Of a stretch of 51,620 bases of DNA, positions 1 to 51,620 are shown in pieces. The translations under genes and the position numbers were made by a program. The notes beneath the pieces were generated by a model, which was not told the origin of the DNA, searched no databases, and saw only the letters and a program-made list of their open reading frames with translations. Positions within the stretch are counted from its first letter, which is position 1, and every line of letters starts with the position of its first letter. The DNA is taken from contig CAMAYG010000011.1 of assembly GCA_945862535.1 (NCBI GenBank), positions 1-51,620 on the forward strand, written 5' to 3'. Source of the DNA: Rickettsia typhi (GTDB lineage Bacteria; Pseudomonadota; Alphaproteobacteria; Rickettsiales; UBA1997).

Positions 1-136
1 GTATCATTCGGGTAGGTTGCTTGAGGTTGTAAGTAATTACAATCCCAGACGAATAATCGCCAGCCTTAAACTCCATTTTACCCTTTTTAGGCTAATTTTG
101 AGCTAAGGCTACAGAATCCGGCTTATAGTTAGTCTT
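1..136 (+). ncRNA. rnpB: RNase P RNA, 3' portion (partial at window edge)
   Basis: This is the catalytic RNA of RNase P, which removes tRNA 5' leaders. Two blocks conserved in bacterial type A RNase P RNA are visible: GGGTAGGTTGCTTGAGG at about 10-26 and ACAGAATCCGGCTTATAG at 111-128, the latter being the hallmark 3' end. Between them, CAGACGAATAATCGCCA (46-62) matches the region that reads AGATGAATGACTGTCCAC in E. coli. A hairpin (AGCCTT at 62-67 with AAGGCT at 105-110) occupies the place where many alphaproteobacteria carry an extra helix; here it encloses an unusually long, AT-rich loop. The 5' part lies outside the window. The 3' end at about 130-136 is estimated. Confidence 0.9.
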
Positions 137-164
137 TTATAAAAAATAACTAAATATTAAAAAT

Positions 165-1391
165 ATGAAATCATACCTTACACTTCTTCTTGCCGTTGGT
201 ACTAAAGGCTTATTTCAAGACTATAACCCTCAAGAAAATCAAAATAATCTTCTTAATAACAATTTTAAAGATTTGAATCGTGGAGTAGATCTTAATCAGT
301 ATTTTCAACAATTGCCAGAAGATGAAGCGAAGCAAGACCTTAACTCTGCAGTAGGAAGATCTCTGCAGCTGCAGGATAGCGAAACTAATGGAAAATCGCT
401 CACTAAAAGAAGACGGCATGTGGCAGATTTGCAAACAAAACAAGCTTATAAAAATTTTCTTAATTCCAACAACAGTTTTGAAGAGTTAGTTGCTCCTTTT
501 AATGATATAGCACTAAACGCAACACAAGCAAAACAAGCAGAACAAAGAGCAAATCGAATAGACTTTGTTAACATTGTTGCTACAATGGCTCCTCAAATAA
601 TGATCGATGCCAAAGAGGCAGTAAATCAAAATAATCAGACTGCTTTTAATTCAACAACTCCAGAAACCAGAAAAATATTAAAAATATCTGCATTACTTCA
701 GGAACAACTTCAATGTCCAAATTTACCAGCTAATTTATTAGCTTTTTCCGAGTTAACTAGAGCTGAAAAAGAAAAACTTATCACTGGTAATATTGCTAAA
801 GTTGATGATAGATTTTATCCAAGAAATGTTTTTAGTGGCGACAGTGTTGTGGCTGGCATGACTATTGTCGTGACGACAGATAGCAAATCTTACAGCAATA
901 ACTGCTATGGTTATAACTGTTTATATGATCTTGTAAAAGATGAAAAAGATAAAATAGATGGTATGCCAATCGATAAATCTCTGGCTAATAAACAAAATGT
1001 TGATTCATTTAAAACTAACATTAATCAATATCACAAGGTATTAGCATCGGCTAAAGCTAAACAGGAAGCCGATGCTAAAGCTAAACAGGAAGCCGATGCT
1101 AAAGCTAAGAAGGATGTTGAAAATGCTGAAAAAGCTAAGAAGGAAGCCGAAATCAAAACCAAGAAGGGATATAAAATTATCGGAGGTTCTGGTCTTGTGA
1201 TAACCATTCTTGTTGCATTGTGTTGTTGTAGAGAAAAGATAGCTAAATGTTGTGCTGATGGATATAATCTTATTGACGAAGATCAGCAACAAAATGATAA
1301 AGAAGGGCAAGATCGTCAAGAAAGGCCAGGTAGGTTAATCCAAATTGTGGAGATGGTTGACTTAAATTCATCAAGGGGAATTCAAATATAA
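165..1391 (+). CDS. Orphan membrane-anchored protein with charged coiled-coil repeats
   Basis: I do not recognise the family. The 408-residue product starts with a short hydrophobic stretch (residues 3-17) that could be a signal peptide. A polar, Asn/Gln-rich body follows. At about 293-335 there is a strongly charged Ala/Lys/Glu region built on the 8-residue unit AKAKQEAD, which should form a coiled coil or long helix. A single hydrophobic segment (about 338-353, ending in a Cys cluster) and a polar tail follow. This layout resembles a surface or periplasmic protein with a C-terminal anchor. It starts just after rnpB and is followed after 40 bp by another orphan on the same strand, so the two may be cotranscribed. 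A secreted or host-interaction role is only an inference. Confidence 0.75.
   Translation: MKSYLTLLLAVGTKGLFQDYNPQENQNNLLNNNFKDLNRGVDLNQYFQQLPEDEAKQDLNSAVGRSLQLQDSETNGKSLTKRRRHVADLQTKQAYKNFLNSNNSFEELVAPFNDIALNATQAKQAEQRANRIDFVNIVATMAPQIMIDAKEAVNQNNQTAFNSTTPETRKILKISALLQEQLQCPNLPANLLAFSELTRAEKEKLITGNIAKVDDRFYPRNVFSGDSVVAGMTIVVTTDSKSYSNNCYGYNCLYDLVKDEKDKIDGMPIDKSLANKQNVDSFKTNINQYHKVLASAKAKQEADAKAKQEADAKAKKDVENAEKAKKEAEIKTKKGYKIIGGSGLVITILVALCCCREKIAKCCADGYNLIDEDQQQNDKEGQDRQERPGRLIQIVEMVDLNSSRGIQI
1050..1097 (+). repeat. 24-bp in-frame tandem repeat
   Basis: Two perfect copies of a 24-bp unit (1050-1073 and 1074-1097) encode AKAKQEAD twice. A third, degenerate copy starts at 1098. The unit length keeps the reading frame, so copy-number change would lengthen or shorten the predicted helix of the host gene. 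Confidence 0.9.
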
Positions 1392-1431
1392 AATTAATAG
1401 AAATAAAAATAACAATAAAATATAATAAATC

Positions 1432-2643
1432 ATGGAAGTTAACAATAAAAAAATAACCGCAGGGGCAATAATTAACAAATTAGCCAATGATAAAGTAATT
1501 ACTAAAAATAATGGTCAATTTTATGCTACAAGCAAAAATATTGCTACTGCAATAAATAAACTCTATTTAGAGGGTTTTGACTTTGACACTGCTTCAGCAG
1601 AGAGTGTTAATTGCAATAAAGAGATATTGCGATTAATATGTTCTCTTAAAGCTTCGCAAGCTGGTGGTCGCTTTGGTTTTGCTGTTAAAGCAACAACAAA
1701 TGAAGAGAAAGTCTTTAATGTTTCGAAAGATCTTGATCGGAATTGCATCAAAAAATTTAATGGCATTATCAGTCAAAATAAGTTATCACCATCTTTATCA
1801 GAAAAAACTAGTACAGAAAGTAAATTAACAATTGAAGAAAGTAATTTCAAAGATATCTTGAAAAAAAATGATACTTTTCAAGATAGTCTCACATATATCG
1901 AAAATGACATTGTTAAAAATACCAATTTTCTGCCAATAGAAATTCCACTTTGTAATAAAAAACCATATGAAGTCTATGCAGATAATTTATCCCCAGATAT
2001 TAAAGATGTTAAAAAATTTCAATATCTAACAAAGGTAGATATCCAAAAAAATCCTAAAAATATTTATCAACCATTTGAAGGTAGTCTTTATTCGATAAAT
2101 AATAATCAAATTTGTGGAATATTTAAAACTTTTAACCCCAATGCAGAAAACAATTCGCCTAATGTATCAGAGCCTTTTTTTGCAATAATTTCTAATGATT
2201 ATATGCGACATGGTTTTTCTGCACAAGATAGAAGTGATAAGGGTCGTTCCAAAGCATTGCTCGATGCTACTTTTCTAAATTATTTCGCATCGTCTTATAA
2301 ATTGCAAAAATCTACAAAAATTACATTAGATGAAAAAGTAATTTCAAATGTAGATAGTCTTGATCCTGTTTTTCAATATGTTGCCAAGAAATATAATGAA
2401 AATTTGTTGAAAAGTAACCAAATTAATGAAGCAGAAGTTAAAAACAATGTTCAACAAGCGATTGAAAATAAAGGAGATATTCCAAATAAAGGTATTAATA
2501 ATGAAATTATGGAGGAGGAAATCAAAGTAGGTAGTCAAATTAGTCCTACAGATCGTGGCTCTGATTCGGCTAGAAGCATCGTAAATTCCCCTAGCATCAC
2601 TTCAATTTCACAAATAAATCTTAAGGGATCCCTTGTTAATTAA
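1432..2643 (+). CDS. Orphan hydrophilic protein, 403 residues
   Basis: I see no recognisable catalytic motif. The product has no signal peptide and no membrane segment, and is rich in Asn, Lys, Ser and Ile. The N-terminal about 60 residues (a KITAGAIINKLANDKVI segment and onward) could be a small helical domain. The middle (about 180-300) has mixed helix/strand character, and the C-terminal about 70 residues are low-complexity and Ser/Asn-rich. It lies 40 bp downstream of the coiled-coil orphan on the same strand, with no terminator-like hairpin between them. The ATG at 1432 has no Shine-Dalgarno sequence, which is normal in this window. Orphan hydrophilic proteins of this size are common among intracellular or epibiotic bacterial effectors, but nothing here proves that role. 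Confidence 0.7.
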   Translation: MEVNNKKITAGAIINKLANDKVITKNNGQFYATSKNIATAINKLYLEGFDFDTASAESVNCNKEILRLICSLKASQAGGRFGFAVKATTNEEKVFNVSKDLDRNCIKKFNGIISQNKLSPSLSEKTSTESKLTIEESNFKDILKKNDTFQDSLTYIENDIVKNTNFLPIEIPLCNKKPYEVYADNLSPDIKDVKKFQYLTKVDIQKNPKNIYQPFEGSLYSINNNQICGIFKTFNPNAENNSPNVSEPFFAIISNDYMRHGFSAQDRSDKGRSKALLDATFLNYFASSYKLQKSTKITLDEKVISNVDSLDPVFQYVAKKYNENLLKSNQINEAEVKNNVQQAIENKGDIPNKGINNEIMEEEIKVGSQISPTDRGSDSARSIVNSPSITSISQINLKGSLVN

Positions 2644-2741
2644 CCTAGTTTATTTAAAAGAATAACTATCTGAAGCCTTTTTTTATATACTTCTAACAAG
2701 GTTTTGTAAAAAAGTTATTTTAACAAATTTAGTCTGGTGTA

Positions 2742-3053
2742 ATGCAAATAGAAATAGCCAATCTTAACTATCTGGTAAAAACAGATCAGCTTTTGCCAAA
2801 AACTTCTTTCAATCATCGATTTTGCTGGGCTTATAAAAAATTTTGGCAAAAACATTGGCAAAAATATCGCTAATATCAAAAAATCAAACGGTTGGAAGAA
2901 GTGGTTGGAAGGGCTGGATATCAAGTTGATTCTAGCCAATTGGTAAGTAAAATTCATCTTTGGAGCGAAAGAGACAAAGCAATTGCCGAGGGTCTGGAGA
3001 AGTTTAACAACCTCTTTCTTGTAGAAAATGTTGCAGGATCGATGGATTCCTAA
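2742..3053 (+). pseudogene. Nonsense-interrupted gene relic
   Basis: One reading frame runs from ATG 2742 to TAA 3051-3053, broken once by an in-frame TAA at 2871-2873. The part after the stop reads like real protein, with fragments such as KRLEEVVGRAGYQVDSSQ and LWSERDKAIAEGLEKFNN. The part before it contains WAYKKFWQKHWQKYR. The last codons (VAGSMDS) and the stop are supplied by a dispersed repeat whose other copy is near 51327. I read this as the decayed end of a larger gene, truncated by insertion of the repeat. I do not recognise the parent family. Readthrough or a short functional product is possible but unlikely. Confidence 0.5.
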
Positions 3054-3199
3054 ATACATTTTAGCGAAGTGCTGTTTAATATTGATTTTGTTGCCTTAGA
3101 TCTTCGCAACTTCGCTTCGCTTGTGCGGAGATGACGACTGGGGGAGTGCCGTTATTAACTGCAGATCTTCGCGAACTTCGCAGAAAAGGTGACGAGTTG
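3031..3199. repeat. Dispersed repeat, copy 1
   Basis: The segment GATTCCTAAATACATTTTAGC (3045-3065) followed by GAAG is also found at 51341-51361 and onward. The motif AAGGTGACGAGTTG at 3186-3199 recurs at 51500-51513. Between these lie GC-richer stretches with CTTCGC repeats and GATGACGACTGGGGGAG, which resemble 51473-51492 and 47752-47774. The composition contrasts with the AT-rich surroundings. This fits a small dispersed palindromic element family of the kind known in Rickettsiales. Confidence 0.65.
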
Positions 3200-3528
3200 T
3201 GAATTAGATATCGCGGAATTGCCAAAAATCAGTTCCAAGTCTTTATGGAAAGTCTGGCTTTTAATTTTACTGGCTTTTAACTTTAAAAGACTAATAAAGC
3301 TTGCAGATCAAAAGCCGATTGTAGATCAAAAACCGAGTTTTGCAACATAAAGATAGGGATTTTTGCATGAATACAAAAACTCATCAAATAAAGCCAAAAT
3401 AAAGCATTTCAAAGCATTTACAGACTAATAAAATTGTAAAAATTATTAAAAATTTTGAGAATCCATATTTTAAATTTACGACAGTCTCTAAGTTTCCATT
3501 TATTTATCGCCTTTGCAATATTGCAACC
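3200..3528. other. Gene-free AT-rich spacer
   Basis: No credible coding frame or RNA gene is visible here. It holds an imperfect direct repeat, AGATCAAAAGCCGA at 3305-3318 and AGATCAAAAACCGA at 3323-3336. A second direct repeat of TGGCTTTTAA lies near 3253 and 3270. It ends 3' to the minus-strand GHKL-nuclease gene and probably represents further decay of the neighbouring relic. Confidence 0.5.
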
Positions 3529-5328
3529 TTAACTTTTAATCTTCTTAGAATTTTTTATTATTTCTAAGAATGTTTTGTTGCGAGCATTTGCATCGGCAAT
3601 AATGGCATTGGGCGAGATGATTTGAATGTAAGAGTTTCTATCTTTGTAGCTATTTTGCCACACTTCGCCCTCATGAGAGAAAATTCTTTTAAAACCTTCT
3701 TTGTTTTCTAATTCATCTCTAAAATCATCTTCAACAGTTGCGAATAGATACAAATATAACTCCTTAACTCCGGCATCAAATAGCTTCTTGCTATAATTAA
3801 AGAGCTGAGAAATGCCAATGCCATTTTCCTTATAATTTGCGGTGAGTTTTTTTAATTCAATTATAACGGCTTTTTTCTTGTCTCTTGTGCTGAAATAGCC
3901 TATAATATCCATTTCTTGTGTTGATTTATGGTACTCTAAGCCATTTTTTTTAAGAAAAGTCGTTATAGTTTTCTCGCTCGCAATATAGCTATAACTCATA
4001 AATTTATCGTCTAAAAGCCATAGGTTATTTTTGTCTAATGGCACTTGCCTTTCGTCTGTTCCTTCTAGCCCCTGCCTTAAGAATAGATTGTGAATATTCG
4101 CCTCAACTTCCGTTTCTTTAAGCTCTTGAAGCTTTTTAATAATTTCTTGTCGGTGCAAAATGTATCTTATTAAATCGTTGCTGACACATTTTTTTATTTT
4201 TTCAATTGAGACATTTTTATTTTCCAGGTCTTTCTCTTCTTTTCTTGCTTTTTTATAGGCATTATCAAGCACTTTTGTTTCATCGACAAAGCCAATCAAA
4301 TCTTTGTTTTCTATGTAATCTGCGAGATACAAATATTTTGCTTTTAAATCGTTGATTTGTTTAGTATTTTGCTCTTCCAGTTCGGGAAATTTCTTATGTA
4401 ACAATTTATTAAGCTCTGTGATCAATTGACTTTTTACATCCGACCATTCAATAATAAGGCTTTCTTGCAAAGAATCTTCATCTTCTGTTGCAATATCTAG
4501 CTCGTGATATTGATTTGCTTGTTTGTTGATCCAGTAGGATTCAAGTAGAAAAGTTATGTGATAGCCTTCTATTTTCTTTAATTTTATTTTAAGATCTTTT
4601 GAAAACCTTTGCATAGGCCTGCCATTGATGCACACAAAATCATCTAAAATAGCTGTTTCGCTCTTTTCAAATCGATAAAATAAGGTCAGATCTATCGACT
4701 CTTCTTGTTCTTTTCCTCTTTTTGTTACTTTAAAATTTAAAGCTTGAATGTTTTTGAAGCTATCTCGGTCGATTTTTCGGCTATTATCGTTATTTATAAC
4801 AATTTCGCAATCTTTCGTTCTTAAAAAAAGAAACGGATATATGTGATTATAGATTTCTTGATAGGCTTTATCTAGGTCGTAGATGGTGTCTTCTAATGGA
4901 TCGCTTAAAGTGACAACGGTTTCTCTGCTATTGTCGTTAATTGGCTGTGGTGCAAGCTTCTCTTCGCTTAATTCGGCGGTAAAATCAAACTCGACCAACT
5001 CTTTATTTTGCCTGCTCGATATGCGAACTTTTTTGAATGATTTTAAATAAGAAAGCCTGCCAATTCCTTGACAGCCCTGCTCTTGCTTATGCCTGCTAAA
5101 ATAAGTAAGGAAAGATTTTTTATTCTCTTGGTTAAAACCTTCTCCATTATCTGTTACTGAAACTGAAGATAGGAAAGAGTCTTGGGTTAAATATTCGTTG
5201 CTTGGTGTAATATTTATTAAAATTTTGCTTGCACCGGCCTGAATAGAATTAACCAAAGCCTCTTTTATGGCTTCATAAATAGTGGTTTTAGGGTAGTTTT
5301 TAACTGCATTAGTGATGTCGGCTTTCAT
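3529..5328 (-). CDS. GHKL ATPase with C-terminal PD-(D/E)XK nuclease-like domain
   Basis: The N-terminal about 200 residues form a GHKL (Hsp90/MutL/gyrase-type) ATP-binding domain. The N box EALVNSIQAGA carries Glu23 and Asn27, the G1 box is DNGEGF at 60-65, and a glycine motif GCQGIGRLS spans 85-93. The middle (about 330-430) is Lys/Glu-rich and helical. Near the C terminus, MDIIGY (Asp474) followed by AVIIELKK (Glu491, Lys493) matches the D...ExK core of PD-(D/E)XK nucleases. Bacterial MutL/MORC-like ATPases fused to, or next to, restriction-type nucleases are known from genome-defence contexts (established family knowledge); the role here is inferred. The gene stands alone, divergent from addA, beside decayed DNA. 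No methyltransferase is visible nearby. The start ATG is at 5326-5328. Confidence 0.8.
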   Translation of the reverse strand: MKADITNAVKNYPKTTIYEAIKEALVNSIQAGASKILINITPSNEYLTQDSFLSSVSVTDNGEGFNQENKKSFLTYFSRHKQEQGCQGIGRLSYLKSFKKVRISSRQNKELVEFDFTAELSEEKLAPQPINDNSRETVVTLSDPLEDTIYDLDKAYQEIYNHIYPFLFLRTKDCEIVINNDNSRKIDRDSFKNIQALNFKVTKRGKEQEESIDLTLFYRFEKSETAILDDFVCINGRPMQRFSKDLKIKLKKIEGYHITFLLESYWINKQANQYHELDIATEDEDSLQESLIIEWSDVKSQLITELNKLLHKKFPELEEQNTKQINDLKAKYLYLADYIENKDLIGFVDETKVLDNAYKKARKEEKDLENKNVSIEKIKKCVSNDLIRYILHRQEIIKKLQELKETEVEANIHNLFLRQGLEGTDERQVPLDKNNLWLLDDKFMSYSYIASEKTITTFLKKNGLEYHKSTQEMDIIGYFSTRDKKKAVIIELKKLTANYKENGIGISQLFNYSKKLFDAGVKELYLYLFATVEDDFRDELENKEGFKRIFSHEGEVWQNSYKDRNSYIQIISPNAIIADANARNKTFLEIIKNSKKIKS

Positions 5329-5341
5329 TTTATAATAAAAT

Positions 5342-5394
5342 GGTTTTTATTGTTAATGGGGTTTTTATTGTTAATGGGGTTTTTATTGTTAAGG
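5342..5394. repeat. 18-bp tandem repeat in a divergent promoter region
   Basis: The unit GGTTTTTATTGTTAATGG occurs at 5342-5359 and 5360-5377, with a slightly changed third copy at 5378-5394. It lies 13 bp upstream of the start of the minus-strand GHKL-nuclease gene, in the 265-bp gap shared with addA. Copy number could affect that gene's leader or promoter. The rest of the gap is A/T-rich, with AAAAAAGCAA runs at 5514-5551. Confidence 0.85.
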
Positions 5395-5593
5395 GGCAAT
5401 ATAATTTCTCAATTTTAGCTTTACAAGTCCAAATAAACTAATTGTCACCACTTAATTTGCAATAACATTGTTGATTATAAGATTATTTTCTTTAATAATT
5501 TGCCTTAAAAACAAAAAAGCAAAAAAGCAAAAGCAGAAGCAAAAAAGCAACTTTTAATAAGACCTTATAAACAAACACCTAAATGGCACTTAA

Positions 5594-8500
5594 ATGGCAA
5601 TTTCACAAGAAGAAATAGAGCAAAGGAAATTAGCATCTAATCCGCAAGAATCGATATGGCTTTATGCCTCTGCTGGCTCGGGCAAAACCAAAACCTTAAT
5701 CGACCGCATCATTAGGCTACTGCTTAGCGGAACAATGCCAAATAAAATCTTATGCCTTACCTACACCGAAGCGGCAATTAGCGAAATTGTTAACAGAATT
5801 AATCTAGAATTAATTTCAATTGCCCTAAGTAATTGCGAAGATCTTGCGAACAAACTAACAGAGCTAGAATTGCCAAATAAGCCGTCGGACTTAGACTTTG
5901 CCCGCAGTCTTTACGAAAAAATTAACTTCGGAGACAATAAACTTAACATTCTCACTCTACATTCTTTTTCGCAGATGATGCTAAAGAATTTTCCAATTGA
6001 AGCTGGAGTAAAGCCTAATTTCGCCATCGCCAATAATCTAGAGAAAAGATCGTTAATTAACAAAGCCACGAATCTGGTAATAGAAAGATCGGGCAGGGAT
6101 TCTGCCTATTTTGAAATCGTTAGCAATTATTATAATATCTATGAAAAATTTTCCTTGGATGGCAGTGAAAATATATTATCGCTATTTGTTGATTTTATTG
6201 GCTTTGGCAACCCAGAAAGCAAAAATGAAGAGCCAAAATTTTCTGCAAAATTACAAAAAATGTTTTTATGGCAAATTGCCGATGAAGCCAATATCAGCCA
6301 GCAATCGCCAACCGCAAAATTTATTAATATTTTAAATTCAGGAATTGCCAATTGCGAAACTGTGGCAACAATAATTAGCAACATTATTAACAGCGGGATA
6401 TTTGCTAGCGATTTTGCTGAATTTAAAACCTTAATCCTTGCCACAAAAGGCACTTCTAAAAGCAAAGCCGATGTAATTAGTTTTCTAGAAACCCCCAACC
6501 AAGAATCTTTTGACAAATTAATCACCAAAGGCAATAAAATCAGTAGCAGAATTATCAAAATCTTACAGCCAGATAGCACGACAAAATTAAAAACACTGCA
6601 GGAGATCTTATTCTTCATCAATATAACGAAAGTTATTATAGAGGGATATTGCGACAACATTACCAAACTTGGCTTTTACTATTTAGTTTCGCAGAATTAT
6701 CAAGAATTAAAGAATAAAAATAGCCTTTTAGACTTCGATGATTTAATAAGTCGCACAAGGTTTTTATTAAAAAATATCGAATATCAATGGATTTTATATA
6801 AATTAAACGGTCTTTACAATCATATCTTGCTAGACGAATCGCAAGATACCAACCCCGAACAATGGGAAATAGTCGAGAAATTAACCGAAGATTTCTTTAG
6901 TGGCGAAGGCGGAAGTGAAAAAAAAACCCTGTTTATTGTTGGCGATCGCAAGCAGTCGATCTATAATTTTCAAGGTGCCAACCCCAATAAAACCGAAGAA
7001 GTTGCAATAAAATTTTCTCAACATCTCAAGCCAATATCTTTCAAATATTCGTTTCGTTTTACTCAAATAATTGCTAATGTTGTTGATTATGTATTTTCTA
7101 GCGAAAAATTTTGCGATGCGGTAAGTAACGGAAGCGGTGTGCAAGGCTCGTATCAAGGTCATGTTTCGGCAAAAATTACCAAGGAATCAAAAGAAAAAAC
7201 AGAAGATCGCAATGGCGGATTGGTAGAATTGTGGCAAATTTTTAATGGCGATCAAGTCGCGGAAATAGCCGATAAATCGCCAGGTTTTAGCAATTTTCTT
7301 GCCAAATATTCACAAAACCCCGATGAAGAAGATCGCGATGGCGAAGAAGCCGAAGCAGAATCTGCTCAAGAAGCAACTTTGGCAAACAAAAACAGCACTA
7401 AGAAGGAAGGTCCAAAAATCAAGATTGCCTCGAGTTTTGCTATTGCGAGCAAAATTAAAAAATGGATCGATGACGGCAGAATACTTGCAACAACGAATCG
7501 CCAAATTACCTTCTCTGACATTATGATATTGGCTCCTAAAAGAAGCGATTTTAACATTATTTACGAGGCTCTTAGGCACTTTGATATTCCAGTAAATGCT
7601 AATGAAAAAATTACACTTTTCCATAATTTTGCAGTTCTAGATTTGTTGTCGGCCCTTAAATTTATCTTGCTTGAGGACGATGATTTGAATTTGGCAGGAT
7701 TGCTAAAATCTGCTTTTTTTAACTTTAACGATTTAGAAATTTTCGATCTTTGCGAGCAAAAGCAACAGAATAAAACTTCACTTTTTACAGCATTATCTAG
7801 GAGCGAAAAATTTACCAAGGCTACCAGAATGCTTGTTAAGCTACAGCAATTTGCCAAAAAAGCCACTATCGTCGAGGTAATTTATTATTTAGCCGGAATT
7901 GCCGATTTCCGCAAAAATATTGCCACAGAATTTGGCTATGAAGCATTGACCGAATTTAATGGTTTTTTATCAATAATTATCCCGCTTGCCGAAAAAATCA
8001 CTAATTTACAAGAACTTATTAGCATTATTGACGATCAAGACCTAAAAGAAAAAAAGGAAATAACAGCACAAGAAGCGGTAATTATCAATACTATACATGG
8101 CTCTAAGGGTTTGGAGGCAAATATTATTATCACTATATTTAGTAATGACAACACTTCTAGCAGAGGAGTTAAAGTAAATAAAACTCTAATTAATCAAAAT
8201 GGAGAGTTTGCCGAATCTTATGTTGGCGATTCCAAAACGACAAATATCGCAAAAGCTATCAATATTAGCAACGACAACGATAATAAAGAACTGCATTCAT
8301 CGCTAAAATTCTTATCAACAGAGTTATTTTTGCCAATTTATCACGATTTACATAAGCAGGAACGATTAAAACACCAAGAGAAAAAAAGACTGCTTTATGT
8401 GGCAATGACCAGAGCATGTTGCGAATTATATCTTGTGCCAGTTGACGAGAAAGGTAAATTATATCAGGAAGTGCATAAAGTTTTAGCAAGTGCCGAAATC

Positions 8501-9349
8501 GACAATTTTAAATATTGCCAATCCGAGGAATTGTTAGCAGAATTAATTGACGAAAATACATCGAGGAAAAATGGTGCTAATAGCGAAGATTTAACACGAA
8601 AAAACAACCCAAAACCTAATAACGAAACAGGGAATCATTTGGTTTTCAACAAAAAATATCACTTAGACGACCTACACTTAGACAACCCGCACTTACATCG
8701 ACTGATTTTGCCAAATGAAAATGCTAAGGAAAATGCTAAGGAGAATACCAAGGAGAATATTTTTGAAAGGAATCTTGTAGAAGAAAATACAATAATAACG
8801 AGCGATGGCAACGATGCAGATCGTCAAGAATCTTCGGCACAAGAATCCTTAGCAATTGGCAAGAAATTTGGCTCGGTTTTACATAAAATTCTTGAAATAT
8901 TTGTCAAAAGCACGATTTATCAACCAAGATTATTGCTTGATATTGCAAAAAACCTGCTGGACGGCAATTATCAATTACCAATTAGTGCAAAAAATAAGAT
9001 GAACGAACAGCTTGTTAATTTTGCCAATTCTGCAATTTTTCCAGAAATATTTCTTAATACTAAAAATAAAATTGTTGCCGAATTAGAATTGGCAAGCATT
9101 ATCAATAACAAATACCAGATTCTTAGAATAGATTTGTTGATAAAAAAACACGATGAAAACAACAATTTGCTAGAATTGCTAATTATAGACTATAAAACAG
9201 GAATTATTAACGAAAATACCCTAGAGAAATATCGCCAACAACTTAAAAGCTATCAACTAGCCTTGGCACCGATTTACCCAAATGTAAATATCCGCCTTGC
9301 TTTGCTAATGCTACACGACAGCACTATTTATTATGTCGATAACATTTAG
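5594..9349 (+). CDS. addA: Double-strand break repair helicase-nuclease AddA
   Basis: AddA is the UvrD-like helicase and nuclease subunit of AddAB, which resects DNA ends for recombination. Motifs appear in order: Walker A ASAGSGKTKT (25-34), LCLTYTEAA, DESQDTNPEQW (near 414), VGDRKQSIYNFQGA (near 448), HGSKGLEA (near 833) and YVAMTRA (near 934). A C-terminal RecB-type nuclease follows, with GSVLHKILEIF (near 1092) and LLIIDYKTG (near 1194). Length (1251) fits alphaproteobacterial AddA. A low-complexity linker near 1035-1070 contains a 12-bp tandem repeat (8717-8752, coding for repeated KEN units) and His/Leu-rich sequence. The partner addB, usually upstream in alphaproteobacteria, is not in the window. 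Several other low-complexity Glu/Asn inserts are present. Confidence 0.93.
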   Translation: MAISQEEIEQRKLASNPQESIWLYASAGSGKTKTLIDRIIRLLLSGTMPNKILCLTYTEAAISEIVNRINLELISIALSNCEDLANKLTELELPNKPSDLDFARSLYEKINFGDNKLNILTLHSFSQMMLKNFPIEAGVKPNFAIANNLEKRSLINKATNLVIERSGRDSAYFEIVSNYYNIYEKFSLDGSENILSLFVDFIGFGNPESKNEEPKFSAKLQKMFLWQIADEANISQQSPTAKFINILNSGIANCETVATIISNIINSGIFASDFAEFKTLILATKGTSKSKADVISFLETPNQESFDKLITKGNKISSRIIKILQPDSTTKLKTLQEILFFINITKVIIEGYCDNITKLGFYYLVSQNYQELKNKNSLLDFDDLISRTRFLLKNIEYQWILYKLNGLYNHILLDESQDTNPEQWEIVEKLTEDFFSGEGGSEKKTLFIVGDRKQSIYNFQGANPNKTEEVAIKFSQHLKPISFKYSFRFTQIIANVVDYVFSSEKFCDAVSNGSGVQGSYQGHVSAKITKESKEKTEDRNGGLVELWQIFNGDQVAEIADKSPGFSNFLAKYSQNPDEEDRDGEEAEAESAQEATLANKNSTKKEGPKIKIASSFAIASKIKKWIDDGRILATTNRQITFSDIMILAPKRSDFNIIYEALRHFDIPVNANEKITLFHNFAVLDLLSALKFILLEDDDLNLAGLLKSAFFNFNDLEIFDLCEQKQQNKTSLFTALSRSEKFTKATRMLVKLQQFAKKATIVEVIYYLAGIADFRKNIATEFGYEALTEFNGFLSIIIPLAEKITNLQELISIIDDQDLKEKKEITAQEAVIINTIHGSKGLEANIIITIFSNDNTSSRGVKVNKTLINQNGEFAESYVGDSKTTNIAKAINISNDNDNKELHSSLKFLSTELFLPIYHDLHKQERLKHQEKKRLLYVAMTRACCELYLVPVDEKGKLYQEVHKVLASAEIDNFKYCQSEELLAELIDENTSRKNGANSEDLTRKNNPKPNNETGNHLVFNKKYHLDDLHLDNPHLHRLILPNENAKENAKENTKENIFERNLVEENTIITSDGNDADRQESSAQESLAIGKKFGSVLHKILEIFVKSTIYQPRLLLDIAKNLLDGNYQLPISAKNKMNEQLVNFANSAIFPEIFLNTKNKIVAELELASIINNKYQILRIDLLIKKHDENNNLLELLIIDYKTGIINENTLEKYRQQLKSYQLALAPIYPNVNIRLALLMLHDSTIYYVDNI

Positions 9350-9364
9350 CAAATTTATTGCTAA
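9346..9364. terminator. Hairpin between convergent addA and gspE-like genes
   Basis: TTAGCAA (9346-9352) pairs perfectly with TTGCTAA (9358-9364) around a 5-nt loop. It overlaps the addA stop codon and ends 7 bp before the end of the oppositely oriented ATPase gene, so it may serve both. It is AT-rich and weak. Confidence 0.4.
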
Positions 9365-9371
9365 TTACCGA

Positions 9372-11063
9372 TTATTTAGAAATTTTTGACAGATCGACAA
9401 TTCTGGTTAGTTCTTTTAGGTCTAGCAAGCCTTGTTTTGCCTTAATTAAACCGTCTTCTGCCATCGAAACAAATCCCTTGCTATTAATGTATTTTAATAG
9501 TTCACGGCGACTTGCCTTATTTGCAACTAGCTCGTCTAATTCTTCGTCGAAAGCAAATACTTCGGCAATAACTATCCTGCCACGATAACCGCTATTGTTG
9601 CATTTATCACAGCCCTCAGCCCGATATAATTCTTCTATTTTATATTTTGAAAATGCTTCCCTTTCTTCTGGATTTAGCTTATATTTTTTCTTACAAAATT
9701 GGCAGAGCTTACGGCAGAGCCTTTGGGCGACAACACCAATTAAAGAGCCAGACATTAAATATTGCGGAACACCCATATTCATTAAACGAGGAATAGCAGA
9801 AACCGCATCGTTAGTATGTAAACTTGTATAAACTTGGTGCCCTGTCATTGCGGCCTGAATTGCCGTAACTGCCGTTTCGGCATCGCGGACCTCACCAACC
9901 AAAATAACATCGGGATCTTGCCTTAACAATGTTCTAATGCCAGAAGCAAAATCCATGCCAATATCGCTACGAATATGAGACTGTCTAATCAATGGAATAC
10001 GATACTCGACTGGGTCTTCGAGAGTCATAATATTTTTATCGATAGTGTTGATTTTATTTAAAACAGTATAAAGGGTGGTGGTTTTACCCGATCCTGTAGG
10101 CCCAGTAATGATAATCACTCCTTCAGGCTTGTTGATAATTTTATTAAGTACTTGTAAGTTATTTTCCGAGAAACCAAGCTCTTCTAAGGTAGAGATAGAT
10201 CTTTTTTCGTCAAGAATCCTCATGACAATATTTTCGCCATGAATTGTTGGATGGCTCGAAACCCTTAAATCAATTCTACGACCTAAAACTTCGGTTTGAA
10301 TCCTGCCGTCTTGCGAACGCCTTGTTTCTGTGATGTTAAGCCCGGCAATGATTTTAATTCTAACGGAAATTGCCGACCAATATTCTTTATGAATACTGCG
10401 AATTTGGGTCATTTTGCCGTCGACACGATAACGAATACGAAGAAAGAGGTTTTCTGGCTCGAAGTGCAAGTCTGATGCTCCTCGATGGACAGCATCGGTA
10501 ATAATTGCATCAACCAAACGAACAACAGGGCTACGATAATCTCCCTTGAGATCGCTGTCATTACCAATGCCCTTGTTTCTGCTATTTTCAACCTCTTTAA
10601 GTATGCCCTCGATCGACATTTCATAGTCGTAATATTGATCGATCGCCGAGATAATTTCGTTTTCAGTGGCATAAACCGGAATTATTTGCACCTGAGAAGG
10701 AAAAGATTTGCGAACCTGATCGATTGCCACAATGTCAAAAATATCGGACATTGCAATAGTGACCGAGGTTTTGGTATGTCCAACTGCAATCAATTTGTTA
10801 TGTATAGCAAATTCCTTAGGGATCTTTTTAACTAGCTTGGCATTAATAATCGACGAACGAAAGTCGAATTTTTTAACACCGGCAGATTCGCTCATAATTT
10901 CGCCAATCATACCTTCGGAAACAAAGCCCATTTCTGCCAAAATTACCGCAATCGACTTTTGTCCTCGGGTTTTTTCTTGTTCCCTTTTTGCAATTTGTAA
11001 CTGATCTTCCGAAATAACTTTCTTTTCGATTAGTTGCGATACTATATCTTTACCTTGCTCCAT
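9372..11063 (-). CDS. GspE/PilB-family secretion or pilus assembly ATPase
   Basis: This hexameric ATPase family powers type II secretion (GspE) or type IV pilus extension (PilB) at the inner membrane. The N-terminal about 150 residues are a GspE-N-like module. The ATPase core has Walker A GPTGSGKTTT (321-330), the Asp box near LEDPVEY (348-354), Walker B in DPDVILVGEVRD (383-394), a His box, and a zinc tetracysteine (Cys454/Cys457 and Cys485/Cys488). Length 563 fits PilB/GspE. No other gsp or pil gene is in the window, so the machine it serves cannot be told. It lies 28 bp downstream of an NtrC-type regulator gene on the same strand. All catalytic motifs are intact. Confidence 0.92.
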   Translation of the reverse strand: MEQGKDIVSQLIEKKVISEDQLQIAKREQEKTRGQKSIAVILAEMGFVSEGMIGEIMSESAGVKKFDFRSSIINAKLVKKIPKEFAIHNKLIAVGHTKTSVTIAMSDIFDIVAIDQVRKSFPSQVQIIPVYATENEIISAIDQYYDYEMSIEGILKEVENSRNKGIGNDSDLKGDYRSPVVRLVDAIITDAVHRGASDLHFEPENLFLRIRYRVDGKMTQIRSIHKEYWSAISVRIKIIAGLNITETRRSQDGRIQTEVLGRRIDLRVSSHPTIHGENIVMRILDEKRSISTLEELGFSENNLQVLNKIINKPEGVIIITGPTGSGKTTTLYTVLNKINTIDKNIMTLEDPVEYRIPLIRQSHIRSDIGMDFASGIRTLLRQDPDVILVGEVRDAETAVTAIQAAMTGHQVYTSLHTNDAVSAIPRLMNMGVPQYLMSGSLIGVVAQRLCRKLCQFCKKKYKLNPEEREAFSKYKIEELYRAEGCDKCNNSGYRGRIVIAEVFAFDEELDELVANKASRRELLKYINSKGFVSMAEDGLIKAKQGLLDLKELTRIVDLSKISK

Positions 11064-11091
11064 GATTTATTTTTGTAAAGATTGATAAATA

Positions 11092-12552
11092 TTAATTATT
11101 AGTGCCACTAAAATCTGTTTCATTGATTTTAAGTTTTCTATAAATTGTTGAGCGACCAACTCCTAGCCTTTTCGACACCTCGGTTAAATTTCCCTTATAT
11201 ATTTTAACCATTCTCGCTATTATTTCTTCTTCTATCAAGTCCATAGTTTTAGAATGACCATTTTCATCGTAAATATCGATTAATTCGCTATTAATATTAA
11301 CTCTAGCTTTTGATTTTGCCTTCTTTTTAACCGTATTGCTCTGCATTTTGCTTAAAACTTGTGGAAAATGCTTCAATTCTAGCAAATCACCATCGCATAA
11401 CACAACGGCACGAAAGATTTGATTTTTTAATTGACGAACATTATCTGCCCAATCAAAACTATATAACATTTCCATTGCATCATCGGTAATGCCTCGAATT
11501 TTCTTGTTTTCATTGATGCTAAAATTACGATAAAAGTTTTCGGTAAGAAGTTTAGTCTCGTCGTTACCTCTTTCTTTAAGCGATGGCAGAGCAATTTGGA
11601 AAGCAGAAATCCTGAAACATAAATCTTCGCGAAACTTGTGATAATCGCTACTAGCAATTCCGGTTTTGCGAGTAGAAAATATCACTCTGGTATTAACTCT
11701 AACAAATTGCGACGATCCTGCTGGCTGAAAGTCTCCTTCCTGCAGAAAACGTAATATTTTCATTTGAATTTCTAACCTCAGAGAGTCAATTTTACCAAAA
11801 AATATTGTACCATTATTTGCTTCACGAATCTTGCCTAGGGTTTTGATTATCGTGCCATTAATACTTTTTTCCGAGCCAAAAACCTCCTCCTCAACTGCGG
11901 AAGGCTTTAGCAAGTCACATTCAACAATAACAAAAGGTTTTCCCGCCCTACTGCTAGAGCCGTGTATCGCAGATGCTAATAGTTTTTTACCAGATCCGCT
12001 AGGACCTTCGATTAGGACCGGCACATTCGAACTGGCAATCTTCTTTGCTAATTTTAAGGCATTGTCGATTTCGGCACTATTGCCAATAATGTCGGAAAAT
12101 GAAACCTGATTTTTATTCTTTCTTAATAAGTTTAAGACCTGATATTTTAGATTCTTTTTCTCGATTGCATTATGCACCGATGCATTAATTCTTGCAACAA
12201 TATCTTTGTCGTTTTTAGTGATATAATCTATTGCTCCAAGCCCAATAGCAGTAATTGCAAGAGAGATATCTTCGCTCGCAGTAAGCACTATAACCTGCAA
12301 ATCTCCCATTATTTGATTAATTTGCCTTAGTACCGATATTCCGTCGACATCTGGCATCGAGACATCGAGTAGCATAACATCGAAATCGTGGCAAATCAAA
12401 CCGTTAATGGTCTTTTTGTTAATAAAAAAATCAATCACCTCCATTCCGCGATTGATAATTAGGTAATTGCAATCCATATTTTCAACGAATCTGCCTAATA
12501 TTTTACACTGAGTAGGCTCGTCGTCAACAATCAATATATTTCTTTTTGTCAT
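11092..12552 (-). CDS. NtrC/NtrX-type response regulator with degenerate ATPase core
   Basis: The domain order is receiver (1-125), AAA+ (about 155-385) and Fis-type HTH (about 440-478, RSTIYRKLK). The receiver is intact: acidic pair Asp10/Asp11, phospho-acceptor Asp63 in LLDVSMPD, and Lys113. The AAA+ part is not normal. The sigma-54 contact loop GAFTGA is replaced by SINGTI (230-235). Walker B, normally LFLDEI, reads IFFGKI (Gly253, Lys254). Walker A reads EGPSGSGKK. It therefore probably neither hydrolyses ATP well nor remodels sigma-54 polymerase, and may act as a phosphorylation-controlled DNA-binding protein. Its cognate kinase is not in the window. It sits between ppsR (13 bp gap) and the GspE-like gene, likely in one transcript. 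Confidence 0.88.
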   Translation of the reverse strand: MTKRNILIVDDEPTQCKILGRFVENMDCNYLIINRGMEVIDFFINKKTINGLICHDFDVMLLDVSMPDVDGISVLRQINQIMGDLQVIVLTASEDISLAITAIGLGAIDYITKNDKDIVARINASVHNAIEKKNLKYQVLNLLRKNKNQVSFSDIIGNSAEIDNALKLAKKIASSNVPVLIEGPSGSGKKLLASAIHGSSSRAGKPFVIVECDLLKPSAVEEEVFGSEKSINGTIIKTLGKIREANNGTIFFGKIDSLRLEIQMKILRFLQEGDFQPAGSSQFVRVNTRVIFSTRKTGIASSDYHKFREDLCFRISAFQIALPSLKERGNDETKLLTENFYRNFSINENKKIRGITDDAMEMLYSFDWADNVRQLKNQIFRAVVLCDGDLLELKHFPQVLSKMQSNTVKKKAKSKARVNINSELIDIYDENGHSKTMDLIEEEIIARMVKIYKGNLTEVSKRLGVGRSTIYRKLKINETDFSGTNN

Positions 12553-12565
12553 GACTTTAAATTAT

Positions 12566-13396
12566 TTAAGGATAACCTTTAAATTGTTTGTGCTCTTGAA
12601 AAAGCTGAATAATTTTAGCAGCAGTTTCTTCTACCGATCTTTTTGTGACATCAATCACTGGGCAACCAAGGCGATGATACAACTTTTTCGATTCATTAAT
12701 TTCTTTAATTATATCGTCAAAATTGGTATAGTTACTGCTAAATTCCTGGCCCAAATGTGCAAGGCGAGTTTCTCGAATTTGCATCAGCTTCTCGGGGCTA
12801 ATTACCAAGCCAACAATAAGTGGCTTAATTACATTAAACAGGGACTCGGGAATTGTTTCAATTGAAACAAAAGGAATATTGGCGGTTTTGTAACCTCTAC
12901 AAGATAAATAAACACTGGTTGGAGATTTCGAGGTTCTAGAAACCCCAACAATAACAATATCGGCATCGTAGATATCCCAGCTACTTTGCCCGTCATCGTG
13001 ATTAATGGTGTAGTTAATTGCCTCGACTCTAGAAAAATATTCGGTATCTAAAATATGTTGCCTGCCTATTGCATTGATAATATTGGCACCAAGATAGCTT
13101 GCAAATTGATTGATAATCCCAGATAGCACGGCAATACAAGGTAAATTCTTAGCTTGACAATAATTTTTTAGATCGATGATTAAGCCATCCTCAAGTATAG
13201 TATACATAACTATACCCGGATTGGCTTCGATAGAATCTTTAATTTTGTCGATCTGACTCTTTGTGCGAGTAAGAGGCCAGATAAATTCTTTTGCTTCGGT
13301 ATTTTCGAATTGCGACATTACTGCACGAGAAACAGAAACCAAAGTTTCTCCTGTAGAATCTGATATCAAATGAAGATTAATTAGTTTTGTTGTCAT
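12566..13396 (-). CDS. ppsR: PpsR-type bifunctional kinase/pyrophosphorylase regulator
   Basis: This family (DUF299) controls pyruvate phosphate dikinase or PEP synthase by ADP-dependent phosphorylation and Pi-dependent dephosphorylation of a threonine. The start LHLISDSTGETL, the P-loop-like GVSRTSKSPTSVYLS (about 151-165) and the C-terminal DVTKRSVEETA are all family features. Length 276 is typical. In alphaproteobacteria ppsR often sits near maf and aroE; here it lies between virB10 and the NtrC-type regulator. The dikinase target is not in the window. Confidence 0.93.
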   Translation of the reverse strand: MTTKLINLHLISDSTGETLVSVSRAVMSQFENTEAKEFIWPLTRTKSQIDKIKDSIEANPGIVMYTILEDGLIIDLKNYCQAKNLPCIAVLSGIINQFASYLGANIINAIGRQHILDTEYFSRVEAINYTINHDDGQSSWDIYDADIVIVGVSRTSKSPTSVYLSCRGYKTANIPFVSIETIPESLFNVIKPLIVGLVISPEKLMQIRETRLAHLGQEFSSNYTNFDDIIKEINESKKLYHRLGCPVIDVTKRSVEETAAKIIQLFQEHKQFKGYP

Positions 13397-13504
13397 TTTC
13401 TAGTTAATCATTTGACAATTAATTAAAGGTTTTATTGTTAATTTAATAGTTTTCATTAGGCAACTTGGCTGTTTATACAACCCCACAATAATTAAATTTA
13501 GCTG

Positions 13505-14923
13505 TTATTTTTGGACTGTTGATTTCTTAAGTGACGGCAAATTCATATCAGCATTAACAATCACCGAAACTTTAGAGCCTTGAGGAACCCTAATAACCGC
13601 CTGAACACTAAGAGCATTAGAAACTACTTGTTTGGCAATATTGGTAATACCGCTTGTAATATCGTATATTGCCTGATTAGATGTTTTGGTAGTTGTTACA
13701 GTGCCAACACCCTGCCCGATACCAAGCAAACCACTTGACTGCATATTCTGCTGATTAGCAATCTGAGTCACTCCCTCTCCACCAATTGCCTTCTCTGCCA
13801 AGACAGCTCCCGCTGCGGCCAAGGTAGTGCTAAGCAAAGATGTCGCAATAATATTGCCATAACGATTATCTACCTCGCCCTGCACTCCCGAGCGACCGAA
13901 TTGATCTGCGGCATTGAATGATATTGATAGATCTACTCCATCGGTCCTAATTAACCTACTCCAGTTGATATCGATACGACCCTGACCACGAATAATTTTA
14001 GTAGAATAAGAGCCATAAAGACGAGAGCCACGAGGAATAAGAACTTCGTTGCCAGAATCTCCATAGACATCACGACTAACTATTCCACGAACAGAACCGG
14101 GGATTTCGCTACTAATTGCCGTTTCTAAAACAGCGGTTAACATTTTGCCCTGAGTAATTGAATGATTACGATCGATAACTCTCGTTGTTTTTACTGAGAC
14201 TTGCGAAACCTCTAAAGCTTTAATGCCGTCTTTCTTTAGCTGAATAATTGTTCTTTCTTTGCCAAAGCCATCGGCAGGAGAAGGACCGCCACTAGACACA
14301 ACGATAATTGGTGCATATTTTGGGCTAATCTCTTTGTAATCAACATTGTCATTTATTGGTTTATTTTCCTGAGCTGGAGCATTATTGCCAGAAAAGTTGG
14401 CAGGAGGGTTATTGTTGTTATTGTTGCTGTTATTGCCGTTGTTGCTATTTGGCTTATTATTATCGACACCGCTAGCAATATTATCTTTAGCGGTAAGAGG
14501 AGGTAGAGGAGGATCTATTATGCTAGACTTCTCCTCTTGGGCTGTAGAAGCGATTTCTGGCAAGGACGGAAGCGATGGTAATTCTGGAGTGGCAACAATA
14601 TCAACATCTTCTTTTTCTAGAACAGGTTTTTTCTCGATTTCAAATGGCGATTTATCTGCTGTGGCTGGTCTTTGCGGAACAGGAACGGCCTCTAAATTTT
14701 GCTGATCTTGCTTTGTTTTGCTCGAGTCTGAACCAGCAAAGATAACATAATAAATAATTATCGTTGAAAATACGGCAGCAGCAGCCATTGCTAAAAATTT
14801 ATTCTTCTTGACCCCGGCAATAGTAGGGCCATCACCTTTTATTTCTAAGGCTTCAACATCGTCTTCTGCTGAATCCCTCGATGAATCTTTGTGAGGCTGT
14901 TTATTAAAGAAGTTTTTAATCAT
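13505..14923 (-). CDS. virB10: Type IV secretion core channel protein VirB10
   Basis: VirB10 spans from the inner membrane to the outer-membrane pore of type IV secretion systems. A cytoplasmic N terminus is followed by one membrane helix (about 43-63). A long Pro/Asn-rich periplasmic linker with a poly-Asn run (about 153-172) comes next. The conserved C-terminal TrbI/VirB10 domain has GKMLTAVLETAISSEIPGS, VSRDVYGDSG, VLIPRGSRLYGSY and GRSGVQGEVDNRYG. Length 472 is normal. In Rickettsiales virB8-virB9-virB10-virB11-virD4 are often grouped, but here neither neighbour is a T4SS gene: ppsR is on one side and the acyltransferase-hydrolase on the other. It may be a single relocated or extra copy. 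Confidence 0.92.
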   Translation of the reverse strand: MIKNFFNKQPHKDSSRDSAEDDVEALEIKGDGPTIAGVKKNKFLAMAAAAVFSTIIIYYVIFAGSDSSKTKQDQQNLEAVPVPQRPATADKSPFEIEKKPVLEKEDVDIVATPELPSLPSLPEIASTAQEEKSSIIDPPLPPLTAKDNIASGVDNNKPNSNNGNNSNNNNNNPPANFSGNNAPAQENKPINDNVDYKEISPKYAPIIVVSSGGPSPADGFGKERTIIQLKKDGIKALEVSQVSVKTTRVIDRNHSITQGKMLTAVLETAISSEIPGSVRGIVSRDVYGDSGNEVLIPRGSRLYGSYSTKIIRGQGRIDINWSRLIRTDGVDLSISFNAADQFGRSGVQGEVDNRYGNIIATSLLSTTLAAAGAVLAEKAIGGEGVTQIANQQNMQSSGLLGIGQGVGTVTTTKTSNQAIYDITSGITNIAKQVVSNALSVQAVIRVPQGSKVSVIVNADMNLPSLKKSTVQK

Positions 14924-15004
14924 TTAGTTATTTTTTCTGCAAACAAAGTTGGGAAATTTAATTGAAACAATATTATTTAGCCTTGTTTTTTATTTGCAAG
15001 TTTA

Positions 15005-17200
15005 TTAATAAGAAAAATTCAATAAGAAATCGTTGATTTTTTCAAAAACCTCTTCTTTGCCTTGGCTCGTAATAATAACATGGTTATTGCGGAGTGGCAA
15101 GTAAAATTCTTTCTTAGTTGTGGCAATTTTATTAAAAATCATTTCTCCACTTTTTGGGTTAACGATACTATCGTTGCTTCCTTGAATAACTAGGGTTGGA
15201 ATATCGACCAAATGCAACTTTTCTTTTACAATATCCATTAACCTTTCTAGCTCTAGAACCCCTTTTAAGTAGTTTCGGCTGTAGTTAATATCTGGATTCT
15301 CTGGAGTGTCATCGACATATTCTAATTTGCCAATTGGACAGTGAAGCTTGTTTAGCATTTCATTCCACAAATTAATGCCCGCAACCATTCTAGCCCTAAT
15401 ATCAACCAAAGATAGAGCCGAATTTATTGATACATTGGCAATAATTTTATGATGATGTTTTTTTTCAGTAGCATTAAGCAGGGTTAATAGCCCGCCCGTA
15501 GAAAAGCCAATGGTGATAATGTTGTTACTAATATTGGCAAGTGCCGCATAGCCAATTTGCAAAGAACGATACCAGTCTTGCCAGTGAATATCTTTAATAT
15601 TTTCAGGACCAGTGCCGTGCCCGGCAAGCCTTACTCCATAAACATTATAGCCTTTTGAGTGCAGAAATAGTGCCAAATATTCTACTTCTTTTGGAGAAGA
15701 TTTATAGCCATGACACAGTAATATAGCGGGAAGAGAGTGGTTATTTGAGCTATCTCGTGCATCTAAGAAAAACGGCTTACCAATATCGGCTGGCTTAGAA
15801 AATTGGCTATTGTAGTATTTTTTATAATCATCGGCGAAAATTTTTGTATCTAGGTGGTAAATTTCGTTAAAAACCTTATTGTCTAGCTCTGCCAAATTAG
15901 TAATTGCAACTTTTTTAACAATTAAATTTGCCAAGTCAAGCAAGGTAAATTCATTAAATATTACCTGCAAAGTGTTGTTAAGCCTAATCTGATTAAAATT
16001 ATCTTCCTGAATTAGTTTATTGCGATTGATTTTTATTAAACCCTCCGATTCAAAGCTGATTATTTGCTGCTTTATTGCTAAATTTAATAAATCTTCAAAT
16101 GGCAAAAAAGTCTCGTCGTTAAACATTTTTACTAGATTAAGCGATAAAGCTTCGCTATTAAGGCGAAATTTTCCAGTTCGTCCTATTTGGCTTGAAACAA
16201 GGAATATCATCTGCTTTAAACGCTTTAACTCGAGCAAATCATCTGCAAAATAAAATAGCACCGCAACAAAGATATGATCGAGGTTAATTTGCAAATTCTG
16301 ATAAACCTTATTCATCAGTTGATTCGTTAGTTGATTTTTATGATATTTAATCAACATATTGGTTTTGGTGTCGCTTTTAATAATGGGAATCTGATTAACT
16401 ATCTTACGGCTCTTATTTAGATATTCAGCAACATTAATTGGCGAAGAAAAATGTAGATTTATTTCTGCATTTAGTAAAAGATTACCCTCTATTTCCAACT
16501 CTTCTATTATCTGTTGCGGTAATGTTTTAATAATTTTTGCGGTGAATTTGCTAATAGGGTTATTTCCAGGTCGAATCGGATAATAGCTAATCGTAATTGG
16601 AACAATGTTGGTTTCCAAGAGATTAAGGGCTTGTATATTTTCTATTTTATCGATACCAAAGCTTTTAAGCATCGCCGATACCAATTCCTCTTTGTTAGCA
16701 CCTTGTGCCTCACAAATATATTCGCGGTAAAGTTGTGATTTTAATGCTATAACCGATGCTCCAGTATGAATAGCCCCAATGCGATGAGGAGTATGGCTAA
16801 TGAAATTGCCTAGATTATCTTGCGAGGTAGTAATTTTCTTGTTTTTTATCATACTCCCCTCTGGATATATCAGCCAATCATTTCTGCCAGTAATAAGATC
16901 GTTAAGAATAATCTTGTCGCGATTTTGATTTCTCGTTGAGATTGTGCCCAAATCTCCTAGGAACCGCCCTAAAAAGCCGTGAAATAAAGAGTGATCGGCA
17001 AGACAGCGAATTTTTTTATTACATTGACGAAAAATTAAATAAGGAACAAAAAATGTCTCGGAGCGAGTAAAATGATTGCAAACGAATAGATTTGCTTGCT
17101 TGGTAATATTCTCACTTCCTGTAATGGTAAAATTAACCCCAATTGCTTTTGCTACCAAGTTAAGTAATATTGCCACATATCGAAAATTATTGTCTCTCAT
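15005..17200 (-). CDS. Acyltransferase / alpha-beta hydrolase fusion
   Basis: Residue numbers use the start at 17200, chosen because a longer reading from 17260 would overlap the upstream gene by 44 bp. The N-terminal third resembles PlsC-type lysophospholipid acyltransferases: CNHFTRSE carries His43 with Glu at the position of the usual Asp, and YPEGSM is the glycerophosphate-binding motif. The C-terminal third is a serine hydrolase of the monoacylglycerol lipase type: LLCHGYKSSP oxyanion region, nucleophile Ser567 in GFSTGG, Asp677 in GSNDSIV and His707 in NNHVI. The middle is helical and unassigned. One polypeptide may thus attach and remove acyl chains on lipids; the substrate is unknown. 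It follows the FAD oxidoreductase gene by 16 bp. Confidence 0.82.
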   Translation of the reverse strand: MRDNNFRYVAILLNLVAKAIGVNFTITGSENITKQANLFVCNHFTRSETFFVPYLIFRQCNKKIRCLADHSLFHGFLGRFLGDLGTISTRNQNRDKIILNDLITGRNDWLIYPEGSMIKNKKITTSQDNLGNFISHTPHRIGAIHTGASVIALKSQLYREYICEAQGANKEELVSAMLKSFGIDKIENIQALNLLETNIVPITISYYPIRPGNNPISKFTAKIIKTLPQQIIEELEIEGNLLLNAEINLHFSSPINVAEYLNKSRKIVNQIPIIKSDTKTNMLIKYHKNQLTNQLMNKVYQNLQINLDHIFVAVLFYFADDLLELKRLKQMIFLVSSQIGRTGKFRLNSEALSLNLVKMFNDETFLPFEDLLNLAIKQQIISFESEGLIKINRNKLIQEDNFNQIRLNNTLQVIFNEFTLLDLANLIVKKVAITNLAELDNKVFNEIYHLDTKIFADDYKKYYNSQFSKPADIGKPFFLDARDSSNNHSLPAILLCHGYKSSPKEVEYLALFLHSKGYNVYGVRLAGHGTGPENIKDIHWQDWYRSLQIGYAALANISNNIITIGFSTGGLLTLLNATEKKHHHKIIANVSINSALSLVDIRARMVAGINLWNEMLNKLHCPIGKLEYVDDTPENPDINYSRNYLKGVLELERLMDIVKEKLHLVDIPTLVIQGSNDSIVNPKSGEMIFNKIATTKKEFYLPLRNNHVIITSQGKEEVFEKINDFLLNFSY

Positions 17201-17216
17201 AATAAAAATTGTTGTT

Positions 17217-18527
17217 TTAGCTTTCTTGCCAAGGGATTTGCACATTAAAGTACTTGGCAATTTTTATTGCCGACACAAGGCCGTCTTCGTGGAAACCATT
17301 TCCTAAATAAGCCCCGCAGTAATAAAGGGAATCTTTCCCCTGAAGTTTTTCAATTTCTTGCTGAGTCTTGATTGATTGATAATTATACAACGGATGATAA
17401 TATTCAAACTTGGCAAAGATTTTCTCTTGGTCGATTGATTCTATTGGGTTTAAGGTAACAAAAAGCGGGTAATTGTTATCGATATTTTGTAAATTATTCA
17501 TCCAATAGGTAAAAGAGGTACTAATTGCACTGTTTTCACGATAAACCCCTTTAAAATTCCAACTCGCCCAAGCTTTTCGTCTTTTCGGCATCACAGAAAC
17601 ATCTCGATGCAAAACTGCGATATTTCTTTGAAAACTAAAGCCACTAAAAACTTTACTTATCTTTGGATGACTATATTCTAAGATGCTTTCCACCTCTTCG
17701 GTGTTGCTAGCAAAAATCACCTTGTCAAATAATTCTTCGTAGGAATTAACACCATCGGAGGTAACTAGCAAAATCTTGCCATCGTCTTTGTTAACAACAT
17801 CAACAACATTACGGTTTTTAAGGATCTTGCAATTAGGCCTATCGGAAATAATTTTAACAATTTTTTCAACATAATTTTTACTACCTCCAGCAACAGTTCG
17901 CCATTTAAATTGACGAAAGATGTTTAACAGGCGGTGATTGTCAAAAAATTTAATTAGTTGCGATGCCGGATATATTTTAGCAAGCTCAACAGGGCAACTC
18001 CAAATTGCGGCGGTCATTGGCATTAGGTAATATTTACGGAAATATTTGCCAAATTTATGATTTTTAACTAGCCTGCCAATAGTAAGGCTACCTTCTTCGC
18101 TTTCTTCGTTTTTCGACGATCTTGCAATTATTTTTTTTGCTGTAAGGTTAAATCTGATAATATCAAATAACATTCTCCAAAAACCTGGTCTTATGAGGTT
18201 TCTCAGTTGCGAAAAAAGGGCAATCAAACTTGCACCAGAATATTCAAACTCACCTTCGTTAACCGAGGTGGAAAAAGACATTTTACTTGCATTGGTTTCT
18301 ACATCAAGATATTTAAACATTGCCGTAAGTTGCGGGTAGTTTTGCTGATTAAAAACGATGAAACCAGTATCTACAGCAATTTTTTTATCTTGATATTCGA
18401 CAACTACAGTATTGCTATGCCCTCCAAAATATTCATTTTTTTCATAACAAGTTACTTCGTGCTCAGAAGAAAGTAGCCAAGCAGTGCTAAGGCCAGAAAT
18501 TCCACTACCAACAACGGCGATTTTCAT
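17217..18527 (-). CDS. NAD(P)/FAD-binding amine-oxidase-like protein (COG2907 type)
   Basis: The N terminus MKIAVVGSGISGLSTAWLL is the dinucleotide-binding Rossmann motif GxGxxG, followed by YEKNEYFGGHSNT and DTGFIVFNQQNYP. This pattern belongs to the predicted FAD oxidoreductases that are often found with lipid genes such as cyclopropane-fatty-acid synthases. The C terminus LYYCGAYLGNGFHEDGL is the second FAD-contact motif. Length 436 is typical. The product of the next gene is a lipid acyltransferase-hydrolase, which supports a role in fatty-acyl or lipid modification, but the reaction is not known. ATG 18525-18527 is the only sensible start. Confidence 0.85.
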   Translation of the reverse strand: MKIAVVGSGISGLSTAWLLSSEHEVTCYEKNEYFGGHSNTVVVEYQDKKIAVDTGFIVFNQQNYPQLTAMFKYLDVETNASKMSFSTSVNEGEFEYSGASLIALFSQLRNLIRPGFWRMLFDIIRFNLTAKKIIARSSKNEESEEGSLTIGRLVKNHKFGKYFRKYYLMPMTAAIWSCPVELAKIYPASQLIKFFDNHRLLNIFRQFKWRTVAGGSKNYVEKIVKIISDRPNCKILKNRNVVDVVNKDDGKILLVTSDGVNSYEELFDKVIFASNTEEVESILEYSHPKISKVFSGFSFQRNIAVLHRDVSVMPKRRKAWASWNFKGVYRENSAISTSFTYWMNNLQNIDNNYPLFVTLNPIESIDQEKIFAKFEYYHPLYNYQSIKTQQEIEKLQGKDSLYYCGAYLGNGFHEDGLVSAIKIAKYFNVQIPWQES

Positions 18528-18565
18528 AATTATTGAATAGTTTACGGTTATTATTAATTTGTTAT

Positions 18566-18610
18566 AATCTATTGCTAAACAACATCAGAAGCATTGTTTA
18601 ACAATAGATT
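18566..18610 (-). terminator. Strong stem-loop after the homoserine dehydrogenase gene
   Basis: AATCTATTGCTAAACAA (18566-18582) pairs with TTGTTTAACAATAGATT (18594-18610) at 16 of 17 positions around an 11-nt loop. It lies 18 bp beyond the hom stop on the minus strand and before the FAD oxidoreductase gene. It lacks a long U-tract, so it may act as an RNA-processing or 3'-stabilising hairpin rather than a simple terminator. Confidence 0.6.
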
Positions 18611-18628
18611 GACGATCTAAAATATTAT

Positions 18629-19915
18629 TTAGCAATGAAAAATTGGCAATAATTGATAATCGATTAATATTGGGTTATTAGCCAATATCTGCTCTTTAAT
18701 GTAGCTTGCGGAAGAGTTTTTAATAATTGCTCCACAAAATAGGCTATTGGTTTTTGCATCTTCAGAAATTACTATTTTTTCTATTGGCAATTCTTTGCTA
18801 AAAATGACATCAAACAGCCCTATTTCTTGATCTTTGCGATAATTCGCAACAACATTTGCCATAAAAAAGTAATCGAGAGAGGAGTTATCGATTTTAATAA
18901 AGCTACTATTTTTTAAATTATCAGTAGTTAACCCAAAGGCTGGCTTAACAATATTATAACTTTTTTGACTAGCAATTTGTACCAAATCGGCAATAACTGC
19001 GGTTGCCGTCGCAAGACCACCCGCCCCAGCGCCAACAAAATATTGCCACCCACAATTATTGGTTAAAACGGCAATAATATTGGTTGCATCGACTACTTTT
19101 GCCATTAGGCTGTCGCTAGAAACTAGGGCCGGAGAAACATTATAGACAATCTGACCGTTTAAATCTTCTATTGTTGCAATTAATTTGATGCAATAGCCAA
19201 GATCTTTTGCCAAATTCATTTGAATGTCGGTAATTTTGGTAATTCCTGTAATATTTTCTGGCACAAAGCAAGGTTTTTGCTTCATTGCCAAAGTTGCTAA
19301 AAGAGTCAGTTTGTGAGCAGAATCGATACCGTCAATATCTGCAGTAGGATCCGCCTCGGCAAAGCCTAAATCTTTGGCACGATTAAGGGCATCTGTGAAA
19401 CTGGCACCGCTAGCAAACATTTGGCTAAGAATATAGTTGCAAGTACCATTAACTATCGCAATTATTTTGCTAATTTTATTTGCAACAAGACTGTGCTTTA
19501 AGGTATTAATAATAGGAATTGAACCACCAACAGAAGCTTCAAAACCAATATTGACAAAGTTTTTCGTAGCCAAATCCGCTAATTCATTGCCACAAAGAGC
19601 AAGTAAAGCCTTATTGGCAGTTACTAGATGCTTTTTTGCCTTTATCGTTGCAATAGCAATAGCTTTAGCAATTTCTACACCGCCAATTAATTCAACAATA
19701 ATTTCGGCATCGGTTTCGGCTATCATTAGCAGCGGATCGTTATAAAATATGGCACCAGATGGTATATTTGCTTTTGTTGTTCGGCTACTTACCGCAACAA
19801 TTTCAAAACCAGCATGCAACTGCCAGTAATCATCTTGATTTTTTAATATGTTTAAAACTTCCGAACCAACATTACCAATGCCAGCAACTGCAATTTTAGT
19901 TTTTTTGTTTTGCAT
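18629..19915 (-). CDS. hom: Homoserine dehydrogenase
   Basis: The enzyme reduces aspartate semialdehyde to homoserine with NAD(P)H, on the way to threonine and methionine. The Rossmann motif IAVAGIGNVGSEV is at 8-20. The substrate-binding and catalytic segment includes the family signature near GFAEADPTADIDGIDSAHKL. A C-terminal ACT-like domain (about 345-428) suggests allosteric control, as in the 430-residue class of this enzyme. There is no aspartokinase fusion. Threonine synthase is encoded at 30629-32038, so two steps of the pathway are present; thrB and lysC are not seen here. Hom is generally absent from Rickettsia, so this argues for a less reduced relative. Confidence 0.93.
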   Translation of the reverse strand: MQNKKTKIAVAGIGNVGSEVLNILKNQDDYWQLHAGFEIVAVSSRTTKANIPSGAIFYNDPLLMIAETDAEIIVELIGGVEIAKAIAIATIKAKKHLVTANKALLALCGNELADLATKNFVNIGFEASVGGSIPIINTLKHSLVANKISKIIAIVNGTCNYILSQMFASGASFTDALNRAKDLGFAEADPTADIDGIDSAHKLTLLATLAMKQKPCFVPENITGITKITDIQMNLAKDLGYCIKLIATIEDLNGQIVYNVSPALVSSDSLMAKVVDATNIIAVLTNNCGWQYFVGAGAGGLATATAVIADLVQIASQKSYNIVKPAFGLTTDNLKNSSFIKIDNSSLDYFFMANVVANYRKDQEIGLFDVIFSKELPIEKIVISEDAKTNSLFCGAIIKNSSASYIKEQILANNPILIDYQLLPIFHC

Positions 19916-19935
19916 TTTTTAATAAAATATAGCGA

Positions 19936-20280
19936 TTAATGTTTTTTTTGTTTTATTGAAGGACTTTTGCTAAAAAATTTTTTAAATTTATTGACCATTC
20001 CATCGAAATCTTTTGCCTGGGGCAGAGGATCTTTTCTTTTGGTAATTACCGGCCACTCTTTAGCAAAACGGCGATTTATCTCGACCCATTCAATTAAGTT
20101 TGGCTCCTCAGGAAATATTGCTTCGGCAGGGCATTCTGGCACACAGACACCGCAATCAATACAACCTTCAGGGTCTATAACTAGCATATTTTCTCCCTCG
20201 TAAAAACAATCTACAGGACAAACAGTGACGCAATCGGTGTATTTACACATAATGCAATTGTCGGTAACTACATATGTCAT
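19936..20280 (-). CDS. fdxA: Seven-iron ferredoxin FdxA
   Basis: This small electron carrier has a 3Fe-4S and a 4Fe-4S cluster. Cysteines fall in the expected order: Cys9, Cys17, Cys21 and Cys25 in the N-terminal half and Cys40, Cys43, Cys46 and Cys50 in [12 protein letters not shown]. Cys12 is an extra cysteine in the first motif. Length 114 and the tail after residue 60 match the alphaproteobacterial FdxA type. The gene is 20 bp from hom and 9 bp from ccmC on the same strand, likely one transcript. Confidence 0.93.
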
Positions 20281-20289
20281 ATCTAATAT

Positions 20290-21027
20290 TTACTTAAGTT
20301 TTTCAATGTTTTTTAGTTCGATTCTATAAATTTTACTACTAATAAGAAGATTATTAATTCTAATTGCAATAATCAATAATAAATAAGAAAAATAACTAGA
20401 AGCACTAAAAATTAGTGGCTTCAACATTGCCCCATCTATTGCAATTCCTTTACTACGAAGAATGCTTGCCGGCTGATGCAAGGAATTCCAATATTCAACA
20501 GAAAATTTAATGAACGGTATATTGATAAAGCCAACAATAGCAATAATTGCTGCAATTTTTTCTGCCTGCTGATAATTTTCAAAACTCTCGAGAGCAAGCA
20601 AATAGCCACAATATAAAAAAAACAAAATTAGCATCGAGGTTAGCCTAGCATCCCAAACCCACCAAGCACCCCAAATTGGCTTCCCCCATATTGCACCTGT
20701 AATTAGTGTGATTGCGGTAAAAAATAGCCCCGGAACAGCGATAGCCTTAGAAATAAGATAATAAAATGGCGAACGAAAAATAAATGCTAAGATGCTAAAA
20801 ACAGCAATAGAGCTATATATCAGTAACGAAAACCAAGCAGCAGGAACATGAATATACATCATTCTTACTGCATTACCCTGTTGGTAGTCTGGTGGCGAAT
20901 TAGTAACAGCAGAAAAAGCAAAAACAAAAGACAAGCAAAAAGCCCCAGCTAATAAAAGGACAATGATTTTGTAGTAATTATTAAAGTTTTTAACATTAAT
21001 AAGGCGGTTGATAAAATAAAAAAACAT
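20290..21027 (-). CDS. ccmC: Haem exporter/handling protein CcmC
   Basis: CcmC presents haem to CcmE for cytochrome c maturation in the inner membrane. Six hydrophobic helices can be traced. The tryptophan-rich haem-binding motif WGAWWVWDARLTS lies near 120-132, and the two conserved haem-ligand histidines are in MMYIHVPAAW and NSLHQPAS. Length 245 is normal. No other ccm gene is adjacent; scattered ccm genes are usual in Rickettsiales. Confidence 0.93.
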   Translation of the reverse strand: MFFYFINRLINVKNFNNYYKIIVLLLAGAFCLSFVFAFSAVTNSPPDYQQGNAVRMMYIHVPAAWFSLLIYSSIAVFSILAFIFRSPFYYLISKAIAVPGLFFTAITLITGAIWGKPIWGAWWVWDARLTSMLILFFLYCGYLLALESFENYQQAEKIAAIIAIVGFINIPFIKFSVEYWNSLHQPASILRSKGIAIDGAMLKPLIFSASSYFSYLLLIIAIRINNLLISSKIYRIELKNIEKLK

Positions 21028-21153
21028 ATTTTAAGAATAAGAATGGCCAGTTGAAAATATTGACTAAAGCCATAGCTAGCTGAAAATATAACATTAATGT
21101 ATTGAGTATTTGCCGATAATTTTGTGAAATTGCCAAATCAAGACCCAATTATA

Positions 21154-21249
21154 TTATTTCCAAACAATAACAGCACTTTATGCGAGAATTTGTCTTGTCT
21201 TGCTAATGCAAGCGAGGCTTAGAACTAGATTGTTATTTTTTGGAAATAG
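21154..21249 (-). repeat. Long inverted repeat downstream of the ppiD-like gene
   Basis: TTATTTCCAAACAATAACA (21154-21172) and TGTTATTTTTTGGAAATAG (21231-21249) are complementary at 17 of 19 positions. The 58-nt interval contains a second perfect hairpin, CTTGC (21199-21203) with GCAAG (21208-21212). The element begins immediately after the stop codon of the minus-strand ppiD-like gene. It could be a terminator, an RNA-stability element or a small palindromic insertion. The rest of the 224-bp gap shows no gene. Confidence 0.55.
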
Positions 21250-21251
21250 AG

Positions 21252-23351
21252 CTATATCGCTTTTCTAAAATTTTCGTTAACTTCGACTTTAAATTTTTTC
21301 ATTAAATATTTCTGTAAAGACATATTAATTGATTCTATTTGTTTTTCCTGCGATTCCTTCTGATAATCTTCAATTTCTTTGTCACTAGCAAGATATGGCT
21401 TTTTTTCTTTATTAAAAGCGATAATAAAATGACCATTTGTATTCTTCACTACCTCGGTTATATTGCCAACTTTGGTTGAAAATAGTGCTTTGGCAATAGG
21501 AGATTCGATATCTAAATTACGATTCTCTATTTTAACATGATTAACTCTGCTAACCTCTTGATTTAATGCAAGTTTTAGATTGTATTTCTTTGCAATGGCA
21601 TCCAAAGGCTTTTTATTGCCCTGCTTTAATAGCTCTTGAGCTTCATTGGCTACTTTATTAGCTAAAAGAGATAATTCTTCTTGGATTTTTTGCTGAGTAA
21701 GCTCGGCTACAATTTCCTTTTTTACCTCTTCAAGGCTTTTTAATTTCGGCGGATTAATAGCCTCGACTTGCATTAGATATAAAGTCTTATTAGTTTGATT
21801 TGTTGAAGCTGAATTACTACCCTTAGGCGAATTTTCTTCGATTTGATAAACTTTAGATATTTGCCCAACTTTCATAGTTTTGAGGTCGGCAATAATTTGC
21901 TCTTCAATAACTTTGCTGTCTTTAACTTCCTTAATTTTTGATAAGTTGTCGAATGATGCTTCGGCAACAATGCTTTTAATGGCAATAGCCTCTTTAATTT
22001 GAGCCAAATTCTTAGTAAGGCTAAGATCTTCTATTTCGGCAATTTTTTTATTAAGAGCTTCTTCGGTTTTTTTGCTACCTATTTTATTAACGATTTCAGA
22101 CCTTATTTCTGCTAAAGGAATGGTGGCAACGGGCTTGATTTTTGCCACAGCAACCAAGTGATAGCCCATGGAAGTTTTAATAATTTCACTTATCTGATTT
22201 TCCTTTAACGAAAATGCTTTATCGGCAATTTCTTTGTACATATCGCTTTTACGAGCATCTTGCAACACCACATCTTCGTTTTTGTTAATTTTTTCTTGCC
22301 TTGCTATTTTTATAAACTTATCCGAAGCTGGCTCTGTGCCTTGAGCTTTTTTTAATAAGTTAGTAAATTTTTCTGCATTTTCTTTGGTATCAAAAAGTAG
22401 GTGATATATTGTCCTAAACTCTGGGCTTTGATATTGATTGACATTGTCTTTATATTCTTTCTCGATTTCTGATTCTGCCACTTTGATATTATCCGCTAAT
22501 TCTTTGGCAGTAAATTTGAGATATTTAACAACTGTTTTTTCTGAGGTTGTGAAACTTTCTTGGTTTTCTTTATAGAATTTTTCTAGCTCTTGTGGAGTAA
22601 AGTTGGAGGCAATTTTGACATTGCTTTGGTCTAGCGAGAGTAGGTCGGCAATTCTTTTTTCTTTTAAAAATTGTAGGCGAGATTTTGCCATTTCTGGGGT
22701 TGTTGGAACGGCAAAGATCATCGATTGCATTGCCAGAGAGGCAACAATTTCTATATTTAACAGTTTTAGATATTGCTTCTCGTTTAAATTGTTGAATTTT
22801 AGAAAATTAGAAAATTTTTCTTTATCGAAGCCACCTTCTTCCTTGGCAAATTGCAAAGATATGACTTTTTCGATTAGAAAATCGTTACTAAATTTAATAT
22901 TTAAAGCACTAACAACTTTCTCGATTAGCGAGTTATTAATTATTTGTTGCAAGATTTGACCTTGAAAAGCTGGAGAATTTACAAATGCCTGAGCTTGTGG
23001 ATTGCTTGCATATTGGCTAAGAATAAGGGTTTTTCTTCTATTTAATTCTTCTTCAAATTTTTCCTGAGAAGTTTTTATGCCATCGACCTTAACAACCCAC
23101 GGCTGATATTTACTAACTAATTGCTCGCCAAAACCAACTAATAGGAGGCTGGCAACAATTAAAACAGAAAAAACAACAAAAAAAACTTTACGGGTAAATA
23201 TCTGAGAAATAACGGCAGTCATTTTGCAAGATTTCGCTTTATTTTCCTGAGGTGTGTTGCTTGATGGATCTTTAGAAATACCACCACACCAAGATTTGAA
23301 TATTTTGTATTTCGATAATTTGTTAGCAATTGTCTTAAAGAAAGAAGTCAT
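21252..23351 (-). CDS. ppiD: PpiD-like periplasmic chaperone / peptidyl-prolyl isomerase
   Basis: The protein is probably anchored in the inner membrane by one helix (about 55-75). It carries a SurA-N-like chaperone region and a parvulin domain in the periplasm, helping outer-membrane and secreted proteins fold. The parvulin core is recognisable at FRTIYHLLFDTKENAEKF and SMGYHLVAVAKI, and a second, weaker SurA-like region follows. The 54-residue cytoplasmic N terminus is longer than in E. coli PpiD. Length 699 is somewhat larger than E. coli PpiD. It lies downstream of aroB on the minus strand but is separated by 151 bp and a hairpin. Confidence 0.85.
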   Translation of the reverse strand: MTSFFKTIANKLSKYKIFKSWCGGISKDPSSNTPQENKAKSCKMTAVISQIFTRKVFFVVFSVLIVASLLLVGFGEQLVSKYQPWVVKVDGIKTSQEKFEEELNRRKTLILSQYASNPQAQAFVNSPAFQGQILQQIINNSLIEKVVSALNIKFSNDFLIEKVISLQFAKEEGGFDKEKFSNFLKFNNLNEKQYLKLLNIEIVASLAMQSMIFAVPTTPEMAKSRLQFLKEKRIADLLSLDQSNVKIASNFTPQELEKFYKENQESFTTSEKTVVKYLKFTAKELADNIKVAESEIEKEYKDNVNQYQSPEFRTIYHLLFDTKENAEKFTNLLKKAQGTEPASDKFIKIARQEKINKNEDVVLQDARKSDMYKEIADKAFSLKENQISEIIKTSMGYHLVAVAKIKPVATIPLAEIRSEIVNKIGSKKTEEALNKKIAEIEDLSLTKNLAQIKEAIAIKSIVAEASFDNLSKIKEVKDSKVIEEQIIADLKTMKVGQISKVYQIEENSPKGSNSASTNQTNKTLYLMQVEAINPPKLKSLEEVKKEIVAELTQQKIQEELSLLANKVANEAQELLKQGNKKPLDAIAKKYNLKLALNQEVSRVNHVKIENRNLDIESPIAKALFSTKVGNITEVVKNTNGHFIIAFNKEKKPYLASDKEIEDYQKESQEKQIESINMSLQKYLMKKFKVEVNENFRKAI

Positions 23352-23427
23352 TGAAATTACATTTAGTTGTTAACATATTGATTTAAGCTAGCGAACCTAT
23401 ATTTTTACTAGCCAAAAAATAAGTTTC

Positions 23428-23455
23428 AATATTTATTTGCACTCAAATAAATATT
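23428..23455 (-). terminator. Perfect hairpin after aroB
   Basis: AATATTTATTTG (23428-23439) and CAAATAAATATT (23444-23455) pair over 12 bp with a 4-nt loop. It lies in the gap between aroB and the ppiD-like gene; on the minus strand a U-rich stretch follows about 10 nt further on. It is probably a terminator or attenuating hairpin for the hemJ-aroB transcript. Confidence 0.6.
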
Positions 23456-23502
23456 TAATAACATTTCTGAGCTTTAAAGCTAGGCAAATTAGGCAATTGC
23501 TA

Positions 23503-24645
23503 TTAATTATTCAAAAATCTCTTGAAATAATCGTCGATAATGCAAGAAAAATCTTCAAAATTAACATTTTTTACAATTTTTGCTTTACCTATATTTTCTA
23601 GCAAAATAAAAGTTAGCTTTTGATTTTCGTTTTTTTTGTCGAGAAATATTGAATTTTTTAAATTCTCAATATTCCATTCTGACTTTATTTTATAAGGGTT
23701 AAGAACAAAACCAACATCAATAAGATGACGATCAACCCTTGCGACAACTTCTGATTCGATCATTTTTAATCTATAGGCCAGGCGATTGGCAAGGCTAATA
23801 CCAATTGCCACCGCTTCTCCGTGCAAGAGTAAATTGCTGTAACCAGTTTCCTGCTCTAGAATATGGGCAAAACTATGACCAAAATTAAGTACCGCCCTTA
23901 AGTTTTGTTCTTTCTCATCTGCCACGACAATTTTTGCTTTAATTTTGCAAGATTGACTAACCGCGAAAGATAAAGTTTCGTTCGCTTGGCTATATTTACT
24001 AGATTCGACAATATTGGAGTAGTTATTTTCAAGCCAATAGAAAAAATCTAGATCTTCGATAAGACCATATTTTACAACCTCGGCATAACCATTGATTAAT
24101 TGTCGTTTTGGCAATGTCTTTAGGAAAGATAAATTACATAACACCATTTTTGGCTGATAGAAAGTCCCAATTAAATTCTTGCCAATTTTGCTATTAATTG
24201 CCGTTTTGCCACCTACAGAACTATCAACCATCGCCAATAATGTTGTTGGGACCTGAATAAAATCTACCCCCCTCAACATAGTCGAAGCAATAAAACCAGA
24301 TAAATCGCCCACTACACCACCGCCAAAGGCAATAATTAAAGATTTTCTATCTGGCTGATTGGCAATAATTTCTTCGCTTAAGTCTTGAAAAACTTTAAAA
24401 GACTTACTAGCTTCGCCCTGCTCCACTACTAACTTAATAATTGACGATAAATTTAATAAATGCAGAGCTTGCAGAAGCTCTGCTAAATGAATATTTGCAA
24501 TATTACTATCCGTGATAATAAATATTTTTTTATAATTATTGTTGCCAATAAAAACAGTTAAAGGCTTAAGATCGTAGGCAATATCGATAGAGTAACTTCT
24601 GCTAGCAAGGTCGATGCTAATTTTGGATAGATTATGATTTGCCAC
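23503..24645 (-). CDS. aroB: 3-dehydroquinate synthase
   Basis: AroB converts DAHP to 3-dehydroquinate, the second shikimate-pathway step, using NAD and a divalent metal. Visible motifs are EQGEASKSF, GGGVVGDLSGFIAS, QVPTTLLAMVDSSVGGKTAIN, NGYAEVVKYGL, NFGHSFAHILE and LLHGEAVAIG, which carry the metal ligands (Glu, His, His) and active-site lysines. Length 380 is normal. Its start is 1 bp beyond the hemJ stop, so the two are translationally close. In many alphaproteobacteria aroB sits beside aroK; no aroK is seen here. Confidence 0.96.
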   Translation of the reverse strand: MANHNLSKISIDLASRSYSIDIAYDLKPLTVFIGNNNYKKIFIITDSNIANIHLAELLQALHLLNLSSIIKLVVEQGEASKSFKVFQDLSEEIIANQPDRKSLIIAFGGGVVGDLSGFIASTMLRGVDFIQVPTTLLAMVDSSVGGKTAINSKIGKNLIGTFYQPKMVLCNLSFLKTLPKRQLINGYAEVVKYGLIEDLDFFYWLENNYSNIVESSKYSQANETLSFAVSQSCKIKAKIVVADEKEQNLRAVLNFGHSFAHILEQETGYSNLLLHGEAVAIGISLANRLAYRLKMIESEVVARVDRHLIDVGFVLNPYKIKSEWNIENLKNSIFLDKKNENQKLTFILLENIGKAKIVKNVNFEDFSCIIDDYFKRFLNN

Positions 24646-24646
24646 T

Positions 24647-25075
24647 TTATTGAAACGGTTTAAGAATAACTACAGCAACAATTGCAATCATTGTAATTGT
24701 TGGAACTTCGTTGACGATACGGAAAAATTTTTCACTGTGGCGATTGTTGTTGCTAGCAAAAGCCTTCCGCCAACGAGCAAGCATTGCATGAAATATTGCC
24801 AATATTAGTACAAGGGAAATTTTTAAATGAATCCAAATGTTTTCAAAACCAATTTCTTTGGCAAGATAAAGCCCGAAAACAAAAGAGGCAATCATTGCGG
24901 GATTCATTATGTATCTCAATAGTTTTCTTTCCATTTGTTGCAGTAACAAACAAGCTTCAGAGGCAAATTCTACCTTGCTGTGATACACGAAAATCCTTGG
25001 CAAATAAAGCAACCCTGCCATCCACGATATTATCGAGACAATGTGAAGAATTTTAATAATTTCGTAACTTTCCAT
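24647..25075 (-). CDS. hemJ: Protoporphyrinogen IX oxidase HemJ
   Basis: HemJ carries out the oxygen-linked oxidation of protoporphyrinogen IX to protoporphyrin IX in haem synthesis in many alphaproteobacteria. The short four-helix membrane protein has the family N terminus ILHIVSIISWMAGLLYLPRIFVYH with its conserved histidine, and LRYIMNPAMIASFVFGLYL in the second helix pair. Length 142 matches. It leads into aroB. Confidence 0.93.
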   Translation of the reverse strand: MESYEIIKILHIVSIISWMAGLLYLPRIFVYHSKVEFASEACLLLQQMERKLLRYIMNPAMIASFVFGLYLAKEIGFENIWIHLKISLVLILAIFHAMLARWRKAFASNNNRHSEKFFRIVNEVPTITMIAIVAVVILKPFQ

Positions 25076-25150
25076 AATTTAATTAGTTTTAATAGGGTTA
25101 AATAATACTATTTTCGATTTTTGGCTATATTATTAGATAATTCAGTTAAA

Positions 25151-25522
25151 CTATTTATAACCGCCAAAATAAGAGCCCCAAATTGAAGATTTTTGACGAA
25201 CATAATCTGAGCGATAACAATACCAAAAAGCATTACTCCAAGCTTGCTCGTAGTCGCTAGAGCTGGTCATTCTATTGCCATCAACTTTGTTACTTTCGTA
25301 AAAGCCTTTATAAAAAGTATTGCCACCAGCAGACATTCCAACTTCACAGCCAGCACTCCAGCCGTCTTTAAAATCTTTAGAAGCATTAGCTTCGATTTGC
25401 ATTGAATGATCTGGCCTTCTTCTTAATGATTTTTTAACATTTTCTTTGGCGGACTTACATTCAATTAAAAAGAGACAGAAAATTAACAGAAAAATACTAG
25501 GGATTTTGTAAGAGTGTTTCAT
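25151..25522 (-). CDS. Small exported protein with GWxxGC motif, member 2
   Basis: I do not recognise a named family. An N-terminal hydrophobic stretch (about 9-20) ends in LIECKS, which could be a lipoprotein signal with Cys22, although Glu at -1 is unusual. The mature part is about 100 residues and rich in Trp, Tyr, Gly and Ser. The motif DGWSAGCEVGMS recurs in altered form in the neighbouring gene (AGWYSGCRSALA). Both also have a second Trp/Cys cluster near the end, here AWSNAFWYCYRS. The gene is 5 bp from its relative on the same strand, so the two are probably diverged paralogues expressed together after murD. Confidence 0.7.
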   Translation of the reverse strand: MKHSYKIPSIFLLIFCLFLIECKSAKENVKKSLRRRPDHSMQIEANASKDFKDGWSAGCEVGMSAGGNTFYKGFYESNKVDGNRMTSSSDYEQAWSNAFWYCYRSDYVRQKSSIWGSYFGGYK

Positions 25523-25527
25523 TGTGA

Positions 25528-25938
25528 TTAATTTTTACCCAATAAGGAATGTTGAAATGAAGGGCGGGAAGTAAAAGTTCCGACATGTAAAATGCAAGAA
25601 AACCAACCCTGACCCCAGCCCTTATGAAAAAATGGCTTGCCCTGATATTGTGGATCTCCAAGATCTGGCCCGCCATCTTTTTTATAGACCCAAGCATTGG
25701 CAAAATTAGAATTTGCTAATGCGCTACGGCAACCAGAATACCAGCCAGCACGATATTCTACAGGGCCTTCCGGCACTTCTAGATTAAGGGTTATTGGCTG
25801 AAAAAACCCCATATTTCCAGCATGGCAAGAAACAGTGGCAATTAAAAAAAGCAATATCGTTATAAGATTAAGACAGGATAAGGCTTCGTTTAATGTGAAT
25901 TTGTAGCAGTTTTGTGTTTTTGTAGCCATTTTTAGCAT
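25528..25938 (-). CDS. Small exported protein with GWxxGC motif, member 1
   Basis: The 136-residue product has a hydrophobic N-terminal segment (about 22-38, LNLITILLFLIATVSCHAG), a signal peptide with a possible lipidated Cys. The mature part contains RAGWYSGCRSALANS and, near the C terminus, FFHKGWGQGWFSCILH. The spacing of two Gly/Trp/Cys clusters matches the next gene, so the cysteines could form a conserved disulphide. The ATG at 25938 and one at 25929 are both possible. It lies 6 bp after murD on the same strand. No function can be assigned beyond a small envelope protein. Confidence 0.7.
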   Translation of the reverse strand: MLKMATKTQNCYKFTLNEALSCLNLITILLFLIATVSCHAGNMGFFQPITLNLEVPEGPVEYRAGWYSGCRSALANSNFANAWVYKKDGGPDLGDPQYQGKPFFHKGWGQGWFSCILHVGTFTSRPSFQHSLLGKN

Positions 25939-25944
25939 TTGATA

Positions 25945-27531
25945 TTAAATATTAATATTTTTAATTGCATCGCAAAAGGCTTCGCCCCTCTTCTCGAAAT
26001 TTTGCCACTGATCGAAAGAAGCACAAGCGGGTGATAAGAGTAGATTTTTCTCGGCTAAGTTGTGTTGAGCCGAGAGATCTTGCCAAGCAATTTTTACTGC
26101 ATTCTCTAGGGTTTCTGCAAATACAAATGAAACATTATTTTTTAGCAAGATTTTTGCAAATTCTTTGCTAGATTCGCCAACTAAATATGCTTTATTTATC
26201 TTGTAGAAATATTTTTCTAAAATGCCAATCCCACCTTCTTTGGCAACACCTCCCAGAATCCAAAAAATATTATCAAAAGATTTAAGAGCCACCTCGGTAG
26301 ATTCGGCATTTGTTGCCTTGCTATCGTTAATGAAGTTAATTTTCGCATCTTGAAAATTAATGGTTTTGACAATTTGCAAACGATGGCTTAGCCCGCGAAA
26401 ATCAACAATGCTGTCGATAATATTTTGGTCACAGATGTTGTCGATAATATTGACCCGAAGATTTTGTTTTTCTTGCTGTTTTTTGAGATCTTGTGGCGAT
26501 AAATTTTTAATTGCCAAATAGGATTTTATAATGGCAAATGCCGTTGCTAAATTTGCATCATTATGTGCCCCCCTTAGAAATTCTGAACTACAGCCAATTG
26601 ATTTAATATCGCCGTCTAGATTATGATACAAAGTGCCTTTAAATATTGCAACAGCAAAATTTGCAGATTCTAGAATTTGCCTATTAGATTCGACAGTTGT
26701 AATGGCAATTGTTTGTGCTAAAAAATTATGATTTTTGAAATTGTAATAGATATTAGCGCTTGTTTTGTTGTCGATATTAATAATTGCAAAATCTTCTGCG
26801 GTTTGTTGGCGGAAAATATTCATTTTTGCTTGGCAATAATTTGCAAAACCGCCATGTCTTTCTAGGTGATCGGGGGTGATGTTGCTAAGAGAGGCAATGT
26901 TAAAACGGCAGTAATTCATAAGCGACAACTGGTAAGAAGATGCTTCTAATACATAATTAGCTTCATAAGAATAGTTACTGCTATTTATAAGCTCGAAACA
27001 AGAATTACCAATGTTTCCTCCGCTATAAGTTTTAATATTAAGTCGATTAAAAGCAAAATCTGTTAATGCGGTAGTGGTAGACTTGCCATTTGTGCCAGTT
27101 ATACCAACATAAATATTGCTACCAAATATTTGCTGAAAAATTGCCAAATCGCAAGTGATTAAAGATTTTGGCTGACAAGATATAAGGTCGATAATTGGAT
27201 GGGGGCTTGGTAAATAAAGCGGAATTCCGGGAGATGCAACAACTAATGTTGGTAGGCTGTAATTTATCTCACTGTTAAATTTTGTAAATATAATGGAATT
27301 TCTGTAATTTTGTAAAGCAAAATTTTGTCTTGCTTTATCGAGAACAGCAGAAGAATCGTCAACTGCAACAACTGGTAAATTGCCATGTTGTGCAAAGAAT
27401 TTTAGCGATGCAACTCCAGAAATACCGAGACCAAGAATTAATATCTGCTTATATGGTGCAAGATAGCAAGATATTATAGTTTCTAAAGAATTTGTTTGGT
27501 TCTCGTTTGTTATATTAGTAGTGTTTGTCAT
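25945..27531 (-). CDS. murD: UDP-N-acetylmuramoylalanine--D-glutamate ligase
   Basis: MurD adds D-glutamate to UDP-MurNAc-L-Ala in peptidoglycan synthesis. It has a Rossmann-like N domain (ILILGLGISGVASLKFF, 30-46), then the Mur-ligase P-loop GITGTNGKSTTT (143-154), LEASSYQL, NITPDHLERHG, and the C-terminal domain with FRGLSHRLQ and INDSKATNAEST. The length of 528 exceeds the usual 440-460. The extra residues look like an N-terminal extension and Asn/Ile-rich loops. It heads a run of genes towards the two small exported proteins. Confidence 0.95.
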   Translation of the reverse strand: MTNTTNITNENQTNSLETIISCYLAPYKQILILGLGISGVASLKFFAQHGNLPVVAVDDSSAVLDKARQNFALQNYRNSIIFTKFNSEINYSLPTLVVASPGIPLYLPSPHPIIDLISCQPKSLITCDLAIFQQIFGSNIYVGITGTNGKSTTTALTDFAFNRLNIKTYSGGNIGNSCFELINSSNYSYEANYVLEASSYQLSLMNYCRFNIASLSNITPDHLERHGGFANYCQAKMNIFRQQTAEDFAIINIDNKTSANIYYNFKNHNFLAQTIAITTVESNRQILESANFAVAIFKGTLYHNLDGDIKSIGCSSEFLRGAHNDANLATAFAIIKSYLAIKNLSPQDLKKQQEKQNLRVNIIDNICDQNIIDSIVDFRGLSHRLQIVKTINFQDAKINFINDSKATNAESTEVALKSFDNIFWILGGVAKEGGIGILEKYFYKINKAYLVGESSKEFAKILLKNNVSFVFAETLENAVKIAWQDLSAQHNLAEKNLLLSPACASFDQWQNFEKRGEAFCDAIKNINI

Positions 27532-27572
27532 TTAACGAGCATATTTATTTAACAGCAAATTCTGCAAAAACT

Positions 27573-27896
27573 TTACATTATTTTGGCTTGCTGTAGCAGA
27601 TCTTTCAATTCGCCATTTTGATACATTTCGCGGATAATATCGCAACCACCAATAAATTCGCCATCGATATAAAGCTGAGGAATAGTTGGCCAATCCGAAA
27701 AATCTTTGATTCCCTGCCTAATTTCCTGATCTTTCAAAACATCGACATCGGTAAATTCAACACCAAAACTATTAATAATTTGGACAACTGTTGCCGAAAA
27801 ACCGCATTGTGGGGCGGTTTTCGTTCCTTTCATAAATAAAACAATTCGATTATTTTTGATAGTGTCTTGAATATTTTCTATTGCGGAATTTTGCAT
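27573..27896 (-). CDS. grxD: Monothiol glutaredoxin, Grx4 type
   Basis: This CGFS-class glutaredoxin carries or transfers 2Fe-2S clusters bound with glutathione. The active site is [10 protein letters not shown] with Cys31; downstream [17 protein letters not shown] holds the glutathione-binding residues. Length 107 is typical. In alphaproteobacteria it usually follows a BolA gene, which is not seen here. Confidence 0.95.
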
Positions 27897-27974
27897 ATTT
27901 AGCGGTTAATTAAAGATTAAAAGGATAAACTACGATAACAAATAATTATAATTGCCAATATTTCAAGGGCTATT

Positions 27975-28556
27975 TTAAAATAAATTTCCCTGTAAATGTC
28001 TTTGGGGTTTTACATGCTCTAAAACTTCTTCAATGAAGTGTTCGGTTTTTAGCTTTTTTTCGTCTTGATTGTAAAACTGCTCACGCCTTATCCTTACTTT
28101 TAGAATATCTCCCTTAGCAAACTCTTTTCCTGCATTTATATCGCTTAAAAACTCATCATCTTCTACCAATACATAAAAACTTGATTGTCCATCGTTTACA
28201 TACCATTTATTATCCTCTTTAAACGATAAATTAATTATATTAATGCTGGTTTTAAAAATTACAGGCTCTTCGTCGAGCTTAATTTCTCGAGAAACTAGGC
28301 ATTTAAAATAATTAACTTCCTCTTTTATAATTTGACAAAAATTTGTTTTATTTTCATCTAATTTTATAGCAACATCTTCAACCCCTTCTCTTAATAGCGG
28401 AGAGGTTAGTTGCTGAATCTTAGCACGACTATCGTTTAAAACACTATTAGCTTCTTCTAGCAATAAGTCAAAACTTAAAACGGCTACAGATAAATCTTTA
28501 GGACTTATTTCGTTATTGTCTAAAGCTTTGCCATTATAAATTAGCTGAAGTCTCAT
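27975..28556 (-). CDS. Conserved hypothetical protein, apparently lacking its middle
   Basis: The N terminus (LIYNGKALDNNEISPKDLSV, then LLEEANSVLNDSRAKI) and the C terminus (FKEDNKWYVNDGQSSFYVLV, KGDILKVRIRREQF and EEVLEH) resemble, from memory, a family of uncharacterised proteins of about 280 residues seen in many proteobacteria, often in accessory regions. This copy is 193 residues. The two conserved ends are joined by a short Cys-containing stretch (about 70-95), which suggests an in-frame loss of the middle. An imperfect palindrome (28380-28407) coding for LTSPLLREGV lies where the N-terminal conservation stops. No function is known to me. Confidence 0.65.
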   Translation of the reverse strand: MRLQLIYNGKALDNNEISPKDLSVAVLSFDLLLEEANSVLNDSRAKIQQLTSPLLREGVEDVAIKLDENKTNFCQIIKEEVNYFKCLVSREIKLDEEPVIFKTSINIINLSFKEDNKWYVNDGQSSFYVLVEDDEFLSDINAGKEFAKGDILKVRIRREQFYNQDEKKLKTEHFIEEVLEHVKPQRHLQGNLF

Positions 28557-28645
28557 TGTATTACAAATTTTAAACTAAATTACCAAATATTGCTAGATTT
28601 TCTTTGTTATTAAATCTACAGCAAAATCCTATCACTAAAAACCTA

Positions 28646-29383
28646 TTAAACCTCAATTTTTCTAAAGCCTCGAGCAATTAAATATACTTCACTAGAATCT
28701 TTGCGGGAAGATTCTGGCTTGAAATAATCTACCTTGCTAAAATTTTGCCTCAATATTGTAAGAATTTCGGCAGAAGAACCGCCCTGAAATATTTTACCCA
28801 CAAATGCTCCATCTTTAGCAAGTATTGATACCGCTAATTGCAAAGCATCTTCTAGTAAATTAATTATTCTTAGGTGATCTACGGTTTTATTGCCACTGCA
28901 ATTTGCTGCCATATCAGACATCACGACCAAACATTTAAGAAATTTATTTTGGATTTGCCTTTCACTAATCTTATTCAAGATTTGCTCCTTTACCGATTCG
29001 CAAAGAAAGTCGCCCTCGATAGTAAAAACACCCTCTATTGGCAATATTGGCAACAGATCGATGGCAATAACATTATTAAAACCAACCTCGGCAACTGCCA
29101 CCTGACTCCAGCCACCGGGAGCCGCCCCCAGATCTACCACTAAATGATTTTTCTTGAATATTTTGAATTTATTATTTATTTCAATAATTTTAAAGGCGGA
29201 TCGTGCTCGAAAGCCATTATCTTTTGCGGCCTGCACTAAGGGGTCGTTAATTTGGCGACGAAGCCAACTTTGCGACGACTTGCTAAATTTTTTGGTTTTT
29301 TTTAGTTTCTGAAAATTATTATTGCGACAGCTACCGAGATCGGATAAATTAATATTATTCTTTTGATTTTTTTTAATCTGCAT
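28646..29383 (-). CDS. rlmE: 23S rRNA (uridine2552-2'-O)-methyltransferase RlmE/FtsJ
   Basis: RlmE methylates U2552 of 23S rRNA late in 50S assembly. The SAM-binding motif VVDLGAAPGGWSQVAV is clear, with the catalytic K-D-K-E set placed in ARSAFKIIEI, VVMSDMAAN, FVGKIFQG and SSEVYLIARGFR. The N-terminal about 40 residues are a Lys/Asn-rich extension, as in several alphaproteobacterial homologues. Length 245. Confidence 0.95.
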   Translation of the reverse strand: MQIKKNQKNNINLSDLGSCRNNNFQKLKKTKKFSKSSQSWLRRQINDPLVQAAKDNGFRARSAFKIIEINNKFKIFKKNHLVVDLGAAPGGWSQVAVAEVGFNNVIAIDLLPILPIEGVFTIEGDFLCESVKEQILNKISERQIQNKFLKCLVVMSDMAANCSGNKTVDHLRIINLLEDALQLAVSILAKDGAFVGKIFQGGSSAEILTILRQNFSKVDYFKPESSRKDSSEVYLIARGFRKIEV

Positions 29384-29439
29384 ATGAAATGATTTTATGG
29401 TGACGATACTAGACTAATGCGATGCGAAAGGGTGCAAGG

Positions 29440-29796
29440 TTAGATTGGGTTTTTAAAATATTCTAACTCAACTGCAAAAGCTTCTACATTGTTAAAGACA
29501 TCTAATTTATTAACTTCCACTTTGCACCAAGCAAGATTTTGCTCGGATTTACAAATTTCGATGATTTCTACCGCAAGATCTTCGATAAGATAAAATTTAT
29601 TATCCTTAGTGAGTTCGTTAATTTTCGATGTAATTACCGCATAATCAATAGAATCCTTAATATTTTTACTATGCAAAACTTTTTCGTTGGCAAGCCTAAG
29701 ATCTAGGTTAATCTTTACCGCGGTCGGTAACAAATGTTCTTGCGGATATATTCCTAGAAAAATCTTTGTTTGGTAGTTTTTGATTTTTATTAGCAT
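29440..29796 (-). CDS. folB: Dihydroneopterin aldolase
   Basis: FolB cleaves dihydroneopterin to 6-hydroxymethyl-dihydropterin in folate synthesis, upstream of FolP, which is also in this window. The family start IKIKNYQTKIFLGIYPQE carries the Tyr/Glu region, DSIDYAVI follows, and the C-terminal VEVNKLDVFNNVEAFAVELE carries the lysine. I chose the ATG at 29796 (118 residues) because the protein similarity begins at MLIKIKNY; an in-frame ATG at 29814 would add MAITII. Confidence 0.88.
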   Translation of the reverse strand: MLIKIKNYQTKIFLGIYPQEHLLPTAVKINLDLRLANEKVLHSKNIKDSIDYAVITSKINELTKDNKFYLIEDLAVEIIEICKSEQNLAWCKVEVNKLDVFNNVEAFAVELEYFKNPI

Positions 29797-29874
29797 GATG
29801 ATGGTGATTGCCAATTCTACCTTAACCTGAAATATTAAGATAGAATTGGTTTAATTAGCTATTTAAGCTAATTG

Positions 29875-30471
29875 CTACTGGATAACAGTAACAGAACGGC
29901 GATTTTTTGCCAAAGAATCTTCGTTATTGCCGAAAGCTACTGGTCTTTCTTTGCCATATGATATTATTTTAATCCTGCTAGAATCTACACCTTTCGATGC
30001 TAAGTATCTCTTTGTTGCATTGGCTCTTTTTTCTCCGAGGGCGATATTATATTCTCTTGTTCCTCTTTCGTCACAATGACCTTCGACTATTACTTTTACT
30101 GACTGATCGCTATTTAACCATTCGGACTGAGTGTCTAGAATTTGTTTAGCATCACCACCAATTTCAGAAGAGTCGTAGGCAAAGAAAATTCTGTCTTTTA
30201 CTTCGATTTCTTCGACCTTTTCTTCGATTTCCTGCTCTGCTTCTGTGGCTTGGGCACTATTTTCTATAACTTCGTAAGTTTCTTGAGGAGGAGCCTCTGC
30301 TGGCTTAACTTCTTCGACTTTTGGCTCTTCTATTACGGGCGCTGGTGGCTGTGGAACTGGAGCAACTAATGGCTGTTCCATAACTTCTTTTTTACCACTA
30401 CAAGATGCGATAGATAGAGAAAGAAATACTGCCAAAGCAATACAAAACTTGTGAATAAGGTATTTGTTCAT
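29875..30471 (-). CDS. pal: Peptidoglycan-associated lipoprotein Pal
   Basis: Pal anchors the outer membrane to peptidoglycan with the Tol system. The signal peptide ends in the lipobox SIASC, with lipidated Cys24. A Pro/Glu-rich linker (about 35-95) comes next, then the OmpA-like domain: RIFFAYDSSEIGGDAKQIL, VEGHCDERGTREYNIALGE (peptidoglycan-binding Asp/Arg) and YGKERPVAFGNNEDS. Length 198 is slightly longer than E. coli Pal because of the acidic linker. The tolB-like gene normally next to pal is not present; thrC lies upstream beyond a hairpin. Confidence 0.94.
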   Translation of the reverse strand: MNKYLIHKFCIALAVFLSLSIASCSGKKEVMEQPLVAPVPQPPAPVIEEPKVEEVKPAEAPPQETYEVIENSAQATEAEQEIEEKVEEIEVKDRIFFAYDSSEIGGDAKQILDTQSEWLNSDQSVKVIVEGHCDERGTREYNIALGEKRANATKRYLASKGVDSSRIKIISYGKERPVAFGNNEDSLAKNRRSVTVIQ

Positions 30472-30504
30472 TAGGTTGATTTGTTAAGTTAGCGGATTTT
30501 GAAT

Positions 30505-30554
30505 AAATAAACTTTGAATAAATAAATTTTATTTTATATTTTCAAAGTTTATTT
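30505..30554 (-). terminator. Stem-loop between thrC and pal
   Basis: AAATAAACTTTGAA (30505-30518) is perfectly complementary to TTCAAAGTTTATTT (30541-30554) over 14 bp with a 22-nt AT-rich loop. It lies 74 bp past the thrC stop on the minus strand and 34 bp before the pal start. It probably ends or stabilises the thrC transcript; the tail on the minus strand is AUUCAAAA rather than a U-tract. Confidence 0.55.
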
Positions 30555-30628
30555 AGTCTTTTTTAAAATTCAAAGATATTTTTTAATTTTCTAGCAAAAT
30601 ATTTACTATTAACCATTTTTCAACTAAA

Positions 30629-32038
30629 TTAGCTAAGATTTTCGCCAATATATTTGGTTATCTTACCAATATTATTATCGATAATTGTAAATTTTTCGGG
30701 CAATTGGTAGAGATTGTTAAGAAAAAGTGGCAAATCAACCTTATCAATACCAGAGTCCATAACGACTTCCGAAAACTTTGCCGGATGAGCCGTTGCCAAA
30801 ATAATCAATTTTTCTCCTTGATATTCGCTAGATTGACAATATTGATTAACGGCAGCGACTGCGGTTGCAGTATGGGGGTCGATAATTTCGTTGGTTTCTT
30901 TATTAACTTTAACAATATTGGCAATGGTTTCTTGGTTGCTACATTTAAAGGAAACAAAATCTTTTCGTATTTCCTTAATTACAGATTCGCTGAGGCTCAT
31001 AGTGCCACTAACGGCAAAGTTTTTCATTAATTCTGCTACTAAATTTTCTTGATTACAATATTGATAATAATTAAAAATTAATCTTTCTAGGTTGCTTGAA
31101 ACCTGAATATCCATGCTTGGCGAAAAGGTTTTCTTAAGAACATCTTTGGAATAATCATTGCTTTTGATAAGGCGATCGAGAATGTCGTTTTCGTTAGTAG
31201 CAATAATTAATTTAGCAATTGGCAGGCCCATTTTCTTTGCCATAAAACCAGCATAAATATCGCCAAAATTGCCAGTTGGCACCGCAAAACTAATTGGGTT
31301 GCTACTATTTACTCCTAACCTTAAAGCGCTGTAAAAATAATAGACGATTTGTGCCATTATTCTGGCAAAGTTAATAGAATTTACCGCTATCAATCTTCTG
31401 TTTTTTAAAAAATCACGATCTAAAAACATCGATTTAACCATTGCCTGACAATCGTCAAAACTACCTTCCACCGCCAAATTAAAAACATTAGGAGCTAAAA
31501 CCGTTGTCATTTGTTTTCTTTGCACTTCCGACACCTTTTGATGCGGGTGGAGAATAAATATTTTGCTATTTTTGCAATTTAAACAGCCCTGAATGGCCGC
31601 AGAGCCAGTATCGCCAGAAGTGGCACCAATTATCACGATTTCTTGCGGATCTTCTTGCAAGAAGTGATTGAGCAAATTACCAATAAACTGTAGTGCAAAA
31701 TCTTTAAATGCTAGTGTTGGCCCGTGAAAAAGCTCGAGCAAGAATTGCTGAGAGTTGATTTGCTTAATTGGGGCAATTGCTTTGTGATGAAAATTTTGAT
31801 AAGATTTATTGATAATAAGCCTATAGTCATTATCGCTAATTTCATTACCAATAAATTCTTTGGTCAATACAAAAAAAAGCTCTTGATAGCTAAGTTTTTG
31901 CATTTCGTTAATTTGTGAGGCACTAAATTGGGGAACTTGCATAGGAAGATAAAGCCCACCGTCGCTTGCAAGCCCTGCTATCACCACTTGTGAAAAATTT
32001 AGCCTTTCTGCAGAAAGACGAGTCGAGAAATATTGCAT
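30629..32038 (-). CDS. thrC: Threonine synthase
   Basis: ThrC is a PLP enzyme converting O-phosphohomoserine to threonine. The PLP lysine is Lys112 in ELFHGPTLAFKDFALQF, and the glycine-rich phosphate cradle is the GATSGDTGSAAIQG segment. The N terminus MQYFSTRLSAERLNFSQV is typical of the class of about 470 residues. I prefer the ATG at 32038, since the family match starts there. An upstream in-frame ATG at 32077 would add 13 hydrophobic residues without similarity. It pairs functionally with hom at 18629-19915. It is divergent from rppH. Confidence 0.95.
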   Translation of the reverse strand: MQYFSTRLSAERLNFSQVVIAGLASDGGLYLPMQVPQFSASQINEMQKLSYQELFFVLTKEFIGNEISDNDYRLIINKSYQNFHHKAIAPIKQINSQQFLLELFHGPTLAFKDFALQFIGNLLNHFLQEDPQEIVIIGATSGDTGSAAIQGCLNCKNSKIFILHPHQKVSEVQRKQMTTVLAPNVFNLAVEGSFDDCQAMVKSMFLDRDFLKNRRLIAVNSINFARIMAQIVYYFYSALRLGVNSSNPISFAVPTGNFGDIYAGFMAKKMGLPIAKLIIATNENDILDRLIKSNDYSKDVLKKTFSPSMDIQVSSNLERLIFNYYQYCNQENLVAELMKNFAVSGTMSLSESVIKEIRKDFVSFKCSNQETIANIVKVNKETNEIIDPHTATAVAAVNQYCQSSEYQGEKLIILATAHPAKFSEVVMDSGIDKVDLPLFLNNLYQLPEKFTIIDNNIGKITKYIGENLS

Positions 32039-32317
32039 AATTGCATAATGTAAAACTAAATATCGAAAAATTGGCATTTAACAGTGATTACAGTAATTTG
32101 TTAAATCAACTTGATTCTTGCATAATAAAAATGTTGCAATATTTTCTAAGCATAAACTTTTATAAGTAAAGTGTTAGTTATAATAATTATTGCAAGATAC
32201 ATAACAAAAAGCCTTCAGCCTTATTAAAGCAAGCCTTATTTAGACACAAGCAATGTTAAAATTAATCAATTAGCAATAAAACTAGCCAAACTTATTTAAA
32301 AATCAAAATCTTAACAA

Positions 32318-32821
32318 ATGTCAAAGAAAACTAATAAAATCTTGCCTCCAGACTACCTCTACCGCACAGGAGTCGGAATCGCCATCATCAATCAAGACAA
32401 AAAAATATTTGTAGGACACAGAATCGACAGTGTTGACAAGTTAAAATCTTGGCAAATGCCTCAGGGCGGTGTAGATGCAGGCGAAGACGAGCTTTCGGCA
32501 ATGTTTCGCGAACTAAAGGAAGAAACTGGCCTCGAAAAGGATGCCGTTAAAATTTTGCACCAATTGCCAAATTATCAATATTACAACCTTCCTAATGTTT
32601 TACAAAAAAAATTGTGGGGCGGTAAATATTTAGGGCAACGGCAAAAATGGTTTTTACTAGAACTATCGGCAAATGACGAAGCCATCAACATCAAAACCGA
32701 AAACCCAGAATTTAACGACTGGCAATGGGTTGATGTAGATGAGGCAATAGATATGATAGTGGATTTTAAAAAAATGCTCTATAAAGAGGTATTTCGTGGC
32801 TTTGCTAAATTCTTAAATTAA
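32318..32821 (+). CDS. rppH: RNA pyrophosphohydrolase RppH
   Basis: RppH removes pyrophosphate from mRNA 5' ends and so triggers decay. The Nudix box is complete at residues 50-72 (G-x5-E-x7-RELKEETGL). The N-terminal YRTGVGIAIIN and KSWQMPQGG, and the C-terminal EVFRGFAKFL, are family features. Length 167 is typical. The 240-bp gap to divergent thrC holds both promoters but no recognisable consensus; the ATG is preceded by AAAATCTTAACA, with no Shine-Dalgarno. Confidence 0.95.
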   Translation: MSKKTNKILPPDYLYRTGVGIAIINQDKKIFVGHRIDSVDKLKSWQMPQGGVDAGEDELSAMFRELKEETGLEKDAVKILHQLPNYQYYNLPNVLQKKLWGGKYLGQRQKWFLLELSANDEAINIKTENPEFNDWQWVDVDEAIDMIVDFKKMLYKEVFRGFAKFLN

Positions 32822-32881
32822 CCATCTTTGCTTTAAGTCTCACTAAAATTTTCAAAGTAAAATCTTGATAAAATAAATATA

Positions 32882-33228
32882 CTCATTGCAAGCGATGCTG
32901 GCAATTCTTTTAAGAGCAATAAATCTGCTGATAATATAGTAGTTGAAATAAATTCAATAACAAAACTTTCCGAAGCAAAAAACAACATTTATCGTTAAAA
33001 CTTTTAAGTAAAGAACTAGATCTAAAAAGTGTTTTTTCTCATATTCACCACAAGAATTGTCCAAGTAGTATATTTTCTGTAGCCGATCACAAATAAGGAT
33101 TAGAAGGAAAACTAAAAGAAATTTTTTGTAAAAATGATCTCGAAACAAAAGAAAAAATTAGCAAAGTTGCTGAATTTTATAAAAACCAATTGAAAACATT
33201 ATTCAAGGATCTAAAACAGAAAATCTAA
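32882..33228 (+). pseudogene. Decayed gene relic between rppH and truB
   Basis: Two adjacent plus-strand frames read like pieces of one protein. The first runs 32882-32998, with fragments such as LIASDAGNSFKSNKSADNIV, ending in TAA. The second frame, from about 32988, gives LLSKELDLKSVFSHIHHKN, then an in-frame TAA at 33093-33095, then GLEGKLKEIF and VAEFYKNQLKTLFKDL up to a stop at 33226-33228. This pattern fits one frameshift plus one nonsense mutation. I cannot name the parent family. Together with flanking AT-rich sequence it fills the 456-bp gap, which shows nothing else. Confidence 0.45.
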
Positions 33229-33277
33229 AAAAATAAGTTGCCAAATTTTTTAAATCAATGAATTTAAAACAATCTAA

Positions 33278-34393
33278 ATGAACGATAATTACTGGATAAA
33301 TCTCTACAAACCTCAAGGAATATCTTCGGCAAAAGCCGTGGCAATTATTAAAAAATTTGGCAAATTTGCTAAAGTTGGCCATGGCGGAACCCTCGACCCT
33401 GCCGCAGAAGGAGTTTTGCCAATTGCTGTTAATAAAGCAACAAAAACTGCAAGCTCAATAGAATCTACCTGTAAAAAATATTTCTTTACCATAACTTGGG
33501 GCGAAGACCGCGACACCGATGACACCGAAGGAAAAGTTATTGCTACCAGCAACTTAAGGCCAACAACTTGGCAAATTGTTAATTCCTTAGCTTCATTTTG
33601 TGGCAAAATCAACCAAACTCCATCGAAATTCTCAGCAATAAAAGTCGACGGCAAAAGAGCCTATAAATTAGCAAGAAGCAATGCAGATTTCGAAATGAAG
33701 TCTCGAGAAATAATAATTTATCAAATTAAACTGTGTCAAAGCCTAGAAAATAGTGCCAGTTTCGAGGTATTATGCTCAAAAGGAACATTTGTCAGAACTC
33801 TTGCCCGCCAATTATCAGATAAAATGCAAGTTTGTGGCTTTGTCAGCAAATTAGTTCGCTTGCAAGTTGGCAATTTTGATGTTGCAAACACAATATCGCT
33901 ACAACAATTCGTTTTAACTAGCAAAAATCTATCGCCAATTGCCAATTCAGCGATAGAAAATTCGGCAATAAGCCGTGCAAAAATAACCATTCCCGCCATT
34001 TTTAAGCAATATCTTAAGATTGATTTAACCTTGGAGCAGTCAAAAAAGCTAAATAACGGTATTTGCTTATCTATCGATACAGATTTCTTAGCAAAATTTG
34101 CCGTTATTGATAATTTGCACCATCAACAACAAGAATCGCTAATTTATAGCAATATTTCTTCGCATAATTCATTGCCTATATTGGTTTTTTACAACAATAA
34201 CAACATTACTATAGCAGAAATTATAGAAAATGAAAATATTGCTTGCAAAATAAATAAAAATTATAAAAATTTGCTAGAGTTTGAGCGAATGAATTCTCAG
34301 ATAACTTCTTGGTCTTTGGTTCGTAAAATAACTTCCGCAAAACTTGCTAGTGGTTTTTTACTAAGATCAAGTGTTGTTTTACAAACATTTTAG
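33278..34393 (+). CDS. truB: tRNA pseudouridine(55) synthase TruB
   Basis: TruB makes the universal pseudouridine 55 in the T-loop of tRNAs. The catalytic Asp40 sits in GHGGTLDPAAEGVLPIAV, and YKLAR and GTFVRTLARQL follow as expected. The first about 235 residues match the normal enzyme. The extra about 100 C-terminal residues are Asn/Ile-rich and do not look like a standard PUA domain, perhaps a degenerate one. Gene order truB-rpsO-pnp is the classic bacterial arrangement. Confidence 0.95.
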   Translation: MNDNYWINLYKPQGISSAKAVAIIKKFGKFAKVGHGGTLDPAAEGVLPIAVNKATKTASSIESTCKKYFFTITWGEDRDTDDTEGKVIATSNLRPTTWQIVNSLASFCGKINQTPSKFSAIKVDGKRAYKLARSNADFEMKSREIIIYQIKLCQSLENSASFEVLCSKGTFVRTLARQLSDKMQVCGFVSKLVRLQVGNFDVANTISLQQFVLTSKNLSPIANSAIENSAISRAKITIPAIFKQYLKIDLTLEQSKKLNNGICLSIDTDFLAKFAVIDNLHHQQQESLIYSNISSHNSLPILVFYNNNNITIAEIIENENIACKINKNYKNLLEFERMNSQITSWSLVRKITSAKLASGFLLRSSVVLQTF

Positions 34394-34481
34394 CTAGCTA
34401 AATTCAATGTTTCTGGCAGAATTACTAGCCTTTTAACATCAAATTAGATGCAAATTATTAACTAAATCATAAATAAACCTA

Positions 34482-34751
34482 ATGTCTATTCTTGAAAAAA
34501 CAAAAAAAGAAATTGTCAAAGAATTTGCTACCGATCAAAAAAACACAGGCACCGTCGAAGTGCAATGTGCAATTTTAACTAAACAAATCAACAATCTTAC
34601 CGAACACTTAAAGCTACACAAAAAAGACCACTCATCCCGTCGCGGTCTTTTAATAGCTGTTAGCAAAAGAAGAAGAATGCTCGATTACCTAAAAAGCAAA
34701 TCTCAACAACGTTATGAAGTACTAATTCAAAAACTAGAAATTCGTAAGTAA
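34482..34751 (+). CDS. rpsO: Ribosomal protein S15
   Basis: S15 is the small-subunit primary assembly protein that binds the 16S rRNA central domain. The 89-residue product has the full signature, including [33 protein letters not shown] and RRRMLDYLK. It lies between truB and pnp. A long stem-loop follows its stop codon. Confidence 0.97.
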
Positions 34752-34759
34752 ATTTATAA

Positions 34760-34840
34760 AACTAGCTATCGCCTTAAGCATTAACTTTGCTTTTATTAAA
34801 CCTATTATTACTAAACTTTATCTTAGGTCGATAGCTAGTT
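34760..34840 (+). promoter_or_regulatory. rpsO-pnp intergenic stem-loop, possible RNase III site
   Basis: AACTAGCTATCGCCTTAAG (34760-34778) and CTTAGGTCGATAGCTAGTT (34822-34840) are complementary at 17 of 19 positions around a 43-nt loop. No U-tract follows, so it does not look like a plain terminator. In E. coli a long intergenic helix at the same place is cut by RNase III and then used by PNPase to repress its own mRNA (established knowledge). Here the same role is inferred only from position and shape. Confidence 0.65.
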
Positions 34841-34946
34841 ATTTCAATTATCAATTTGCTGCAAATCAACACCCGTAAAGTTGCGTTATTAACAGATGGA
34901 TCACTTCAAAAATTTTAGCGCTGTATCAACAAATAAAATAAATCAA

Positions 34947-37268
34947 ATGAGTCAAATAATCAAAAAATCAATCAATTGGAACAACAAAGAACTTACGATA
35001 GAAACCGGGAAAATTGCCCGTCAAGCTTCTGGTTCTGTGGTTGTTTCATATGGTGAAACTGTTGTTTTGGCAGCCGTAACTGTTGCCAACAAGGCAGCAG
35101 AAAATGCCGATTTCTTTCCGTTAACAGTACATTACCTAGAAAAATTCTATGCCGCAGGCAGAATGCTTGGTGGTTTCAACAAAAGAGAAGGCAAGCCTTC
35201 GGAAGATGCAACCCTAGTTTCTAGGCTTATCGACCGCCCAATTCGCCCGCTTTTTCCAAGCAATTTTTACAACGAAGTTAATGTTATATGCACCGTTTTA
35301 TCTTATGGAAACGACGATAATTGCGATATCATTTCATTAATCGCAGCTTCTGCTGCTCTTGCCATCTCCGAAGCACCTTTCTTAGAATCTGTTGGTGCTG
35401 TTCGAGTTGCCAAAGTAAATCAACAACTAGTCTTTAACCCAACCAAAGATCAACTAAAAAATTCATCTCTCGATTTAATCGTTGCCGGAACAAAATCATC
35501 GGTATTAATGGTCGAATCAGAAGCAAAAGAACTTACTGAATCTGAAATGCTTGAAGCGGTAAGCCTTGGACACCAAAATTTCCAACCAATTATCGATTTA
35601 ATCAACGAACTTAATAGCACCGCTGGTAAAACTAAAATCGTAGTTCCTGCATTTGCTCATCATCAATTAAAAGCTGAAATCAAAGATCTTATCGGCTCTA
35701 GAATGGTCGATGCCTATAAAATCAGCTCTAAACAAGCCAGATCAAAAGCTTTAGAATCTTTGCACTCAGAAGTTAAAGAAAAGTTTCTTAAAGAAGAAGA
35801 TGGCATAAATACTAATCTTATCAAGGCTATCTTCAAAAATCTTGAACAAGAAATTGTTCGTCAAGACACTCTTAAAAATAAAGTTCGCCTCGATGGCAGA
35901 TCCCTCGATCAAGTTCGCGAAATTACCTCGGAAGTTGGCTTCTTGCCAAAAGTTCACGGATCTTCATTATTTACCCGCGGAGAAACTCAAGCTTTGGTTG
36001 CCTTAACTCTAGGCTCACCTCGCGATGCTCAATTAGTAGAAAATCTTAGCGGAGTCTATAACGAAAACTTTATGTTACATTATAATTTCCCCCCTTATTC
36101 TGTAGGTGAAGTTGGTCAACTAAAAACTCCGGGTCGTCGTGAAATTGGTCATGGTAAACTTGCTTGGAGAGCAATTAACCCTGTAATGTGTAGCAGTGAA
36201 GAATTCAACTATTCAATTCGCTTAGTTTCAGAAATCACCGAATCAAATGGCTCATCATCAATGGCAACTGTATGTGGTGCAAGCCTAGCCTTAATGGATG
36301 CTGGGGTGCCAATTAAATCGCCAGTTTCGGGTATTGCAATGGGACTAATCAAAGAAGGAGAGCAATTTGTTGTTCTTTCCGATATTATGGGCGATGAAGA
36401 CCACTTAGGAGATATGGATTTCAAAGTAGCCGGAACAAGCAAAGGTATTACTGCCCTACAAATGGACATTAAAATCAATGGCATTAGCACCGAAATTATG
36501 CAACAAGCTTTAGAACAAGCTAATCGCGGTCGCTTATCGATATTAGAAAAAATGATCGAAACCATCGCAACTCCTCGTAGCGAACTTAATGGCAATATTC
36601 CTAAAGTTGAAACCATTACCATACCATCAGCAAAAATCCGCGATGTTATTGGTTCTCGTGGTAAAACAATCAAGGAAATCTGCCAAAATTGCTCAGTTAC
36701 CATCGACATCGAAGACAGTGGAGTTGTTAAAATATCTGGCAACAACAACGAAGCAATTCAAAAAGCAATTACTACAATTCAAGAAATAACTTTCGAGCCA
36801 GAAATTGGCGATATTTACGAAGGTCCTGTAGTAAAAGTTATTGATGCTGGTGCTTTTGTTAGCATTGCCAACAATCGCGACGGCTTTGTTCATATTTCTG
36901 AACTTGCTAATTACCGTGTCGATTTCGTTGAAGATGTTATTAATGAAGGAGATATTGTTAAAGTTAAAGTTATCGGGTTCGACAAAAAGGCCCGCCCTAA
37001 ACTTAGCTTCCGCTCTGTAGATCAGCAAACCGGTGCCGATATATCAGACACAATTACTTCTAAATCTCTTAACGAAGACTTCGAAGACGATCAAGGTGGC
37101 AGAAGACCAGATCGCAGAAGCGGAGATCGTCCAGACAATCGCAGTTCAGACCGCAGAGATCGTGGAGACAGAGATCGCAATTCTTCCCGCGATTCTTCTT
37201 CCCGCGATTCTTCTCGTGAAGGCGGAGACGATCGCTTCCCAAAAAAAAGAAAAGGCTTCTTTAGTTAG
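34947..37268 (+). CDS. pnp: Polyribonucleotide nucleotidyltransferase (PNPase)
   Basis: PNPase degrades RNA 3' to 5' by phosphorolysis and is a degradosome component. Two RNase PH domains span about 1-550, with FFPLTVHYLEKFYAAGRMLGG and RPIRPLFPSNF in the first and FTRGETQALVALTLG and the GDEDHLGDMDFKVAGT metal site in the second. A KH domain (IPSAKIRDVIGSRGKTIKEI) and an S1 domain (GDIYEGPVVKVIDAGAFVSI) follow. The last about 55 residues form an Arg/Asp/Ser-rich disordered tail built on the 6-residue unit SSRDSS. I chose ATG 34947 because similarity begins at MSQIIKKS; an upstream ATG at 34896 adds 17 unrelated residues. Confidence 0.96.
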   Translation: MSQIIKKSINWNNKELTIETGKIARQASGSVVVSYGETVVLAAVTVANKAAENADFFPLTVHYLEKFYAAGRMLGGFNKREGKPSEDATLVSRLIDRPIRPLFPSNFYNEVNVICTVLSYGNDDNCDIISLIAASAALAISEAPFLESVGAVRVAKVNQQLVFNPTKDQLKNSSLDLIVAGTKSSVLMVESEAKELTESEMLEAVSLGHQNFQPIIDLINELNSTAGKTKIVVPAFAHHQLKAEIKDLIGSRMVDAYKISSKQARSKALESLHSEVKEKFLKEEDGINTNLIKAIFKNLEQEIVRQDTLKNKVRLDGRSLDQVREITSEVGFLPKVHGSSLFTRGETQALVALTLGSPRDAQLVENLSGVYNENFMLHYNFPPYSVGEVGQLKTPGRREIGHGKLAWRAINPVMCSSEEFNYSIRLVSEITESNGSSSMATVCGASLALMDAGVPIKSPVSGIAMGLIKEGEQFVVLSDIMGDEDHLGDMDFKVAGTSKGITALQMDIKINGISTEIMQQALEQANRGRLSILEKMIETIATPRSELNGNIPKVETITIPSAKIRDVIGSRGKTIKEICQNCSVTIDIEDSGVVKISGNNNEAIQKAITTIQEITFEPEIGDIYEGPVVKVIDAGAFVSIANNRDGFVHISELANYRVDFVEDVINEGDIVKVKVIGFDKKARPKLSFRSVDQQTGADISDTITSKSLNEDFEDDQGGRRPDRRSGDRPDNRSSDRRDRGDRDRNSSRDSSSRDSSREGGDDRFPKKRKGFFS

Positions 37269-37278
37269 TTGCAATCAT

Positions 37279-37312
37279 ACCAGCCCTTATTTACAAAATA
37301 AAGGCTGGTTTT
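37279..37312 (+). terminator. Rho-independent terminator of pnp
   Basis: ACCAGCC (37279-37285) pairs with GGCTGGT (37303-37309). After one mismatch the stem continues through TTATTT/AAATAA to a 3-nt loop, and the helix is followed by TTTT. It lies 10 bp after the pnp stop codon and is the clearest intrinsic terminator in the window. Confidence 0.9.
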
Positions 37313-37484
37313 GATCCTTATCAAAAGGTGCTATTTTAGATTTTTAAAGAAAATTATAACAATTTTTGCAATAAAAATCTTTAGAAATATGAAATAGCAT
37401 TAGGGATTACTAACTAAATCTCTACGATAACTTAAGATCGAAAGCGAAATTAACCTTAAATGAAATATTAACTAACCAGAGAAT

Positions 37485-39431
37485 ATGCCATTGCTCGACA
37501 ATATTAATCGACCTGCCGACTTACGAAAATTACCTGCTAACAAATTAACCGAATTAGCATTAGAACTAAGGCAGGCAACAATCGAAGCAGTTTCGCAAAC
37601 TGGTGGCCATCTTGGTGCTGGGCTTGGGGTAATAGAAATAACAATTGCCACCCATTATGTTTTTGACACCCCGAACGACAAAATTATCTGGGATGTTGGG
37701 CATCAGGCATATCCTCACAAAATTTTAACAGAAAGAAAATCTAGAATTAACACCATAAGACAGCCACAAGGTCTCTCTGCTTTTACTAAAAGAGATGAAA
37801 GCATCTACGATACCTTTGGAGCGGGTCATAGCTCTACCTCGATATCGGCAGCAACGGGGATTGACATTGCTCACCGCCTACAATCTAAAGAGAATTACAC
37901 AATTGCAATAATTGGCGACGGGGCAATTAGTGCTGGCATGGCTTTTGAAGCGATGAATAATGCTGGCTACAGGTCAAAAAGCCAAATTCACAACTCTGGG
38001 AAATTAATCGTAATCTTAAACGATAACGATATGTCTATTTCTCAGCCAACGGGAGCAATGGCAAATTATCTTGCTAAACTCGCTTCTTGCAAAACCTATT
38101 TTCAGTTCCGCAACATTTCTTATAATATTCTTAGTAAATTAAAAAACCGCCTACCCGCTAAAATCATCAACCTTCCCCGCAAATTAGAAAAATCAATAAA
38201 AGAATGGTGGCTTGGTGGCAATATCTTCGAGGAGCTAGGTTTTCATTATATTGGCGTTGTCGATGGTCATAATTTACCGCTTTTGGTAGAAATTCTTAGC
38301 AATGTAAAAAATAGTAATTCTAACAAACCAATATTAATTCACTGTCGCACCGAGAAAGGTAAAGGCTATAATCATGTAATGGATAGTCAAGACAAGCTAC
38401 ATGCTGTAAGCAAATTCGACTCAAAAACTGGCATTAGCAAAACCAATAAAAGCCCCAATTTATCTTATTCCGAAGTTTTTGGTAGAAGATTAACTACTCT
38501 CGCCAAAAACGACAAAAATATTGTAGCAATTACCGCCGCCATGACTAGTGGCACCGGGCTAGAATCTTTTGCTTTAGAACATCGCGATCGTCTTTTTGAT
38601 GTTGGAATTGCCGAACAACATGCCGTAACATTTGCTGGCGGACTTGCAACCGAAGGAATTAGGCCTTTTGTTGCCATTTATTCAACCTTCTTACAACGAG
38701 CTTTAGACCAAATAATTCACGATATCGCTTTACAAAAACTAGCGGTCCGCTTTATTATCGACCGAGCAGGTTTCGTTGGTGCCGACGGCCCAACCCACGG
38801 CGGTGTTTTCGATATTGCCTTCTTAAGCAACTTGCCAGAAATGATTATTATGGCCCCAATTAACGGCGAAGAATTGGTAAAAATGGTAAATACCGTCCAT
38901 AAAATCGACCACTGCCCTAGTGCAATAAGATTCCCCCGGGGCAATATCTTAGAAACAACAATAGACCTCCTTAACAACGAAACTATTGAAATTGGCAAAT
39001 CACAAATTATCTATAAAAGCCCAAATACCAATAAGGAAAAGCCGTTAAAACTAGCAATTTTTGCCCTTGGCACCATAATACATAATGCACTTGCCATTAC
39101 CGACAGAATCGAAGCTTTAAATATCGATTTAACGATAATCAATGCCCGCTTTGCTAAACCGCTAGATATTACAATTTTAAATCAAATCAGCCAAGAAAAC
39201 GACATCATCATCTCCCTAGAAGAGGGAATGAGTGGCGGTTTTGCTACCAATGTTACTAATTATCTTATTAACAACGGTAAATTAGACTCTGGAAAATTAA
39301 GGTTTCGCACCATATTTATCGACGATCTTTTCGTTGAACATAACGACATTTTAGCAATGCAGAAAGAAGGAAAAATCGACAGCGAGACAATATTTAACAC
39401 CATCAAATCTTTACAAGACAACCTCTCTTAA
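37485..39431 (+). CDS. dxs: 1-deoxy-D-xylulose-5-phosphate synthase
   Basis: Dxs is the thiamine-diphosphate enzyme that starts the MEP isoprenoid pathway from pyruvate and glyceraldehyde 3-phosphate. Motifs include TGGHLGAGLGVIEITIATHY, WDVGHQAYPHKIL, GAGHSSTSISAATG, the ThDP site GDGAISAGMAFEAMNNAG with NDNDMSISQPTGAM, and in the second half DVGIAEQHAVTFAGGLA and DRAGFVGADGPTHGG. Length 648 is typical. It overlaps the 3' end of the convergent hydrolase-like gene by 21 bp. Confidence 0.96.
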   Translation: MPLLDNINRPADLRKLPANKLTELALELRQATIEAVSQTGGHLGAGLGVIEITIATHYVFDTPNDKIIWDVGHQAYPHKILTERKSRINTIRQPQGLSAFTKRDESIYDTFGAGHSSTSISAATGIDIAHRLQSKENYTIAIIGDGAISAGMAFEAMNNAGYRSKSQIHNSGKLIVILNDNDMSISQPTGAMANYLAKLASCKTYFQFRNISYNILSKLKNRLPAKIINLPRKLEKSIKEWWLGGNIFEELGFHYIGVVDGHNLPLLVEILSNVKNSNSNKPILIHCRTEKGKGYNHVMDSQDKLHAVSKFDSKTGISKTNKSPNLSYSEVFGRRLTTLAKNDKNIVAITAAMTSGTGLESFALEHRDRLFDVGIAEQHAVTFAGGLATEGIRPFVAIYSTFLQRALDQIIHDIALQKLAVRFIIDRAGFVGADGPTHGGVFDIAFLSNLPEMIIMAPINGEELVKMVNTVHKIDHCPSAIRFPRGNILETTIDLLNNETIEIGKSQIIYKSPNTNKEKPLKLAIFALGTIIHNALAITDRIEALNIDLTIINARFAKPLDITILNQISQENDIIISLEEGMSGGFATNVTNYLINNGKLDSGKLRFRTIFIDDLFVEHNDILAMQKEGKIDSETIFNTIKSLQDNLS

Positions 39432-40655
39432 CTTACTGCTCATAATACTCTTTTTAGGAGAAAAAACAATTTTCTGTGGCTTGTGACTTGTCGGCGATTG
39501 CGAATCTTTTGAAGTAGGTATTGTGGATTTAGGTGTCAAAAAGCCATCTTTCGATGCAAAACTAGAAGCTGAGCTTTTTTTAGATTTTGTGCTATTAGCA
39601 TCAAGAGCAGGCTTTTGTTGTGAGTAGTTTACTTGACTAGCACTAGGACATTCGTCATGCTTCTTATTAAGATTCAGCGAGTATAATCTTGATATCATAG
39701 CATCGGAACTGTTATGCAATATTTTATCAACCTTACTCTCCATATTTAACTTAGCTTTGCTAAAACCTGAAACAAGCTCTGACTGCGATTGATAATTAAT
39801 AATTTCATCTACTTCCGATAGGTAAAAACTAATTTGGGTATTCTCTTTATTATTCTGAACAAAGTCTTTAATCGCATTTTTGTTGATCTCGACAGGCTTG
39901 AAAAACAAAGAACCTATTGACCTAAAACCCTTAAGATCGTCATATTTATTGCTAATAAAAGGTCGGTTCATGAAAATCTTAGAGAAAGATTTGTAAAATT
40001 TTTCAAAATCATTATATGCCTCATCTTGATATCTATCGTTCATTTCCACTAAAACTTCGCTTAAAATATATGCTCCGAAGCTATGGGCGACACAAATTAC
40101 TTTTTCACAACCGCGATTAGCGAATGTTTTATATGCTCTATCAACAAAATTTTGCACATCTTCCCCGATTGGGGATTGAGTTCCAACGGCACCAATTAAG
40201 CTATAGTAATGAAGCTGTTCATTCTCTTGCTCTTCTCCATAGTAAATAGCATTAGAGATTCCAGTGTTGCTTTTAAGTGTGCTTTTTTTATAATCGATGC
40301 TCTCCTGCCCAAAACCAAAACCCTCAAAATACAGAACAAGAAGTTTAGATTGTTTTTGAGGTAAAGAAACAGCTTTAGACAACCTGCAACCGAGCAAATG
40401 GTTGGATTTTTGGGCAATAGAACCATCAAGCACTTTTTCATAAATTTTACTAGGTTTAGCAGTCTTAGAATGTGGTGGCTTTTTGCTGTTGCTTCCAGAA
40501 GAATGATATAAAGGCGTTTGCTCGCTATTAAAATTATCATCGTTAGGTATAATTTTACTGGGCTGTTGATTATTTGGTTTCATCCTGAGTGAGTTTATCC
40601 TGAGTGGGTTTATCCTGAGTGGGTTTATCCTGAGTGAGTTTATATTTTGTTTCAT
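39411..40655 (-). CDS. Orphan alpha/beta-hydrolase-like protein with repeat-rich ends
   Basis: The central part (about 100-290) looks like a serine hydrolase. A strand LLVLYFEGFGFG comes first, then KVICVAHSFGAYILSEVL with nucleophile candidate Ser192 (a HSFG form of GxSxG), then a strand FYLSEVDEIINY with candidate Asp283. His314 is a possible third residue. The first 25 residues are an LRINP tandem repeat and residues 26-75 are low-complexity. The C-terminal about 90 residues are Ser/Lys/Pro-rich and look disordered. No signal peptide is visible. This layout of a lipase-like core in disordered flanks fits a translocated effector, but that is inference. It converges with dxs, overlapping it by 21 bp. 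Confidence 0.7.
   Translation of the reverse strand: MKQNINSLRINPLRINPLRINSLRMKPNNQQPSKIIPNDDNFNSEQTPLYHSSGSNSKKPPHSKTAKPSKIYEKVLDGSIAQKSNHLLGCRLSKAVSLPQKQSKLLVLYFEGFGFGQESIDYKKSTLKSNTGISNAIYYGEEQENEQLHYYSLIGAVGTQSPIGEDVQNFVDRAYKTFANRGCEKVICVAHSFGAYILSEVLVEMNDRYQDEAYNDFEKFYKSFSKIFMNRPFISNKYDDLKGFRSIGSLFFKPVEINKNAIKDFVQNNKENTQISFYLSEVDEIINYQSQSELVSGFSKAKLNMESKVDKILHNSSDAMISRLYSLNLNKKHDECPSASQVNYSQQKPALDANSTKSKKSSASSFASKDGFLTPKSTIPTSKDSQSPTSHKPQKIVFSPKKSIMSSKLREVVL
40582..40641 (-). repeat. 15-bp in-frame tandem repeat at a gene 5' end
   Basis: Four copies of ATCCTGAGTGRGTTT (plus-strand reading; units at 40582, 40597, 40612 and 40627) encode LRINP/LRINS repeats at the very N terminus of the hydrolase-like protein. 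The first and fourth units have A and the middle two G at the variable site. The unit preserves frame, so copy number may vary among strains. Confidence 0.9.
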
Positions 40656-40882
40656 ATTATAGTATTTAATTTTATATTAATCATTATTACTAATTTTTTA
40701 TAAAGCAAAGTAAATTATTTATTTTATTATCAGAACTACGATGCCATTTTTCTGCATTGCACTATATTTTTTTCATGATTGGCTTCGGGAAATTGCAGAT
40801 CCTGCGATATTAATAATATTGCAATAATGAAATTGATAGTTATAAATTATTTGCAAAACGACAAAAATCAAAACCAGATCTT

Positions 40883-41779
40883 ATGACTAAAATTGCAAAA
40901 ACGAAAATTGCCGGCATCTTAAACCTTACCCCCGATTCATTTTCCGACGGAGGCAAATACCAACAATTTGCACAAGCAAGAATCCGTCTTGAAACCATGA
41001 TTTTAGAGGGTGCAAAAATGATTGATATTGGTGCAGAATCAACAAGGCCAAATGCTGTTGCTGTTAGTGCAGATGAAGAAAGATTAAGATTAGAATTTTT
41101 GCCAAATTTAATAAAAATAGTTCAGGATTTTAATCGATTTAATAATTTATCGATTGCAGATCGGGTCTTAACCAGCCTCGATTCCTATCATTTTGAAAAT
41201 TTGCAATGGTCGTTATCATTAGGTGTCGATGTGGTAAACGATATTTCTGGGCTAGAAAACCAAGATATTATCGCCCTAATCGCCAGAACTAAGGCAAAAA
41301 CAATTCTAATGCATAAAGATAAAATTTTACCCCCTGCAACAACGATTATCAATGCTAACCGCCACTTACCAGAGCAAATTTACGATTGGGCATTGAAAAA
41401 AATCACAAATTTAGCAACTTTAGGGGTGGAAAAAGAACAGCTAATCTTCGACCCCGGCATTGGCTTTGGCAAAGATGCTTGGCAATCTATTGTTGTGCTC
41501 CGTAATATTGCAATTTTTCGCAATTTAGATCTGCCAATTTATGTCGGTCATTCTAAAAAAAGCTTCCTTGACAAGATCTGCCTCTTTCATAACCAAGGAC
41601 ATAATAGTAAAAATTTAGTAAAATATAATACGATCCCTACTAGTCAATATCCCGCAGAAAATAAGCTAGATCGTAGTGCAAAAACCATTGCCGTTTCAAA
41701 ATTTTTAATCAAGCAAAATATTGATTGGCTTCGGGTTCACGATGTTGTTTTACATTACAATTTACTTAGATCTGACTAA
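40883..41779 (+). CDS. folP: Dihydropteroate synthase
   Basis: FolP joins 6-hydroxymethyl-dihydropterin pyrophosphate to p-aminobenzoate and is the sulfonamide target. Conserved parts are GILNLTPDSFSDGGKY (near 10-25), IDIGAESTRPNA, DVVNDISGL, LIFDPGIGFGKD, VGHSKKSFL and WLRVHDV. Length 298 is normal; the stretch near 240-250 is a variable insert. The last 45 codons and about 50 bp beyond the stop are duplicated at 44638-44820. FolB, encoded at 29440-29796, makes its precursor. Confidence 0.95.
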   Translation: MTKIAKTKIAGILNLTPDSFSDGGKYQQFAQARIRLETMILEGAKMIDIGAESTRPNAVAVSADEERLRLEFLPNLIKIVQDFNRFNNLSIADRVLTSLDSYHFENLQWSLSLGVDVVNDISGLENQDIIALIARTKAKTILMHKDKILPPATTIINANRHLPEQIYDWALKKITNLATLGVEKEQLIFDPGIGFGKDAWQSIVVLRNIAIFRNLDLPIYVGHSKKSFLDKICLFHNQGHNSKNLVKYNTIPTSQYPAENKLDRSAKTIAVSKFLIKQNIDWLRVHDVVLHYNLLRSD

Positions 41780-41825
41780 ATCTAACTTTTAGCTTGTAAT
41801 ATTAAGTTAATTAAATTATTTTGTA
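41645..41825 (+). repeat. Direct repeat, left copy (folP 3' end)
   Basis: This stretch, covering the last folP codons and the region after the stop, is repeated with scattered substitutions at 44638-44820. The two copies start at CAATATCCCGCAG and run through GATTGGCTT and the post-stop AATATTAAG. They bracket exactly one gene, the 891-residue orphan. Confidence 0.9.
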
Positions 41826-41854
41826 GCAAATAGTTTGAATTAATTTAATAAAAT

Positions 41855-44530
41855 ATGGAAATAAAATATCATCATAAGCGAGATAACAAAATAGCTCAAG
41901 AAACAATAACTACAACCCTAGAAATAAATGGGGAAAATCAAGATCAAATCAGCGGCTTTATCAACCCCGCAGTAACATTTACTGGCAAATGCATTATTAC
42001 CAAAAAACTAGCAGAACAGCCAATTTGTAACAATAATATTAAATTTCTTGGTGAATGTTCTTTTCAATTCAGAATTAGCAAAGATATTAGTGATCAAGAC
42101 GGACCGATTAAGGAAGAAGTTAACTATTATAAAATTATTGCCGATTACAATCAAAACCCTCCAAAATTTAAGCTAGAAGTTAATGACAAAGAATCGGAAG
42201 ACAAAATAAATATTGATGAATATGGCTATTTTATTATCGAGCATCAAGACAGCAACAAGAAAGATTGCGATTATTTTTTTTACCACGAACAGGCAAGGTC
42301 AAGAGGAATAGCAATAAAGCCAAAAGAAGAACTAACTCACCTAACCAAAGTTAATCTCTATAAAGATAGCTTAATCCATGGACTCTTCCACAAGAACCAG
42401 AAAGATCAGTCAATATTGCTGCAATATGGCAATTTCCAGTCGATCGATCAAAATAACCGTAATTCTTTTTATCAATCTGGCATTTTTGTTGATAATGAAT
42501 TCCAATCGGGCAGATTAAAAAAATTTTTCGACAATGGCAATTCGGCGATTTTGCAAGCGAATAATTTTATTGACTCAATTCCTGAAATTAATGAAATTCA
42601 ATCTAAAAACAAAATCGTTGAAAATGATGCAATTATTTTTGGTTTCAATCAACAAAGGAAGGATTTGTATCAAATTTCGCCAAATAATAATCAGCAATAT
42701 TTTACCTTAACCAATAATCCTAGACTTAATCTTGACAAACTCAGCTATTTTGCTAGAGCAAATCCCAATGCCCAAATTATTTTTGAAGACAGATTTTTAA
42801 GAGACTTCGAAACAAAAAAAGAAGAAAAGCAAGAATTGATTCATATCGTCGACGGTCGTAATATTTTCATTGCTGGCGGTTGCAACGACGAAAATGAATC
42901 AATAGCTAATTTTATTAAGCAAAATCAAAATCAATTTTCTGCAGAAACTAGAATTATTGCAAATCCTGCTAATAGTATTTTTAGTGAAGTTTATGATAAA
43001 AAAAAACAGCCGAGCTTTAATTTCTTTAAAGCTGGCATTAATGAGGTAGCCGAAGTAGAGAAGTGGGAAATATCAGCTAATCCAGATAATTCTGCCAAAA
43101 CAACTCACAAAGAAGCATCGCCAATTACAACTCGCAAAAAAGAATATTTATGGAGATTATGGCAAACAGAGGAGTATTTTCTAGATACAGAAAAAATACA
43201 ACAATTTGCCAATACTATGCCAACTCGACAGCAAAAGATTGACTATTTTTACGATATTCTAAACAATGATAATTATCAGATTAATGCTAAAGATCTGGCT
43301 ACTTCACTTAACTATTTTCAGGAAGAATCTGCCGAGGAAGAAGGCTATAAAACATCAATCCTTAATAATTTTCTAGCAAAAAACAATTTTGAAAATAGTG
43401 ATATCGATGATATTGTCAATAATTTACAAACACAAGAGTTAACTTTTAAGAGCTTGATTAATTCTTTTCCAGCTATAAAATATTCTAAGCTTAATATTTT
43501 AAAAGATAAAACTCTTGAAAAAGATAGAATTCTTGACAGAGAAGGTTTAATTATAGAAAAAAGATGTACAAAAGAAGGTAATTTAACTTTTCATTTTTTA
43601 AAACAAAGAGATATAAAGCGAGGAATATCAGAGGTTAAAAATGATAATGGCATTAATCCTTTTGGAAATGCAAGAGATGTAAAGCAAGAAATATCAGGGT
43701 CAAAAAACGATCGAATCTTGGTTGCCGTTTCAGAAAAAATTAATAACGAAGGTAGGATATATGTTGCTTCCGACAAATTTCCCCAAGCGAAAATTAACAA
43801 GGTTTACAGTTCGGCAACAAAAACATCAATTCTTGAAGAAGAGCAAAATAATCTCAATAAATTTGTTTTTTATCAACACGGCAGTAAATTAGGAGGAAAC
43901 GATTTAGATCTCGATGCTAAATTTTGGCAAAAATTCTTTAAAAACAAGGAACATATCGAAGATTTAAAAATTTCTGATATATCATGCTACGGTTCTTGTT
44001 TACATAAAATCATCGCCGATCGTCAAGAAATATTTGATTTTTTAGAGCAGGGGCAGAAATTAAGTTTTCAAATTATTGCTTCAAATATTGACAATCTGGC
44101 GGTTTTTACTAAACTTCAAAATTATCAAACCTTCAGCATAGAAAAAAGCGATAATTTATGGGAACTTGAAAAAAGAGCAAAGCTTAAAATTATTGTTGCC
44201 AGAGGTGATAAAGGGGAATTAACGATGAATATTTATAATTTAAGGAAATTAAACGAAAAAGAAATAATAGAATCGCAGAAGCCGGCAAAATTCGATTGTA
44301 AAAAAATTGCTTCAACAGCAAAAACATGTCAGAAAATTATCGATAACGACGAATTTGATAGTATTTCTGAGGCAGATCTTTCTGGAAACGATTCTGAATT
44401 AGAGGAAATAGACTCTAATTTGGATGAAGAAGCCTCGACAGACGACAACGAAAGCCTTGCAGCAATGCCATTCGCCTCTTTTAATCCTTCAATGGTTTCT
44501 AAAGCTTCATCTAGGTTGTTGCAGTTGTAA
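41855..44530 (+). CDS. Large orphan with C-terminal clan CD (C80-like) protease-like signature
   Basis: I do not recognise the family. The 891-residue product has no signal peptide and no membrane helix. About 1-400 is strand-rich with many Asn, Gln, Lys and Phe residues; about 425-540 is helical. Near the end, a hydrophobic strand leads to YQHGSKLGGNDLD (His675), and 30-odd residues later another strand leads to SDISCYGSCLH (Cys711, with Cys715 close by). A strand-HG plus strand-C arrangement, with later segments FQIIASNID and LKIIVARGDKGEL, recalls the cysteine-protease domain of large clostridial and MARTX toxins (C80) and other clan CD enzymes; this is inference from motif spacing. The tail (820-880) is acidic. 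Direct repeats of the folP 3' end flank the gene. Confidence 0.7.
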   Translation: MEIKYHHKRDNKIAQETITTTLEINGENQDQISGFINPAVTFTGKCIITKKLAEQPICNNNIKFLGECSFQFRISKDISDQDGPIKEEVNYYKIIADYNQNPPKFKLEVNDKESEDKINIDEYGYFIIEHQDSNKKDCDYFFYHEQARSRGIAIKPKEELTHLTKVNLYKDSLIHGLFHKNQKDQSILLQYGNFQSIDQNNRNSFYQSGIFVDNEFQSGRLKKFFDNGNSAILQANNFIDSIPEINEIQSKNKIVENDAIIFGFNQQRKDLYQISPNNNQQYFTLTNNPRLNLDKLSYFARANPNAQIIFEDRFLRDFETKKEEKQELIHIVDGRNIFIAGGCNDENESIANFIKQNQNQFSAETRIIANPANSIFSEVYDKKKQPSFNFFKAGINEVAEVEKWEISANPDNSAKTTHKEASPITTRKKEYLWRLWQTEEYFLDTEKIQQFANTMPTRQQKIDYFYDILNNDNYQINAKDLATSLNYFQEESAEEEGYKTSILNNFLAKNNFENSDIDDIVNNLQTQELTFKSLINSFPAIKYSKLNILKDKTLEKDRILDREGLIIEKRCTKEGNLTFHFLKQRDIKRGISEVKNDNGINPFGNARDVKQEISGSKNDRILVAVSEKINNEGRIYVASDKFPQAKINKVYSSATKTSILEEEQNNLNKFVFYQHGSKLGGNDLDLDAKFWQKFFKNKEHIEDLKISDISCYGSCLHKIIADRQEIFDFLEQGQKLSFQIIASNIDNLAVFTKLQNYQTFSIEKSDNLWELEKRAKLKIIVARGDKGELTMNIYNLRKLNEKEIIESQKPAKFDCKKIASTAKTCQKIIDNDEFDSISEADLSGNDSELEEIDSNLDEEASTDDNESLAAMPFASFNPSMVSKASSRLLQL

Positions 44531-44634
44531 AATTAAGTTAGAATTTGCAGTTAAAAAGCCAGATTTTGACAAGGTAACGGGGTTTGTTAAGCAAGTTTAA
44601 TAAAATCTAAATCACTTTGGTGCACCGCCCCGCT

Positions 44635-44772
44635 TGCCAATATCCCGCAGAAAATAAGCTAGATCGCGGTGCAAAAACTGTTGCCGTTTCTCAATTTCTA
44701 GTCGAGCAAAATATTGATTGGCTTAGGGTTCACGATGTTGCTTTGCATTGTAATTTACTTAGATTTGACTAG
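44635..44772 (+). pseudogene. Truncated second copy of folP (3' end only)
   Basis: The reading frame here gives QYPAENKLDRGAKTVAVSQF and then IDWLRVHDVALHCNLLRFD, ending at TAG 44770-44772. Over 45 residues, 36 are identical to the end of the intact folP at 40883-41779. Many nucleotide changes are silent (for example CGG to AGG in WLR), so this copy diverged while still coding, or came from a related strain. Similarity continues about 48 bp past the stop. The 5' part of the gene is missing; 44531-44634 shows no other gene. Confidence 0.9.
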
Positions 44773-44824
44773 ATTTAACTTTGCTCTTAAAATATTAAGC
44801 TAGTTAAATGATTATATTGTGGCC

Positions 44825-45622
44825 TTAATTAGTTATTAGTTCTTTATTTACCCTCTCAATCGTAATCTTTTTAGCATAAATCCCGCCAACTTGCGATTTT
44901 TTATCTCCATCTTTTCCACTCATATGAAGGACAAATGATATAATTTCACCATTTTTCTCGGCAAAACCAACAAAATAACCTTCTTTACGATTGCTTTTAT
45001 CGAAATCACTTGAGCCTGTTTTTCCATGCATAGACCACCAATTAGAACGAGAGCTTTCTTCCATTAATTTTATTAAATCTTTGGCCTTGACTTGAGATGA
45101 TTTGGAAAATGGCAGTTCATTTTTAGCAAGTTTCTCGATAAAGGCAAGTTGCTGTAGCGGTGTTATTTTTAAAGAACTTGTAAGCCAGCTGTCGGTTAGG
45201 CCATTATTTTGCCCCTCATCACCCGATAAATCTTGATTGCCGTATCCGAGTTTATCAACATATTCCTGAAACTTTTTTATGCCTAATTTTTGAGTCAAAA
45301 TCTGCGAATACCAAACCACAGAAAACCGCATCCAGCTTGAAGGGCTTTGCTCTCCATCGTGATAATATTGCAGGAAAGTTACGGGTTTCTGCGGTTTCCA
45401 AATTGGACTATGCCGTCCTTTAAGAATATCGCTTTCAAAGCCAATAATCGCCAAGGGGATTTTGAAACTCGAATTTGGAGAATAGAGAGTATGGCAATCT
45501 TTGCCTTCTTCGATGAGGATTTTATTGCCTTTTTTAACCAACAAACAATCGATGGTATCGGAATTGGCAACAGAAACTAAACTAAAAGACATTAAAAATG
45601 CAATAACAAAGATGTTTTTCAT
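44825..45622 (-). CDS. Class D (OXA-type) beta-lactamase
   Basis: The product is predicted to be a periplasmic serine beta-lactamase. All class D landmarks are present (numbering from the start at 45622): signal peptide 1-21, Ser51-x-x-Lys54 in SPNSSFKIPLA (nucleophile Ser and carboxylated Lys), SVVWYSQ (the Ser-x-Val motif), LGYGN (the YGN motif) and HGKTGSS (the KTG motif). Length 265 is typical. I chose ATG 45622 because a longer reading to 45721 would overlap the upstream ABC gene and lose the N-terminal signal peptide. It is the last gene of a run with two ABC-membrane genes, starting 4 bp after the second. It could instead be a non-hydrolysing penicillin-recognising homologue. Confidence 0.92.
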   Translation of the reverse strand: MKNIFVIAFLMSFSLVSVANSDTIDCLLVKKGNKILIEEGKDCHTLYSPNSSFKIPLAIIGFESDILKGRHSPIWKPQKPVTFLQYYHDGEQSPSSWMRFSVVWYSQILTQKLGIKKFQEYVDKLGYGNQDLSGDEGQNNGLTDSWLTSSLKITPLQQLAFIEKLAKNELPFSKSSQVKAKDLIKLMEESSRSNWWSMHGKTGSSDFDKSNRKEGYFVGFAEKNGEIISFVLHMSGKDGDKKSQVGGIYAKKITIERVNKELITN

Positions 45623-45626
45623 ATAT

Positions 45627-46631
45627 TCAAATAACAAGTTCCTTGGCATCGGGTTTATCAATAACTTCCTGCGGAGTTTGGAGTATTGAGAATGAGGATT
45701 TGAAGTCTCCGAGTTTGTCAAAAAAGTTGTCGACCTGCTCAGATAAAGCCCAGATATCGTATATTATTTTATATAGAATAGTAATGACATAGGCAAAGTC
45801 CCCAATTGTGATTTGGTTTACATAGCGTAAATATGCGGTATATATAAGAACTGTTGATGACATTCCCATAAATAAACCCGCTCCAACGCAGGCAAATTTG
45901 AATTGGTATAAGTTCTTTTTATAGTCTAAATCAGCGACTTCACCGCAGGTAAAATTGAGTATCCTCTTCAATTCTTTTTGCTTTGCTGAAAATGAAAAAA
46001 TTGTAAAAATATTTGTGATGTTATCGGCAATCATTCCAAATGCAGTGTGCTTGAGGTCATTTGAGCTTTGCGATAATGTACTCTGTTTTAGAGCCATTTT
46101 TAAACCTACAATAAAAAATATAATGCACCATATCAAAACCAAAATTGCCAAGTGCAAGTTAATAAAAACAAGCGATAAAGTCCCGAATATGCACATCACA
46201 AACGGATTGGTTATTTTCCACCAAATGTATTCAAATACATTATCGTAACCGTTAACAATGCCTTTTATTTTACTTGCAATAGAGCCCGAATGAGTATTTT
46301 GGAAAAATCTATAGCCATGATTTTGAACATATTCGTAAGATTTACTAATAATTTCACCTCTAATATAAGGCTGTGATTTATTGAAAGCCCATTGCCCGGC
46401 ACGGCACACAATCTCTTGAAATAGTGCAATGCTAATAAAAATCGCTATCGGATAAACTATATTCCACTTTGTAACAGCGACGCCACTTACCCCAGTGTCA
46501 ACAATCAGCTTTAGTGCATAACTATTTAGCACCGTAAATGCAACGGCTACCATTGGTATCTGAAACATCATAACATAATGCCACTTGTACGGCTTTAGGA
46601 TTGGATATAAAAACTTATAAATTTCTTTCAT
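45627..46631 (-). CDS. ABC-exporter membrane half without ATPase domain, copy 2
   Basis: The 334-residue product matches the membrane domain of type I ABC exporters: about six hydrophobic helices, the coupling region YVQNHGYRFFQNTHSGSIAS (FF..hxxGxI form) and a final helix before the linker. It ends at KPDAKELVI, just where the nucleotide-binding domain normally begins; no Walker A or signature motif follows. The gene upstream ends at the same point. The two are tandem paralogues with patches of identical DNA. The ATPase may be supplied by another protein, or both may be truncated. The stop is 4 bp before the beta-lactamase ATG. Confidence 0.85.
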   Translation of the reverse strand: MKEIYKFLYPILKPYKWHYVMMFQIPMVAVAFTVLNSYALKLIVDTGVSGVAVTKWNIVYPIAIFISIALFQEIVCRAGQWAFNKSQPYIRGEIISKSYEYVQNHGYRFFQNTHSGSIASKIKGIVNGYDNVFEYIWWKITNPFVMCIFGTLSLVFINLHLAILVLIWCIIFFIVGLKMALKQSTLSQSSNDLKHTAFGMIADNITNIFTIFSFSAKQKELKRILNFTCGEVADLDYKKNLYQFKFACVGAGLFMGMSSTVLIYTAYLRYVNQITIGDFAYVITILYKIIYDIWALSEQVDNFFDKLGDFKSSFSILQTPQEVIDKPDAKELVI

Positions 46632-46634
46632 AGT

Positions 46635-47645
46635 TTAAATAACAAGTTCCTTGGCATCGGGTTTGTCAAGCACCTCTTGCGGAGTTTGGAGTATTGAGAA
46701 TGAGGATTTGAAGTCTCCGAGTTTTCCAACAAAATCACCAACTTGGTTAAGTAAAGTAAAAATACTATCAACTAAAAAATAGGTAACGGTCATAACAAAG
46801 ACAAAATCCCCTGTTGTAACTGCATTAATGCGTCTAAGGTGTATCATAAAGATGAATAATGAGGCGAGCATAAAAACATAGAATGCACAACAAATTAGGG
46901 ATTGCTTCAATTCTAATTTAATCCAAGCATAGTCTTTTGGTGCGACATCGCATTTTAAAAACTTGTTGATACGTTTTAGCTCACAAGAATGGGCAGTGAA
47001 TGCAAAAATGCTAAAAATATTTGAAATATTATCTGCAATAAACCCCATAGCTTTATGCTGGCTGTCGGTTGTTGCTGTTGCAAGCTTGCTGATTTTGAGT
47101 GATAATTTTAGATTTATCGGAAAAAAGATAGCACACCAAATTGACATAAAAATAAACAGCTTTATGTTAATGAATGCAAGAGAAAACAGCACAACCAAAA
47201 CCTGCAAAAGTGGATTTGTAAGCTGGTGATGAACACCGAACCACAAATTATTATAACCAGTTCCTATGCCTTTTATTTTACTTGCAATAGAGCCCGAATG
47301 AGTATTTTGGAAAAATCTATAGCCATGATTTTGAACATAGTCATAAGCTTTTGCCGTGATCCCTATTCTAACAAATGGCTGGGACTTCATCCATGAAAAC
47401 TGGCTTGTTCTCCAAGCTAATTCCAGTACAAGAATAGCACCAATATACAAAGCTATCGGATATAGCAAGTCTGAGTATTCAGGCACGGCAGATTTGCCAA
47501 AAGCCTCAACTACAAGCTTAAGCGAGTACATATTAGTAACATTGTAAAATGCTCCTATTATTGGAGCTTGCATCATCAAAATATACCACCATTTGTAGGG
47601 CCTTATTACTTGCCAGAGGAAAGATGGGATTGTGTTTTCTTTCAT
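46635..47645 (-). CDS. ABC-exporter membrane half without ATPase domain, copy 1
   Basis: This is the first gene of the ABC-membrane/beta-lactamase run. The product (336 residues from ATG 47645; an ATG at 47675 would add 10 residues without similarity to copy 2) has the same six-helix exporter membrane domain as copy 2 and the same end, KPDAKELVI, with no ATPase domain. The two share IRPYKWWYIL/LKPYKWHYVM starts and an identical block of about 25 residues in the coupling region. The stop is 3 bp before the next ATG, so translation is probably coupled. The substrate is unknown. Confidence 0.85.
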   Translation of the reverse strand: MKENTIPSFLWQVIRPYKWWYILMMQAPIIGAFYNVTNMYSLKLVVEAFGKSAVPEYSDLLYPIALYIGAILVLELAWRTSQFSWMKSQPFVRIGITAKAYDYVQNHGYRFFQNTHSGSIASKIKGIGTGYNNLWFGVHHQLTNPLLQVLVVLFSLAFINIKLFIFMSIWCAIFFPINLKLSLKISKLATATTDSQHKAMGFIADNISNIFSIFAFTAHSCELKRINKFLKCDVAPKDYAWIKLELKQSLICCAFYVFMLASLFIFMIHLRRINAVTTGDFVFVMTVTYFLVDSIFTLLNQVGDFVGKLGDFKSSFSILQTPQEVLDKPDAKELVI

Positions 47646-47680
47646 AGCCCTGCTATTTGAAATTCCTGTAAACATTAAGT

Positions 47681-47774
47681 CTTGTTCTTTTTGGCTTGTT
47701 CTTTTTGGCGGAGCCCCCCTTGCGACTTCATGCGACTTTCATGCGACTTTCGTGCGAAGATGGCGAGGGGGAAG
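47681..47774. repeat. Short tandem repeats and dispersed repeat, copy 2
   Basis: A perfect 14-bp tandem duplication of CTTGTTCTTTTTGG (47681-47694 and 47695-47708) is followed by three 10-11-bp units of TGCGACTTTCA type (47721, 47731, 47742). After these comes TGCGAAGATGGCGAGGGGGAAG (47753-47774). The last part resembles 3124-3146 and the GGGGGGAG stretch near 51481. This GC-richer island fills the 145-bp gap between the divergent ABC gene side and gcvPB. Confidence 0.7.
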
Positions 47775-47790
47775 TCTTAAAGAAACAAAA

Positions 47791-49326
47791 TTATTCCCAC
47801 CAAGTTAATATTGGGGTCTTTGCTGCCTTAACTTCGTCGAGGCGACGGCGAGGAGTAGAAATTGGATAATTATGAAATTTATCGCCATTGCCCATTTTTA
47901 CTTCTTTGGCAATGTAGATCATTTTATTAATGAAGTCGTCGATTGTCGATTTTGTTTCGGTTTCTGTAGGCTCGATAAGCATTGCCCCCTGAACTACCAG
48001 CGGGAAAAATACCGTCATTGGGTGAATGCCATATTCAACAAGAGCTTTAGCAATGTCGAGAGTGCTAATGCCTAGTGGTTTTTGTATTTTGTCATTTATT
48101 AAACATTCGTGCATACAATTGCCAGGGAAAGGAACAAAATAATGGTCTTTGAGCTTTGCCAAAACATAATTTGCCGATAATACCGCATCTTCTGCCACTT
48201 GCTGTAGGCCGTCGGCACCATGAGATAAGATATAAGAAAGAGCCCTAACATGCATACCAAATTGCCCATTAAAACCCTTAACTTTACCAACAGAACTATG
48301 ATGGGACTTAAAGGTAAAATTATTACCTTCCTTAACGACATGAGGCGATGGCAAAAATTGCAAAAGATCTGCCCTAACTGCAATTGGCCCAGAACCAGGC
48401 CCGCCCCCACCATGAGGGGTGGAAAAAGTTTTATGAAGGTTGAAATGCATCACATCTATCCCTAAATCTGCAGGGCGAACCTTGCCGACAATAGCATTAT
48501 AATTGGCTCCGTCGCAGTAAAAATAACCACCAGCATCGTGGACAAGTTTTGCAATGGTTTTGATATTTTTTTCGAAACGACCGCAAGTATTGGGGTTGGT
48601 AATCATGGTTCCTGCAAGGTTGCTAGCATTTTCTGCAACAATATTTTTAAATGCTTCAAGGTCGATAAGACCTTCGGAGTCCGTTGGCACAACTTTGATG
48701 GTAAAGCCACACATTGCAGCAGTTGCCGGGTTAGTTCCATGAGCAGAATCTGGAATAATAACAATTTTACGATGATCTTGCTTGTTGTGCTGATGGGCTT
48801 TGCGAATAACAAGCATTCCTGATAGTTCGCCTTGGGCACCCGCGGCAGGAGCCAAAGAAACTGCGGTTAAGCCCGTTAATGTTCCTAGCCAATGTTGCAG
48901 TTGATACATTAACTCTAGGGCACCCTGAACTGTCGATTCATCTTGCATTGGGTGAATATCGGCAAAACCGGGAAGCCTTGCCATTTTTTCGTTAATTCTG
49001 GGATTATGTTTCATGGTGCAAGAACCCAAAGGGTAAAAGCCCGCATCGATAGAATAGTTTTGTCGGGACAAGCGAACGAAATGCCTAATTACCTGAGGCT
49101 CGGTTACTTGCGGAAGGCCAATTTTATTGCGGTTATTTTGCCCCGTCCTAAGAGCAAAATTTGCAATTTCTGGGAGGTCTACCCCGCAGGCTCCTTCGTG
49201 CGATTGCTCAATTAATAAACCCGTTTCGTGATTAAGCCCCGTGCCTTTTGGAGCAAGATTAATCCCGTCGGCAATTGCATTAGTAAAATTGTCGATCGTG
49301 CCAGCACTGGAGGTAAAGTTTGTCAT
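47791..49326 (-). CDS. gcvPB: Glycine dehydrogenase (decarboxylating) subunit 2
   Basis: This is the PLP-carrying half of the two-subunit P-protein of the glycine cleavage system, which releases CO2 from glycine and loads the lipoyl H-protein. The PLP lysine is in HFNLHKTFSTPHGGGGPG, and other family marks are YPLGSCTMKHNPR, AAGAQGELSG and DSAHGTNPA. I chose ATG 49326 (511 residues); an ATG at 49401 adds 25 hydrophobic residues with no family match. Subunit 1 (gcvPA) and gcvT/gcvH are not in the window. Confidence 0.95.
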   Translation of the reverse strand: MTNFTSSAGTIDNFTNAIADGINLAPKGTGLNHETGLLIEQSHEGACGVDLPEIANFALRTGQNNRNKIGLPQVTEPQVIRHFVRLSRQNYSIDAGFYPLGSCTMKHNPRINEKMARLPGFADIHPMQDESTVQGALELMYQLQHWLGTLTGLTAVSLAPAAGAQGELSGMLVIRKAHQHNKQDHRKIVIIPDSAHGTNPATAAMCGFTIKVVPTDSEGLIDLEAFKNIVAENASNLAGTMITNPNTCGRFEKNIKTIAKLVHDAGGYFYCDGANYNAIVGKVRPADLGIDVMHFNLHKTFSTPHGGGGPGSGPIAVRADLLQFLPSPHVVKEGNNFTFKSHHSSVGKVKGFNGQFGMHVRALSYILSHGADGLQQVAEDAVLSANYVLAKLKDHYFVPFPGNCMHECLINDKIQKPLGISTLDIAKALVEYGIHPMTVFFPLVVQGAMLIEPTETETKSTIDDFINKMIYIAKEVKMGNGDKFHNYPISTPRRRLDEVKAAKTPILTWWE

Positions 49327-49505
49327 GATTTTTAATTGATTTAGTTTTATATAAATTACGATTACCAATAAAATAACTCGAAAACATTTAAAATCAATCA
49401 AAATTTCAACCTAAATTAAGCAAGCAAAACTAATTTATTGCTAAATTAATTTTGTTTTTGATAATATGGCGAAAAAGGTGTGTTTATATTTAAAATTCTC
49501 AAGCA

Positions 49506-50000
49506 ATGCAACAAATTTTTACCAAATATTCTTTACGAAATGGCGACCAGACAACCATAACTCCAGTTGCCGACAATCAACATTATAACGAAATTGTATC
49601 TAAATTTTTCGATTGCAATCAAGTAAAAAAAGAATATAAAAAAAATGGCAAAATAGTAGCAAGTTATGTGGGCAGTAAAGATGAAATTGGCGAATGCGAA
49701 CAAGTTTTTCTTGGTGGCGAACTTTTTATTGGCAGAAAACAAGGTAATTTACTAATCGAAGGCACAATTTATTATTGCGAAGGCGAGGCAAAAAGAATTG
49801 ACCCTACCGATGTTTTTGTTATTAGCGAGGAAATCAAGCTTGTAAATTTACAACAAAGTCTTGCTTCTGGGCAAAACTCTGGGCAAAACTCTGGGCAAAA
49901 CTCTGGGCAAAACTCTGGGCAAATACCTCAAAACCAAGTGCAAAACGGGCAAATTAACAATCAGCACGGCCAAGGTAAAAACACCAATCACGGCTACTAA
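49506..50000 (+). CDS. Small orphan protein with an SGQN-repeat tail
   Basis: I do not recognise the family. Residues 1-115 look folded, with strand-rich sequence containing QHYNEIVSKFFDCNQVKKEY, SYVGSKDEIGECEQVFLGG and GNLLIEGTIYYCEGEA. Three cysteines are spaced in that part. Residues 119-138 are a (SGQN)4-SGQI repeat and the end is Gln/Asn/His-rich. There is no signal peptide. The gene is 52 bp upstream of coaBC on the same strand and may share its transcript. Confidence 0.7.
   Translation: MQQIFTKYSLRNGDQTTITPVADNQHYNEIVSKFFDCNQVKKEYKKNGKIVASYVGSKDEIGECEQVFLGGELFIGRKQGNLLIEGTIYYCEGEAKRIDPTDVFVISEEIKLVNLQQSLASGQNSGQNSGQNSGQNSGQIPQNQVQNGQINNQHGQGKNTNHGY
49866..49925 (+). repeat. 12-bp in-frame tandem repeat
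   Basis: TCTGGGCAAAAC is repeated four times perfectly (49866-49913), with a fifth copy altered at the end (49914-49925). It encodes SGQN repeats in the tail of the small orphan. Confidence 0.95.
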
Positions 50001-50052
50001 ACCAATGCCTAATAAACCAACGATATTATCTTATTAAAATCTATCAGCTCAA

Positions 50053-51237
50053 ATGAAAAAAATCTTATTAATTATTAGTGGCAGTATCGCTTGTTATAAA
50101 GCGATCGAACTAATTAGAATGTGGAAAAAAGCTAATTATTTGGTGCAAGTAGTAATGACAAAATCGGCAAAAGAATTTATTACCCCAATGCTTGTCGGCT
50201 CGATAAGCGGTAACGAGGTTTTTGAAGATTTATTCAGCTCAAGCGAATTAAAAATTAGTCATATCGACCTTTCCCGACAAAATGATTTAGTGGTTATTAT
50301 GCCAGCAACAGCCAATATTATTAATAAAATCGCCAACGGCTATGCCGACGACCTCGCTTCAACGATTATTCTTGCAAATAATAAGCCCCTAATTATTGCT
50401 CCGGCAATGAACGAAAAAATGTGGCTTAACTCAACAACCATAACAAATATCGCCAAATTAAGAAATAATGGGGCAATAATTATCGAGCCAATTAGCGATG
50501 TTCTTGCTTGTGGCGAAGAGGGAATTGGCAAAATCGCCAATCTTGAAACAATATTTAGCGAGACAGAAAAGATTTTGCAGAAGCAAGATTTACTAAAAAA
50601 CAAGAAAATTATCATTAGTGGCGGGGCAACATTTGAATCTATCGACCCCGTAAGATTTATTGGCAATTATTCTTCTGGGAAGCAAGCAATTTATTTGGCG
50701 GAAGCTTTTAATTTGGCAGGAGCCGAGGTTTTATTTATTACCGCAAATATTAATTTACCAATAAATATTAATCATAAACAAATATTAAGGGTTAATAACA
50801 GTAAAGAAATGTATCGAGCAATTAGCGATAATTTGGCAAATTGCCACTGTTTTATTGGGGCGGCGGCGGTTGCCGATTTTATTCCTGCAAATTTTTCGCC
50901 AAAAAAAATCAAGAAAAATCAACTACAAGAAATGTCTATCTCTCTAACACGAAATATCGATATTTTGCAAGAAGTGGCGAACCACGCGAACAGGCCAAAT
51001 ATTGTTATTGGCTTTGCGGCCGAGAGCGAAAATTTACTAAATTATGCAACAACAAAACTACAGCAAAAGAACTGCGATTTTATTGTTGCCAACAATATCG
51101 AAGATGGCAAAATATTCAACAGCGAACAAACTTCGGCAATTGTAATCGATAAAGAAGCCAAGATCGTTGCCGAGAGCAACAGCAAAAAGGCTGTAGCCAA
51201 TATTATAGTTGATATTGTTGCCAAATACCGAGGTTAA
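50053..51237 (+). CDS. coaBC: Bifunctional phosphopantothenoylcysteine decarboxylase/synthase
   Basis: CoaBC (Dfp) makes 4'-phosphopantetheine from phosphopantothenate and cysteine. The N-terminal flavoprotein (CoaC) has SGSIACYKAIELIRMW, MPATANIINKIANGYADDL, APAMNEKMW and the flap LACGEEGIGK with the catalytic Cys. The C-terminal CoaB half starts near 180 with ISGGATFESIDPVRFIGNYS and shows AAAVADFIP and KKxxKNQ-like and GFAAES motifs. Length 394 is normal. Confidence 0.96.
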   Translation: MKKILLIISGSIACYKAIELIRMWKKANYLVQVVMTKSAKEFITPMLVGSISGNEVFEDLFSSSELKISHIDLSRQNDLVVIMPATANIINKIANGYADDLASTIILANNKPLIIAPAMNEKMWLNSTTITNIAKLRNNGAIIIEPISDVLACGEEGIGKIANLETIFSETEKILQKQDLLKNKKIIISGGATFESIDPVRFIGNYSSGKQAIYLAEAFNLAGAEVLFITANINLPININHKQILRVNNSKEMYRAISDNLANCHCFIGAAAVADFIPANFSPKKIKKNQLQEMSISLTRNIDILQEVANHANRPNIVIGFAAESENLLNYATTKLQQKNCDFIVANNIEDGKIFNSEQTSAIVIDKEAKIVAESNSKKAVANIIVDIVAKYRG

Positions 51238-51267
51238 TAATATTATTAACAGAAACACTCACCACAT

Positions 51268-51513
51268 CGTCATCCTGCACGAAGTTGCAGGATCCATAGT
51301 TACCCCGTCGTCATCCTCGCGCGAAGTCGCAGGATCCACAGATTCCTAAATACATTTTAGCGAAGCGATAATTCTACGGAAGCGACAATTTTATTGATTT
51401 TATTACTCTGGATCCTGCGACTTCGCGCAGGATGACAAAAGAGGTCGCGCAGGATGACAAGGTGAGTGTGCAGGATGACGGCGGGGGGAGTTTTTGGGCA
51501 AGGTGACGAGTTG
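51268..51513. repeat. Palindromic dispersed repeat array, copy 3
   Basis: This GC-richer stretch follows coaBC. GTCATCCTGCACGAAGTTGC (51269-51288) with AGGATCC faces GGATCCTGCGACTTCGCGCA (51410-51429) with GGATGAC, forming a large imperfect inverted repeat. Several further copies of CATCCT.../...AGGATGAC occur at 51311-51336, 51441-51457 and 51470-51479. Inside it, ATTCCTAAATACATTTTAGCG is shared with 3046-3066, and AAGGTGACGAGTTG at 51500-51513 is shared with 3186-3199. No coding frame is credible. It looks like a palindromic element family nested on itself. Confidence 0.8.
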
Positions 51514-51620
51514 AGGCGGTTTTACAGCAATAAACAGCACACTTCATTCGGCAACAAGGGGTTTCAACCCCTTGTCGGGTCACAAAGGCGAGCGAAATGA
51601 GATCGGTAACAAAGGATGGA
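51514..51620. other. Unassigned end of window with a short hairpin
   Basis: CAAGGGG (51555-51561) pairs with CCCCTTG (51568-51574) around TTTCAA. No U-tract follows, and it does not fold into a tRNA. The sequence here, including GGTCACAAAGGCGAGCGAAATGAG, is less AT-rich than the surroundings and probably continues the repeat or borders a further element outside the window. Confidence 0.5.

Follow-up and report, generated by a model that had tools for sequence, protein, structure and literature searches.

In a small Rickettsiales-like genome, we found what looks like the scar of a gene import, in which the tail of a housekeeping gene was swapped and an effector-like gene was gained. The intact dihydropteroate synthase gene folP is followed by a single 891-codon gene with a predicted C-terminal caspase-like domain and then by a second, truncated copy of the folP 3' end. 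Our leading reading, held tentatively and as about an even call, is that a block consisting of a folP end and the caspase-like gene was imported from a close relative and displaced the resident folP end.

A repeated folP 3' end brackets one gene

The window, meaning the whole stretch of 51,620 nucleotides that was analyzed, makes up the whole of one contig (C11) in a draft assembly that totals 1,542,155 bases over 37 contigs. Its folP gene (positions 40883 to 41779, forward strand) encodes an intact dihydropteroate synthase of 298 amino acids with Pfam domain PF00809 and a TIGR01496 score of 196.7 bits, above the cutoff of 162.6. The folP genes of two genus mates are 54 to 55% identical to it. 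Among the 80 matches listed of 579, a list that may lack the window's own and very close records, the nearest named relatives were an uncultured alphaproteobacterium (45% identity) and another alphaproteobacterium and a Rickettsiales bacterium (35% each). In a full-length folP tree, the gene groups with the two genus mates with support of 90/95, which is below the star threshold of the tree tool. Directly before the residues LDRSAK, the window folP has a 29-residue loop that is missing from all 16 aligned relatives; one of these, L047, has a different, shorter insertion near this position.

Repeat search and BLASTN showed that the functional folP end with the 41 nt after its stop codon (41645 to 41820, forward strand) recurs at 44638 to 44813 on the same strand, at a spacing of 2993, with the 891-codon gene between the two copies. 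The alignment is ungapped over 176 nt, with 151 of 176 positions identical and 25 different. In 60 Markov shuffles of 41821 to 46500, the best 176-nt ungapped match never exceeded 0.45 identity, compared with 0.86 observed, so chance is excluded. The recurrence reported by the first-pass annotation is thus real, with open reading frames as described there; its figure of 36 identical residues in 45 needs a denominator of 44, counted from residue Q, and from the next residue the figure is 35 of 43. The right, displaced copy sits within an open frame of 53 codons, and the repeat homology stops 12 nt short of the end of the convergent gene at 44825. When 41560 to 41840 was searched against the own genome, with 40 of 66 candidates scored, no third folP end appeared; the other 38 of the 40 were matches of only 15 to 53 nt.

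The homology of the right copy starts within the 29-residue loop, which places both copies in one lineage where at least this portion of the loop was already present. In a tree of folP ends, the two copies cluster together with support of 96/95, with a warning from the tool about long branches elsewhere in the tree. Because the ends cluster and share part of a private loop, a donor would have to be a near relative, or else the copy is local. The first-pass annotation had named such mutual closeness as a sign of old local duplication, and the two copies are indeed each other's closest relatives in this comparison, which includes no strain-level genomes.

The longest identical run in the repeat, 29 nt (41645 to 41673, forward strand), lies exactly at the upstream edge of homology and may be a crossover core. 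The probability of such a run is about 0.016 at either edge and 0.19 anywhere in the repeat. The 80 nt surrounding it contain no inverted repeat with 6-nt arms. The homology edge is sharp at 44637/44638. The sequence between the two ends contains no convincing folP body; its best protein-level hit covers 26 residues at an E value of 0.028. In 40000 to 46500, the 20 largest direct-repeat families listed include no match between the region before folP and the insert that is longer than 33 nt at 73% identity.

Neighboring genes and the place of folP

The gene beyond the right copy (44825 to 45721, reverse strand) is convergent with folP and belongs to the class D beta-lactamase-like/transpeptidase family (PF00905). 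By its sequence it would be class-D-like only, since it scores 215.5 bits with NCBIfam bla_class_D_alt, less than the cutoff of 280; its true start, judged by eye, is probably downstream of the listed TTG. Adjacent to it is a tandem pair of ABC-transporter membrane-domain genes (45627 to 47675, reverse strand), which have diverged from each other except in two stretches of about 105 nt that are 90% identical.

In both genus mates, folP is at a different place from that in the window. The sister species G002 has the gene order ebfC-trpF-kup-recR-folP (names assigned by eye), whereas in the own genome recR is followed by an NgoPII-type restriction enzyme (partial profile match), a C5-cytosine methylase, and further genes. 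Because these neighbors of recR differ, folP has moved in one of the lineages; in the own genome, a search beside recR gave no remnant of folP.

Divergence of the two ends

The coding part of the repeat has 15 differences in 129 nt, 12 of them transitions, with a dN/dS of 0.28; the 44 nt that follow have 10 differences (Fisher P = 0.08). The coding divergence resembles that between the whole folP genes of two sister species (88% identity). The claim that the right copy kept coding-type substitutions, and so was functional until recently, fares differently by counts and by positions. By counts alone it gains nothing, as the number of identical residues was equally high or higher in 24% of neutral simulations with the same substitution spectrum (P = 0.24). 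By position, all 8 changed residues fall in columns that are variable in the family, with a permutation P of 3.2e-4 in the larger rerun, which we used (5e-5 in an earlier run). Other, overlapping sets of relatives gave 2.4e-4 (13 same-family rows) and 1.8e-4 (genus mates removed). This bias suggests divergence under folP selection.

Outgroup states, a noisy step at such distance, favored the left copy at 9 sites and the right copy at 5, with one tie. With the tie assigned to it, the right copy has ten changes giving 7 residue changes, near the neutral mean of 6.6; of the five changes in the left copy, one alters a residue. The right copy has no changes in the 20 conserved columns out of 36, where 2.9 hits were expected (P = 0.02), and its fit to the family profile exceeds that of 98.6% of neutral simulations (P = 0.014). 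It also contains no stop codon, although 27 to 28% of the neutral simulations gained one. GC3 is equal in both ends (11/43 each), and that of the enclosed gene does not differ significantly from that of the folP body (P = 0.13). This sequence evidence, which is moderate, makes it probable that most of the divergence arose while each copy still belonged to a functioning folP, whether the two were in separate strains or were both complete genes.

The enclosed gene has a predicted caspase-like domain

The 891-aa gene (41855 to 44530, forward strand) is a single open reading frame and the only one of at least 80 amino acids in the 2993-bp unit. As it matched no Pfam, NCBIfam, or PHROG family, the unit contains no integrase, which makes recombination with DNA of a near relative the simpler reading. 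Tyrosine recombinases (PF00589) occur twice in the genome, only on contigs C14 and C9.

The description of this gene as an orphan holds for most of the protein, whose N-terminal two thirds have no convincing relatives, but not for its C-terminal domain (43691 to 44326), which is common to five MORN-repeat proteins of the same genome. The MORN repeats were identified by Pfam in two of these five paralogs and read by eye in the others. Residues H124-G125 and C160 (domain numbering) are invariant in all six sequences, and in the predicted structure of a paralog, H72 and C110 follow model strands 64 to 70 and 102 to 108. We take this His-Gly...Cys pair to be the motif of caspase-fold proteases, placed right after two core strands. 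The model suggests a caspase-like fold for the domain, and we refer to it as a predicted caspase-like domain. No solved clan CD chain matched it in sequence, two other chains appearing at E values of only 0.3 and 2.1.

Searches for the C-terminal domain gave one positive genome among 62 of the family, 344 of the order, and 385 of a class sample, in each case the own genome. As the domain was found in no other genome of these sets, the 891-aa gene appears to be an acquired gene without a homologue in the recipient's relatives. It leads to a family of MORN-repeat proteins that is specific to the lineage and has a predicted caspase-like domain.

No support for folP as a recurrent integration point

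The first-pass annotation had proposed that folP serves as an integration point for cargo genes. We fetched 16 folP loci of relatives, left out 3, and compared the folP 3' end of each of the remaining 13 with its own locus. No second end was found, only stray matches of 16 to 25 nt; 7 of the 13 loci have at least 3 kb downstream of folP, and a scar could escape notice in the other 6. The genes downstream of folP in these relatives, named by eye, include dnaK, dnaJ, and an exonuclease-III-like gene. In the family set of 62 genomes including the own, 35 matched in the folP-end search, and none of the 34 others among them has a second end; the remaining 27 genomes were uninformative. These loci and genomes do not support folP as a recurrent site for cargo, and we set that reading aside.

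We also compared 334,537 bases of the genome, 4000 of these N, with themselves. The repeats listed were at least 60 nt long with spacings below 12 kb, and rows of at least 100 nt with spacings under 1500 in the five MORN loci were set aside. By eye, no other housekeeping gene end bracketing a gene was seen among them. What remained of the list, also judged by eye, consisted of tandem arrays, dispersed intergenic repeats, and paralogs; local repeats are frequent in this part of the genome.

Origin of the second folP end

In the import that we favor, the donor would have been a close relative, and the incoming segment would have brought the donor's own form of the folP 3' end with the caspase-like gene behind it. 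Entry would have occurred by recombination within the folP loop. The incoming end would have completed folP, so that the gene remained intact, and the resident end would have been shifted 2993 bp downstream and left as a truncated fragment beside its former neighbor, the beta-lactamase-like gene. We infer that it was the left end that came in, from a relative at a dS near 0.3, and that homologous recombination made the join on one side, the other join being illegitimate or a single crossover of a circular molecule.

Several observations speak for such an import. The ends differ about as much as the folP genes of two sister species, and their residue changes keep to family-variable columns in the permutations, the profile fit, and the right branch. 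The 29-nt run lies at the upstream edge of homology, where a crossover is expected, and homology stops just beyond the stop codon, at differing neighbors. No convincing folP body lies between the ends, and the region before folP shares little with the insert. The enclosed domain was not found in the 343 other genomes of the order, and folP is placed differently in the own lineage and in G002. On the other side, since the ends cluster together and the loop was unseen in the other genomes examined, no foreign donor is demonstrated. The substitution counts and the number of residue changes in the right copy are compatible with neutrality, an identical run of this length somewhere in the repeat is not rare, and GC3 separates neither the two ends nor the enclosed gene from the folP body. 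The earlier proposal that the gene entered with a donor's folP end and so regenerated folP thus fits the layout, but has against it the closeness of the two copies.

The main rival, possible but less probable, is a tandem duplication of folP, after which both genes were functional for a while and the caspase-like gene then replaced the 5' part of the second. Such a duplication accounts directly for the clustering of the ends and for the private loop common to both, and it would explain selection on both copies if each was once a complete gene. The adjoining ABC-transporter genes are likewise a tandem pair with patchy tracts of 90% identity, and local repeats are common across the 334.5 kb compared. 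It requires two or more events, however, left no convincing trace of a second folP body between the ends, and does not predict the longest identical run at the truncated edge.

We consider it unlikely that the 2993-bp unit is a site-specifically integrated element whose attachment site carried a replacement folP end, its integrase acting in trans or since lost. The layout matches that of e14 in icd, as the available excerpt of PMC6379469 describes it, the identical run at the upstream edge would suit an attachment core, and the genome encodes two tyrosine recombinases elsewhere. Yet the unit's single gene is no recognizable integrase, the run is not flanked by an inverted repeat with 6-nt arms, and the 13 other folP loci, 7 with at least 3 kb downstream, show no second end. 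More speculative still, and quite improbable, is that the unit is a minimal, integrase-less cassette with a caspase-fold effector-like gene that homes into the folP loop and restores folP, one of several spreading in the lineage by borrowed housekeeping ends.

That the right copy never functioned, having arisen as a short duplicate of the folP end through replication slippage or repair and then drifted neutrally, is very unlikely. Substitution counts alone fit neutrality, and 7 of the 8 residue changes are assigned to this copy, but its 20 conserved columns were not hit and it acquired no stop codon. An assembly chimera of two strains, one with folP leading to the caspase-like gene and the other with folP leading to the gene at 44825, is hardly credible: strain mixing is possible in a draft of 37 contigs, but a false join through the 29-nt run would still require the downstream flank of the caspase-like gene to run into that run, and nowhere else in the genome does this flank continue into folP-like sequence.

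Should strains with the donor or the empty-site arrangement come to light, the scar left by the favored import would show how such bacteria gain genes without an adjacent mobile element.

Comparison with known systems

The closest parallel is e14 in icd of Escherichia coli. According to the available excerpt of PMC6379469, this element supplies a new gene end, and the displaced 163-bp end remains as a pseudogene. At folP the gene is likewise intact and the old end, if the left one was imported, was displaced in direct orientation beyond the unit; the displaced end measures 176 bp including the stop codon and 41 nt beyond. The same excerpt describes e14 as a 15-kb prophage, whereas the folP unit is 2993 bp, has one gene, and lacks an integrase.

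In T6SS loci of Vibrio and in Rhs loci, where displaced gene ends and orphan immunity arrays occur, incoming DNA is placed next to a homologous anchor and the former 3' part stays downstream as an orphan, as stated in the excerpts of PMC5361080 and PMC3240628. The folP layout resembles such orphan ends, which the excerpt of PMC5361080 ascribes to homology-facilitated illegitimate recombination, a mechanism proposed there but not demonstrated. Those are toxin-immunity loci, whereas at folP a housekeeping gene of folate synthesis was the target and the new end has the same function as the one it replaced.

Genomic islands in protein genes, among them dusA and trmE, place cargo at a fixed position in a housekeeping gene, and restoration of the reading frame is possible there (excerpts of PMC4482086 and PMC8409611). 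Those in dusA, as far as these excerpts describe them, have a common integrase, occur in many genomes, and use the 5' end of the gene; nothing alike was found at folP in the family genomes or the 13 loci. The enclosed domain differs from clan CD peptidases in that it matches no solved chain of the clan in sequence and its paralogs carry MORN repeats. The folP locus is most likely a gene-import scar of a known kind, here at an unusual gene.

The predicted caspase-like domain at the C-terminus of the 891-residue protein (window 43691-44326) is shared with five MORN-repeat proteins, encoded on other contigs of the window's own genome at loci L061 (C4), L062 (C37), L063 (C5), L064 (C34), and L065 (C17). 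It was not found in any other genome of the order searched, and three of the six genes carrying it have a contig end at most 300 nt away. On C17 and C34, the MORN-caspase genes are adjoined by copies of the dispersed repeats located at 3030-3487 and 51256-51444 of the window, with identities between the window's repeats and these copies of up to 94.5% over 110 nt.

The MORN-caspase gene on C4 stands directly after a pair of ABC membrane-domain genes (L061 4387-8977), which is accompanied by a separate ATPase gene. The window has a pair of its own, and Pfam revealed no ATPase domain in either of the two genes. These paralogs are 90% identical in two tracts of approximately 105 nt each (45617-45725 and 46239-46343 versus 46626-46733 and 47247-47351) and about 50% identical outside them, and the tracts look as if gene conversion had produced them.

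At window 40776-40789, roughly 94 nt before folP begins, 14 nt of the folP end recur without a mismatch. The position after recR is occupied by folP in the sister species G002; on C25 of the window's own genome, it is occupied by NgoPII-type restriction enzyme and C5-methylase genes together with two further ORFs (L186 2536-6111).
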